Source: Amia ocellicauda
Taxonomy: Eukaryota; Chordata; Actinopteri; Amiiformes; Amiidae
Direction: 5' to 3'
Assembly (NCBI RefSeq): GCF_036373705.1
Contig: NC_089857.1
Location: 40,248,784-40,312,783, forward strand
Length of the DNA stretch: 64,000 bases
Position 1 is the first letter of the stretch. Every line of letters starts with the position of its first letter. Below the pieces are notes generated by a model that was not told the origin of the DNA, did no database searches, and saw only the letters and a program-made list of their open reading frames with translations. The position numbers and the translations under genes were made by a program. Shown piece by piece: positions 1 to 64,000 of this stretch.

Positions 1-803
1 GTGAAGTGAATGAATACTTTAACTTTTGTCTCGGGTTTCTGGCAACACCTCATTTGTTAGTCTCAGCCCTTGAGAAGATCCAATAAAAAAAAAAAAAAGT
101 GAAAAGCGATCCAGAGCTTTGGGCTGGAGAGGGTCAGAGGTGACGTCTGAAGATCAATACTGACTTGTCTAATGTGTGCGACTTGTTTTCAGAAGTTTCA
201 CTTGTCAGGATACCGTTGATATGACTGGAGGCTGCGTCAAAACTGAACAGGCAATTCTGTCAAACCGACTGGCTCACTGCATAGTCTGGCAATTGAAAAT
301 CATATCAGGAATTTGTAAATGTTTCATGAAAGAACTTCGGCAAACGGATGAGTCGTAAAGCAATAAGAAGAAAGAGAAGACTGTCTCAATTATTTTTCTC
401 ACCCCACTGGGAGTCACAAAGCTGACGTACCGAGCCCCCTTCACCTGCTCTGAACTCCTGCCTGGGGATTTTGTATCTCACACCTAAACCTTATACGGTT
501 TCCCCATCTGACTTCGACACGTGTTAGAACCAACACGAAGTGATTCACCATGCAGTCCAAAGCAGACACACAAACACGGTACCAATGATAACACACACCC
601 CATGTACACTAACTGCCACAACAGCAGGGCTTTTGACACAGAATCTACAGTACACCATGGAATATCTTATGGTTGTATTTCTGCAAAGCAAACCAACATG
701 CCACCGCTCCAATTTGCCTGAATCGGGGGACATTCAACCTCAAATAGAGTTACACACAGCACAGGAAAAGCAGGGCAGAGCAGAAATGGCAATGGGTGAA
801 GGA

Positions 804-827
804 GTGTGTGTGTGTGTGTGTGTGTGT
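804..827. repeat. (GT)n microsatellite
   Basis: An uninterrupted GT dinucleotide run of about 12 units, typical of a vertebrate microsatellite. Confidence 0.95.
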
Positions 828-1019
828 CTCAAGCACAGTGCAAAGCAAAAAGAATTAGACCCTCTGGACTGAAACTGTCTTGGTGATGGAGCATTGTTCC
901 ATTTAGAAACCTGACCCAAGGCTAATGGGTCTGCAGGCAGTCCCAGATGTTATTAGCAGTAGAGAACAGGTGATCAACTGCACTCTTATGCATGAAAAGA
1001 CAACTATGACCCAGTAAGA

Positions 1020-1155
1020 GATGGGATGGAAGTCCCTCGGGTCTCTGTGCTTGGCCTCTTGCTCTTCAGTGTTTGTACTAATGACATTTCAGAAGTGTGC
1101 CTTAGGGTGGGCCTTCAAATGTGTACGGATGAGACACCAGTGTGCTGTGCATACA
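1020..1155 (+). pseudogene. LINE reverse-transcriptase relic
   Basis: Reading from 1026 in frame gives a degraded version of the conserved reverse-transcriptase core of CR1/L2/Rex-type non-LTR retrotransposons. The pieces are VSVLGLLLFSV (family form GSVLGPLLFS), then TNDISEV (family form INDL), then LQMCTDET where the family has the catalytic YADDT. The catalytic YADD is replaced by CTDE, so the fragment is dead. No flanking open frame extends it. I infer an old LINE copy; the exact clade cannot be assigned from about 40 codons. Confidence 0.7.
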
Positions 1156-4100
1156 GGAAATTAATTTGAATAACACATTCTTCCTGGTCTGTGAAGAATC
1201 CGCACTGGGACACATGCACTGTCAAAACACAAAGAGGTGGAAAGAACTCAAACCAGCTCTCTCGGTTAGTTGTTCTGCTTTTAAAATTCAGTTTTGCTTG
1301 ATCTCAGTTTTCTATTCAAAATACAAAGCACCAGCCCTGTACATGTCAATGTTTACCTAGCCTTTTTAAATCTCCAGACAACAAAGGTATTTCATCTTAA
1401 GAAAGGGGGCGATTTATGAACACAGGGGAAAGAACAGAGCAGCTGATAACTTATTACCAAACCCAGAGAATTATGCTTATACAAAATAAAGAGTATTCTC
1501 TTTTGAAGAACAAAACACTTTTGGTGCTTTACAAGAAAGGAATTGGTATATCTGAAGTACCGCAAAGTGCTTTTCTTGATAATGTAATGACATTCACTTT
1601 CACTGAGACACAGATTCTTTCAACTGGCAATAATGTGTGATTAACCAGTTAAAAAGCAGAGGCTGCAATGAAACTTCTGGTCACTATGATGTACAGCTAC
1701 ACAACAAGTAAGCCTAATTATTCCTTCATTAAAAGCATGTGTTATAATTATATCCCATAGTGCTGGAGGGAAAGCATAACTGAAGTACAATCTTTCCATC
1801 CACAGTTGTCTGCAGTAATCACTCAATATTCTTCTGTAACTCACAGGTGTAAAAACTAAAGTTTGTGAAATGGTAGCAAGTCCTTTGCTACAAACAAAAA
1901 ATAAATAGCTAATTCTGACACTTTATACAGATAAAGTTTCCCATTTCTGCATCGTAAGAATTGTTTTACAAGTCAAACTTGTTTTTTGGACTTAGCTGAA
2001 ATAACTATTTTGTGACGTGTCAGCACATTAAACAAACACAAGCTGTCAGGGTCCAATTGGATTGTCAGTTCTCTCAACAGCACTTAATTGAGTGCAGAAA
2101 CATGACACAAACAGCACAATGAGCTGGAAACGATCACCACTCTGCCTCCCCTTAAAGGTTTCATAAACTGACACAAAATAATTAATCTTGGCCCCCCGTA
2201 AGGGAAATATTTGTTAACTGACTATACCTTGCACGTTTTACAATTAGTACGGTTACATAAATACTGAGTGAGGTCAGGAGGTCCCTTCATGAAAACAAAG
2301 GGAGGTCTTCTTTGGAATGTGATTACAGTTTATTTGTATTTATTTTAAACTGCCACCCTGGTGACTGCATTGCTGTTCCTCTCTGAAACTAGCAACTGTG
2401 TTTAAGAGGATTACTTCCCTTTGGAGCCATTCATAATACTCACACAAAACTAGAGTGAAAATATCAGTAATATTTGGAACCTTTAAACATGTTCCAAATT
2501 TAAGTAGAACTTCTGTTAAATAAAATAATAATAATAAGCTTAATGGAGTAAAAGTTAGGTGACTCTTTGAACATGAGCTGTATTGGCATCGCAGCTGAAC
2601 TTCTGAACTGGCCTTTAGTGAGCATTAGCAAAGATAGTGTCGTGCCATTTTCAGGCCATGAGCTCATGTCCAAAGTATGCATATCGCACCTATCTCTGCT
2701 ATGTTGTGAGCTAGACACTGCAGTGAATTTTCTCTCATCTTCACGTTTTCTAAAATGCAGTGTTCCAGCAATTCTTGCATACACATGAATACAGACAAAG
2801 TGGTGATATCTCTTCACCAGTGCAGAACATGATAAGACAAACCATCGTTTTCACTACGCAAGCACAACGTTAAGACCAGTAGTTCAGGATTTCTGTGTTA
2901 TAGTGTTTGTTTCTTTGTGTGCGTTCAAATACATCTCTTAAATGGAAAAATTGGTTATATATATTGCTTTGGGTTTAGAGTTTAATTGTCCTATTTATTG
3001 CTTTTCCTTCAGGGTCTTTGGGCATGCTGTCTGATCAGATAAATTCTGTATGAGGCCATTTAAATGGGATTTCCCCTTTTTTCCTAGAAAAATCCACCTA
3101 TGCAATTAAGTCAGCTTGGTGGTGTTATACACACACCACATGTAGTAAAATAAACGATGTATTATTATGTGGTTGGTCGGTTGGTTTTGACAGTCTTATC
3201 TGACTCCACCTTACAGCTTCAGGTTGGATTTTGTTTTTGATTATTTCTTCACTACTACAAGAAAAGCACTAGACAGACAAAGAAACTGAACCCATATTCA
3301 AAGTCTAGATGGGTAATAAGAGGGAATTGTACTTTTGATTTATACAAAAAATATATATATTTTCCTACTTCACGGGAAGGTTATTAAAATTCACTTAAGT
3401 CTGTGCTTCAGGTCATTAGTCTTATTAGCTTAACTGGGCCTTGCATTGTCTCCAGAAAAACATTTGCACATTGTCTTACCAGGGGAAAGCAAGACATGCC
3501 GTGAAATAATAGGCTTACTGTAGCACTCACAAGAAAACATCACCTCACTGATGGCAAGACACTGGGTGATTTAAACAGGAAACAATAGCGTTACATAAAC
3601 TGAGCGAGGATGATGAGATTTCTCCTGCTTTTAAACACACCTCACAGCAGACACAACACATTCCTGCAAACAAGCAGTTATTCTTTCCTGCTGAGCTGTG
3701 CTTGGAGAGCCTTACACAAATAAAACAGCTTCAAGTGAGTAACAGAATGGTTGTATTGTTTATTGTAAGTTTCCTGATCCAATCTTTGTATCAGATGCCC
3801 ATGAAATCTTCCAGTATGATGTAATAATGTGAGTGGAAGGTTTCTTACAGAGTCCTCCTTCAGACACCGCTAGCGTTTCCTTCACCACATGACGGCTTCC
3901 TGTGTGAGGTCATCCTCTGAGGGGCAGATGGGCACCAGTCTTTTAATAAGAACTAGATTTCACTGCCAGATTATAACACTGTGAATTAAGAAAAGGGCAT
4001 TATATCTCTTGAAATGTCTGACCCATTGCACTGAAGGTCTTTGTTCCTTTAATTTTTACTAAGCAACGATACCAATATCAAGGGAGTCCCTGTCTTAACG

Positions 4101-6687
4101 ATGTATAATGGTATACTGTTCTCAAAGGGTGGCCCCCGACAGCCTTCCAGGTGGCTGATGCAAATGGAGGTTGATCCCGAAATGATGACAATGCTTATAC
4201 CTTTAGATTCAGAGAAGAATTCATATTTGACTTATGGTGTTTCATTTAAAAGTGAAGTTAGGTAAACTACCCTGATTAAATAAAAGCATATTTTTTCACA
4301 CAGCAGTACCATTCGTCCCAGGTTACATATAGTGGTGGGATAAGATCGAAACACCCACCCCACCTAAAAGAAAAAGCTTTAAAGAAAGTCTAGCTGCTTT
4401 AAAGAAAAAAAAAAAAAATTATATTCCAGTAATACGAAACAGTATTAGTATTACTGGTATTTGGAGATAAGCAAACGCACTTTAATCACCAGGAGTGGGG
4501 AATTGGGAGGAAATGTTTGCACTAGTAGAGTGGTCTGCAGGCCACAAACGTTTGAGAAACACTGCGGTAGATCAGAAAGTTTGCTTACACATGCGATGTT
4601 CACACACAGAGCACTTTCTGTACTATTTAGATTGCATGTTTCTACACCAACTGTGCTAGATGTCCAAGAAGCATGTATTTATCCTATAACATAAGCATAA
4701 CGTTAGACATCCTAAGTATTCTCAAATATTTCTGATTTGTTGTTGTTTTTTAGTTTTTATTTATTAGTTTTTTAACGCTTTATTTTCTCAGTAATTTCTA
4801 TACTATTCTATGTTGTACTTAAAGTTTGCACATAAAACACCCCAAATCTATTTAAATACGCCGCAGGCTGTGAGCGCTATAGCTTATTGTGAATTCCATA
4901 TAGGGCAGCCCCCTCTTCCCAATAGTGTTAAGGAATATGTAATCGTGTTTCTATGGCATTTGCTGGGCATGTCCATCACTAATATTATAAAATGACGTGA
5001 AACTCAATCTCTTTTTAGCAGCTGCTGGTGTGCAACTGGTAACCTTAGCAGGACTTGTAAGGTGTACCTCAGCACACATGGCACTACCTGTCTCGCTCAG
5101 ATTTAAAATTTCATGCAAAAGGCAGCTGCGATCGAGAAATCGGCCTTTGAGAAATTCCAGGCATTACCCTCTGGCACTTAACAAGTGGCTCACAATGTCA
5201 ACGTTATTTGGGCAGGAGGAAAGAGAGCTGCCATCTGTAGCAATTATTTGTTTGCAAAACACCCCGAGTTTGATCGTGGTGGTGGTGCTGGAGATAGATG
5301 AAGGAAATAGCCTTTACTTTATGCAGGCGGCTTTGGGGCTTGCACAGTTAGCAGTGGGTGAGAAGTCTGTGAAATCATGTTCTTGTTTCTTTCATGGGAG
5401 GCATTACTTCCTGTGGAATGTACTTCAGAGACATCTTACGAGGACTTTCTTCTTAGTTTCTTCTTTTCCTTTAAGCAAACGCGCAGTGGGCTCTTTCGGG
5501 GTTGTGTGCTGTATGTACACAGCTGGGGCGGGAATGTGTGCACCAAGACTCACCTCGTTGGCACAGCGTTCAAAAGAACCTGGATTTCCACAGAAACCTC
5601 CGGGATTTTCCTTTGTTTTTATTTTGTTTAGGGGAGGTTTTCAGAAGTGAAATTAAAGATATTTCTCTGGCCAGTTTCAAAACACTTTTTGGATACTTTT
5701 TTGGCTGTGTTTCAACCCAGGCATCCTTACATTTTAAAAGTCTATCTTGCAATGAAACTCTGGGCTCTATGACCAGCTATTATCAGTGACTCATGTCTTA
5801 AACTTGAAGCAAATCTATTCTGAAAACAGCTGATGTTGGGAAAACAATTGACAATTATCATCACTGTACCTACACTTCATTGAAACAGTAATGAAAGCAA
5901 ATATTTATTCGCATCCGTAAGGACTAATGCTAGGACCTATAGATGACCAATAACTCATTTTCCTTTTTGTATAAAGGAACAATTTTGCGATGACAAAATC
6001 AGCAAAGATATGTGTGAAATAGAAGAATATTTTTATAACTCAATTTCTCAGCTAGCATGTGTTTGGGACCTCCCATCCATCATTTTTGGAGACTGAGCTC
6101 CCTTGGTGTAGCTGCCTTCTAGTCATGGAGACAACAGGCTATTGTGTCCTCATATTCTGGCATCTTAGACGAATCAAACAAGCAGACAAACATGATTAAA
6201 TAAAATTATGGCATTTTCCACATCAAAGACACACTGTGTAAATCTACTGTATGTATGATTTTCTTAAAAATAATGATGAAATAACAGGTTTTATAAATGT
6301 TCCTGCTAATGTTGGTCTGAAAAGCCATCAAAAGAAAACTGTTTGTTTAACTGACTGTTTACAAGAATAGTTCATGGACACAAATGCGGGCAGAAAGCTA
6401 TTTTAATTTAGTTTAGAAATATGCTTGAAGGCAGAACACAAAATTGCTGCCACCTGGGACTGCATTTGGTGCAGTGTGTCTTTTTATTGTTGTTGGAGTT
6501 GTTTGGGGGTTTTGGCCTGTGCATGTTTGTGAAGATTAATATCATAAAAACAAAACCTGCCCCCTCAGCTCCCCTTCCCCACCCATAGTGAGCGCCTGCA
6601 GCATGGCAGCAGTTGATGTTTGTTTTGCATACGGACGCAGCGAGAAGGGCTGTGTGCTTTGGGAGGTGGGGCTTAGCGTCTTTATAA

Positions 6688-6760
6688 CACTACTGCTACT
6701 ACTTCTACTACTACTACTACTACTACTATTACTACTACTGCTACTACTGCTAATAATAAT
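6688..6760. repeat. (ACT)n trinucleotide microsatellite
   Basis: An imperfect tract of ACT/CTA triplets with TGCTACT interruptions, ending in a short TAA run. The serine- or leucine-rich open frames over it are artefacts of the repeat. Confidence 0.95.
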
Positions 6761-9700
6761 TGTACTCTTCTGTTCAGGCATGTCAGGACTTTCTCAATCC
6801 TGAAGTCTAGTCTATTTGTTTTTTATTCAGAGCTATGGGTTCAAGTCTGAGAGATGCATACATACATGAGAGACATTGTAAATACAGAAGTGTTACATAG
6901 AGTAACTAACATTTTGTAATATATTCTCTAACATTAGAGTGCTTTTAATTCTTATGCAAATGAAGGGCGAAACCGGTTCTAAAATGAAAATAGGAATCAT
7001 TGTGCAGATACTGTTGCTGTGTTAGTTCATATGCTTGTTTCTTGAATTGAATATACACGTACAAATATTAAAATTCCAATAAAAACTTTTTTGGGCTCAA
7101 GGGTTAAAAGGGAGTTTTGACATACCTTCTGAACTGTGCCAACACAGAGGGCAGTTCAGGTAAATATTTTGATCTTTGTTTTAGAAGTATCCACAAATGT
7201 GCTTTAGAAACAGAGGAAAAAAATAGAATCTGTTTAATAACACTGTAGAGGCATGAGTGAGCTGTCTACATAATTTATACTGATATTTTCCACTGAATAC
7301 CATGTTCAGTTTCTTTAAAGTAGGACTTCTCAGCACATCAGTAGTTTTGGATAAATTAAGTGAGTAATTCTAATAGAGACCAAAGTCTGTTAACATGTTT
7401 TTAGTGTATTCGGTATTAAAGGAGAGTTCTTATCTGCTGTAATAGTGTGAATTTATGGCAGTGGGTTGCTTCTTACCTTTATGAAACTTTGACTAATAAG
7501 CCCTTTGAATTTGGGATTTTCATGCAATTTTCTAAGAGAGATTGTTTTACTCACGTTTCTTTAAATTGAGAATTACTCACACTTTTTATGATAAAAGTTA
7601 GTAATTTCAGATAAAGCCTATAGTCTTATAAGAACTATTTAGTAAAAACATGTTTTGGAAATCGTAGCAAGACAAGACATTTTGACCACAAGTCCTTGGT
7701 TTCGGTTTTACATTTCAATAATCCTCCCATGAAATATGAATAAGGTTAAAATACTCTTTATGAGTTAACACTGCAACTATATATCAATTCTACTGTGTGT
7801 GATTTAATGCACTCACTTGATGGAACTACATTCAGACGTTTATTTCCCCACCAATTTAATATTTAATCAGGCCCTTAATTATTTTCTCTTAAAGTCTTTA
7901 ATATCCTCCAGTGTCACTCTTACCTCCACAAATAGTTGTCATGATATCAGGGGTCAGTTTTTGCACACAGCTGAGAGATATTGTGTTGCTGTACTGTCCT
8001 GATATATAGATATATATTAGTGCTGGTAGTAACTATACTTTATTTAGCATTATTTGTATTTCTGTACATGTCTTCTGACATGACTAAAAACTCATGCAAC
8101 TGGAATGCTAGTCTATAAAGAGTTCCTCCTACATAGCTATGTTTCAGTTGATTTTAATCTGAGTTTCTGTCTTTTATGGTAATTTTCTGTGGGGGCTTGA
8201 CTCTCAGGTAGCAAAGTGACTTTCACACTACAGAGGGGCGACTCCAATGATTTGACACCACATTTTAGTCACACCCTAAGACTTGGCTCTAACAGTCCAA
8301 TTATCTCTCTTAAGCCATTCTAGCCAACATTGCAGGGAGTCTAGTTTACTCTGTGTGTTGCCTTGAATCACCTTCTGATCTAAACTCCAGCTCGACACAC
8401 AAATTGATTAAGACTACATCCAACCATTGCATCTAATGCTGTCTTAACACAAACAGTTTTTTCGCATGGCGTGTACTGCATCATTTTTAAACTAGCACTT
8501 TAACATGATCTGACCTAGTTGTAGCATCTGAACAAGACATGGTCCGCTAATTATACACATTTTACAAACCATGTTCCAACCCCTTAGTATAACACCAATC
8601 AAAATAATGTCAGTGTGGCGGTGGCGTTTCAATGGGAAGAGCTGATTTCAAAGCACATTCCGCACTTCAAAGAAAAGAGTAATAATAGCAGCTATTCATG
8701 TAATATTGGCATCCAAGTAGGCCAATTCTGAGGAAAATAATTGAGACGAGCCAAGTAATAATTTCAATGCATATTTTTAGACTTCGTTTTAATAGCCTAC
8801 GTCTTAAAATAAGAAAATTAGCATGAGGCCCCAGAGGTGCTGATGGGGATAATTTTAGTTTCTATTCTTTGCACAAATGGCTTAAAGGGTTTCCATCGAT
8901 TCATAGTCACATTTTATCAAGGCTGCTGCTAAGTATATGCAATTGAACCAAACTGCCCTTTACATGTTATGAGAAAAGTACCACTCAAGCTGTGAAGCAT
9001 ATCAAGAAACTAAATCAATCCAGGGCTGAGATGCTCTGTATCAGAATGAACTAAAGTAGAATCATTATAAATGCATGATCTAGAAACCTACAGAGATGCG
9101 AACACATTGAGAGGCAAGACATACACACTTCGAGGAGATATCATCAGGAGCATGCAGCATGGACACATTAGGTTTGGTTTTTGTTTAACCAATTTAAAAT
9201 GCTATTTATATACGACAATCTATAAATCAACATTATAAAATAATCGTTACGCAACATTCCATTTTAACAGAACCTGATAATTCACGTTTAACATTAAGCG
9301 AGCTGTTTAAAATCAATTGTTTGTTTATGGTTAATTATGTAATCCATGATTGTTTGCATTCATAACACCAGGCTTGAGACAGATAACAATCTGCATGTCT
9401 CCTCGAGCGGTAGAGCTCTATTACTTGTGTTGTGTGTGATTTTTATCATGTTGTTAAAACACAAAAAACTGCTGGATCAGGATGGACTCCTTCAAACCTG
9501 CCTCTAACTGCTCTGCACAACATTTCCATTCACCAAAGAGCAGCCATTGCATAAGAATGTAATTGAGAATCAGCATGTAACCAAGCCAGATATTCTTATC
9601 TCATTAACATTAATACATCAAATATTATATCGATATATTAGATATTAGAGGGAGAGAGACTGAAACAATCAATTAATTGCACTTTTAACACTTTTCAGGT

Positions 9701-12700
9701 CAACAAGGGGCTATAATATTCTCTTATATGAATGCAGTCAAGCTAGTTCTTTTAGTTTTATTACTTTAAAAAAGATTTTTTAATTTCAACATATATAATA
9801 AATAGGATTTTTACTTTGTTAAGTATTTATTATTTTAAATTACATATAGTATTAACAACACCCTTTCAAATACATTGTGGAAGAGCCTAGAAGCATCTTA
9901 TTGAGCTCTGGCCAATCATACATCAGGTGCTGAAATATGCGAAAGATTCTTCTCCTACACCGCTGTCAGCAACACTGGCCCCGATTTGCTCTGTGACCTA
10001 CTGACCCTGTGGACATTAGACCGAACTGCACTTCCTGCTTTCTGGACAGCATTGATTTCTCCGATTAGAAAAGGCATCCAGTGTTTTCGGTTGTGTAACC
10101 CTGCCTAAAAATGTTTTGTTTCAGCGATTATGCAAGGCTCAGCAGATTAATATACTTTTCTTTGTGCCGATTCCTTGATTGCGTAACCTCAGCTTGCACC
10201 ACTCTGCGTAGAAAATATAACCACATGTGAAGTACCGTGTGCCCCCCTTGAACAGGCCCTCGTAAATAAATTGGTGGATTTTAAGAACGATTGTTTGATA
10301 GTCGTTAAAGCATGTGTGCCTCCTCTAATCACCCTGTGTAACAAGCTTGCAGGTGATTTATATGCATTGACACTGTGATCTGTTTGTAGTCATACATTGT
10401 AATCCATGCGCTTTTTTAAAGAACCATGTCTAAATCTGCTACTTATATTCAATTAATTTCTTTAAAGCGGCGATCAGCTTGAACACTACCTCAACGCATT
10501 TTTTTTTTATGTCATTTGAATCTGTAAAGCAGCTTTAATTAGATGGCCTTGCTAATTAATTGTAAAAAATGGGAGAACAGAGCGGAGCCGTCAGTCTGCC
10601 TCAGGGTCTGCAGGGCTGCTGTTTGTTCTGCAGCTTTAGACGTGCGGTGAGGGCCGCCCGACAGCCAGCACGGCGGCAGGAGCCAAGGCAGCTGGCCGGG
10701 GTTCACCTGCTCACAGCGGCCTGGCAGGGGAGGCTGTGAGACACAAAGGACTCCACTGCAGAGTGAGGCTGATAGGATCAGTCTGTCTCTCTCTCTCCCC
10801 CCACTCAGTGACTGGACACGCCAGCTCTGACAACACACGGCCTGCCTCTCCATTGTGTTTGCCACAGTTACAAAACGACCACCAGCGGAGGAGGAGTCGG
10901 CCGGACAGCCACAGATTCAGCTGTGCACAGAGTAACCAAGGCTTTACGAGTCTCAAAGTTACTGAGCACTAAAGTTGCTTCTGATAGGTCAGAGCCAGGC
11001 AGCTCTTCAAACACAGAGGGGAGATCAAGAGCCAAAAACATTGATTGTTTGCAAATTTATCACCTCTGGGTCTCCAGCCTGCCTAATGAAAGGATTATCT
11101 GTTGCATAAGGATTGCAGCCTCCATGTGGTACAGGTCTAATAACAGCTTTGTTCGAGTGCCTCAGTATTTATTTTTGAGAAGTACTATATTCAGACACAT
11201 TTTGAAGTTGCAATAATAGTCCTCAGTTCTGCCCGTCCCTTCACTTGCTGAAAGCACAAATACCTGCAGCGCTGACTTACTGGCAGTGGAGCGAGTCACT
11301 GATTTCAAAGCTCTGTTCACCTGTAGCAAGGATTACCCCCAAAATTAAACTGCCTTCTTAGTCACTAATGACAACATTTTTGCAGCTGCAGGCAAGTTAA
11401 TTTACCCATTTTATTGTTATGAAATTGAATGCAAATGTATTATAATCTCTAGCAAGACACGTACAAATATGAGCAGAGTCAAAATATTGAATCCCATTTC
11501 TGTGGGTCTGCATCAATGCAGAGTATTTCAAATATTGTCAACAACACCTACCTTTCAGATCCATCCAATTAGGGACTATAAGCTCAAAGCCAATTAAAAC
11601 AACTTTTATTGGGTTCTGGTCTGTAAAGAATGGATTTGCATACTTGTAGTTTGTTAAATCACAAAGTAACTGTTAGAAATTTAAACAAACGAAACAGCCA
11701 GGTCCATATGGGCCGCGCTTTAAGCCTTTTGTGCCGTGATGGATGCACACACATAAATTGTTGTGTCTGTGAGGTCAAAATCTATGCAAGGCCAGGCACT
11801 CTCCATCCTCCTTTCAATTGCAAAGCAGTCATTTGGGCAAAGTGTGCCCTCTACACCCCATTAAACCCCCCCACTCCCCTCGCCCCCTGCACACTTTTTT
11901 TTTTTTTTTAACTCTTGTGTTTGTGAAAGGGACCGGCTCAAATTTCCTTTGCAGGAGCAGCTGTTGCTGGGCCGAGCCAGGCTTTTCAGAGCGGCGCTGG
12001 GCCCCTTTTTGATGGGGCTCTCCTGCCTCCTTTGTCTCACCCCCCCACACCCCTTTGACGGGGCTTCAGGAGTGAGCTGCTCCTTTTGTCTGCACTGCGG
12101 GCGAGTTCCACCCTGATTTAGGCATTGTTCAAGCCTCAAGCCGTTAGCACGTGCCCGCATCCCCCTAATCTTTTCATTTCACCCCAGGATGAGGCAGCTG
12201 TTAGCGGCACAGTCATAGCACAGCTGTCGGCCACAGCGCCCAGCCCAGGAGACCCCCGCATTCAAGTCAAACAATGAAGCGGGGGGGAAAGGAGGTGTGG
12301 ATTGAGGAGCCACAGAATTGTTTTAATGCAGACTATATTTCTGCAACAGTTGGCAGCACGTGCTACAATTTGTTGCTCTGACTGGAAATGAACATCTTGG
12401 TTTTGGTTGCGGCATAATTCTTGTAGTCAGGGGGCAGTGCGTCTATTTTCCTGGGTAATAATGACATTATACCCCTACTGAATTATAGGGTATTAGTTGA
12501 GCATGCAGAACACGGATTATTGCATCTAGCAAAGCATCCTGTATGGGTTATGCTATTCCTTTAGACATTTCAGATCACAATAAAACTCCTGAAGGTCGCC
12601 TGCCAGAATGTTAGCCAAATGTAAAGCAGGGGAATGTTATGATTAACTACATCTAAGATTATATTTTGTCTCCCAGCATATCCCAGATAAAGGAATGCAA

Positions 12701-12805
12701 CATCAATGCAAATTTAGCATAACCTTTTCAGAAATGTAACATCTCTTCAGAAATTATGCAAAACAAGTGTAGCAAATAAAAGGTCACAGCTATGAAAATA
12801 AACAC

Positions 12806-13034
12806 CATTATTATTATAATTTCTTAACAGACACCCTTATCCAGGGCAACTTAAAATTGTTACAATTAATCACTTTTTTTTTTTTTTTACTTACAATTGC
12901 CCATTTATACAGCTGGGTTCTTACAGGAGCATTCCAGGTGCAGTACCTCACTCAGGGGTACAAGAGCAGTGTCCCCCACCTGGGACTGAACCCACAACCC
13001 CCACCCCAGAGCCCTGACCACTACTCCACACTGT
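12806..13034 (-). mobile_element. tRNA-derived SINE with L2-type tail
   Basis: On the minus strand the element starts near 13,034 with a tRNA-like head: an A-box-like TAGTGGTCAGGGCTC and a B-box-like GGTTCAGTCCC. A conserved body follows, then a 3' end reading CCCTGGATAAGGGTGTCTG and a short AT-rich tail at 12,806. This end resembles the L2-family 3' tail also seen at about 51,800 in this window, which suggests mobilisation by an L2-type LINE. The poly(T) run at 12,873 interrupts the body. The element belongs to the class of tRNA SINEs common in fish; I cannot name the subfamily. Confidence 0.8.
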
Positions 13035-14080
13035 TTTCCTTAAGACACACCTGCTTAAGCAAGAAGTGACATGCCACAACGAGCACAATAATGTAATCAA
13101 AAAACGAATTTATGTTGTGGGCTCTGAGCCAGACAGCGATCGGCACTGAATCACTGTGTTATTGTTTGGAATTGATACGTCCTCTGGAGAGCAGGAGTCC
13201 CTTTGATTGCATTAGTCTCACCTGACTAGTAATTTCCAGAATTCTGGAGAAATACTATACTGAGCAGGGCCATATGGCGAACGGTACACCTGACTTGTGC
13301 CTCGCACCTGCTGTTCCACAAAGTTTATCTTCTCTAGTATTACAGGCCAGGGGGCAAAAGCATTTTAACCCATTTCCATACGGAGTGCAGCCACGTGCCT
13401 GGACTGTGGGCCAGGCAGGGGGCCAGGCAGCTGCATTTGCATATGAATTGGTCGAGAGGGGAAGCAGAAATGTGGGGAGTAATGGGTTTACATGACAGAA
13501 CAGTGCAGGGAGACCTCCTGACCTCTCCAGGGTGACAGCAGGCCAGCCTTTAATGAGCAATAAGCCAAAACTGAGCAGAGACTGCAGGCTTTCAGTCTCC
13601 AAAACATCAACTGGATGCTTTAGACGACAACATGAACATCGGCCTGAGTCTAGTCAAGTGGAAGGATCGTAACAATAAAGAACAACTAACATAAGTTTAG
13701 CAGGAAGAAAAATAATATCAGGTCCCTTCCTACCTAGATAACTCTATGGCATCCTTAGGGAAATACATTTAGAAGTATTGCTGATTTATATATGCATTTT
13801 CCTGTTGCTTACTGATTTACCTGCTGAGGGGACTTTTTTTTTTTTTTTTTTTTTGCAAAATACCTTTGAAATCTTATTAAAAGGTGAATTGTATCCCATA
13901 AACAAAATGCATGTCTGCCCTCTCAGATAAGGTATTGTGGGCTGAATGGAGTTCTCAATAGCTGCCTCAGGCAACAGCATAGCCTCCGTCTAACCTAGAC
14001 CCATCTGCCAGTTTCTGGGCCATTTTTGCTGCATGAATGGTGCCGGGGACTTGAAAAGACAGCTCAAGAAGAGGCCATGT

Positions 14081-14082
14081 GG

Positions 14083-14117
<35 letters not shown>
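14081..14117. repeat. (GGCA)n tetranucleotide microsatellite
   Basis: About nine tandem GGCA units inside a GC-rich island. Confidence 0.95.
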
Positions 14118-15913
14118 CCCCACGCGGGTGTGGGGAGGGGTCCAGGGGGTGCACAGATAATGAAATATTGTGACACTGCACTTAAAACCCCAGCTAATCA
14201 AAGCAGCTGCTGGCTGGAGAGAACTATACATCCTCTTATATCAATCAGTGCATTCCAGTCAGCCTACTCCTCCAGCACTAATTCGAGGGTGCCTCTCTAA
14301 TTTTATGCGGAGATTAAGGCCCTCCCAGTTTGGACTATTGTGGTCCTACGGGCAACAGGCAGACCCTTTGTACAGCCATTAGCATGCAACAATGGCAAGC
14401 TGAAAGGGTGATCTGAAGCGAATGGAAGAATGAAAGTTGGCTTGTGCCAGGACCACAGCCTACAGACTGCACCCCCACCGTCCACCGCACCCCTCCTGGC
14501 TCATTGTGCGAAGACGGCAGATGGGGTGGTGTGGCCGAGTTGCCGGGTAGAATTGTGCATAGCGCAGGTTAGCTGCTGTTGGTGCAGTCTGTCTGAAGTT
14601 GTCGTTGAGGTACAAAGGAGACCCACAGGCAGCTGCATTGTATGGCCATTCTAATTTCATGACCTTCTCTGTTAGAAAAGAAAAAGACGACCACAACGAA
14701 CAGAAACTATAAGCCGTGGCTTAACGTAAAGTGCCGGCGGCCTGCTTACACACACGCCACAATCTCATTCTGTCCACTTAATTGCCCATCCTGCGCCTGT
14801 AGCAGTGACTTCTATAGTGGCATCAGACACACTTTTGGTTTTAGAGCCTCCTACTGAATTTGCCCTTCATGTTTGGTTTCTTGGAATACAATGAGACGAC
14901 TCCATCCCGAAAGTTCACCAAATACATAACAAGTTACCACGAAACAGGAACCGAGGGAGTAAATAAAAACAATATCCTTCTTCATAGAGAATTTTTTAGA
15001 TTTTTAATTTCGCTTTAACTTCCTTTTTCGTACATACACTGAATTTGTGGTGCCATCTCGTTTGACGAATAAATAACTATTTCCGAAGCCTGTAGGATAT
15101 AAACAGGCAACGATTGCCCAGCGAGGAGTGCAGTCTGGAAACTTCACTCGAAGGGGTTTCAGTTACTACACCAGCTGCAAGAAGGAAATATTTCATCTGA
15201 GGTACAAATGTCATATGACGCGAACACAACTAAATGAACGTGCACAATCTGGATAAACTGTAAATCTCAAAATAACAACACAAACAAAAATGCATATTTT
15301 TCCTTTTTTCATCAGTGTCAATATGCTGTTTGTCTAGGGGGTGATATGGACTAATTTCATGTACACTGTGATAAGATCTATGCTTGCACACCCTCCTTTG
15401 ACTTCCCTTTTGCGGATTGGCTGCACAAGAGGACATTCTGCGGCAACAGCAACCCGCTGTGCCAATGTGCAGAGATCTTGCGGATTAGAAGACATCCCCC
15501 ACTATATCACCAAACTCCGTCCTCCTGACTCAGAAACAATCACGTACAGTCTTAGTAGCACTATTATGTTCAGATTGAGGTACTTCTGATCACTGAATTT
15601 ACTAACTGCCATTATATCTGCCAAAGTAAATGATACAGGCACACATGTGTAAGTAGGTACAGTGGTAAATGACACAATGTGTTTACTATGTGAATGATGC
15701 TAGGTGTATTATTAGGCCTATACAGAGTATTTTCTTTCAGTGGCTTTAGGAGAAAGTGTATTTTTAACTATTCCCTGTTATGCATTGGAGAGAGAGATCA
15801 CTGTGTTACTGTACCGAAGAGCACTGCATGTAAATGTTATCAGCAATTACATCATATGTAGTTCAAGGCCTTTCAAGGCTGTTACTGTTGAATGACTTGG
15901 TGTTATGGTGTGC

Positions 15914-16000
15914 CTTGTTTTTGTCAGGGACTCGTTCAGGAGATTTAGAAAAGCAACAACGACGGCAAGGGTATCGCACGCTATGTACTCGGCCTCTGTA
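15914..16000 (+). repeat. 87-bp dispersed repeat, copy 1
   Basis: This segment matches 17,709-17,795 at 80 of 87 positions without gaps. All seven differences are transitions. The flanks of the two copies are unrelated, so the shared block has sharp boundaries, as expected of an interspersed repeat fragment. It does not resemble a coding exon that I recognise. Confidence 0.85.
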
Positions 16001-17635
16001 TGTCGTAGAGCATGCGTTTGTTGCTCGTCATCATGTTCTTGCTGTAAACCGAGTCCACGTGTGAATGGTAAGACTGCTACCCACAGCCTTGATGGCGCTG
16101 TACAGGGTCAGCACTTGAAATATTTCAGATGGAACAAGTGGGAAATGTGCAAATTGATGGGACTTTTTAATGTTAGTTTAAAAAAAGGTTACCACCGCTT
16201 CTACTACAACAACTAAGGATAATCAAAACAATAATATCCCTAACTCTAGGATCAAATTAAATAGATTTACTGGAACATTCTAAATACCAATCACAGTTGC
16301 TACTGCGGCCACAGCCACTGCTGATGCCAGTCACAGCCCCGTCTCCTCCCTGATTGGACCCTCTCCTCCGGCAACAACAAGCTGTGCTACCATTCCCATC
16401 AATGGAGCTTAATCCACAACAAAAAGCTTATTTTGTTTTTCATCGAAAGCAGTCAGAAAAACATACACCGGTTTGTGCTGTACAGATGAAAACATATATA
16501 TTACAGTATTCAAAACAGGGGGGACTCAAAGAAACAAAAGCTTAATTTTCTGTTGCTGAGGGCAGTGTTGGTGTTGTTGGTCATGTCTTCTGGTTACCGG
16601 ATTGTGCTCAGGCCAGGTCAACTGTGTGCAAGCAGTATTTTCAGGAGGCAGGAGAAAACTCTTTAAACACGTTTAAAATGAAAACGTACCCTCAATTCAT
16701 ATCAAATTCTTTTGTTGGTAAAACTATGCTTTTTATTTCAGATATTGCTGCATGGCCACTTAACGACCCTTTGGAATCTGTGTTATCATGACACTGATTG
16801 CAGATTTATGATATTTGTACACTTTCCGGCTACAAGGTTATTGATGCACTCTTCATTTTTTCCAATGTAGCAGCCACACTCTCCCCCAATATTTTACAAA
16901 ACAAGATCATTACAATAAAACATTCATCCAGTGCAGTTTCTTTGTTATGATACCATAAAGCTACTGTGCAAATGACCGCTTAATATCTTTGTAAAGAGGG
17001 CCTGTGAGGTGGATTCTTTGGGCTCCTTTAAAAAAAGGAAATCTGAGGTCAGTTAGCTAGAAAAACAAAACTACCAATAGGTTGAATGGCCTCCCTGCAT
17101 ATTATGCACTGATACACCTAATTAACAAACAACCCCCGAGTCTGGTATTGCTTATTGTGCCTGCAGAGAACAGTTTGGAGCAGAAACAGCCTTCTTCAGT
17201 TCAGTTATTTATATCTTAGTCCTTTTTGTCCTGTTAAACTGTCCACAACGTGCCCTTTGTCCCACATTCTGACGGTTTCAAAAGCACATGCTCTACTCTG
17301 CAAAGGAACATACAGTGTTTATATCATTAAAATGTCCTCATAAACAAGTCACATTAAAAGATGATTTGCAAGGCTAGAGAGCCTTTCTCCTCAGGCCCAG
17401 TCATACTGACACATCTTGTTTTCTGACCACACCATTAAACAAAGGCATGTGTCTGGCTCTGGAGCAAAGAGCAAGCAAATCAAATGCCTTTCACATATTA
17501 ATAGTTCTTGAAATAATGATGTTGCAACTTTTACAATTTACAGAAAAAATAATATATACATGAACACATCAGCTGATGTTTTTTGTTTTGTTTTTCCAAA
17601 GTGCACTGCATGGAAGATTTTCTAAATTAATGTAA

Positions 17636-17708
17636 TAAGAACATAAGAAAGTTTACAAACGAGAGGAGGATATTCAACCCATCATGCTCGTTTGGTGTCC
17701 ATTAATAA
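17636..17708 (+). repeat. interspersed repeat fragment
   Basis: The string around AACATAAGAAAGTTTACAAA, followed by a purine-rich GAGAGGAGG and CATGCTCGTTTGGTG, matches from memory a very common interspersed repeat in fish sequences, probably the end of a LINE. It abuts the second copy of the 87-bp repeat directly, so the two may be one composite element or a nested insertion. Confidence 0.55.
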
Positions 17709-17795
17709 CTTGTTTTTGTCAGGGACTCATTCAGGAGATTCAGAAAAGCAACAGCAATGACAAAGGTATCGCACGCTATGTACTCGGCCTCTGTA
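17709..17795 (+). repeat. 87-bp dispersed repeat, copy 2
   Basis: The second copy of the 87-bp block (see 15,914-16,000), in the same orientation and 1.8 kb downstream. Here it is preceded immediately by another interspersed repeat fragment. The first copy is not. Confidence 0.85.
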
Positions 17796-20167
17796 GCGCT
17801 ATCTGGCTCTATTTTCTGGTGTTATTCTGCACGGTGTTAAAAAAGGCAGATAGTTGCTTTGTCTTGGTTTCATTAATGCATCAGGGTGATTCCATGCCAG
17901 TGTGGACATTAATACCAAAATTGCAAAATCGTCTAATTGCCCTGTCCAGTGGGTTATTTTGGCGCTCTATTAAAGCTGTCTTTTCCATATGTAGCAGACT
18001 TTTACATGACTTGAAAATTACAGAATAAATCTAGGTGACTATTTCCACCATATGATTGGATCAGTTTTGGAAAGAATACTCTTAACAGTTCACACAATTT
18101 GATTAGATCAGCAAAGAAAATAGTTATTACCAGCAGCCGAACATTTATATTTTTCACACATTCGTAGTTTTTTTTTTTTTTTTTTTTCAATACTAGTAAA
18201 AATGCATTCACTTTAGCTTTCAGGTGTAGCAATGGTAGACCACACGGAGTCTTCGAACCACAAACCAAGCAAGACGGAAACTCGTCACCTTTGTCTGTAT
18301 AACAGAAGAAACAAGCTTTGTGTAAAAGCAAACTAGTCACTGCTTAACCCACATCAGTCACAGCCCTACATGTATGTGTGTGTACATTTGTTTCTAGTAA
18401 ATAAGATCAGCACACAGTCTAGACTCGAGCAGAGATACAGTACTTTATAATGGCCTTATTCCCTGTGCATGTGATTTGAGCAGAAATTGGAGTATAAGTG
18501 TAAGGGGATTATAGTGTATTATTCGTAATATATAGTCTTTATATTTGTTAAGGATCAATTCTGAGTTGGTAAACAGCCATCAAAAGCTTTAATTACACAT
18601 CTTCTGCATAAGCAGCACCGCATTCAGACATCTGTTGAAATCATAAACATGTTTTTGTCCCAGTTTTACAGAGACTTGTTTTCAGTAGGACAGACTGCCA
18701 CCTTATCTGTCCTCATGTCCCCCCCAAGTACTGCAAACAAGAAGTGATTCTTCTCCCCTCTGGCCACAATGCACACTGTACTTAATCACATGTCCAAGGA
18801 AAACTAAGCCCTGTTTGTGATAGTGTGAGCAGGGGCTGTTATGAATAGCACAGAACTCTTCAGGATCCTTCTGACTCATAATAGCCTGTAGTTTCAAAAC
18901 ACAAAAATAATATGTACCAAAAAACAAGGCGATGTTACGGACGTTCAGATAGCGTTCCCACATGTCACTCCTTCCTGCCTCAATCCAGTTTCACATTAAC
19001 TTGCTAGGTGGGGTTCTGGGAAGGGGAGCTGTTTTGAACCTCGGACTGTTTACCCTGAGACTGCAATGCTCAGTGACAAGAACAATATTTTGAAAAAGAG
19101 AAAGCAAAACATTGTTGCTTTTTGCTTCAGTCCCCCACTCCACTTGGGGGGTGTCCCAGATGCCAAGCTGGAGGCTGTTCAATAAAATGTTGCACCAGAC
19201 ACAAAACCTACGCCGTTTAACAGCAGTCAACTTAATTGTGCACACTCAGTTTCATGTGCCAAAATATCAGTTTGAGGGTGTGTGTCTTTTGCCAAAATAT
19301 AATCATCAGAAATAATCAAGTGTTTCAGTTAATTGTACTGTATCATACGGTTTGATGGCTCTGGATATTGTCTCTTTTTCGTATGCCAGTTCTTATTTAG
19401 ACAACTTCCAAAGCAAAACATACAAAAACAAGCAGCTCTTCCAAGAAACAGGGGGAAATCTAAGAATATAAGAGCACACATTTCAAAACACGTTTCCACA
19501 GCAGACCTGCGCGTCTCCCTCCAGAGCAATGTCCGTGCACTGTGTTTACATGTCAACAGAGGCGCTATGCAGCTCCTGCTCACAGCTGAGAAACAGCAGA
19601 TGTTTTATTCATCACGGTGCCTAAACACACAGGGGCAAGTGTTTACTAACACTATGATGGCCCGCTAAAGATACGAGGCTGCTGATCCCACTGAAACACT
19701 GCCTGGCATGAAGCTGCACCCCGGGGCGGAGGGCCGGCTCTCTCCCCGCTGGAGCTGCTCACATTAGCGCACAGTTGTCTTTGGGGGTGCGGCTGCTATA
19801 TCACCTCCGCGGGCATCTCGATTTTGCCATTTTGTATTTAAGATGTTAAGCACCAGTACTAAAGCATTTCAGATACTGCATGTAAATAGTACACATTATC
19901 ATGTTGGAATTGCGTTATTATTCATATTTATCTGATTAATTACCGTTGCAAAATCGGGTGCATGCAGTTAGGCCCGATGTTTTGTTTGCTTGTTTTTTCT
20001 GCACTTTCTGCAGGAGCAGCTACGATTCTCGCGTGATGTCGAGAGAAATCAATGCGAGAGTACTTACTTCATCGTGCAAATATTCAAGATGTTATTTAAG
20101 GTGTCGCCCCAAGATGAAGGACCTGTCCTGGAGCTGTATATCAATAGAGCGGTTTCAATTGCGTCAC

Positions 20168-20206
20168 TTCCCCCACCGTACCGGAAGGGCGGCCATATTG
20201 GAGACG
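20168..20206 (+). promoter_or_regulatory. ETS and YY1-like motif cluster
   Basis: An ETS-type CCGGAAG is followed within a few bases by GGCCATATTG, which fits the YY1 consensus. This pairing is typical of TATA-less promoters. No downstream coding exon is visible, so the site could serve a noncoding transcript, a distant first exon, or nothing. Confidence 0.3.
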
Positions 20207-23096
20207 CCCACTTGAACTTACAGACACTAACGCAAATAACGTTTTTGGCAAATAACTGCGATAAACAATCTTAGTGGGTTACAAAAAGTCAACTTAATCA
20301 AGAGAAAGCATGCTGGTCTGGAGCCTATTGAAAGATACGACGAGAAGTTTAATTAGGCTAATAGATGGAAATGATGCAGTCGCATTCACAAAAAATATAC
20401 ATTTTTGCTGTTCTCGGATTTAGATAGATCAATTCAAGTATTTGCCCTACACGAAAGATTAATTGCAACGTTTTGCAATAACGTTCACTCACTGTCAAAT
20501 TCGAAACCAATTGTCACACTTTGTTAATATCGCGATACTTGCTTTGAGTGGCAGAAACCAGAGACGATTTTGCCCTTTACTTTATAAGTCGCAGGTGTCT
20601 TTATTTTTTAATATACATTCATAACTTTCCAGTGGAAGTTTTTATTTCTCCCACCACCAAAACATTAGCCACCCATTTGTACAGAAGCAGTGTCTGGTTT
20701 TATATTGAAAGTGACAAAGCGTATGAAAGCGTTACAAGTGCAGGCCAAGTCCGTTTGTTACTTCAGTGGTTCACAGGAGTAAGACAGGAAATCAGGCAAC
20801 TGCAAGGGAAACTCCATTGGTCTGATAAAATCACCAGTAATGCACAGTAAAGATGGTGTCAGAGAAGGTATAGCAAATCCTGTCAGTTCAGCGTTGCCTT
20901 GCAATTCCTGAACAGTAAACCACACTAGCACGTCCTTTAGTCGGCTCCCCTGACAATAGAAGCAGCATGGTGTATTATATGACATACCCAGATAAATATG
21001 ATATAAATGTAAGTTATTATAAGGGCCTTGCACATCAACAGTGACATTCCAGCTCTGACGCCAAGCGAGAGGCGCATGATCCTCTGGGGTACACTGTGCC
21101 CTTCTCTAACTGGCTCCTTCTCCAAATAGAAAAAAAATGTCTTTGCCCCATCACAGCCCAGGAATTAACACCATCTAAATCTTGACTCACTGAGCTATCA
21201 AAACAAGAGCCAAGAGTTCAGCCCGGCAGCTGCTGCAAGACTTTGAAAGAAGATGCAATCCCTCTGTTTTTTCTTTTGCTTCCACATGTAAGTAAGGAAG
21301 TCATTATGGGTTATGCCCTGTTGGTTTCTTCAACCAACTGCTGGAATTATAGGTCACATGTCCTTTTGGCGTGGAATGATGTGGAGGAACCCGTGGCAGT
21401 CAGGTGCTTGTCTGTCTGCCTTCGCCACACTTGCTTTGATTACCTAGTTACCCGACAATGATAAAACAGCTTCCAACTAGCTCGGAGGTGCGTTTTTTCA
21501 ATGGCCACTGTAAACCGTGCTCCACTGAAAGTGAACTTCCGTGACCTACGATAAAAGGAAATGCTTCAAGCATTTCAGCATTTGTTCCCTACAGGAATTA
21601 GGAACTATTCCAAGCATGTGTGAGGCATGTCTTTCAGTACTTCTTATCGGGATTCTCTTCACATTCCCTTCTCAATGCAAGTGAGGCTCTAAAACCAAAG
21701 TGCCAATAATCCAAAGCATGCACAGGGAAGGGAAGTTATGAGTCTGCTCTATTTTTGCTTAGTGGGACACTTACTGTACTGTAGTAATGTTTCCGAAATA
21801 CTCCACGGTTATGTGATTAAGGTATCTTTAAACACCATACCACATCTATAACATCATCTTCTTATGCAGCATTCCTACCGTTATCGTCTGCCCGGGCTGC
21901 AAATTACAGGTATTCGTTAAGACTGAAATGAAAAGCAGTTCTAGGTTAAACCATAGCCCACAGTCTTACCACTGGCATTGCCTAGGGTGCACTCATGCCA
22001 CAAGGGTTTGAAGTTACAAGGGACTTTCTCTGTCAACTTCATTTTCATTTCCCCATAGATTATCTGATCTCAAAACCAGTTTGTTACATTGTTGGAATTA
22101 TGGAGATGTTTTCTTATTCTAATTTGGAAACACAAATTCCAAGCTTCAAGCAGGGGGTACAATAACGTACTCTAGTACATCTCAGTACTGCTGAACATCT
22201 CAAAACCCTTCACAATAATACCATAACTCCACAGTAATGCCTGCCCTATGGTAGAACAGTCAATATTCAACAGAACAGCACACTATTATGTAACAAATGT
22301 GAATTTGCAGCAGAGATTTGCAGTGTTTAACCCTGAGAACATACCAAAAGGAATATGTTTTTATGATGAAAGCGAAAGATGATGAGTCTTGTCATCAGCA
22401 AACTCATAATGAACAATCCCGCGCACATCCACCTGCATGTTCTTGCTAAAAATAACTCTGGAGGTTCCTGTAAAAACAACATGTTCCTAATGCTATGGAT
22501 GTAAACAAGGAGGACAAAACAGGCCCCTGTTTATTTCTCTCTCCGTGAGCACAGACAGTAATACTGTGTCATTTTCTGCTTGCCTGCAAATGTGAGCAGC
22601 TAATCTGATTATTTGTGCCTTGTTCATTTTTTATTTGATGAGGTGTTTTAATAAGTTGTGCAGATAGTACATTTTCCAGAAATGCACACAAAGCTTCTTA
22701 CCTGTTAGAGCACTTATGCACATTTAACAGTATTATCATCTAAAAGAACACGTACTTTGACTGAATTAATAACTGCAAATTGATTTATCAACATGGCTTT
22801 CTGGTAAATGATCTTTAACAGCTGTTGAGGTTGTTTATTGGCACCATACTTATTACTCAATCTGACAATAATCATATTGATCATATACAGTGAGGGAAAA
22901 AAGTATTTGATCCCCTGCTGATTCTGTACGTTTGCCCACTGACAAAGAAATGATCAGTCTATAATTTTAATGGTACGTGTATTTTAACAGTGAGAGACAG
23001 AATAACAACAAAAAAATCCAGAAAAAAACGCATTTCAAAAAAGGTATAAATTGATTTGCATGTTAATGAGGGAAATAAGTATTTGACCCCTTCGAC

Positions 23097-24110
23097 TTAG
23101 TACTTGGTGGCAAAACCCTTGTTGGCGATCACAGAGGTCAGACGTTTCTTGTAGTTGGCCACCAGGTTTGCACACATCTCAGGAGGGATTTTGTCCCACT
23201 CCTCTTTGCAGATCCTCTCCAAGTCATTAAGGTTTCGAGGCTGACGTTTGGCAACTCGAACCTTCAGCTCCCTCCACAGATTTTCTATGGGATTAAGGTC
23301 TGGAGACTGGCTAGGCCACTCCAGGACCTTAATGTGCTTCTTCTTGAGCCACTCCTTTGTTGCCTTGGCTGTGTGTTTTGGGTCATTGTCATGCTGGAAT
23401 ACCCATCCACGACCCATTTTCAATGCCCTGGCTGAGGGAAGGAGGTTCTCACCCAAGATTTGACGGTACATGGCCCCGTCCATCGTCCCTTTGATGCGGT
23501 GCAGTTGTCCTGTCCCCTTAGCAGAAAAACACCCCCAAAGCATAATGTTTCCACCTCCATGTTTGACGGTGGGGATGGTGTTCTTGGGGTCATTCCTCCT
23601 CCTCCAAACACGGCGAGTTGAGTTGATGCCAAAGAGCTTGATTTTGGTCTCATCTGACCACAACACTTTCACCTAGTTCTCCTCTGAATCATTCAGATGT
23701 TCATTGGCAAACTTCAGACGGGCCTGTACATGTGCTTTCTTGAGCAGGGGGACCTTGCGGGCGCTGCAGGATTTCAGTCCTTCACGGCATAGTGTGTTAC
23801 CAATAGTTTTCTTGGTGACTATGGTCCCAGCTGCCTTGAGATCATTAACAAGATCCTCCCGTGTAGTTCTGGGCTGATTCCTCACTGTTCTCATGATCAT
23901 TGAAACTCCACGAGGTGAGATCTTGCATGGAGCCCCAGACCGAGGGAGACTGACAGTTATTTTGTGTTTCTTCCATTTGCGAATAATCGCACCAACTGTT
24001 GTCACCTTCTCACCAAGCTGCTTGGTGATGGTCTTGTAGCCCATTCCAGCCTTGTGTAGGTCTACAATCTTGTCCCTGACATCCTTGGACAGCTCTTTGG
24101 TCTTGGCCAT
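23097..24110 (-). pseudogene. Tc1-like transposase with one internal stop
   Basis: A DDE transposase of the Tc1 family would cut and paste the surrounding element. From Met at 24,110 the frame reads 145 residues with the N-terminal paired-like helix-turn-helix DNA-binding region (start [20 protein letters not shown]) and basic linker. It then hits TAG at 23,673-23,675 and continues in the same frame for about 191 more residues to the stop at 23,097. The catalytic triad is intact in the second part: [17 protein letters not shown] and DLNPIENLW (DD34E). Family members have Trp at the position of the stop, so a single G-to-A change explains it. Total length of about 337 codons fits the family. 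The copy is otherwise undamaged, so it is probably young, but it should not make full-length protein. Confidence 0.93.
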
Positions 24111-24152
24111 GGTGGAGAGTTTGGAATGTGATTGATTGATTGCTTCTGTGGA

Positions 24153-24248
24153 CAGGTGTCTTTTATACAGGTAACGAGCTGAGATTAGGAGAGTCCCTTT
24201 AAGAGAGTGCTCCTAATCTCAGCTCGTTACCTGTATAAAAGACACCTG
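24153..24248. repeat. perfect 39-bp palindrome inside Tc1 element
   Basis: Arms at 24,153-24,191 and 24,210-24,248 are perfect reverse complements with an 18-nt loop. Each arm contains a TATAAAAG, so a TATA-like sequence faces the transposase start (24,110) and another faces outward. Confidence 0.95.
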
Positions 24249-24463
24249 GGAGCCAGAAATCTTGCTGATTGATAGGGGATCAAATACTTATTTCACTCAT
24301 TAACGTGCAAATCAATTTATAACTTTTTTAAAATGCGTTTTTCTGGATTTTTTTGTTGTTATTCTGTCTCTCACCTACCATTAAAATTATAGACTGATCA
24401 TTTCTTTGTCAGTGGGCAAACGTACAAAATCAGCAGGGGATCAAATACTTTTTTCCCTCACTG

Positions 24464-27400
24464 TATATATAAACAAGACACACATTACTAACTGCAAGAC
24501 TAAATGCACCATGTAGCATTCTAAGACAATGTCAATGTATGAAGCTGTTTGTACAGAGAAGTATTTACATAGTCATCATATTAGAGCTGGTAGCAGTGAA
24601 GAATAACATGAATCGTGTTGACTTTGCCAAAGTCATTTGGTATTTTGAAACATGGAGTATTCTGATTCTAGATATTGTGCTCAGAATATGGAAAGAATAT
24701 GAAAAAAACAGATAACTGGGAATGCTAGAGGACAGCTGATCACATCAGAGGAAAGTCGATAAACTGCTGCTGCTGTTAACACGAACACCCAAACCCCATC
24801 GGTTGTACTTGTACATACATAACCCTGTGAAAATCGATCATTCTTAATTAAGAGCAAGTTCTTTTAAATTTAAAGAACTGATTTAAGGAACAGAAGACAC
24901 ACAATCTCAGGTTTCAAAACCTTTGAAAAGCTGTCTGGATTTTACACAATGTGCAGTGCTGTACACAATGCAGTCCTGCACAGTCTCTTTAGGACCCCTT
25001 TTACAGTGAAATAGGGTTTACACATCAGTGGACATAGAAAGCTGTAGAACAACAGAAAGTCAAATTAAAGGGCTATATCCACTAGTATCCACACCGTGTT
25101 TCCTGTCTCCATTTTAAGACAATCCAAATTGTCCACACAAGTTATTCTTCAGAGAGTTAAGTCTGTTTCTAAATGGAGGTGGCTGCTGTGAATGAAGCAC
25201 GGCTCCTATTTGAGCAGGGTGTGGTGTTCGTCACTTCCCCTGCTCCTTCCACAATCTCCTTCTCCAGCAAAGCCTCAATAGAGGATGCATTAGCAACGCC
25301 CCAGAGGAAAGCCCCCCTGTGGGACGGACACACAGTCCTCAAGGCAACACTTAATTTGGTGGCCTGCTGGCTAATAAAAGCAAGCCATTAACAGCAATAA
25401 TGGGTGACAAAGAGGCTGTTTACAGCTGTGCAGGGTTATACTGGGGCTTACGATGCTTGCAAATAGGATGAGGTTTTACCTATATGATATGCTATTGAGT
25501 TCTTTACAATTTTTACTTCAAACACATTAGGAAAGCTTTTTTTCTTTTTCCAACTGAAATCAAATGTCTACACACAGGACAATAGCATCAACAAACAATT
25601 ATTTAGCTCCTTTCATCGTAAACAAGAATTTCAGAATGCCTTAAAATCAAGCTTTAGATTAATCAAACGAATAGTAGCTTTCATATACATGTTATGTATG
25701 AAGTATGTCGTGAAGTGCATTGCCACGGTGCACAATACAAAGCAATCTACTTTGTTTGATAAGCGTTTGATATCTCTTTACAGAACAATGATTTGTCACC
25801 GATCCAAACCCACATCTGCAGTTTTCAGTATTTCAGTCTGACTCAACACTAAATAAATCGGGTTTGATTTGATACTGATACCGATGGCTATGAATAGGTC
25901 AAAATATAAATAATAGCGTCAAGTAAGCATTTACACATTAAGCATTCATACAACATTCAATATCCACCTGCTTTCTTATGTAAGGTATTTGGTTTTCTTA
26001 CGAAACACTGCCTGCAAATCTGTATATACAGTATATCATGTTACAACATTACTTAAGCATGTTGAAGGTATCGATGATATAATTCAGTTTTTTATATCAT
26101 TATCACTTTTTAAAGATAGATTATTTATATTGCTGAAGATTGTTTATTGTTCATGGGAAAAGTGGCCTTTATAGTTTTTATACCTTTTAAAGGCTTGCTT
26201 TTGACAACCTTCTTTGTGCTGTTTTGATTTCTCATTTCTAGTTTAAAGGAAAGGAATGGAAAGTCCCGCACATTTTCCTCTCAGCCTACCCTTGCTTTCT
26301 TATCAGCTAAACAGAAAAAAAAAGTTTCAAAGACCTCCAATTTCTGATGTAGGAAGTTAAACCTCAACAACAGCACACAAATTAAGTCGGAACAGATGGA
26401 CCTTTTTTTTATGGTTGTTGTTTAACACAAGTGGAATTTTTTTAATGATGTTGTTTGTGTCTGTGGCAGGTAGCAAAATGGAAATATCACAATCCAAAGG
26501 CTTCAGAGCTAAGAGACGAGTACAGCAGGTGTTTTGTACTGCAAGTAATGGAGAGATGGTTTATTAGATACAGAACCTCTCACAAAACCACAGACTATGA
26601 AGCAACAGCTGTTTGATACTGCTTTCCTGCAAATTTTGCTACCCCTATAAAAAACCACTCATGCTACAAGCCAGGCTGTGAGTGTGCAGCTTGAACTGTC
26701 TGCACTCTTCTTATTATGCAAATTCTGTAAATGTAAATTTTCACATATGCATAAGTGTCTTCTCCAGGCGTAGTTCTGGTTGGAGCAGATTCAGCATCTA
26801 ACTCTTACACTATGGATTGTTGTGATTTATACAACACATGATGTTTAAAGTATTGCAGTTTGTAATAAACATCTGAGGTGTTGGTTTCACAACATCTAGG
26901 TTAATCTCAGCAATATATTTTCTTTAAATGAGGTCAGGCTTCCAGTTGTTATACAGTTATAATTGTTTGTGTTAAAGTCTGTTGTGAGTAGTTTCAAATA
27001 AAAATAAACTGTTTCTCTGTAGTGCTCTGTTCACTCACAGGAAGAAAATGATTTGTTTGTTGCAAAATATTCTGCAACACAGAAGTTATTGTGCAAATAA
27101 GGCTGTGCGTTTAAATTTATAACCACTGATCCAGATTAATTGCCTTAATCTTTATGCTTGTGATTGGAAACTGCTTAGCTGTAAGCAATACAGAAAACTT
27201 CAGTGTGTTTTGTGTGCTTTCTTTATAGGAACCCCCATTGATTTAACCTATATTCCTAGGCCTATAGCCTCTACATGTGTTTCTTAGTAATAAACAGTAT
27301 TTGCCGTTTTGCATGTTTTCTACATTACAAAAGTGTAGCCATTTTTATTTTTTTTGCAGGTGAGGCTGTGAATGTACCCCTGATCACTGCTGCTGCAGAC

Positions 27401-28555
27401 CAGCTTGTTTCTGCTCACTGACTGGCCATCTGCAATCAGCTGCTGTACATCCATGTAACTCGAGCAGAGGGTGCGCAATTACAATAGTGCTCAGATCATA
27501 TTCCTGTCTAAGGTGTAAAACGTAGCCAATGGTGTTTGATCTCAACAGTGTAGGAATGAAAGAAAAAGCATCTTAGACTCGAATTATTCAAATCAGGATT
27601 GTGAACAACTTGTGAAGGGCCCAGAACGTTTGTTCATTAAAAGCATAAATGTCAAATGTTGACCCTGATTTCGGTGATCTACACTTTTAAAATCCCTGCT
27701 TAAAGTCCTAATTTCTGTGGTCAGAGTGTACAGGTGTCTTCTTGTACATAGGCACAGTTTTATCTGTCATCTTGCACCACTAGGCAAGACAAATTATGAG
27801 ATTTACTTTGGTGTTCTGCACTCAGATTACTTAACTTCCCTTAGAAGTGTAAATAGTATTCGTTATAAATATACAAATATCAGCATGTAATTCAGGGGGA
27901 AAATACAGATTTTAAAAAGGGGTTTAACTGGAAATTTTGATCTGCACAGTAAACTTATGAAAAACATGAATCAACTTACAATAGAATGATTCACCTCTCT
28001 CAGAACATCAGCAGGTTTCCATTATTACCCTATCCCACTCACTACAAAACTTGTACTCTTCACAGGTTTGCAAGATCTAAAGCTTAGGATGAGTAACAAC
28101 TAGTAAAAATGTGATGCTCTCCTGGGCAAGTTTTAAACAAATGTAGACTTTTTTTGGTTTGTTTCCCCCCCCTCACCCTTTCTGCCAGATTTCCCCCAAC
28201 GGTTCCCCTCAGCACAAAAGCCACCCACTACAATAGGGGAACTCATTCTGCATGCATCTCATCAGTTGTGCAAGCTGTTGCAATAAGCAGCTGGTGCATA
28301 GGCAGTGAAAGGTCAGCGCCGACTGAAAGAGTGCGTTAGCCTGTCTGCTGATCGCTCACTATTGTGCGGAAACCTGCCATGAGCCAAGCGGTGTGCAGGG
28401 TTTCTTTGTGTCAGATTTTCAGCATCAGCTGTTGTGCTCCTGCACCGTGGTGTAGACCGCACAGGGCATGTGCCAAGCTGCTGCTATATTTAATGTAATA
28501 CAAGGCATTTATGAAACAAGTCAGATCTCAACACATGACACCAAAAGTAAGTTTG
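24464..28555. other. intergenic DNA between Tc1 and the GADD45 cluster
   Basis: AT-rich noncoding sequence. No exon, RNA gene or complete mobile element is recognisable. A slightly GC-richer patch lies at about 28,150-28,460, just downstream of the first GADD45 gene. Confidence 0.55.
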
Positions 28556-28560
28556 AAATA

Positions 28561-28566
28561 TTTATT
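28561..28566 (-). terminator. poly(A) signal of GADD45 copy 1
   Basis: AATAAA on the minus strand (read as TTTATT on the plus strand), about 555 bp after the stop codon of copy 1. The context ATATTTATTGCAAAG resembles the equivalent site of copy 2 near 33,053. Confidence 0.65.
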
Positions 28567-29121
28567 GCAAAGATGACATTAAAACAGCTGTCATTTCAGA
28601 CCAGACATACATTTCTGCTCCCCCCTTCCAATTCAGAACAAGGGTGTCCTCAAGTCTTCAAAGCATTATACAGATTCTGAAATACCTGCAGTTTTTTTAA
28701 ATCCATCCCATATTTTTTTTTTTGATAGTTTCCAGAGTTCATTTCAGCAAAGTCCAGTCTTTCAAACTTTTCCTATTTCTTCCAACCAATACTCTACACA
28801 AGTCAGGTTTTCTTTGTATCCTTCATCAAGTCTCCACACAAACCCCAAACTTCCAGCGCTCGTCCCCTGCTCTCTGCCAGTCACACCAGGCCCCACAGTG
28901 ACAGAGAAGCTGGGGGCAGATTGGCATGAACAATCCCTCTGCAGACCCAGTCGTACTCGATTCCTCATCACCTTAAGGACTTTCAATACGCCTGCCCGAC
29001 TTCCATCCGATCCCTCAGCAGGATAATCCACAGATTTCAGGAACAGGACGGGTCGCCCATGTATTCCAGGATATCAACGCACAAAGGTTAAGCATCTTCA
29101 ACACTTGTCCAAGTCCCAAGT

Positions 29122-30052
29122 TCATCGCTCAGGCAGCGTGATGGCGGGCACCCACTCGTACACATTGCGGCTCTCCTCGCAGAACAAGCTCAGCTTCTCC
29201 AGAGATGGATCTTTCCACGCATCTGCACTTGGGTTCTGTTGGAAGTAGATAAAGAGTTGGGATTTAGTGCATGGGTTAAAGAGAACAGAACATGCAGCTG
29301 GGTGTCAACATAGAGCCAACCCTCACATCAGGAGAATAGTGGCAATACATACCGTGACAAGAATGCAGTGAGTGTCTTTGGGTTCGCCAGCCTCATCGCT
29401 GCCAACCAGCTCTGCCAGGCGCTGTGTGTCGTTGACCCGGACAATGTTGATGTCGTTGTCGAAGCAGAAGGCCTGGATGAGGGTGAAGTGGATCTGCAGG
29501 GCAATGTCACACTCATACTCCTCATCAGTCGCCAGCACGCAGAAAGCCACGCTGTCTGGATCACTGCAAAATAGAAATGAACAAGAAGATGAGCATTTTG
29601 CAGATATCGGACAGATGCATGAACACTCTGCAGTTTGCATTGAGGAGCACGTGTAGCAGACCGTAGTGATACTTACACATTCATGACTTTTGCGGATTCA
29701 TAGACTCCCACCGTCAGGTTGTCTTGTTTTTTAGCAGAAAGCAGAAGTTCCTCGAGGGCTTTGCCAGCACACTGCATCCTGCAAGAATGAAAAAGACAAC
29801 TGGTAAGACTCCGCATTTAACAGTGCATAATCTGCATCACATTTGCGCAAGTTAAATCCATTATGCTTTTAATAAAACACGCTCGGTTCAATTACCTGGC
29901 AAAACGCTCAGATTTAACTACATCTAAAAGAGCTGAACTATAGTAAGGTGAAATCCACATTAAAAACAACAAAGTAACCGTATCATCAATCGTATTTACC
30001 TGTCACTGGCTTCAACGGTGATTTCTTGGCCGTGAATTTCCTCCAGAGTCAT
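29122..30052 (-). CDS. gadd45g: GADD45 gamma (copy 1)
   Basis: Growth-arrest and DNA-damage-inducible protein, a small acidic L7Ae-fold protein. The family binds MAP3K4 (activating p38/JNK), PCNA, p21 and CDK1/cyclin B in nucleus and cytoplasm. Four coding exons on the minus strand: 30,000-30,052, 29,677-29,778, 29,353-29,563 and 29,122-29,235, all with GT/AG borders and compatible phases. They give 159 residues, the same length as human GADD45G. The start is MTLEE, the family N-terminus. The core [18 protein letters not shown] is diagnostic, and the last exon ([19 protein letters not shown]) fits the gamma paralogue rather than alpha or beta. A TATA box (30,149-30,156) and CCAAT box lie upstream. 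This copy keeps the ancestral four-exon structure that copies 2 and 3 have lost. Part of exon 2 and intron 2 is shared with copy 3. Confidence 0.96.
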
Positions 30053-30148
30053 AATGATGGTGATATCCAGTTTTTCAGCGAGAGTGTTTCTCTTCACGAC
30101 TCAGTGCGATCCCTTTGACTTGTGAAGTGTCCGGGTCACGGCGCGCCG

Positions 30149-30288
30149 CTTTTATAGCCTGCCGGCTCGGCTTCTCGGCAGAGGGCGGGGAGTTCCTGGG
30201 CCGCGGCTCCTGATTGGCCGACAGGATGGAACGCTCGGCAGTGTTCTAGAGTCTTGAGCGCGGCTCGTGGCGGGACCCCACGTGGGGG
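30149..30288 (-). promoter_or_regulatory. core promoter of GADD45 copy 1
   Basis: On the minus strand TATAAAAG lies at 30,149-30,156, about 100 bp before the ATG. A CCAAT box (ATTGG on plus) lies near 30,215, and a perfect 12-bp palindrome CCCCACGTGGGG, containing a CACGTG E-box, at 30,276-30,287. The surroundings are CpG-rich. This is a compact inducible-type promoter; CACGTG is the core bound by bHLH-ZIP factors such as USF or MYC/MAX. Confidence 0.8.
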
Positions 30289-30640
30289 CGGGGCTGCGGT
30301 GCGCGAGCTCTGCGCCCTTTGTTGTGCAGGCGGTTACTGGGCAGACTGGGGCCGCCTCCCAGCCTCCCAGCCTCCCAGAGATTAGAGCACTTCAAATACA
30401 AAATACGGCTCCATAAATTACTGTAATCATGCAGGGCAAGTTTGACATCTGCAGGTGGCGGTTTTAAACTGGTTTTCTACAAAGCAATAGACAAAACAAA
30501 GAAGATTATTTTGTTACTGATCACTCCCCTATCTTATCTATCTTTCTTTCTATAAATCTATGTATCTATCTGTCTGTGTTTTATCTAGTCTAGGTTGCAT
30601 ATAGACCCATTTAGATGCCGCAGTTTAAAGGCAGGGGGTC

Positions 30641-30860
30641 TGGCTGTCATCTGCAGATTGAGAGGCACACGCCGCTGTTTTGCATGTGTAAAGGCAGCAC
30701 AATGGGCAGGCGGGCGTGTGGCAGTTGGGGGTTTGGGGGTATTTCGCTGAGGCTCACAATAGCGGCAGTGCTCCACCTGTCTCTGTGGGCTGGGGGAGGG
30801 CTGATGTATGATCTGTCTTTGCAGTCTGCTCCATCTCGCTGCCCTGCATTGGGGCAGATG
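30641..30860 (+). promoter_or_regulatory. cluster module A (octamer/SOX/E-box)
   Basis: Member of a six-copy family. In order: GGCACACGCCGCT (30,664), TTTTGCAT then GTGTAAAG (30,678-30,693), GCACAATGG with SOX core ACAATGG (30,699-30,705), GGCGTGTGGCAG, E-box CACCTG (30,774-30,779), GGGGGAGGG (30,792-30,800) and CTCCATCTCGC. It lies about 0.5 kb upstream of copy 1. No transcript or protein is implied. Confidence 0.6.
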
Positions 30861-32955
30861 GGTGTGCTCTGCAGCAGCACGGGTCTGAAGCTGTGCATGT
30901 TGATGCGTCCTGGACGCTGAATAATTCAACACATAAAGATTTGTATCACTATGTCACAGCAGAATGGCCTCGCTGTCATTAAGTTCTGCTTTAGCCTCCA
31001 AAAAAGAAAACAAGCAGAGCAGCAGCATGAACTCAGTGATTCATATGACACTCAATGCATTTTGCACATCAAATACAAAGATATCATAACCTAGGCTTGT
31101 GTGTATCTTGAACAGCAAACATTATATTTGGACAAATTAATGAAATACGTCCTTAGGTATTGGATGTGCTCTTATTCTTCTGCTATAAAATGAGATACTT
31201 GTTAATATTATGCACAAGGTTGTGTTGGCATTGTCTTAATTAGCATGCACTGTAAATAAACCAGAGTCTCTATGGTGATTTCAGCTGGTAATGGGTGCAC
31301 TTAGAAAATGTAACATTGGTTCGGAAATGAAAACTGTAACCAAGCTGCCCCCTGCTGGTGATGGAGTTACACAACATTTATTTTGAACTCTTCCAGGCAG
31401 TGCAACAATATATCATCTTCAGGATGTAAATCAATTATACATTAAAATATATTTTAATATGAATATAAAGCAAATAAACTACATATATATAGAGAGAGAT
31501 TGGTATAGATAAATATAGGTATAGACCGACAGACAGACAGACAGACAGGTAGATAGAGAAAGATCACAAAATTGTATACAAGTTTGAAAATTGTATAGTG
31601 CAACACAAATAGTTCAATTCGTGATTTTAGCTTTCATTCTACTGTAACAATAAGAGTCCATCTGAAGCCCCCAAACATTTGTCGAATTACAGGGCATTCC
31701 TCCAGCACTGTGGTACACCGGCTGCTGCTCTAATGAAAAGTGGGTGCTCAGCACCCAGAGTGCACCTTCACCCTACAGCAGAGGTCCTAACTGTGCCAAT
31801 GACATCCTGGTTTCATTCCAGATCATCTACAAATCCCAGGAAAATGACATTTCACCCCTCTGCTTCACTCGAGCTTCTCATACTCTTGGGCATTTGCCAG
31901 AACAGAGAGCCACAGTGTCTGGACCGCAGGTGAGTTCAGATTCAAACTGACACCTGGATTGAGTTCAATCAGCAGAAATGAGACTCACACATTCCCATTT
32001 TAGCAGACTCCCACTGCCAGACAATCTTTGCTTTGTGCCGACAACGGGGGCCCTTACAGCGCTTTGCCAGAACAGGGCTTCATGATACAGACTGAAAAGT
32101 GAAATGGTTACATTCTGGGTCCATTTTGATTTAATGTTTTAGTAAGAAATAATTGTGCTTTCCTTATGTAAAGGTTAGCTTTCCTAATGCAGCTGCAGAG
32201 GTACTTCTCATTCTGGGGTGTCAGGGATGTGTATTTGAGTGGTAAAATATGTATTTAAAGTCTGTATGACCAGGAACACTGCAACTGATTGACTGTGGCA
32301 CAAGAATCATAATCCTTTAGCTTCATTGTAAAGTATTTATCTGGTTTATAATGTATCATGCAGTTTGTTGCACCATTGCATTGCTTATTTTACTTGCAGT
32401 AAACAGAGTATAATGTTCCCTTATATATAATTGTATTATTTATGAATCAGCACTGATTGTAATGGGCATTTCATTTTAAGTATTTTCATGTATTTTAATT
32501 TTTATTCATCCACTATACTTTCCAGTTCATCTTGCATTGAAGTAAATGTGATCCTTCTTTTGCTAGAAGAACTACACAAAGGCAGGTGTAGCAAACAAAA
32601 AATGTCTAAAGAAACCATTAACCACAAGAAAATACTTGAGTTGGAAGAATAAATGGTCATGGATTTTAAGTGTCTGCCATCTAGTGGCAATCGTTCTTAT
32701 AGCCATGGTGTAACTTCTATTACAAAACTAGAAACTGTATATTAATAGTCGGCTGTACCAGTAAGCACAACTGAAAAACAAACTGTTAAAATTAATATAA
32801 TTTTATATGGACTTTAAAATGACCTGAATTTAGTTCCAATAATTTATGAAAGGCAGCTTTATGTTCTTCTGTATTCGTTTGTGGATGGATAACTGAACCG
32901 AGTGCTTATAGTGCGTTTCCAGTGCCAGAGAAAGTAATAACCCATCAGTACCAGG

Positions 32956-32989
<34 letters not shown>

Positions 32990-33050
32990 CGGTACACAAG
33001 TCACGGTGGATATTGTCCATAGCATAAATACCACAAATGTATAATTCAAA
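30861..33050. other. intergenic DNA between GADD45 copies 1 and 2
   Basis: Mostly AT-rich sequence without supported exons. It holds a short CAGA tetranucleotide run (31,528-31,548) and a (GT)n microsatellite (32,958-32,986). I find no further copy of the octamer/SOX module here. Confidence 0.6.
32958..32986. repeat. (GT)n microsatellite
   Basis: An uninterrupted GT run of about 14 units just downstream of the 3' end of GADD45 copy 2. Confidence 0.95.
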
Positions 33051-33052
33051 TA

Positions 33053-33058
33053 TTTATT
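33053..33058 (-). terminator. poly(A) signal of GADD45 copy 2
   Basis: AATAAA on the minus strand about 480 bp after the stop codon of copy 2, in a context (ATATTTATTTAGCAAAG on plus) like that of copy 1. Confidence 0.65.
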
Positions 33059-33538
33059 TAGCAAAGACACACGTTGAAAACATTTAGAAATGACAAGTCA
33101 TGAAACAATGATTTTCAGTCTTTGAGTGCATCAATGAAATGTGGTCTTCAAAGCCGATGAAACGATCCACTCTCAAGACTCCTACTTCCGTTAAGAATCC
33201 CAGGTTAGAATAAAGATCTTGAATCTTGAAAGTTCACATCAAGTATACGATACAAAACGTTATCCTGGATCAGATTTCAAACGCAAGTCTTCCCTGGTGG
33301 GAGGTTGTGCAGCCCTGCGCAGCTCTTCCGTGCAGAACACAAACCCCCGCCGCTTCACAGTGTCCCGTCCCGGGCAGCAGCGTCCACTGGCAACGCGGGC
33401 ATCGGGCACCTCCGGTCTGCCGTCTCCCCGGCTCCGCTGAGGATCATCCCGGGTGTCAGGTCTGACGCGTCACCCGTGCCTTCCAGGGTGACAATTCTCC
33501 CAAGTGCAACCATCTCCAGCCAGAGATGTGGGCGCAGC

Positions 33539-34188
33539 TCAGCCTTCAGGCAGGGTCACGGCGGGCACCCACTGGCTGAAGGTGCGGGTCTCCTCACAGA
33601 AGCCCTGCAGCTTCTCCAGAGCCGGGTCCTCCCACGAACTGTCTGCGGGGTACTGCAGCAAAACACGGCGGGGAGTATGAGCATCGGATGCACAATTAAG
33701 ATGCATTGGACATGGTTTAGAAATGCACATCTGTGCAAGAAGATCATGCCCTGCTGGGACACGTACCGTGATGAGGACGCAGTGCGCGTCTGCGGGCTCG
33801 CCGGCCTCCTCGCTGCCCAGCAGCTCTGCCAGGCGCCGGGTGTCGTTGACCCGCACGATGCTGATGTCGTTGTCGAAGCAGAAGGCCTGGATGAGGGTGA
33901 AGTGGATCTGCAGGGCGATGTCACACTCGTACTGCTCGGTCGCCAGCACGCAGAAAGACACGCTGTCTGGGTCGCTGGGAGGGAGAAACAGCATCGATTA
34001 AAATCCAGTTGGTTTCGGGACAGTTGAAGGCTAAATAAGCCGAGAACCAGCCGCTCACAGCAGTGACTCCGAGCCGCGCACACTTACTCATTCATCAGCT
34101 TGGCAGCCTCGTAGACCCCGACGGTCAGCCGCTGCTCGGAGAGTGCGGACAGCAGCGCCTCCTCCAGGGCTCTGCCGGCGCTCTGCAT
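33539..34188 (-). CDS. gadd45g-like: GADD45 gamma-like (copy 2), short N-terminus
   Basis: GADD45-family protein with the role described for copy 1. Three coding exons on the minus strand: 34,088-34,188, 33,767-33,974 and 33,539-33,652, with correct splice sites and phases, give 140 residues. The core [18 protein letters not shown] is intact. The last exon (SWEDPALEKLQGFCEETR) is gamma-like but clearly diverged from copy 1. The first Met (MQSAGRALEE) aligns with the first codon after the exon 1/2 junction of copy 1, so the usual MTLEE head and its intron are absent. No in-frame upstream Met exists; instead a (GGTGC)n tract fills the 5' UTR between the ATG and a TATA box. The middle exon and its flanks are identical to copy 3 over 240 bp. 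Its first intron is unlike that of copies 1 and 3. Confidence 0.92.
33748..33987 (-). repeat. 240-bp conversion tract (copy 2 arm)
   Basis: Perfect reverse-complement match, 240 of 240 bases checked by eye, to 38,215-38,454. It covers the middle exon, its acceptor (with 13 bp of intron) and its donor (with 19 bp of intron). Identity stops abruptly on both sides. Confidence 0.97.
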
Positions 34189-34189
34189 G

Positions 34190-34286
34190 GTGGCGGTGCG
34201 GTGCGGCGGTGCTGCGGTGCGGTGCGGTGCGGTGCGGTGCGGTGCGGTGCGGTGCGGTGCGGTGCGGTGCGGCGGTGCGGTGCGGG
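34190..34286. repeat. (GGTGC)n pentanucleotide repeat in 5' UTR
   Basis: About 16 GGTGC units with a few GGC/TGC interruptions. The tract starts two bases upstream of the copy 2 ATG and lies wholly between that ATG and the TATA box, so it should be transcribed (as GCACC repeats) in the 5' UTR. Confidence 0.93.
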
Positions 34287-34350
34287 TTGAAGCGGATCAG
34301 AGCGGCGCAGCGCAGGGCAGCGGGGTACTGGCGGTGGGCTGCGATCCCTG

Positions 34351-34399
34351 TATTTATAGGGGCTCGGGGGCCGCGCCGGGCAGGCAGCGCGCTGATTGG
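34351..34399 (-). promoter_or_regulatory. core promoter of GADD45 copy 2
   Basis: TATAAATA on the minus strand at 34,351-34,358 and a CCAAT box (ATTGG on plus) at 34,395-34,399, in CpG-rich DNA. The distance from TATA to ATG is about 165 bp, with no splice signals between, which supports an intronless 5' UTR. Confidence 0.8.
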
Positions 34400-34485
34400 C
34401 TGAGAGCAGATCAAAACAATGGCGCATGGCACGCGCCCACACGCCCAACGGCGGCTAAACAAACAGCGCGGGGCATGCGCACTCT

Positions 34486-34578
34486 GCACCTGACACACCC
34501 TGCACCTGGCACACCCTGCACATGGCACACTCTGCACCTGGCACACCCTGCACCTGGCACACCCTGCACCTGGCACAG
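34486..34578. repeat. 15-bp tandem repeat upstream of copy 2
   Basis: About six tandem copies of a 15-bp unit, CCTGCACCTGGCACA, with small variants. Each unit contains an E-box CACCTG. Confidence 0.93.
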
Positions 34579-34798
34579 CACCGGGGTCCATGCACAGCGC
34601 CTACAACCAGCAACAAGAATCATAACAGAAGAGAAAACAGAAACCAAACAGCACAACGCGCACGCTATGCAGCCTGTATCCAGAAACAGTCCTTGTATGT
34701 GTGATTGCATCTGAAAAGTTCAGACAGAGGTTCATTTGAACAACATGGGAATCGCAATGAGATCCTAACGCCATGTGCCAGTGTGAGATGCTCTGTGT

Positions 34799-35210
34799 GG
34801 GGGGTGCAGGGGGCTGTGCTTCAGTGGGGGGGGGTGCAGGGGGCTGTGCTTCAGTGGGGGGGGTGCAGGGGGCTGTGCTTCAGTGGGGGGGGTGCAGGGG
34901 GCTGTGCTTCAGTGGGGGGGGTGCAGGGGGCTGTGCTTCAGTGGGGGGGGTGCAGGGGGCTGTGCTTCAGTGGGGGGGGTGCAGGGGGCTGTGCTTCAGT
35001 GGGGGGGGTGCAGGGTGCTGTGCTTCAGTGGGGGGGGTGCAGGGTGCTGTGCTTCAGTGGGGGGGGTGCAGGGGGCTGTGCTTCAGTGGGGGGGGTGCAG
35101 GGGGCTGTGCTTCAGTGGGGGGGGTGCAGGGGGCTGTGCTTCAGTGGGGGGGGTGCAGGGGGCTGTGCTTCAGTGGGGGGGGTGCAGGGTGCTGTGCTTC
35201 AGTGGGGGGG
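34799..35210. repeat. G-rich minisatellite, 14 copies
   Basis: Fourteen tandem 29-30-bp units of the form GTGCAGGGGGCTGTGCTTCA plus a run of 7-10 G. Units 8, 9 and 14 carry CAGGGTGCTG instead of CAGGGGGCTG. The open frames across it in several phases are artefacts of the repeat. The plus strand has many G-runs and could form G-quadruplexes. It ends directly at module B. Confidence 0.97.
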
Positions 35211-35400
35211 ACGGCACGCGTTGCTGCTCTGCGCGTGTAAAGAGGCGCGAGACAAAGGCGCAGCTCCGGCGCGTGGCATCTGGGGGGGGGGGGGGTCTCT
35301 CTCTTTTTTTCATCTTCCTTCTCTACATCAAAACGCGGCTCCATCTGCCAATACTGCCCTTGTTCTAGATGAGGGAGGGAGGGTCATCTTACTTTCCTGT
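35211..35400 (+). promoter_or_regulatory. cluster module B (degenerate)
   Basis: Starts GGCACGCGTTGCTGCTCT (35,213), then GCGCGTGTAAAG (35,231-35,242) with the octamer degraded, then the SOX/TCF-like GACAAAGG (35,251-35,258), GCGTGGCATCTGG (35,271), a G run, CTCCATCTGCC (about 35,339) and GAGGGAGGGAGGG (about 35,370). The order of blocks matches the other modules. It abuts the minisatellite. Confidence 0.5.
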
Positions 35401-35794
35401 GGGCGACCTCACACAGATACCTCCACAATCGCCACTTTGCATTGCTGTAATTAAAAAAAGTTGGGGGAATCAAATTATTTATTTATCTATGTGATTTCAA
35501 CTGCAGGATTTATATGCAACCATTATTGAAGAATATGTGTGTTTTTTTATTAGGAATGACTTTGATGCGAGTAAATAACTTTCCCTGCGGCATTTAAAAA
35601 AAAACACTGTAGCGGACATTTGGCACAAGTCGAAATGTGGCACATACATGTTGTGCATTAAAACACGGGATAGCATAGACGCGCCAAACTTAACCCAAAG
35701 CGCGATATTTGAGTTCAATGCAGAATTGTTGAAACCTAGTGAATGAAGGCCATTATGAGCAGACATAATGAAGAAGTTGCCCAGCGCGGCAGAT

Positions 35795-35965
35795 TGGCGA
35801 GGCGCACGCTGCTCATATGCATGTGTAAAGCCAGTCTGATAATGGGCGACTGCGGCCTGCGGGGCTGCACAAAAGACACGGGTTTTTTTTCATTGCAGCT
35901 CTGGACCACCTGTCACTATGGCTATTTTGCTGAAACTGGGGGAGGGTCTTTGCACCACTTTAGGA
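35795..35965 (+). promoter_or_regulatory. cluster module C
   Basis: GGCGCACGCTGCTC (35,801), ATATGCATGTGTAAAG (35,815-35,830), GATAATGG in the SOX position (35,838), TGCGGCCTGCGG, E-box CACCTGTC (from 35,907), then GGGGGAGGG (35,938-35,946). Confidence 0.55.
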
Positions 35966-36629
35966 GCCTATCTTTGGTCCGATACAGATTTGTCACCGTC
36001 ACAGTTGCACGCGTCTCTGTGTCTACTGTTTTTGAGGTTTATTTCTTGTGTTTGTTGGCCTGAATTGATTCCACAGTGCCAGTGCACGTCCTGTAATGAA
36101 ATCATGCCAAGAGTTGTAATGTCCTGACTGTTGACGAATGCAATCTGGGCAGCTGGAGGGCCACAGCTAGTGGTCTTGGGGAGGAAACGTAATGCCAGCT
36201 TCATACTTCTATTTCCACGAATGGTCATTTATAAGCTATTTGGTTTAATTGAACAGAAACACGCAGAGATATTCATTTCTATGTGGACTACGGCATCATC
36301 AGCAAGTACTGAGGCAGTGTTGTTTCTGTTGGTCACAGAATAATAATCTGCAGTTATCACCAAACATGCAGGAGGCAGAGTGAAGTTTAGGGGAGTTTCT
36401 TCTGGTGGCGGGGCGCCTGAGCATGAACCACGAAATATAGGGAAAATGTACACATTTGATTACAAGCAAAGTCTTTTTTTTAATATTGTGCACGAATATA
36501 TAGGTATACCAAAGCATTATCACAGCCTAATAAAACCAAAGGCTACACTACACACCGTGATCTTGCACACACATCAGTGCATGACTCCTGTGCGGCCTGC
36601 GCTTGGCTGCTGCTGATTTTAATCTGCTC

Positions 36630-36835
36630 TTAATTGCCATTGCAACAGGCACGCGCTGCTGTGCATTTGGAAGGCTCGTGCAACAATGGCATTCTTTCTT
36701 TCTTTCTGTCTTTTTTTTTGGGGCGTGTGGCATCTGGAAGTCTGACCCATTGTTTTCCTCTCCCTATCTCTCCTCATAGCACCACTCTTCCATCTGTTCA
36801 CTGGTGCCATCAAAGTTGGGGGAGGGTGTGTGTAT
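36630..36835 (+). promoter_or_regulatory. cluster module D
   Basis: GGCACGCGCTGCT (36,648-36,660), GTGCATTTGGAAG in the octamer position (36,661), ACAATGG (36,683-36,689), a CTTT microsatellite insertion, GGGGCGTGTGGCATCTGG (36,719), CCATCTGTTC (about 36,790) and GGGGGAGGG (36,818-36,826). Confidence 0.6.
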
Positions 36836-36997
36836 ATATATCCATCTACTTTTCTAAATGTTTCCAATTAAGTATTTCTTATATTAAAAACTGACTCTTG
36901 TATATAGACCATACAACATAAATTAACTGTCTAGGTGTAAAAGTGCAAGTGAATTATCGAAAAGCATGATTTTGCCAACATGTAACCATTTTCCAAA

Positions 36998-37022
36998 TAT
37001 ATATATATATATATATATATAT
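36998..37022. repeat. (AT)n microsatellite
   Basis: An uninterrupted AT dinucleotide run between modules D and E. Confidence 0.95.
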
Positions 37023-37224
37023 GTTTAATTTGAGATTAAAAAACTTATTTTAAAATGAGTGTTATTGTCTTAAAATATATGATTAAAAACGAATGGGACT
37101 GACTTAGTAAAACAAACAAACAAACGAACAAACACATTTGACAAAAACCTGCCACTTTCGGGTGCAACAGACACTTTTAGGACTTCAATAGCAGGGTGAT
37201 GTTTCGTGTGGCAAAATGCAGCAG

Positions 37225-37350
37225 ATTGTGCTCGGCACACGCTGGTAATTTGCATTTGTAAAGAGGGGTTTAATAAAGGCAGGAATTTCGGCCAGAGGGT
37301 CGGACAATGGGGTCGTTTTACTGCACCTGCAGTAGGGGTGTGCATGCTGG
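37225..37350 (+). promoter_or_regulatory. cluster module E
   Basis: GGCACACGCTGG (37,234), a perfect octamer ATTTGCAT (37,248-37,255) running into TTGTAAAG, SOX core ACAATGG (37,304-37,310) and E-box CACCTG (37,324-37,329). The GGGGGAGGG block is missing or eroded. It lies about 0.6 kb upstream of copy 3. Confidence 0.6.
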
Positions 37351-37850
37351 GGCCCGGAGCAGCAATCCATAGCGACTGGATGAGGACGTCTGCTAATAAA
37401 TCAATAAATAATAATATCTGTAATAGGCTATATGTGAGGCAGCCTAAACACAATGACATCACAATCAATGGTTTAGAGCATTGGTGGTCAAAATATAACG
37501 CATTAACTTTAACATCAACCTTCAACCGTTTTAATACGCAGCCTACGACACTGACCAAGCTGCACTCAAAACACATCAGATAAAGGACACATAGACCTAC
37601 TTAAAACGTTTTTCCCCAGAAACTTTTATTGGGAATGTCTGGCACAGCATCGAGCATCCTATCTGTCTTAATAGGATAGTAAATGTTTAATTCATTTTAG
37701 AACTCATATGACTCATGCTCTTACATTGGGGATATTTACATTGCGCATGAGCGGGCAGAGAGCGCGCGAGCGTGACCCCTGACCCGCCTCTGCAGGCCCG
37801 CCACGAGCCGCGGCGCAGTGCGCTCATTAGCATCACAATGCCCCCGGCAG

Positions 37851-37901
37851 CCAATCAGAGGGCCGGACCCGTGCACGGGGGGGATTGAAATTGTATAAAA
37901 A
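37851..37901 (+). promoter_or_regulatory. core promoter of GADD45 copy 3
   Basis: CCAAT at 37,851-37,855 and TATAAAAA at 37,894-37,901, in a CpG-rich island. The ATG follows 84 bp after the TATA box. Confidence 0.85.
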
Positions 37902-37984
37902 CGGAGCTTGCGGACTTCAGAGATCATTCTGCTTTTGGATTTGCTGGAACTGCCTTCATCTGACCATCCGCGGTTTGTGCCATC

Positions 37985-38806
37985 ATGACTCTGGAAGAAG
38001 CGCCGCAGCTGGAGGAGGCCGGCAGCGCCGGGACGCAGGGAGCCGGCGCAGCGCTGGAGGAGCTCCTGCTTTCTGCTAAAAAACAAGACAACCTGACGGT
38101 GGGAGTCTATGAATCCGCAAAAGTCATGAATGTGTAAGTATCGCTACGGTCTCCATGCAAACTGCAGAGTTGCTGCGTCTGTCCGATATCCGCGAAATGC
38201 TCATCTCGTTCCTCTTCTCCCTCCCAGCGACCCAGACAGCGTGTCTTTCTGCGTGCTGGCGACCGAGCAGTACGAGTGTGACATCGCCCTGCAGATCCAC
38301 TTCACCCTCATCCAGGCCTTCTGCTTCGACAACGACATCAGCATCGTGCGGGTCAACGACACCCGGCGCCTGGCAGAGCTGCTGGGCAGCGAGGAGGCCG
38401 GCGAGCCCGCAGACGCGCACTGCGTCCTCATCACGGTACGTGTCCCAGCAGGGCGAGAGAAACGCTGCTCTAGTTTATAATCGTTGGGAGCCTTCATTTA
38501 GAACTGGTCTATAAGCCTTTATAATGTATGATCTATAATCGGTTGGCAGCTCCAAAAGAGTAACTTGTATACACTTGCTGGAGTGAAGATCTTGATAGTC
38601 TTGTTAATGCAGCTTTAATCTGAAGTGGTAATGATCAGATGTGAAATGGCTGTTCACCGCTGAACTGACGTCTCTCCGGCCGTTTCCCGCAGAGCCCCGC
38701 CGAGAGCCCGAGCGGCGAGCCGGCCCTGGAGCAGCTGCGCTCCTTCTGCGCGGAGAGCCGGCGCCGCGGTGACTGGCTGCCCGCCGTGGCGCTGCCTGCT
38801 CGCTGA
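37985..38806 (+). CDS. gadd45g-like: GADD45 gamma-like (copy 3), mosaic gene
   Basis: GADD45-family protein with the same role as copy 1. Three coding exons, 37,985-38,133, 38,228-38,435 and 38,693-38,806, give 156 residues with correct GT/AG borders. It starts MTLEE and aligns with copy 1 across the former exon 1/2 junction with no intron, so that intron was lost precisely. From 38,066 to 38,142 (end of exon 1 and first bases of the intron) it is identical to copy 1, and the rest of that intron is also related to copy 1. From 38,215 to 38,454 it is identical to copy 2. Its last exon ([19 protein letters not shown]) is the most diverged of the three, with several substitutions in the otherwise conserved WKDP segment. 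The frame is open and the core intact, so I treat it as functional. Confidence 0.93.
38066..38142 (+). repeat. 77-bp conversion tract shared with copy 1
   Basis: Perfect match, in inverted orientation, to 29,668-29,744, covering the end of the exon encoding [20 protein letters not shown] and the first nine bases of the intron. Patchy but clear similarity continues through the intron. Confidence 0.95.
38215..38454 (+). repeat. 240-bp conversion tract (copy 3 arm)
   Basis: Perfect inverted counterpart of 33,748-33,987. Confidence 0.97.
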
Positions 38807-39167
38807 AGCGGACCTGGCTTGTCTCTGGAAATGGTTAACCTTCATCTGAACATCACCCAGGAATACGTGGGTGACAAGGCCACACATCCCCGGATGAGCC
38901 CGAGCAGGAGCCGCGGCGACGCCAGTGCGAGAGCGCTGCCCGCGCCCGGGTTGATGCCCACCTGCGGCAGAGATGCCCTGCTGACCTTCGGGCAGCCGAC
39001 CATGGCGAGACTGGAGAGGCCTGTGTGCGGGGATTTGCAGGAAAATGCTTGAAAAAAATACAGGACGGACTTGTAGCGTTGATTCAATGACCAAGCAAAG
39101 CCGCAGCGCCCGGACCTCCTCCCGTGAGTGGATCTGGTTCACACAATTGTGCTTTTTAAACCTATCC

Positions 39168-39173
39168 AATAAA
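39168..39173 (+). terminator. poly(A) signal of GADD45 copy 3
   Basis: AATAAA 362 bp after the copy 3 stop codon, followed by a T-rich stretch. Confidence 0.75.
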
Positions 39174-39489
39174 AAAGAAAACGGACGTTTGTGTCACTCG
39201 TTAATGCTCCTTTAATTACATGGCTAAATGTTAGTATAATGGAAACCAAGATGGTAACTATTGTTAAGCCACTAAAGACGGTTCATATGCTTTACATTCT
39301 TAATCCATAAAATGTGGCATTTTGGTAAATGACATAATCCAATCAAACCTATTTACAGGAACCCAGTACTGTCTTCTTGATTCATACAGGTGCCATTTCC
39401 AGGTGTTTACATGCATTCTCAATCTACACACTTTTGAGAAATAAACCATGAAAACGCAGTCTGCATAGATTTGCAGTGTAAGGAGTCCA

Positions 39490-39645
39490 TGGCCCTCACT
39501 GATTTGCATTTGCAAAGGGAGCACAATGGCCGGCTCCCCCTGTCACAGCCCTCCCTACACCGTTGCCCCTTTCAGTCAAATGTTTCCACAGCCCAACTGC
39601 TCCATCTGCCAGCTGCAGCGAGTGGGGGAGGGAACCACAGCAGTG
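39490..39645 (+). promoter_or_regulatory. cluster module F
   Basis: Perfect octamer ATTTGCAT (39,502-39,509) followed by TTGCAAAGG, SOX core ACAATGG (39,523-39,529), CCGGCTCC, CCATCTGCC (39,602), E-box CAGCTG (39,610-39,615) and GGGGGAGGG (39,624-39,632). The leading GGCACACGC block is eroded to GGCCCTCACT. It lies about 0.3 kb beyond the 3' end of copy 3. Confidence 0.6.
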
Positions 39646-40526
39646 TCCGCTGTTCTTCATCCAATGAAAGGCCCAAGGGCCAGACTAAGATGCCATAATT
39701 TCAGAGACTTTGTTCTGGTACTTTTGCTCCACATGGTCATCTACTAAACAAACTCTAGTACAAGCACAGACGAGTAATTTGTATTATAATAAAACTTTAA
39801 AATATAAAAGCATACCTGTTAGTGGAAATCAAGTTCAGAAAACAGGGTAGCATAAAAAGATATAAACCTCTTTAATTAAAATGAAACTGAGCAGTACTTC
39901 ATAACATGATGAAAAAATAAAATTAATAAATCACAGGCTGCAAGGTGCTCCAAGAAATGAGAGAAACAGTGCATATGTAAGGAACATATCACATTTTATC
40001 AATAGACTTTATAATTGGCTGTGCAAAATGACACATTTCAGGGGAAATGCAGCTGATCGAATGGATATTATAGATTATAATATTGCCATCTAAATGCTTT
40101 GTACACAGCAGGAGAGGAGCACAAAATACATTCAGTCCTAATACCCACATTATACAGTGCTTTATACTATATACAAAAGAGCTACCTTTATAGCTAGAGG
40201 ACATAGTTAAAAACTTCAGATATTTTCCATTAACAGTCCCTATGAAATGGTGTCTTCTCAGAATACCCCAATAAAAATAATGAGCTGTTATTACATACAA
40301 CACAGAAAATCCATATTTACAGCAGTAATAAGAACCTTAGAAAACTGGTTTTGTTTGACATGCCTAATCCGAAAGCATAGGCGCTCTTCTGGCAAGGGAA
40401 CATGAAGCTGGCAGCGTCTGTTTAAGACACGTTTTGTGCAAGCAATTTAAAAACAATGTCCTGGATATTAAAATGTATTTTAATAAATAAGACTTTTTTT
40501 TTTTTTTTTTTTTTGCATCTTTCAAA
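39646..40526. other. intergenic DNA between copy 3 and creb3
   Basis: AT-rich sequence with a long poly(T) run near 40,495-40,514. No exon or mobile element is recognised. Confidence 0.55.
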
Positions 40527-40532
40527 TTTATT
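40527..40532 (-). terminator. poly(A) signal of creb3
   Basis: AATAAA on the minus strand, about 465 bp after the creb3 stop codon. Confidence 0.55.
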
Positions 40533-40996
40533 CTGCAAATAAGCACTTGATACTCTTCAGTGCAAATACCAGGGCATGAACTGAATCACGCCTTTTACAG
40601 CTACTTTAACAGAATAGTTCTCATAGACAGAGCCCTGTGGACCCAGGACAATGATTTCAATTATTGTAAACCTCAATACTTTACAAGCTTTACTGGTATT
40701 TTATCACATAGTTACACTCTTGAGATTATAGACACATCCACAATTCAGGAACGGTACAGGAGACGATTACGTTCCTGGCCATTCAGATAAAACTAGCCTC
40801 CCCTTCTCTGGTGATGGGAAACTCTTGGGGTTTTGATTGAGACAGGTTTGTAAATATCGCGAGTAAAGCTGCTCACAGCCCACAGTTTGTCCGAGCAGTT
40901 GGGGAGCAATACTGCATGTGGCGCGGCCGTCACCGTCACCAGATCGGGAGGATCGTCCCTTTTGATCTCGAATTTCATCCGAAAGAACTTCCGGGT

Positions 40997-43900
40997 TTAC
41001 ATTTCATCGGAGCGGTGCTGCTGTATTATGACTGAAGTGGTCTTCTGGTCAATCCACTTGTCGTTATCCACTGCCGGGCCGGGGGCCTTGTAGTCCAGTG
41101 CCCCTGCGGTGCCGGCGGCGCCCCGGTGACTCTCCTGGCCGCTGGCGGGGGTGATGCTGGGCTTCTCCGGTGACGGGAAGTCAGAGGAGGAGTTACTGTT
41201 GACGGCAGATTCCGACTCGGCTTGATCCACTTTCTGAAAGTCCGGAGTGTGGTTCTGACCCCCGGACAGCATGGACTGGCTGTTCTCCACCTTGGATAGC
41301 ATGAAGACACGCTCCGTTTCGAGTTCTGCGACGCCGGGCGGCTCCTGCTTCTCCACCGCGATCGAGTCGATGGAGGGAAGCGAGCGCAGAGTTCTTGAGA
41401 GCACTGGAGAAAAAAAACAAGGCCTTAATAGATCTGCGAATGGCATTTGGAGCAACATCAATTTGTCACTGTAAATGCAGTGACTTCATTTTTTTAAAGA
41501 GACATTATATTATTTAATCATGTTATACAAATTGGGACATCTTACTAGAATTTAGGATTAGGATTTTAACCAGTTGGGCTAAACGCTGAGCAGTTAAGAG
41601 AACAAATACTTAAGGAGCTCCTTTAAAATCAGTTTTGAGAATCTGAGGCAGAATGATTGCATCCGGGTCGGGAGCCTCACCTCCTGAAGTGACATAAACT
41701 TCCTTCTGATTGACACTGCGGCCGAACGGATTGACACTGGGGAAGATAATCAGGCAGAAGGACAGCACGAAGACCTGTGGAATTGGAAACAGACCCAGGA
41801 CTGTGAAAACTGCTTCAGGAAAAGGTTTCCATGGAATTAAAACTGAACAAACAAGGCCAATTGATGTCACAGTACAATTAACTAAAAATGGTACAGTATT
41901 TTTTTCTATTAGTTTTAATAATACCACACACTAACAACAGTTGCCTCATCGTAGTTTGCTTTTCACACACTTTAACACTCTCTCACATTCACACCTCATT
42001 CTACAGTCAAAACCTGAGCGCTGAAGTCAATGCACAGCCCTGCACACAAAATGCTCCGCTTTTGCATTTCACTGCAATCTGTACATGCAATGGTCATAAA
42101 GCATTTTGACCCCTTTCTTCTCGCACTCACCATGATGCAGGTGCTCGTGGTGGTGGTCTTCATCGTGGTGTGCTTCATCAGGGACTGCAGTTTCCTCAGC
42201 TGCTCGATCAGAGATCTGGTGGAAGACAGACCAGCATTGATGCCCTCCGATTAATACAAGGCAATAACTAATGCACAGTCACTGGAAGCAAAACACACAG
42301 CAGCCTGCTACATCAGGGCATTCTTCAACTAGACAATAATTGCTGTTGATAATGTTCTGTAGTATACAATGCCAATGTTGTTATTAACTGGGGGTCCTGA
42401 GGGGTAAAGTAACTGGCTAAACCATGAATCAGATGTCATATGTTAAAGACTGTCCGATGAACACAGTCGAGGGGAGTGGATCTGTGCCAGATCGTCCCGT
42501 CATAACTGGAGTATATCCAATTTCACTGCTTATTATTGTCTATACTGAATACATTTAAAAATTAAAAGTAACTTCACTGCTAAGCAGAAGGCTGAAGGCT
42601 GTACCTCCTTCATGCTTATCTTTATGGTGTGTGTTTTGTGCCATCAGGGAGCAGAGGGGTACAGAGAGAGCGCGATGGGGAGATAATGCCATCTGTGTCG
42701 GTGATAAGTGGTGACTATTTGCTTGTGCGTGTTTAAGTGGTGCCTCCACTGAATTCCTATCACAACGACTGACCTAAAAATGGCTTGGTAAAACATGGGT
42801 AACATGCATAACAAGGTGTAAGGAAACAAACATTTAAAATATTATGTTATATAAAGAGGTATTTGAAAATAAGTTGTTCATGTAAGCTGGAAGGGTTCAG
42901 GTACGAGCAGAGAGCGGATACGACTGATCATTGATCTGATTAGATTGTCTACAGCCCTCTTTTGACTGCGGCGGTTTGTTACAACAATAGAAGTGGTTGG
43001 CTGTGGCTTTACTGGCCGCTGGAGTCATTGACATGATCAAGGAACTGCTTTAGAGTGATCAGCTCTAGCATGATCACTGCATTCAGTCAAGTCTTTAATC
43101 CAGAAAGTGAAAGGTAAACCAGGCCAATCTAACCCTTGCTCTTGGATGCGATTATTTTAAAACATGACTAACAAAAAGACTACCCATTTTTCCCTACAAA
43201 GGATTTTTCATATACTAATTCTGGTCTGATTAGTTCACAGACACAGCGTTTTGATACGAGGGAAGACGTTCTTACATGTTCTGCTTCTGCAGATGCTGCA
43301 CTTTCTTCTGCAGCTCTTGGTTATGGGCCGTGCACACTGCCACTCTGCAGGGAAGAGGGAAATGTCAGGTACAACTGCAGTCCTGTCCTTACAAATGTGT
43401 CTCGTAAGCTCTTGCAGAAAAGTACTGCATTTGTGCTCTTGGACTTTAAACAGACACATGCATGCATATGTATATACACAGACGCACAGACAAACAGACG
43501 CCTCACCTGCTCTCTAATCCATCCACATATATTTTCTTCTTCTTGCGGCTCTCCTGTGCTGATTGCTTGTTGCGGATCTTTCGCCTCACTCTCTTCAGAG
43601 TTCTTTCTTCTGACTGGAAAAACAACATGCATCCTTTCAGTTTCAAGTATTTTGGTTATTTTAAGTTGACAATTCACAGTTCACCATCACCTGTCATCTT
43701 TACATATGAAATATACAGTGTCTTATTTAAGACGAAACCTAGGGACATTGATAAAATGAAAATAATATGATTTCCCCCCGTATCAGCCCGTTTATGTGCA
43801 CTGTAGTGCCCACTGCAGCTGTAGTGAAATTCAAAAGCAAACTACGGCTCGTGCATTACTTCAAATAGAAAGTCATGAAAGAAGATTACTTTTGTAAGAG

Positions 43901-45384
43901 GCAACTGGGTTGGTATTGAAACACCCTCCTTGGCAAGAATCCGCTTCTCTTCCTCCGTGAGAACGATTTCCTTGAACTGGAACTGGAAAAAAAGGCATAC
44001 AAATAAAAACTAAAAACATTTATCTCAATAAATCTTCCTCACATCTTGGCAGTTGGTCATTTTATTCAAAGTCACTTCCCCCACAGATAGTTCTTGGCTG
44101 AAAGTAAAAGGCAGACCCCAGTCTTTGCTGAAATAATCCATACTTCATAGACAATTACAAAAACACACCAGCAGGGGCTCAAATTCATTTTTTAAAATAC
44201 ATGACATGACTGAACCACAGGAGGGCACCATGAGACTGATCATTGTATTACCACCAAGTCTGCTCTCTAGCTATAGCTTGATAATTTGTGTTCCTATTAA
44301 TTGATATATTACATAGAACATAAACGTGACAAAGTATGATCTCAGTTATCTAGATTTATAATATTGTATTTTTAAAACGCAACTCTGAGAAGAAACTAAA
44401 TGCTTTCAATGAGAATCGAGGGAAGCAGATTTAAACTCACCTGGCCTGCTTTATTGGGATGTGGAGCATCTTCTATTGCAAGAGTCACTGGGTTCTCACT
44501 GGTGTCCTCTTCGACCATACACTCAGAGTCCCAGTCATCTGACAGGAGAAGATTGAAAGAGTTAAATACACAAACATACATTATCTTTGTTTCTGTTCAA
44601 TTACAATGAACCTAATAGTGGCCTAATAGTGTCACAACTACAGCCCCCCCCCCAAAAAAGATCTTCCAAAGTACGCATTAGGCACAAGTCATCTAATTTC
44701 CTACACACCTAGATCAATAAAGACGTCAGTGTCGGGGTTCTCCGTCCGCACGCTCAGCAGGGTGTCCGAGGCGTCCAGGCCATGCTGCAGGGAGTAGGTG
44801 TGGTCCGTCTGGACCACCACTCCTATCTGAAACTCAGGAGGACTGATGGGTTCACAGAACTTGGGACTGGGGGAAGGAGTGCCGTCGCTGCTGGTGGAGC
44901 TGCTGCAGTTGATGTTGTCCTCCGATATCCCACTGTCGCTGCCCAGCGGAGACAGAGACTGGCAGGGGACAGTGTCCTCTTCCAAAGGGCCCAGTATCGA
45001 CTTCAGGAACTCCTCGGTCTCAATGTCATTCAGCATCTGCGAAGAAAACACAGCTAAGTTAAAAAAAAACTCCCTCAAAAGCACAGGAACTGTTTAGCTC
45101 TAGAATGTACCACAGACTATAAAATAACAAGTGCAAAATAAACAGTACCCTCCCTTGTGGTCCACTGATTGAGACCGAGATCATTTTAACCTTTCAGTTA
45201 ACACACAAATTCATCTTATCACAGCAGAGCCATAATCTGCATGTAACTCAGTGGTTCTCAATCCTGCTCCTGGGGATGCAGTGTTCTGCTGGTTTTTGAC
45301 CCACCCTCAAATAACTGAAACCTTAATTAAACTAATAATTTGCTTTATTAGATTTTTAAACGTTACATTAATAAAAGATGGAGA

Positions 45385-45427
<43 letters not shown>

Positions 45428-45916
45428 CGAATATACTTTTGTGTAATATACTGGTGTCTCCAATGGTTTAAAATTCTTAATAAGCTCTGATTCGGAAAAT
45501 TATTAGTTCAATTAAAGAATTGAAATACCAAAAACCAGCAGGACATTGGGTTCCCAGGACCAGAACTAGGAACCACTGCTGTAACTGAACAGATCAGGAC
45601 AGAAAAACACTCCTAAATCATCAAACGAGTAGCTGCAATGGCTATGAAGTGACCTAAACATAAGAAATTATAAAGAAGAAAACAATACCTAAATCAGAGC
45701 ATGCATGTATAAAGAAAAGGACAAATACATCACATCCACACACATAAACAGGATAGGGTAGTGATTTAGGCTCACATCTTGGTCAGCGAGGCCCCACTCA
45801 GCCATGAGGTCAGCCCCATCGGTGAAGGCCTGGTCGACACCATCGCTTCCATCCTGGAAGAGAAGCCCCAGCAGCTCTGCGCTGTCCATCTCACCCAGGT
45901 CGTCACTAAAGGACAT
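40997..45916 (-). CDS. creb3: CREB3 (Luman) ER-bound bZIP transcription factor
   Basis: A transcription factor held in the ER membrane and released by Golgi site-1/site-2 proteases to enter the nucleus. Nine coding exons on the minus strand join in frame to 473 residues: 45,776-45,916; 44,709-45,036; 44,441-44,538; 43,890-43,982; 43,507-43,613; 43,276-43,344; 42,131-42,215; 41,681-41,774; 40,997-41,403. The acidic N-terminus holds GSDSGISED and an HCF-1-binding-type motif DHTY near residue 125. The basic region ([18 protein letters not shown]) is at about 229-246, followed by YVDGLESR and the leucine zipper to about 285. The single membrane segment ([18 protein letters not shown]) is at about 304-321, then the site-1 protease motif RTLR near 342. 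DHTYSL and [12 protein letters not shown] match CREB3 better than CREB3L3 or CREB3L4. The lumenal tail is longer than in human CREB3. The exon 5 acceptor could be six bases further in. Upstream noncoding exon near 47,302. Confidence 0.93.
45249..45578. mobile_element. hAT-like MITE in creb3 intron
   Basis: Terminal inverted repeats of about 49 bp begin CAGTGGTTCTCAATCCTG and end with the complement. They are flanked by a near-perfect 8-bp duplication (ATGTAACT on the left, CTGTAACT on the right), the size made by hAT transposases. There is no coding capacity. An (ATT)n run has expanded inside it. It lies in the intron between the first two coding exons of creb3. Confidence 0.85.
45387..45426. 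repeat. (ATT)n microsatellite inside the MITE
   Basis: About 13 ATT triplets within the nonautonomous hAT-like element. Confidence 0.95.
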
Positions 45917-46866
45917 CTGTGAAGGAACGGGTCAGTTATTGTGGGTGCACACGCACAGTATACACACCATCTTCCCCCACCCGCCTGCAGACAACTAGCA
46001 GCTCTTCCAAAAGCACCCACAGAGGATCATAGCTCTGTCTAGTTACATTTCCAACACATAACCACACACACGAGAAAGACAAAAACTAACAACAAATCAG
46101 CATGACAGTACGATGAACTGGTTTCACAGCTTCACAAGGCATGACGCTATACTGCCAAACAGCGGCTGCACCCAGACAGGAAGACATGATTGCGGTTCCC
46201 ATGCTGCAGTCACGCATGAATACAGTGTAAAGAGGTGTGAAAGTGCATCGCTGTGCAGAGCTGACCCAGGCTCTCAGCAACAGCGCTTACGTCATGTTTT
46301 TCATCAAACAACTGCATACGTGTACTGTGTGAAGGGTGTGTGATCATAAACGTCTTGCTCTCAGCAGGTATCATAACTGCATACCAATCAGCAAGAAGAA
46401 ATACAGAACCAATATCAATCACAGTGACTGAAGACCCTAATGCAACAAACTGCATGTGCTGAAGGATTTAAGAGTAATAGCAGAAGTATGTTAAAGCCTG
46501 TTAAAGTAAAGGTTTTGAACTGCCCCCCTAATGCAGGACCATTCACAGGGTAAAGTAAACACGAATACAGAGCCAACACTCAAGATTAAACATCTGCTAC
46601 AATGAATAGTGTTGTGAAATAAGCATAGTCAGCACAATACTGAAGAGCTCATGAGTTGCGTATATTTGATCAGAGACAGTCTACTTTACACATTTACAGT
46701 CTGCAGCAGGTATTGACCCAACTGCTTTCAATGCACCCATGAGATGAAAATCCAGAGATCCCACAGAAACCCTCAACTTAAAGACCCGTATGAAATGGGG
46801 TCAGACTCACATTTCTGTAAAAATGAGGAATTCCCCCCAGACACACTCCCGATCAAAGGAGCCGCA

Positions 46867-46874
46867 TGACGTCA
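46867..46874. promoter_or_regulatory. palindromic CRE upstream of creb3 coding start
   Basis: A perfect TGACGTCA cAMP-response/bZIP element 0.95 kb upstream of the creb3 ATG. CREB3 proteins bind CRE-like sites, so autoregulation or an alternative intronic promoter is possible. Confidence 0.55.
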
Positions 46875-47301
46875 CGACGAGTCGGACAGATCACAAGACG
46901 CGTTACTGTGTCGCGCTGAACACAAAGTGACACTTCACCGATGAGTGACCCATTTTAAGCCAACCGTGTTCACTGACATTTATTTTACGTATTTCTCCTA
47001 ATCGTATAAATGCAACCTTGATTTAATTAAAAGAGTCCACCATTTTATTGTCGTAGAATAATTGCAGATTACATTTCCGCACAAAAAACAACAATCAAAA
47101 CCCACAACGTTCATGGTCATGTGAAATAAAGTGTTAGGACACATGTCGAGTGCAGATTATTCTGGTTGTTGTTATTATTACAAAGCCATCACTTATTTAT
47201 TTTAATAGACAGATGCACGCCCCATTAAAAGTAGATATAGCTAGATTACAATTACAGAGTAACTAGTATCAATCACGTAGCTGCTGTTATTATCGTCTTA
47301 C

Positions 47302-47480
47302 CTTTTCAGTTGCCAGGCTCTGCAGTCACACGTAAACCTAATAACATGAAGCTCGTTGTCTCAAGTTCCTCTTCTGCTTTCCGGATGAAATCACCTTCCA
47401 ACGAGACAGAAATTGCGTCATTGCGTCAAGACCAGTCTGTGCGTCTTCTTCGCGAGGGATTCTGGGATATGAAGTCCCCC
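47302..47480 (-). promoter_or_regulatory. creb3 noncoding first exon and promoter region
   Basis: On the minus strand a donor AAAAG/GTAAGA at 47,302/47,301 ends a likely 5' noncoding exon. The acceptor directly before the ATG at 45,916 fits as its partner. Upstream on the minus strand lie tandem bZIP-like sites (plus-strand ATTGCGTCATTGCGTCAAG, about 47,411-47,430) and a ZNF143-like ACTTCATATCCCAGAATCC (about 47,457-47,475), motifs usual at transcription starts. The exact start site is not determined. Confidence 0.6.
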
Positions 47481-47827
47481 CCGTTAAAAAGCCAGGAAGT
47501 CAGGCCGCAGGTACACATACACATACACATACGCATGCTCACAGCCAGAACCTGTTCCGATTTTATTAACAACTTGCTACGATGTTATCCAATTATTTAG
47601 CTTTTTTGTTATGTGATCAAAATAAGCTGGAACAGACCAGGCTAGAACAAATTTAACAGCAGACAAGAAAGAGATAGCAAAGCCCCATCCTCCAAAAAAT
47701 CATTATCTGCTAAACTCTACTCAAGCCACAATTTATATCCCCTGGGCACAGTACATATTCACCTTACAGAAATAGAAACATCTCCTTAACCCTCCAAATA
47801 TCTAATTGGGAATGTAGGAACACGATA

Positions 47828-49052
47828 CACACTCACCTAAAGGATTATTAGGAACACCTGTTCAATTTCTCATTAATGCAATTATCTAACCAACCAATCA
47901 CATGGCAGTTGCTTCAATGCATTTAGGGGTGTGGTCCTGGTCAAGACAATCTCCTGAACTCCAAACTGAATGTCTGAATGGGAAAGAAAGGTGATTTAAG
48001 CAATTTTGAGCGTGGCATGGTTGTTGGTGCCAGACGGGCCGGTCTGAGTATTTCACAATCTGCTCAGTTACTGGGATTTTCACACACAACCATTTCTAGG
48101 GTTGACAAAGAATGGTGTGAAAAGGGAAACACATCCAGTATGCGGCAGTCCTGTGGGCGAAAATGCCTTGTTGATGCTAGAGGTCAGAGGAGAATGGGCC
48201 GACTGATTCAAGCTGATAGAAGAGCAACTTTGACTGAAATAACCACTCATTACAACCGAGGTATGCAGCAAAGCATTTGTGAAGCCACAACACGTACAAC
48301 CTTGAGGCGGATGGGCTACAACAGCAGAAGACCCCACCGGGTACCACTCATCTCCACTACAAATAGGAAAAAGAGGCTACAATTTGCACAAGCTCACCAA
48401 AATTGGACAGTTGAAGACTGGAAAAATGTTGCCTGGTCTGATGAGTCTCCATTTCTGTTGAGACATTCAGATGGTAGAGTCAGAATTTGGTGTAAACAGA
48501 ATGAGAACATGGATCCATCATGCCTTGTTACCACTGTGCAGGCTGCTGGTGGTGGTGTAATGGTGTGGGGGATGTTTTCTTGGCACACTTTAGGCCCCTT
48601 AGTGCCAATTGGGCATCGTTTAAATGCCACGGCCTACCTGAGCATTGTTTCTGACCATGTCCATCCCTTTATGACCACCATGTACCCATCCTCTGATGGC
48701 TACTTCCAGCAGGATAATGCACCATGTCACAAAGGTCCAATCATTTCAAATTGGTTTCTTGAACATGACAATGAGTTCACTGTACTAAACTGGCCCCCAC
48801 AGTCACCAGATCTCAACCCAATAGAGCATCTTTGGGATGTGGTGGAACGGGAGCTTCGTGCCCTGGATGTGCATCCCACAAATCTCCATCAACTGCAAGA
48901 TGCTATCCTATCAATATGGGCCAACATTTCTAAATAATGCTTTCAGCACCTTGTTGAATCAATGCCACGTAGAATTAAGGCAGTTCTGAAGGCGAAAGGG
49001 GGTCAAACACAGTATTAGTATGGTGTTCCTATTAATCCTTTAGGTGAGTGTA
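47828..49052 (+). mobile_element. Tc1/mariner element, short terminal repeats
   Basis: TA-flanked element of about 1.2 kb with roughly 30-bp inverted ends containing ACTCACCTAAAGGATTA and AGGAACACC. It is a different Tc1 lineage from the element at 22.9 kb, as shown by the short ends and a distinct transposase. It sits between creb3 and nim1k. The exact terminal dinucleotide differs between the two ends, so the borders are certain to within about two bases. Confidence 0.92.
47978..49018 (+). pseudogene. Tc1-like transposase, premature stop near C-terminus
   Basis: A DDE transposase of a Tc1 lineage. The frame from 47,978 runs 319 residues to TAA at 48,935-48,937. The same frame then continues without another stop for 26 codons to TAG at 49,016-49,018, which is where the family normally ends (KAVLKAKGG-type tail). 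The stop is therefore probably one substitution. The N-terminal helix-turn-helix region (ISQSAQLLGFSHTTISRV) and the catalytic motifs WSDES, FQQDNAPCHK and DLNPIEHLWD (DD34E) are all present. All catalytic residues precede the stop, so the shortened protein might retain some function, but this is not shown. No other lesion is visible, so the copy is probably young. Confidence 0.93.
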
Positions 49053-49651
49053 TATAAATATGTAGCACAGATTGCTATTTTAAAAACAAGCGTGCTTGTA
49101 GCTCACCTAAACATGTGATATTTATGTCAGTGCTGGAGATTTTAATTACAATATAACGATACACCTTCACTACCTGAAGTGTGTCTTTAATTTTTGCCTT
49201 ATTGAAATGGGGGTGCCGCTCTCTGTCGAGCCAATTATTTTCTTGATTCAAATCTTAGATCGTCTTACTGGTACAATTGCAAATCAAAATATGAAAATAA
49301 ACTTTAGTTTGGTCTGCACTTTGAGCAGAGTTGCCAAACGATATTTAGGACAGCATCTTCGTGTTGCCTGGGACATGTGATGTGAAATAGAAAGCTGAGT
49401 TAGTAGGTTTCACTTCCAATCGGCTATTATATCTGGACAATCCACTGCTGAAGGGGGAAGTCATATGAGTTTGGGATATGTACATATAGTATAGGACAAT
49501 AATGGAAACATTTAATAAGGTGTGGATTGGTATCATGTTGTGTTTTAACAAGCCGTGTTTTTACGAGACTGATAATCTGAATTACAGGACAAACAGAAAT
49601 GGTATCGTTCACTCAAGGAAAAAATGTCAGCAAGGAACTTCAAAGACAGCA

Positions 49652-49657
49652 TTTATT
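49652..49657 (-). terminator. poly(A) signal of nim1k
   Basis: AATAAA on the minus strand about 140 bp after the nim1k stop codon. The interval 49,053-49,650, between this site and the Tc1 element, is AT-rich and shows nothing else. Confidence 0.55.
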
Positions 49658-49794
49658 AACAGTTTTATGTTACAAAACAGAACAATTATATACACAATAA
49701 CAGGGAGGTTCTGAAAAATAAACCACTGTAAAACACATTGCTTCCTATTTGTCAGGGAAAATCCATAACTGAAGTCCAAGGATAGTCTTTCGGT

Positions 49795-52700
49795 TTACAA
49801 AATGGAGCAGAGTTTGGACGTGTGCCGGATCTCTCTGGACGGCCTCTGCCTCTCCTTCTTGGGCTCTTGGACCAGGTGGGTCACCACGGGCATACTGTCC
49901 ACCGCCCTCCTCTTCTGCACGCGGTGGAGCAGGATCCGGTAGACCCCGGTGATGGAGCTGCGGCAGTCCTTGCCCTGGTTGTTGCGGATGTGCTCCTCTG
50001 TGATGCCCAGGCTCTCCAGTGCCCCCTTCACCTCCACCTCGTCCTCGTCCAGCTCCGCGGACTCGGCCAGGTACTGGGGGTCCAGTTTGAAGGGCTCCAT
50101 GGGTGAGGGGAACTCCACGGGGTGCAGCCACTCGCACTTCATAATTTGCTCCAAGGAGTAGCGGTCGGTGGGCCCCGGCTGCAGGATGCCCTTGAGGAGC
50201 TTCTGGCAGGGCTCGGGCACAAAGGGTGGGATGGTGTAGCTGCCCTCCAGGATGCACTTCTTCAGCTTGGCCACAGTATCGGCACGGAAGGGCATGGTGC
50301 CGGTCACCATGAAGAAGAGCAGGATGCCCAGGGCCCACACGTCCACGTACACGCCAACGTAGCTCTCGTCTCGGAAGAGCTCGGGCGCCGCGTATGGGGG
50401 GGAGCCGCAGAAAGTGTTCAGGGTCTCCTCCTTCTTGCTGATTGTGCTGAAGCCAAAGTCCCCCACTTTCACACAGGTGTTGCACGTGTAAAACACATTC
50501 TCCGCCTTCAGGTCCCGGTGAATGATGCTGCTGTCATGCTAAGGACAGGACAACGAAACAGAAGGAGAAAGAGTTAGGAAGCACTTTGTCACAAGAGGAC
50601 AGGAACATCTGGCATCGGCCGCGGACATCGCTGAGGGTGCAAAGTATGACACAGTACTGCAATGCGATTTCAAATGTTTCACACATTATTTTATCTGGAA
50701 ACTCTAGTGGTTAAGCCGTTGATGGTTTCTGTGGGATCTGTGGATTCACAACATCATAATAGAAGTATTTAGGACTGGATTTTGATAATTGTCATCTTTA
50801 ACATCTGTTTACATTTGTGACACCTAGTGGAAAGACGTGTAGGTGCAGGCTTCAACACAGCCTTAATACAATCTGGCCTCTGGTATAATTAGTTTTATTC
50901 AGCAGACTGGATCTCCAAGACTTTTAATTACAAAGAATTAGCCAAACACGCTTTTATTGCATTTTTTTTTAAACACAGCTCAAGCACATGCACTAGTGCC
51001 ACGAATTCCTTCATGAATATGTACTCTTTTAGCCTTTTAATTAAGATTTGATTTTCCTAATCCCCTCATATCTGTGTGACTACTACCCTCCTGCTCCAGC
51101 TCATCCAGAACTCTGCAGCTCGCCTGGTGTCTCTCTGCCCCGATTCGCACACGCTACTCCACTGCTCCGCTCCCTCCACTGGCTCCTGATACCGAAACAC
51201 ATTCAGTTCAAGACATTGACCCTCACCTACCGCTGTCTCAACCACACTGCACCAAGCTACCTTCAGACCCTCGTCTCTCCATTCATCCACTCCAGACCAC
51301 TGCGGTCTTCCGGTGCCAGAAGACTAACTCTGCCTCCTCTCCACTCCCCTTCCTCCAGAGCCGCTCCTTCTCATCCCTGGCCCCTAAATGGTGGAACAAC
51401 CTTCCCACCGAAGTCAAAACAGCAGAGTCCTTGAACTCCTTCCGGCGCTTACTCAAGACACATCTTTTCAGACAGTATTTGTAATATTAGTCCTTTTACT
51501 CTCCTGTAAGACAGCACTTCACAACATTTTACCTTGCTTCTTGCATTACTAATACTTGTATTATTGATTTCCCCTTTTCTCCCTTTCCCGTAGCCCTTGA
51601 CTGTGACCTAACATCTTGACAGCACTTAGTTTTTTCTTTCCAGGATGTATGACCTCACTTACTGCACTTACCTGTGTAAATTGTAAGTTGTAAAATGTAT
51701 TATATTTTGAATTGATTTGTATAATGTAAATTTGAATTAGTAATGTTGATGTACTGTATTCCTGCACTTTGTATTGCGCTTATGTTGTAAGTCGTCCTGG
51801 ATAAGGGCATCTGCCAATAAATAAAAATAATAATAATAATAATGTTTTTGAAATGAAGGTGCTCACCATGTGTTTGACTGCAGAGAGGATCTGTGAAAAG
51901 ACGATCCTGCAGTCAATGTCAGACAGCTTGCCCTCTGTGTTGATCTTGGCGAAGAGCTCCCCTCCCCCGGCGTACTCCATGACCAGGTGCAGCCGGGACA
52001 GCGTCTCCACCACCTCGTAAAGTCGGATCACATTGGGGTGGTGCAGCCTCTCCATGCTGGAGATCTCCCTGGACAGCAGCCGCTGGGTCTTCTGGTCCAG
52101 CTTGGTCTTGTCCAGGATTTTAATGGCCACTTTCTCTGGAAGACACACAAAACAGGAATCACAGGTGGAACTGAACCCCAGATGATCCCCCATTTGTCTT
52201 ATCTGTCTGCATGCCTCAGTTCACATGGATTCAGAGCTGTTCAGGCAAAACCCTCCACACAGCTCGAGCTGCCTCTAGACCAGGGCTGCCCACTGCTTAT
52301 CAACCGGGTCAAAGAGTCCTATACTTGTCTGGATTACTTTTTGACTCCGGCCACTTGTGCTGTTCAGGTTTTCCCTCATCCAAAACAAACAGCAGAAGTT
52401 AACCTATGTTTACCTCTTTCATCGACTATTAAAAATGTCCTAACTGAATAACTTAAACAGGAAGGAAATTATATAAGTGGTTTCCCTCAAGCGAATGTTG
52501 TGAATCTCCCGGCAATCCTATTAAAATAATCCCCATGATAGTGTGTAGCTTGTTATATTCTGAAAGCCCCATGATTTCCAGGGAGTCTAATTTTAGTGTG
52601 ATGGCTGTCTGACGTCTGAGAAGAGAAGCACTTAGAGTTAGCGTAAAAAATATAATCAAAGGCGATTTGTGTGCATCGGTCAGCTAGACATAACCTGTTG

Positions 52701-53663
52701 TGAAGCTGTTGTTCCAGCAATAATATAACCTGGACCCGAAGTTAGTGTGTTGTTTGTAGTGCCTTTTAGTGCAAAGGTAATTCATATGTTTTTACTTAAA
52801 AATAAAATAAATATTGTTTTAACAATGTGCATATACGAACAGCATGGACCTGTTTGAATGATTTAACAGACCTACGACAGTCGAGAAACAGCAGATAATC
52901 AGATTATGCAATTTAATCAACATCCGTGATGATGGACACACTACATCCCTGCCGTCTGACCTCTGACCAGTGTGTTTGCAGTCTGACGTACCGGCATGTC
53001 CTTATAGCTGTGGGGTTTTATTTATTTCTAGAGTTGTATTTGACACATGATGTCTGGAGGTTACTGATCCATACCAGATTAATAATTGAATATTAAAATG
53101 TCTGTTTTGCTTTTTTGTGTGTCTTTTTTGGTCAGTAAGGCCCAGCATTGTAGTCTTTCATCTGGGAAATACTTAAATATGCTTAGTTACTTGTCCCACC
53201 AGTGTATCCTGCCCTGATGCTCACCAGCCAAGCATGAAAGCTGATGTGTGATCAATATGCCAAACTGCCATTACCTCGTTATTACCACGGTGTAGGAATG
53301 TTACACTGAGGCTGTCCAACCCCTTCTTTGTAAGCACAGACAGTTTAAAAACCACTGGGGGAGTCACGTACCTTTAGTGAGGGAGTGGACACCCAGTTTG
53401 ACGTGGGAGAAGTTGCCGCTGCCGATTTCGCCGCGGACCCGGTAGAAGCCGATCCTCTTGCCCAGGGTGAGCTCCTTCACCACCTTCTCGTCGTGGGACA
53501 TGTCCAGGGTGAGCTTCTCAAAGGGGGTGAGCCGGCGCTGCTGCCCCCCCTCCTCCTCGGTGAAGCACTCGGTGCGCAGGTAGTCCTCGGCGCTGTCCTG
53601 CCGGCTCCACCTCGCATACCGCTGTCTTCCCAGCGTCCCCCCATTCGCGTACACCGCCGTCAT
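49795..53663 (-). CDS. nim1k: NIM1 serine/threonine kinase (AMPK-related)
   Basis: Protein kinase of the CAMK group, AMPK/SNF1-related family. Three coding exons on the minus strand, 53,372-53,663, 51,867-52,135 and 49,795-50,538, join in frame to 434 residues (436 in human from memory). The start MTAVYANGG matches the family N-terminus. Visible kinase features are the glycine loop [11 protein letters not shown] (about 79-88), the ATP-binding Lys of VAIKIL (103), the catalytic loop HRDLKAEN (Asp196), DFG (214-216), the activation-loop Thr in [14 protein letters not shown] (229) and the APE end. The C-terminus has the family block [14 protein letters not shown] and ends HTSKLCSIL. All key residues are present. 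The substrate is not deducible. The second intron carries an L2-like LINE end a few tens of bases from the middle exon. Any 5' noncoding exon is unassigned; a possible acceptor (TTTGAACAG on minus) lies at about 53,722. Confidence 0.97.
51040..51845 (+). mobile_element. L2-like LINE 3' end in nim1k intron
   Basis: The plus strand encodes, across frameshifts, the conserved C-terminal part of an L2/Rex-type LINE polyprotein: [10 protein letters not shown], then [29 protein letters not shown], and [18 protein letters not shown] with RRLLKTHLF. It ends GTCGTCCTGGATAAGGGCAT and an (ATA)n tail, the usual L2 3' end. It is 5'-truncated and frame-damaged, and antisense to nim1k. Confidence 0.85.
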
Positions 53664-53729
53664 CCTCCGGCAAACCTTAGGTCATGGCCGGCCTCCCCAG
53701 GGAGTGTGCCGGGGCTGGGGCACCTGTTC

Positions 53730-53749
53730 AAACACACACACACACACAC
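53730..53749. repeat. (CA)n microsatellite
   Basis: About ten CA units just upstream of the nim1k start exon. Confidence 0.93.
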
Positions 53750-54357
53750 TGCACGGTCTGCCTGTGTTCATTCCCGTCTCCGACTGGAAAACCACAGTCT
53801 GAAAGTGCTGTGCCAAGGAAGCCAGATACACAGAAATAAGAAAGTCTCAAAGAAAGAGCTTTACGAACCAAGGGTTCCCCGTGAAAAATAGAATAATTTA
53901 CATAATTTGTAGAGACCAGCACAAAAGTCTCTCTCTCACTGATCCACCACTATAACATTAAGCATCAGACTGAACCCAGACTGAGTCCACAAGGTTAGCA
54001 GTCCTTTCCCATCATACCCTGGACTTGATGCAGATTTTAAAGCACAGTCACTGGTACTGTGTACTTCGCATCAGTTTTACTTTGAAATAGGGAAAAAAAG
54101 GAGAATGTACAATAAGTTAAGGGAATAAAATGTATACATCTAATAACGGTCATTTCAAAGCCTGAATTTAAGAATTTAAAGTAGTATTGTAAATTCCTTT
54201 TCTGGGATAGTAAAGTTGAAAGTGAATAACGAATGTGGTTCATTGATAAAACATTTCGCATGGGACAAGCATTCTGAATTAACAAGAGCATAAATAATTC
54301 AATACTAAGACTGTTATGTCCTTTCATGTGTTCAGTTTGAAGATTCAAGTCACAACT

Positions 54358-54397
54358 AACAAAACAAAACAAAACAAAAGAAACAAAACAAAAGAAG
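54358..54397. repeat. AAAAC pentanucleotide repeat
   Basis: An imperfect run of AAAAC units with AAAG interruptions. Confidence 0.9.
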
Positions 54398-56108
54398 CCG
54401 GAGCAAAGAGACAGGTTTTCTTTTTGTTTCACAGAAGCAGAACTAAAGAACTTCAGAAACGAGGCACCGCATCTTTGGTTTCTCCGTGCCCTTGCAGCGT
54501 CATCTCTGTCTGCAGAGATTGTACTGTTCGGCAGAGAGCAACTGTATTCAATAGCTTAGTGTTTAATTACTTTCGTGTTCCAATAATGATTGTGGATATT
54601 TTATACTGAGGTTATATTGAATAAAAACTGTCCTTCCTGCTGATGAATGTGACTCTTCATATTGCTCATCAATTGGACAGTTCCTTTGTCTTGAGTGTCT
54701 GATAACTGCTGAGGTTGCAGGAGTGTAAAGCTTACCTTCATATACCTCAGCCATCTAGAAACGTGCTGCACCAGATCTCGTCTTTGTCTTTAGAAACCTC
54801 CTGGACTTTCCGCATTTCCAAATGTCCATCTTTCCTCAACACAGACTGGCAGACTGGAACAGTGTGGCTAAAGCATCCCGTACAGAGACATTGAGCCAAA
54901 AGCAGCAGGACTTAAATATAAAAGAACTGTGTCATACAAATGCTCATTTAATATAAAGGCTTCCTTCTTGTCTGCAGGACCATTCTGATAGACGTGCACT
55001 AGTATTAAAATGTCCCTGCCGTCCTCCCAAGAGCACGTTGCGATTTCTTTGAACTTCTTGGCTTTCTGAGTAAAATAAAAAAGAGTGGACAAATCTGAAC
55101 TCAGACACAGCAGGAGTTAAGGCATACTGAAGTCTCCAATGCCATTGTCCATCTGCACCACCACCTTCAGTCTTGTCAGGGTTCCTTGTCCAGTGTGGGT
55201 CCAGGTTTCTCCCCAGTCCTCGTGTCACTGTTTCCACAGCGATCGCTCTCTGGTCTTCTGCTTCCTGTTGTCAGACACAAGCACGGGATTAAAGTGAGTC
55301 GCTACGCAGTGTAATCCGTTCTTTATTTAGTCCTCCCTAAAGCCTCAAACTTTCCAAAATGGTAGTGACTCGTCATTCAAGAATTAAATATCATAGAATA
55401 ACACACATTAATGTGGTTTGCTTTGGCCAACATCTACAAACATCTCACTGCAATATTCTGCACAAAGAGTAAAAATCAGTGATTGTAAGAGTCAGAGATA
55501 AGACCCATCCATTCATTAAATGGTTATTAAATCAATTAAACATACTTTTCAAGTATTGGCATGATTGTGTGGCGGGGGTGAAGTATCTTGATTAGCTTTT
55601 GATTGACCTTGACAAAGCTTAGGGAGTTAATTGCAAGAAGTTCATTTCTCTTTGATGACTTCTGCATCGTGCCGCTAACCACTTTGCTCACGAACCGAAT
55701 GTAACATGGGAAACACTCGAGCTGGTCAAGGTCATGGAGTTTTAAAATAAGGGAAAATGTAGTTTCTATTTTACAGAAGCTAAAGTGAACGGTTGCCTGA
55801 CATCTATAGAAACATGTACACGACAGAACTGTGTAAAGAAAAAAATAAGAATGAGAACTGATCAGATATTAATTGGAACTGACACAAATACAAATTCCTG
55901 TGCCAGTATTTAAACCCTGTTGAGGTCTAGTCTTGTCGCAGCTCCTACGCTGATCGAGCCCCAGTCTGGATTTGATGGGGGCCCTACCGGTCACTGGAAG
56001 TGGCCTTGGTAAGACAGTAGGTGTCACTCTTACCTCGGTACCAGAAGCCGACCTATTCTGACAGCAGGGGAGAGTGTGCAGTGGGAGATGGCTGCTTTGG
56101 ATGAAATA

Positions 56109-56112
<4 letters not shown>

Positions 56113-56140
<28 letters not shown>
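56113..56140. repeat. (TA)n microsatellite
   Basis: An uninterrupted TA dinucleotide run of about 14 units. Confidence 0.95.
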
Positions 56141-59100
56141 CAAACACTCTTGCTAGACTTGTTCTGGCTGCCCTTGAAAATGCAGTTTGAAATACAATTC
56201 GAATCCAATCATTGCTAGGAAGTTCATTTACAGAATAAGGTGGTCAGTCACAGAATCTCCATACTGAGTGTTGACACTGCCATCTGCTCACTATTTCACT
56301 GCTTTAACTACTTTAAAGTGGTGCTCTATTCCTAATCATAGCTGTAGCGCTGTATTGACTAATGTTAATTTACTGAGAAAAGTACCAAAGACACATCTTT
56401 GAACACTGCTCTCATGAGTCATCCAAAAAAAGAAAAGAATACAAATCACGATTTCTCTTCCTGCTGAAAGGCTAAATATATCCCATGCAGTCTTCTCATC
56501 TGTGCTCTCTGAGGCGAAAAGTGCTTGCTATGCTATGCTATGTTTCACATAGAAAATCTATATTCCTGACCTCAGAGATAACGGTTTAACCAAAAACACA
56601 ATATATGTTCTCTCCTCACATTAACCTGTCGGATCCCTCGTTTCCTGTACGCTGAGAAATTTCGACTTCCCTCTACAGGAAGATTTCAGTGATAGTGAAT
56701 GGTGAGATACAACATCTTTCTTTTCATTGTGTCTAAAACGCAGATCAGTGAAGTTGAAATAAATAAATATATACATGCACACATACATTAATGCACAGCT
56801 CATATCTCTGTGCTTTTAATAAGAGATTGTGTATGATATAATACTCCCCAGCGTGAATACAACCTTGAGGCAAAGATGGTAATCCAAAGAAGTGCTAAAG
56901 AAAATTATAAATTAGCCTTGAGAGACACGAAAGCCCCAGAGACGTCCGTTTGCACGCTAGAAGACTTATGTTCAAAATTCATAAGCAAATTGGCATACAA
57001 GGTATAACATGCACTTGTGATCTTGGATATATATTTGGACCTGTAGGTTTTACTCAGTTAGCTGTCATGTTCTCCATAGCTCTGTGTGGATGCATCTTAA
57101 TCTGGCTATGTCATGTTATTAAGTGCAAGCTTTCAAGCACAGTCACATATGATTGTTTTACCCCACGACAATTACGTGCCCTATAATTGTAATTGCAAGC
57201 TCTACATCTAGTGAAGTAGTATAAAAGGTGTAAATACAACTAGGAGTAACGTTATGCATGTACAGTGACTTTGAATGCAGTACATCATAATTGAGCACGG
57301 CTGGACTCGATCTGCCATGTTCTGCTCCGTAATAAAGTCAAGTCTTGGTGTAAATCCATTGAGCTGGTCATATTAATGAGAATGACACCACATACATACA
57401 TAAGAGAGATATGAGGAAACACAGAATCAAAAGCCCCTATCTTAGTATTTACGTTCTTTTCGAATGCCTAATAAAGCAATGCACCATTTTCAATCGAATC
57501 ATAAAAAAAGCTAATAAATAAATGAAGTGAGAAAGGAATATATTTGCATGAAGTGTCCATAACCACTTGGGTCCTCCGATTATGCAGTCGATCCAGACAC
57601 CTGGCAGCGCTTGTAAAACAGGCATTTACATATGAGCGACAAGACCTTCATAAGCCGTGTTGCTAAAACTGTCCTAATGAGTCTGCGACCGGCTTCTGAA
57701 GGGAGATCGGCGCTTTTGTCTCCTAATGCGGTCCAGTATGCACTGAACCAGCGCCTGGTCTGGACATGTAAGGCATGCGGATCTTCATTAAATCCTCTTT
57801 TTGTGAGACCTCTATTAGAGATGCAGGACACAACGACGGCTCCTGCTCATCAGAAACATCCACAATATGTTCTCGTATGTCAGGAAGGAAGGACGTTTTT
57901 TAAAAGACACTTGAGAGCTCACTGCACAAATCTTGTCTTTTGCAATCCCTTTTCTCGTGCAATAACACGCATTGGAGTTATTAAAGACTAACACAAAGAT
58001 TTATAAACTTTAATGTACGTACATCTCTTATGCATGCATTCACCTTAAAAGTCTTTGACAGGTACATGCAATTTCTATAGCAGGATTATAGTAATTATAA
58101 TATCTCAGTTGAAGGTATTGAAAATAAGGATGCCAGCTCCAGCTGCTGACCATTAGTGGATGATAAACACAGTGGCACATTAATTATCGTCATATCCTTA
58201 GACTGAAGGTTATTACTTTAACACCATGACTAGGGACAGACATTTCGAAACTTTCTAATGATCAGTCTATTTCATAATGTAATATAAAACCATGCATTCC
58301 CAACCTGCCAAAATCATGATTAATTAAAATGATTTAATCTCTAATCCCTACTGAGATTAATCTAAATATATTTTTCTGGTGTACTCTGTCATACGTAACT
58401 CACCCTCTTCAAGCAGTCAGCAATAACCGTCCTATTCCACTGCCCTGTCTCTTATTTAATCACGCATTTGCCCACAACTGTGTAGCACTGAACGACTCCT
58501 GCTTTCTCGAAGGCTCTTGTATGGATTACTTTCAGTCCCCAAGTCAACAAACATCTTCTCATTCAAGTGGCAAGCACACCTCTTTGACACAATAACACAA
58601 AGCCCCTTTCAGCCAACAGGACTGAGGTAGTTTCCATCAGCTGCATCTGAAGTCCAGGGACTTTCCTAATTAGATCACAACTGACCTGCGATCCCGATTC
58701 GTGGCACTGAACCGACAGGTGCTGGTGGCACTATCAATGCCCAACTGGTAGACATGCAGCCAAACACACTGCTGTCGGCAGCGGTTCACTGCTTTCAGGC
58801 AAAGAGATTCGAGCTGCTGACTCACGGGCCAGTGTGTGTTAAAACAAACGGATGACATTAAATCAACGTTATCTCTCAGGCAATCGCTACCCCTTGGTGA
58901 CGCAGTATTTTGGTGCTGAGGTTATTATCATTTCTCCATCTTTATGCTCTCAGAGAGACAACGGGATTTGCAGAACCAACTGGGTAACAAGAAATAAGAC
59001 TAGGATTGAAGTAAGACTTTAACCCACCCACTACTCAAATACTACAAACCTATACTGAGTGGCGGCTTTATTTAGCATTAGACGCTTTGTTATTCTACTC

Positions 59101-62100
59101 ATTAATATTACTGCTATAGTACAGGTACAGGTTTGTAGTGCGTGTTATTAGCAGGGGAGCCACAGTTTTGACTTCATCCGGCCCCAGGTTTCTTGTGCAT
59201 CCTGAATCCCCAGGGCAGATGTTAAAGCTCCTAACAGGGGGTTCCAGCAGAGGAGAAAGAATCAGGGAAACACCTGCCTGCGTCGCCCTGTTTACACCCC
59301 AGGACAAAATGCCATATCAAACGTGTCCCTCGTAGTGGATGCCCTACTGAGTCTGGTTACAAGATGGGTAGGGAGCTCAATCTATAACTGTATTCAAGTG
59401 ATGCAATCCCCAAGGGCTTCCACAGGGACAATAATATTCCCACCGCAGCTGGCATCAAAGCAAACACCAGTCAGTACAGTGACCTGGAGACTGGGGCTGT
59501 GCATGGCATGCTAGATTGTTAGAAAGACTCTCAGCCTGCTTGGGTGATTCGGTGGCTGTGTTCCCAGGCTCATGAGAGGGTGCTGTATGTCGTAGAGCTG
59601 TGGAAAGGGGCTCGGTGTCGTGTGTTTGATCTGAACGAACTGGCCGATTATCCCAAACTCACAAAAAAAGTTAAATTATGGCTGCTGAGGGTATTAGTGT
59701 TAGTCTGTCCCTTTGCCTTTTCTTTGTTGATGGAAGTATATGATAGTTATTAGTTAATTAGTTATTCCTTTTTGTTTTGTTTTGGAAAACCTTTGTGTCA
59801 TAAATGTCTCCGAGGTTACCAAGTACCAGTTCATCAATTCTTCCTGCAAATACAGTCTCCTAAACCCAGTGGAGCTCCTTCACATATTATATAATCATAG
59901 CCAATTAGGCACCAATTTTTAATGAACCTTCAGTGTCCAAGGTTGTGACACTACTCGTTCGTGCCAATTCCGCTGTCGCTGTACGTTCAAGCGACAGCAA
60001 GCTGGAGGAAATCAAAGGGATGCCCCTCGTGAATACCTGGTTTAATCTGCCCTTGAAATACTTCACACGTCTCTGGCTGTTTTGGAAATGAACACCTTTC
60101 TATTGATCTTGAAGCCGAAAAAAAGCCTGGTTTTGGAAAAGACTGCTGTTGTATCCTGAATATATTCACACAAACACCCTTACCGTTTCTCTCTCGCTCT
60201 CTGTATATGCAACTAACTGTCTCTTGAGCAATATTGTTTAAAATAAAAAATGTAAAGTAAACACTGCAGCTGCTTGTCACAAGACTTTGCTCTAGATCTG
60301 TACTGCGTATTCACAAGCAAGTATGTAGAGAAAGGAAACAATGTTACCAGCACCATGGCAGGAACATATCAATATCAGTGTGTATAAGCGATTTAAAAAG
60401 TGATCAGCGTGAATAAATAATAAAGGAAGACATTAATAATGAATAAATGATGTCAGTGGCAAACAAGATCACAGAATGAATACACTGATTGTCAAGGCTT
60501 TCTGTTCCAGAAATAAATTTGCATTTGTTTTTCTGAAAGTAACTGTAAGCAGGTACACATCAAAAGCAAGAAAACAGATGTGTGGAAAAAGATGAATAAA
60601 ATGAATAGATCTTTTTTTATGTAAACATAGATTCTTAGATTTTACAGGATTGTTTCAAAGATCAAAGAACTGGAGCACATTTTGCATGAGATCAAAATGC
60701 TTTGAAGGTTGTCGTTTTAATTTCCCCGGCCAATTAAGCACCTACGGAGTCAAGCTTCTTCCTATAGTGTATTCCTAATTTTCTCAATTTCAAGAGTCAT
60801 TACAGGACTGTCTCTTTCAACACCTCAATACTCTGTATATCAAAAAAGAGTCACTATATCCCACACTTTCTGTTAGCTAAGAAGGGTAGAAATGACCCTC
60901 TCATGAGAATACAGTGACAATCTAGAACTCTTCAGTCTGAAGAGATTTAAAGATGTCTTGCTGTGTCCTTTTGAACGGGATTGTTTATAATGTGGATAGG
61001 GATAACTGAAAAAATAACAGATCAGCAGATACAAAAGGACATGCATTCTATTTTATAACATTTAATTTGAGGAGGAGCACAATATGAAGCAACATAACTT
61101 AAGTGACAGAAGACATTATTACAGTAGCAGAAATGTGAATATTGCTTGACTCACCAGCTATTCGAGCAGCTACACCGCTGTTTACATTACTGTCTGCTTC
61201 CCACACGGCTCTGAAACAGAATGAACACAAAGCTCTCAGAGAAGACAAGAATCCTTGGTCTCTCACTGTCTTTACAGCCCTCTTTATTTCCCCAACAAGG
61301 CAGCAGGAAAGCAGGCAAAGGAGAAAAGCTGCTGCTCAGTCTGCCAGCAAAGACGATTCATAAACTCAAAGGAGAGAAAAAGAAGGAGAAGCAGAAGAGG
61401 AAACAATTCTTCTTCAAAAGCAAAACAAAACCCGGGGGAAGATCTGCGTGGCTGTTTAATTAGGGATTGCGTTCTCCGGCTCCCTGCCGTGAGATGCCCT
61501 GGGAATGAATATGCAATGAGGCCGTGTGTCTTTGAGCCGGCGCGGCGGCAGGTTTTGAGTGGCAGGGCTCTCCTGCAGAGTGAGACAGGGCTTCATACGG
61601 CACGGCGGACTCTCTCGCTGCCGAGGCGCACAGGAGTGCTGCTACACAAACCTCCCCTGTGCTTGTTAATTGAGCCGCACAGTCTGGAAAGAAAGAATGG
61701 GACTCGTGGGGGAAGAGAAAAAAGAAAAGAAGAAAAAGGCAAAGATTCAGCATAATAGGGGGCTGGGAGTCTGACGGACAAGTGTGCAGTCTACTGAGTA
61801 ATGGGTGAGGAAATGCACTTGTAAAAGATGGCTCTATCCCCCTTTTTCCAGCCATTCAGAAGATGCTGTGTGTTCACTCCTAATTCTACAACCTTGGCCT
61901 TGTTTTTATAACTGCACAGCCAGCATCATGATGCCTATTTTTAAAAAATTTCAGGTGTTGTTATTTCAGTTTCTCCAGAGCAGCATCAGGAAGCTTTCTG
62001 TTTCTATGAAGAGATAAAAACCTCACAGAGAACTCATACCTTAATATACTAATAATATTTGACTGCAACATCTGTATGTTCACTTGGTGATTTAAATGCA

Positions 62101-64000
62101 TTTCAAATTCAAAACACAAGCTCATATAGTGCAGATACATACAGACACAAATTCACACTTTCTCTGTGTGACGGGAGACCCTCACATAGGTTACATGGAC
62201 ATTGAATGTTCCCTGTAATTATATTTACAATTAAATGCACTTAACATTTATATTTAATGGGATCTCACTCATCATTTCATCTATTCATTGTTGCTAACTG
62301 TTATCAGTACTATTTCGCCATTCACATCAAAACAGGTCATTAATTGCTGCCATAATTATGATTGACAGTTTTAGTTTAAATTAACAAGGTAATTGTGACT
62401 TAATTTGATTTAATCAGCTGTGCCCAGTTTAAAAGGAGAGAGAAGTTAGCTAGTCAGGAGTGGCCGTAAGAAGGCTGAGTTAGTTGGACGTGCTTCGCCT
62501 TCAGCAGCGTGCCCTAAATCTCTTTGTGTTTGTTTATGTATTTGAAGTCTTTTGCTAATTTTTATGGCCAGGTATGGCCAGCCCGCGACACTCTGAGTAA
62601 CATTTTAAATCCTTTGTGTCCCGAAGACTATATAATACACAGGTTAAAAGACATGAGAATAAGCCTGTGACTTTTTATATTCCCTAACACAGAGTTGTTA
62701 TACTTACAAAGTGAAACCAGACTCTTCCTTATACCTACACAGCTTGGTGCCTGATGTTACTCAATACTGGACTGGATACTGGAGTATTAAACCATTTATT
62801 TGCTCAGTTGAAATCCCATCAGTGACCACTAACCACTTAGCAGTTCAGCCTATATTTATATTCTGGGCAAAGGAGCAGTTGCTATGATTCACCAAAACAC
62901 ACCTCTCTATAATAACTTGATAGCAAAACTCAGACCAATAAATCCTCCCAGAGTGAACATTAAATCTCTAAAGCTTTCTAGAAAAGTACTGCCTGTGGTA
63001 CAATCTGAGCTATGTCTCTTTATATTTTGATAACCCATCCATTGGAAGTCGTTCTGGTTGTCTGGTTGACAATACATCTAAAAATGTAATAAATATTTTA
63101 GCTATCTGATGAATACCACAAACAGCAAGATATTTATACAGAAGCAATGAGAAAATGTAAGCCCCCGAACATGAGACGGTTTATAAGCACACCGACTGCA
63201 CAATATGAATATCATATCATTTTTGCTAAGGCTTTTTCTTGCCTTTTTCACTACTTTAGGAAAAAAACAGGAAACATACCGTGGAGGCAATCAATACTGG
63301 AATAGTTTGTTGCCACATCAAATATCAACGTCAACAGAATAAAAAACAAGGGACAACAATAGAAACAAACTGGGGTATTTAATATATGAATGCAGAGGGT
63401 GTAACGTAGGTTTCTGAGAATGATTTGTGAGCGAAAGTCAACACACACCTCTCCTGGTTCTTGATGCCTTGCAATCAGGGCCTGGAGTGAAGAAGAACTT
63501 GGACGCACTTGTCAAACATCAATTAAAAACTCATCTCCACTACGCTGGACTGCAGGTATTCACCCCCTGGCCCTCGATTCTGTAGAGACTATCGATGACG
63601 CCGCCAGCAGCCTGAAATGTCTGGAACGGCCAGATTCGAAAAGGGAAAATATGCAGGGAGGGAATCAGCGGGAGTTAGTGATCCTTTATTAAACAAGGTA
63701 TACATCACACAGAGAAAAGAAAGAGCCGTCCCTTCATCTGACACAGAGTATAACTTTTACCTCCAGAGGCAGGCGGCTTTTTTCCACAGCTGACACATAC
63801 TCTTCCCCGGCAACCCAAACTATCCCAGGTGCCAAGCAACGGGAGTGATTACAAGAGATGCCCCCTTTCCCCAAATAAACAATGCAATCAGGTTTTACGA
63901 CCCTCTGGATTTATGGAGGCCAAGTGCACTGAACACTCGGCTATGGTTACCGGATAACAGCATGCAATAAGCCGTCCGAGGAGATCTCTTCAGCCGCGCC

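Follow-up and report, generated by a model that had tools for sequence, protein, structure and literature searches.

What are six related stretches of non-coding DNA doing among the GADD45G-type genes of Amia ocellicauda? The window (the whole 64-kb stretch of DNA that was analysed) carries a cluster of three such genes, A and B on the minus strand and C on the plus strand. Interspersed among them, between 30.6 and 39.6 kb, lie six related segments, all on the + strand (m1 to m6, Table 1). A preliminary description had reported six octamer/SOX/E-box segments at these places, on this strand and with one order of blocks; all of this was borne out, the order holding wherever the blocks are present. 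Whether these segments are truly related, whether they are peculiar to this locus and what they might do there is examined below.

The locus and its GADD45 genes

Table 1. Coordinates of the modules, genes and other features in the window.
Feature	Positions	Strand	Remarks
Gene A, GADD45-type	29122..30052	-	approximate span; first exon read by eye; CCAAT 30217, TATAAA 30156
m1	30655..30802	+	upstream of gene A, TATA box ~0.5 kb away; left-out E 2.7e-12
Decayed fourth GADD45 gene	31877..32085	-	A-B interval; partial remains of two exons, containing stops
Gene B, GADD45-type	33539..34188	-	140 aa (conceptual splice); CCAAT 34399, TATAAA 34358
B tract around exon 2	33748..33987	-	240/240 bases identical to C tract
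m2	35204..35383	+	~0.85 kb upstream of gene B TATA box; left-out E 6.3e-9
m3	35790..35949	+	B-C interval; left-out E 7.9e-12
m4	36638..36829	+	B-C interval; head-octamer gap 3 bp shorter; left-out E 1.5e-7
m5	37223..37365	+	~0.53 kb upstream of gene C TATA box; left-out E 3.4e-6, head only
CATTGTGATGCTAAT	37826..37840	-	gene C proximal promoter; putative SOX-OCT-like site, read by eye
Gene C	37985..38806	+	156 aa (conceptual splice); best solved relatives GADD45 gamma; CCAAT 37851, TATAAA 37894
C tract around exon 2	38215..38454	+	identical to B tract
m6	39480..39635	+	~0.7 kb beyond gene C stop; left-out E 0.035

GADD45 gamma accounts for the top three solved relatives of gene C, and genes A and B were typed as GADD45G through their similarity to C. 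All 11 protein matches found genome-wide fell either in this cluster or at a gadd45a-like or gadd45b-like gene. Genes B and C stand head to head, with 3.5 kb between their TATA boxes; they are identical over the tract around exon 2 and differ in exon 3. Between A and B, the decayed gene was recognised by a first exon part at 38.6 bits (E 2.8e-11, shuffles reaching at most 8.2 bits) and by a second part at 11.6 bits (E 0.0036, shuffles at most 6.9 bits). The identical tract, the decayed gene and a possible HES/HEY reading of the motif GGCRCRCG are all absent from the preliminary description. In the proximal promoter of C, CATTGTGATGCTAAT resembles what we take to be the canonical SOX-OCT composite. 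No tRNA gene was found within the 64-kb window, and no Rfam match reached its gathering score between 28 and 41 kb.

Each TATA promoter has a module within about 0.5-0.9 kb (m1 for A, m2 for B, m5 for C), m3 and m4 lie within the divergent B-C interval, and m6 lies beyond C.

Relatedness of the six segments

Profiles were built on five modules and scored against the sixth. Five modules were recovered in this way at E 3e-6 to 3e-12, with 22 to 41 bits, as compared to at most 8.5 bits in shuffled sequence. When m6 was left out it scored 8.6 bits. With that model, 20 shuffled 64-kb windows went no higher than 7.0 bits, and 1 of 100 further ones reached at least 8.6 bits. Because a shuffled window can match its score, m6 is the least secure member of the set; it pairs with m1 over 31 bp at 87%. 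A self-BLAST of 8,082 bases, mostly non-coding, produced 6 pairs of at least 35 bits, 5 of them between modules. The 100 dinucleotide-shuffled versions averaged 0.09 such pairs, none of them having more than 1.

Could these likenesses reflect a chance co-occurrence of motifs, or a convergent gain of sites without common descent? E-boxes and GC-boxes are common motifs, m6 is weak when taken alone, and one of the 100 shuffles contained a lone pair that, at 45.4 bits, outscored the best real pair (44.0 bits). Such an origin would nevertheless have to produce the leave-one-out scores of the other five modules, the five module pairs, a near-constant spacing of the head, and six segments out of six on the same strand, a 1 in 32 outcome for all alike by chance. 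We find it scarcely credible. Shuffled sequence did not equal the six-module family, m6 being borderline. A candidate seventh copy within the window (11807-11853, minus strand) scored 6.8 bits, compared to 5.5 in 20 shuffles, but 8 of 100 further shuffles reached 6.8 bits and the match was therefore taken as chance.

Block content and spacing

The modules share a near-rigid core, composed of GGCRCRCG (the head), TGCATnTG and TGTAAAG, after which come a SOX-like site, an E-box and, in most modules, GGGGGAGGG. The head is separated from TGCAT by 17 bp in m1, m2, m3 and m5, and by 14 bp in m4, whereas the 6 bp between TGCAT and the TGTAAAG block are kept in all six. Spacing loosens further on, with 12-16 bp to the SOX-like site and about 73-129 bp from the octamer block to the E-box.

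The preliminary description had presented the blocks as exact, which was overstated, as TTTGCAT is exact in three modules only (m1, m5, m6) and GGGGGAGGG in four. Two degenerate motifs, AYAAWGG and the CAYCTG E-box, occur in 6/6 modules, and the GGCRCRCG head in 5/6, m6 being without it. TGTAAAG is found in four (m6 has TGCAAAG and m4 TGGAAGG) and GCGYGTGGCA in three. Exact ACAATGG stands at the expected place in m1, m4 and m6 only, the m5 copy lying 31 bp further on. Module m2 has an eroded octamer, CTCTGCGC, having lost TTTGCAT, with ACAAAGG as SOX-like site and GAGGGAGGG in place of GGGGGAGGG. Module m5 combines a strong head with a degenerate tail lacking GGGGGAGGG, and m6 keeps the octamer, the SOX-like site, the E-box and GGGGGAGGG. 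The copies are thus not equal, since m6 is without the HES-like head and m5 without the tail.

Several of these motifs are concentrated in the modules, as judged by counts over both strands of the 64 kb. GGCRCRCG followed by NBG occurs 5 times and TGCATNTG followed by B, R and AAG 4 times, in each case exclusively in modules; GGGGGAGGG occurs 5 times (4 in modules) and CCAYCTGYC 8 times (4 in modules). ACAATGG occurs 9 times, and the modules hold 4 of these on the + strand plus 1 on the - strand, inside m4. Mean identity was 0.72-0.85 in five of six blocks and 0.47 in the GCGTGTGGCA block, against 0.34 elsewhere, a contrast which is partly circular because the blocks were themselves picked on the alignment, using m1 as reference.

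These figures bear on another origin, in which a module travelled with each GADD45 gene during gene duplication, some genes were then lost, and the remaining modules are functionless, decaying relics. The decayed GADD45 gene of the A-B interval would fit this, as would the parts missing from each of m2, m5 and m6. No detectable module adjoins that decayed gene, however, and a search for GADD45 relics near m3-m6 came up empty; nor is the retention of five blocks well above their surroundings (blocks picked post-alignment) what decay would leave. We consider this origin improbable.

Restriction to the locus

Several related non-coding copies within 9 kb are also what repeated insertion of a dispersed repeat (a SINE, a MITE or similar) would give. 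The 988-Mb genome was searched with two head patterns, allowing up to 3 mismatches, and among the matches listed only these modules were hit (3/3 and 4/4); the reversed patterns gave 0 and 2 matches, and all counts are lower bounds. When m1 and m3 were used as genome-wide DNA queries, each matched itself only, a result which excludes close copies only, as the other modules were missed as well. No module was detected in the ~9 kb flanking the gadd45a-like and gadd45b-like genes in each direction, the best scores being 1.7 and −0.4 bits. A dispersed repeat is highly improbable in view of these searches. Given the leave-one-out recovery, the confinement of the head patterns and the empty gadd45a/b-like flanks, the modules are a locus-specific family rather than a recognisable dispersed repeat. 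That the family arose by local duplication and belongs to the GADD45G cluster, as had been proposed, is supported by profiles, shuffles and head-pattern searches alike, and no repeat family came to light genome-wide with the head patterns or the insensitive m1 and m3 queries.

The POU-SOX arrangement itself is not wholly unique, since the core TGCATNTGNAAAGN{2,12}AYAAWGG occurs at 8 other places (1 with the reversed control). One place with a similar core, on C20, had a profile score of 12.3 bits and was not retained; judged by reading frames of at least 90 aa, its ~20-kb neighbourhood holds no recognised gene except a Tc1-like transposase. A literature search, drawing on partial texts, found no published account of this array.

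A putative switch for cell-cycle exit

We think it rather probable that the six segments go back to a single composite cis-regulatory module, ~145-190 bp long, duplicated locally and kept mainly at its putative binding sites, and that they are Notch-off enhancers for cell-cycle exit. They would most likely help turn the gadd45g genes on as cells quit dividing and become neurons. The candidate factors (POU, SOX, proneural bHLH and HES) were assigned from consensus motifs that we presume to hold, GGCRCRCG being likened to what we take to be a HES-type site (GGCACGYG-like). Each module would be an enhancer recognised by POU (TTTGCAT-like), SOX (AYAAWGG), proneural bHLH (CAYCTG) and a GC-box factor, with GGCRCRCG as a predicted HES/HEY repressor site. 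In progenitors, the module would be silenced by HES. Once Notch signalling drops, proneural, SOX and POU factors would act, leading to gadd45g induction and cell-cycle exit. The three promoters would gain in dose and robustness from the array.

Published observations, taken from the available parts of the reports, lend these steps indirect support. Gadd45g is repressed by Hes1, as seen by expression array and ChIP-chip (PMC3924840), and it is induced by Mash1 and reduced in Mash1 mutants (PMC2330019). Zebrafish gadd45gb.1 marks a developing-neuron cluster alongside dlb, insm1a and pou2f2a.1 (PMC8869500), and gamma-secretase inhibition raises it, together with sox4a and sox11a (PMC12383255). 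An evolutionarily conserved OCT4 site, also in favour, was described in the human GADD45G promoter by ChIP-PCR and bandshift/supershift; on the other side, in the available text it is recorded without a SOX2 motif, and GADD45G is absent from the ChIP-on-chip list of the same study (PMC2873957). As to the wider interest of the gene, GADD45G is reported to mark cells that exit the cycle during neurogenesis (PMC10111863); it has also been linked to a human-specific enhancer deletion, hCONDEL (PMC9042895).

Alternatively, the modules may be locally duplicated gadd45g regulatory elements whose main input is not neurogenic, coming instead from stress, pluripotency (an OCT4-type POU), the somite clock (HES/HER) or the gonad, tissues in which the same three kinds of site (GGCRCRCG, octamer, SOX) are in use. 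In the same partial sources, OCT4 binds the human promoter and GADD45G rises when OCT4 is knocked down (PMC2873957), the ES-cell Hes1 oscillation represses Gadd45g cyclically (PMC3924840), and mouse Sry expression needs Gadd45g for its timeliness (PMC9066659). The presence of CAYCTG E-boxes in every module speaks against this, as does zebrafish expression, which by the accounts available favours cells becoming neurons (PMC8869500, PMC12383255). We regard a mainly non-neurogenic input as rather unlikely.

A more elaborate history can be tentatively proposed, which we see as possible and still doubtful: an old, rigid HES-POU-SOX-E-box composite would have been amplified, giving six copies around gadd45g, on one strand whatever the gene orientation, and one Notch-off switch would drive the divergent pair, whose coding exons would owe their likeness to gene conversion. 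An inversion of gene C in situ is conceivable, in which case m6 would be its original module.

Six related modules in one locus amount to a natural variant series, telling the sites and spacings that persist from those that can be lost, and such a family would let the grammar of the switch be tested directly by copy swaps or deletions. Should modules occupy the same interval in teleosts, and one copy match the conserved octamer site of human GADD45G, the switch for cell-cycle exit would be vertebrate-wide and countable.

Comparison with known systems

The human GADD45G promoter likewise has a conserved octamer site upstream, bound by OCT4; as far as the accessible text goes, it is a promoter site lacking a SOX2 motif, whereas Amia has an array of modules (PMC2873957). 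In the guppy and Poecilia formosa, a GADD45G-like pair encoding 137 and 151 aa is arranged head to head, ~4 kb apart, with three exons each and exons 2-3 identical, the pair lying in an interval that also has NIM1K; the available part of that description is without mention of regulatory modules (PMC6829149). Amia B and C resemble this pair in product size (140 and 156 aa), orientation, distance (3.5 kb, TATA to TATA) and the 240-bp identical tract, and are unlike it in that exon 3 is not identical.

Mash1-Brn enhancers, reportedly described by Castro in 2006, combine a POU site with an E-box, and the nestin enhancer is a SOX-POU neural enhancer. Like these, the Amia modules bring a putative octamer and putative SOX and/or proneural E-box sites together in one element. 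They differ in the distance from octamer block to E-box (about 73-129 bp), in the TGTAAAG that follows the octamer at a fixed spacing, and in an additional HES-like block.

In the Drosophila E(spl)-C, an enhancer code is shared among genes. Duplicated or shadow enhancers are a related case (PMC7556877, from the part available). As in both, a gene or cluster in Amia appears to be served by repeated copies of one site code; the Amia array, a putative enhancer set, differs in belonging to vertebrate GADD45G genes and in placing several copies within one divergent intergenic interval.

Six related modules in the GADD45 cluster

The six segments lying among the GADD45G-type genes (modules m1 to m6, listed in the table) are real. 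Profiles trained on five modules and applied to the remaining sixth gave 22 to 41 bits for m1 to m5 (E of 2.7e-12, 6.3e-9, 7.9e-12, 1.5e-7 and 3.4e-6 respectively, m5 by its head only) and 8.6 bits for m6 (E 0.035). Across these models, the best score in 20 shuffled windows ranged between 4.8 and 8.5 bits, well below m1 to m5; for the m6 model it was 7.0. With the m6 model, 1 of 100 further shuffled windows attained 9.1 bits, slightly more than this module, which is weak by itself; its support therefore comes also from its pairing with m1 (31 bp at 87%) and from block order. Self-comparison against 100 shuffles was concordant with the profiles, apart from a single 45.4-bit pair in one shuffle. 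The relatedness and common strand announced in the preliminary description are thus confirmed: all six modules are on the plus strand, whereas genes A and B oppose C in direction.

In the module head, GGCRCRCG (5/6 modules) is followed after 17 bp (14 in m4) by TGCATnTG, a position that reads TGCGCGTG in m2, then 6 bp later by TGTAAAG or a variant, and 12-16 bp past this by AYAAWGG, present in all six. The tail has a CAYCTG E-box 51-108 bp beyond AYAAWGG in every module, and GGGGGAGGG or GAGGGAGGG 18-31 bp after it in five. GCGYGTGGCA occurs in three of the six. Exact TTTGCAT, described earlier for all segments, is present in three modules, so that this part of the description stands for half of them. 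Pairwise identity averaged 0.72-0.85 for five of the blocks but fell to 0.47 for the GCGTGTGGCA block and 0.34 outside the blocks. This contrast is partly circular, as is the closeness of m1 to the other copies, since the blocks were chosen from an alignment in which m1 served as the ruler.

Positions of the features discussed (within the window unless stated)
Feature	Position	Strand	Remark
m1	30655..30802	plus	
m2	35204..35383	plus	
m3	35790..35949	plus	
m4	36638..36829	plus	
m5	37223..37365	plus	
m6	39480..39635	plus	
Gene A	29122..30052	minus	GADD45G-type; approximate span
Gene B	33539..34188	minus	GADD45G-type
Gene C	37985..38806	plus	GADD45G-type
Decayed GADD45 gene	31877-32085	minus	between A and B; parts of two exons with stops
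Identical tract, gene B	33748-33987		
Identical tract, gene C	38215-38454		
CATTGTGATGCTAAT	37826-37840	minus	adjoins CCAAT box of C, upstream side
GCGGT pentamer array	34193-34285		directly upstream of gene B ATG
29-bp minisatellite	34795-35210		14.3 copies, 98% matches; end adjoins m2 head
Presumed Tc1/mariner-like transposase frame	23097-24110	minus	
Presumed Tc1/mariner-like transposase frame	47978-48937	plus	near-identical frame in genomic stretch L039
Kinase	49.8-50.5 kb		akin to MARK/SIK/AMPK kinases
TGCATGTGCAAAGAGTGTCACAATGG	C20:11616871-11616896		close to m1/m6 core; unrelated place

Occurrence elsewhere in the genome

An ordinary repeat family would match in many places; genome-wide, the head patterns matched at this cluster only. 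With up to 3 mismatches, GGCACRCGCTGCTNNTTTGCATKTGTAAAG found m1, m3 and m5 (reversed control, 0), and a looser head pattern found m1, m2, m3 and m5, all mismatch-free (reversed control, 2). The short core TGCATNTGNAAAGN{2,12}AYAAWGG gave 12 matches (control, 1), four being m1, m3, m5 and m6; the eight outside the cluster scored at most 12.3 bits to the profile. This value belongs to the TGCATGTGCAAAGAGTGTCACAATGG site, for which no host gene was recognised from reading frames alone within ~10 kb each way. DNA searches with m1 and m3 returned self-matches only and missed the other modules too, and so exclude close copies alone. No modules flanked the gadd45a-like and gadd45b-like genes within ~9 kb either side, and the best extra match in the window (6.8 bits) was equalled by 8 of 100 shuffles. 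As far as searched, the family is locus-specific.

The GADD45 genes and their history

The window belongs to contig C8, and its gene layout points to a ray-finned fish. Genes A, B and C each carry both a CCAAT box and a TATA box. GADD45 gamma proteins were the best solved relatives of gene C, with which the search was made. The same query gave 11 protein matches in the 988-Mb genome: eight in the A/B/C cluster, one at a gadd45a-like gene (C25) and two at a gadd45b-like gene (C28), these labels being our reading of the translations. The two parts of the decayed gene scored 38.6 bits (first exon; E 2.8e-11) and 11.6 bits. CATTGTGATGCTAAT resembles the canonical SOX-OCT composite.

Around exon 2, B and C are identical over 240/240 bases, against about 66-68% in the flanking exons, and the tract is best read as a likely recent gene conversion between inverted copies. 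The kinase is presumably NIM1K. A guppy GADD45G-like pair (137 and 151 aa) is described as two genes some 4 kb from each other in head-to-head arrangement, with identical exons 2 and 3 and an interval including NIM1K (PMC6829149), a layout like that of B and C. Given this likeness and the putative NIM1K nearby, B and C are probably a long-standing pair in teleosts. Since module strand is common and gene strands are mixed, one may speculate either that module copies arose independently of gene copies or that C was inverted where it stands, between m5 and m6.

Proposed regulation

Promoter proximity, block-wise conservation and motif content indicate that the modules are probably enhancers, the factor names being assumed from consensus motifs. 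HES would keep them silent, whereas proneural, POU and SOX factors would activate them, a scheme that the literature fits. Hes1 represses Gadd45g (PMC3924840), Mash1 induces it (PMC2330019), Notch block by DAPT raises human GADD45G along with an ASCL1 burst (PMC10111863), gamma-secretase inhibition raises zebrafish gadd45gb.1 (PMC12383255), and a cluster of developing tectal neurons has the latter among its listed markers (PMC8869500). Against a simple switch, one study describes the human GADD45G promoter octamer as without a SOX2 motif, lacks it in its own ChIP-on-chip list, and proposes OCT4 as a repressor there (PMC2873957).

The array is most likely regulatory, and a putative neural Notch-off function is plausible. 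Its interest is moderate, as six copies make the module grammar testable; as a set of putative locally duplicated enhancers, it would be of an already known kind.
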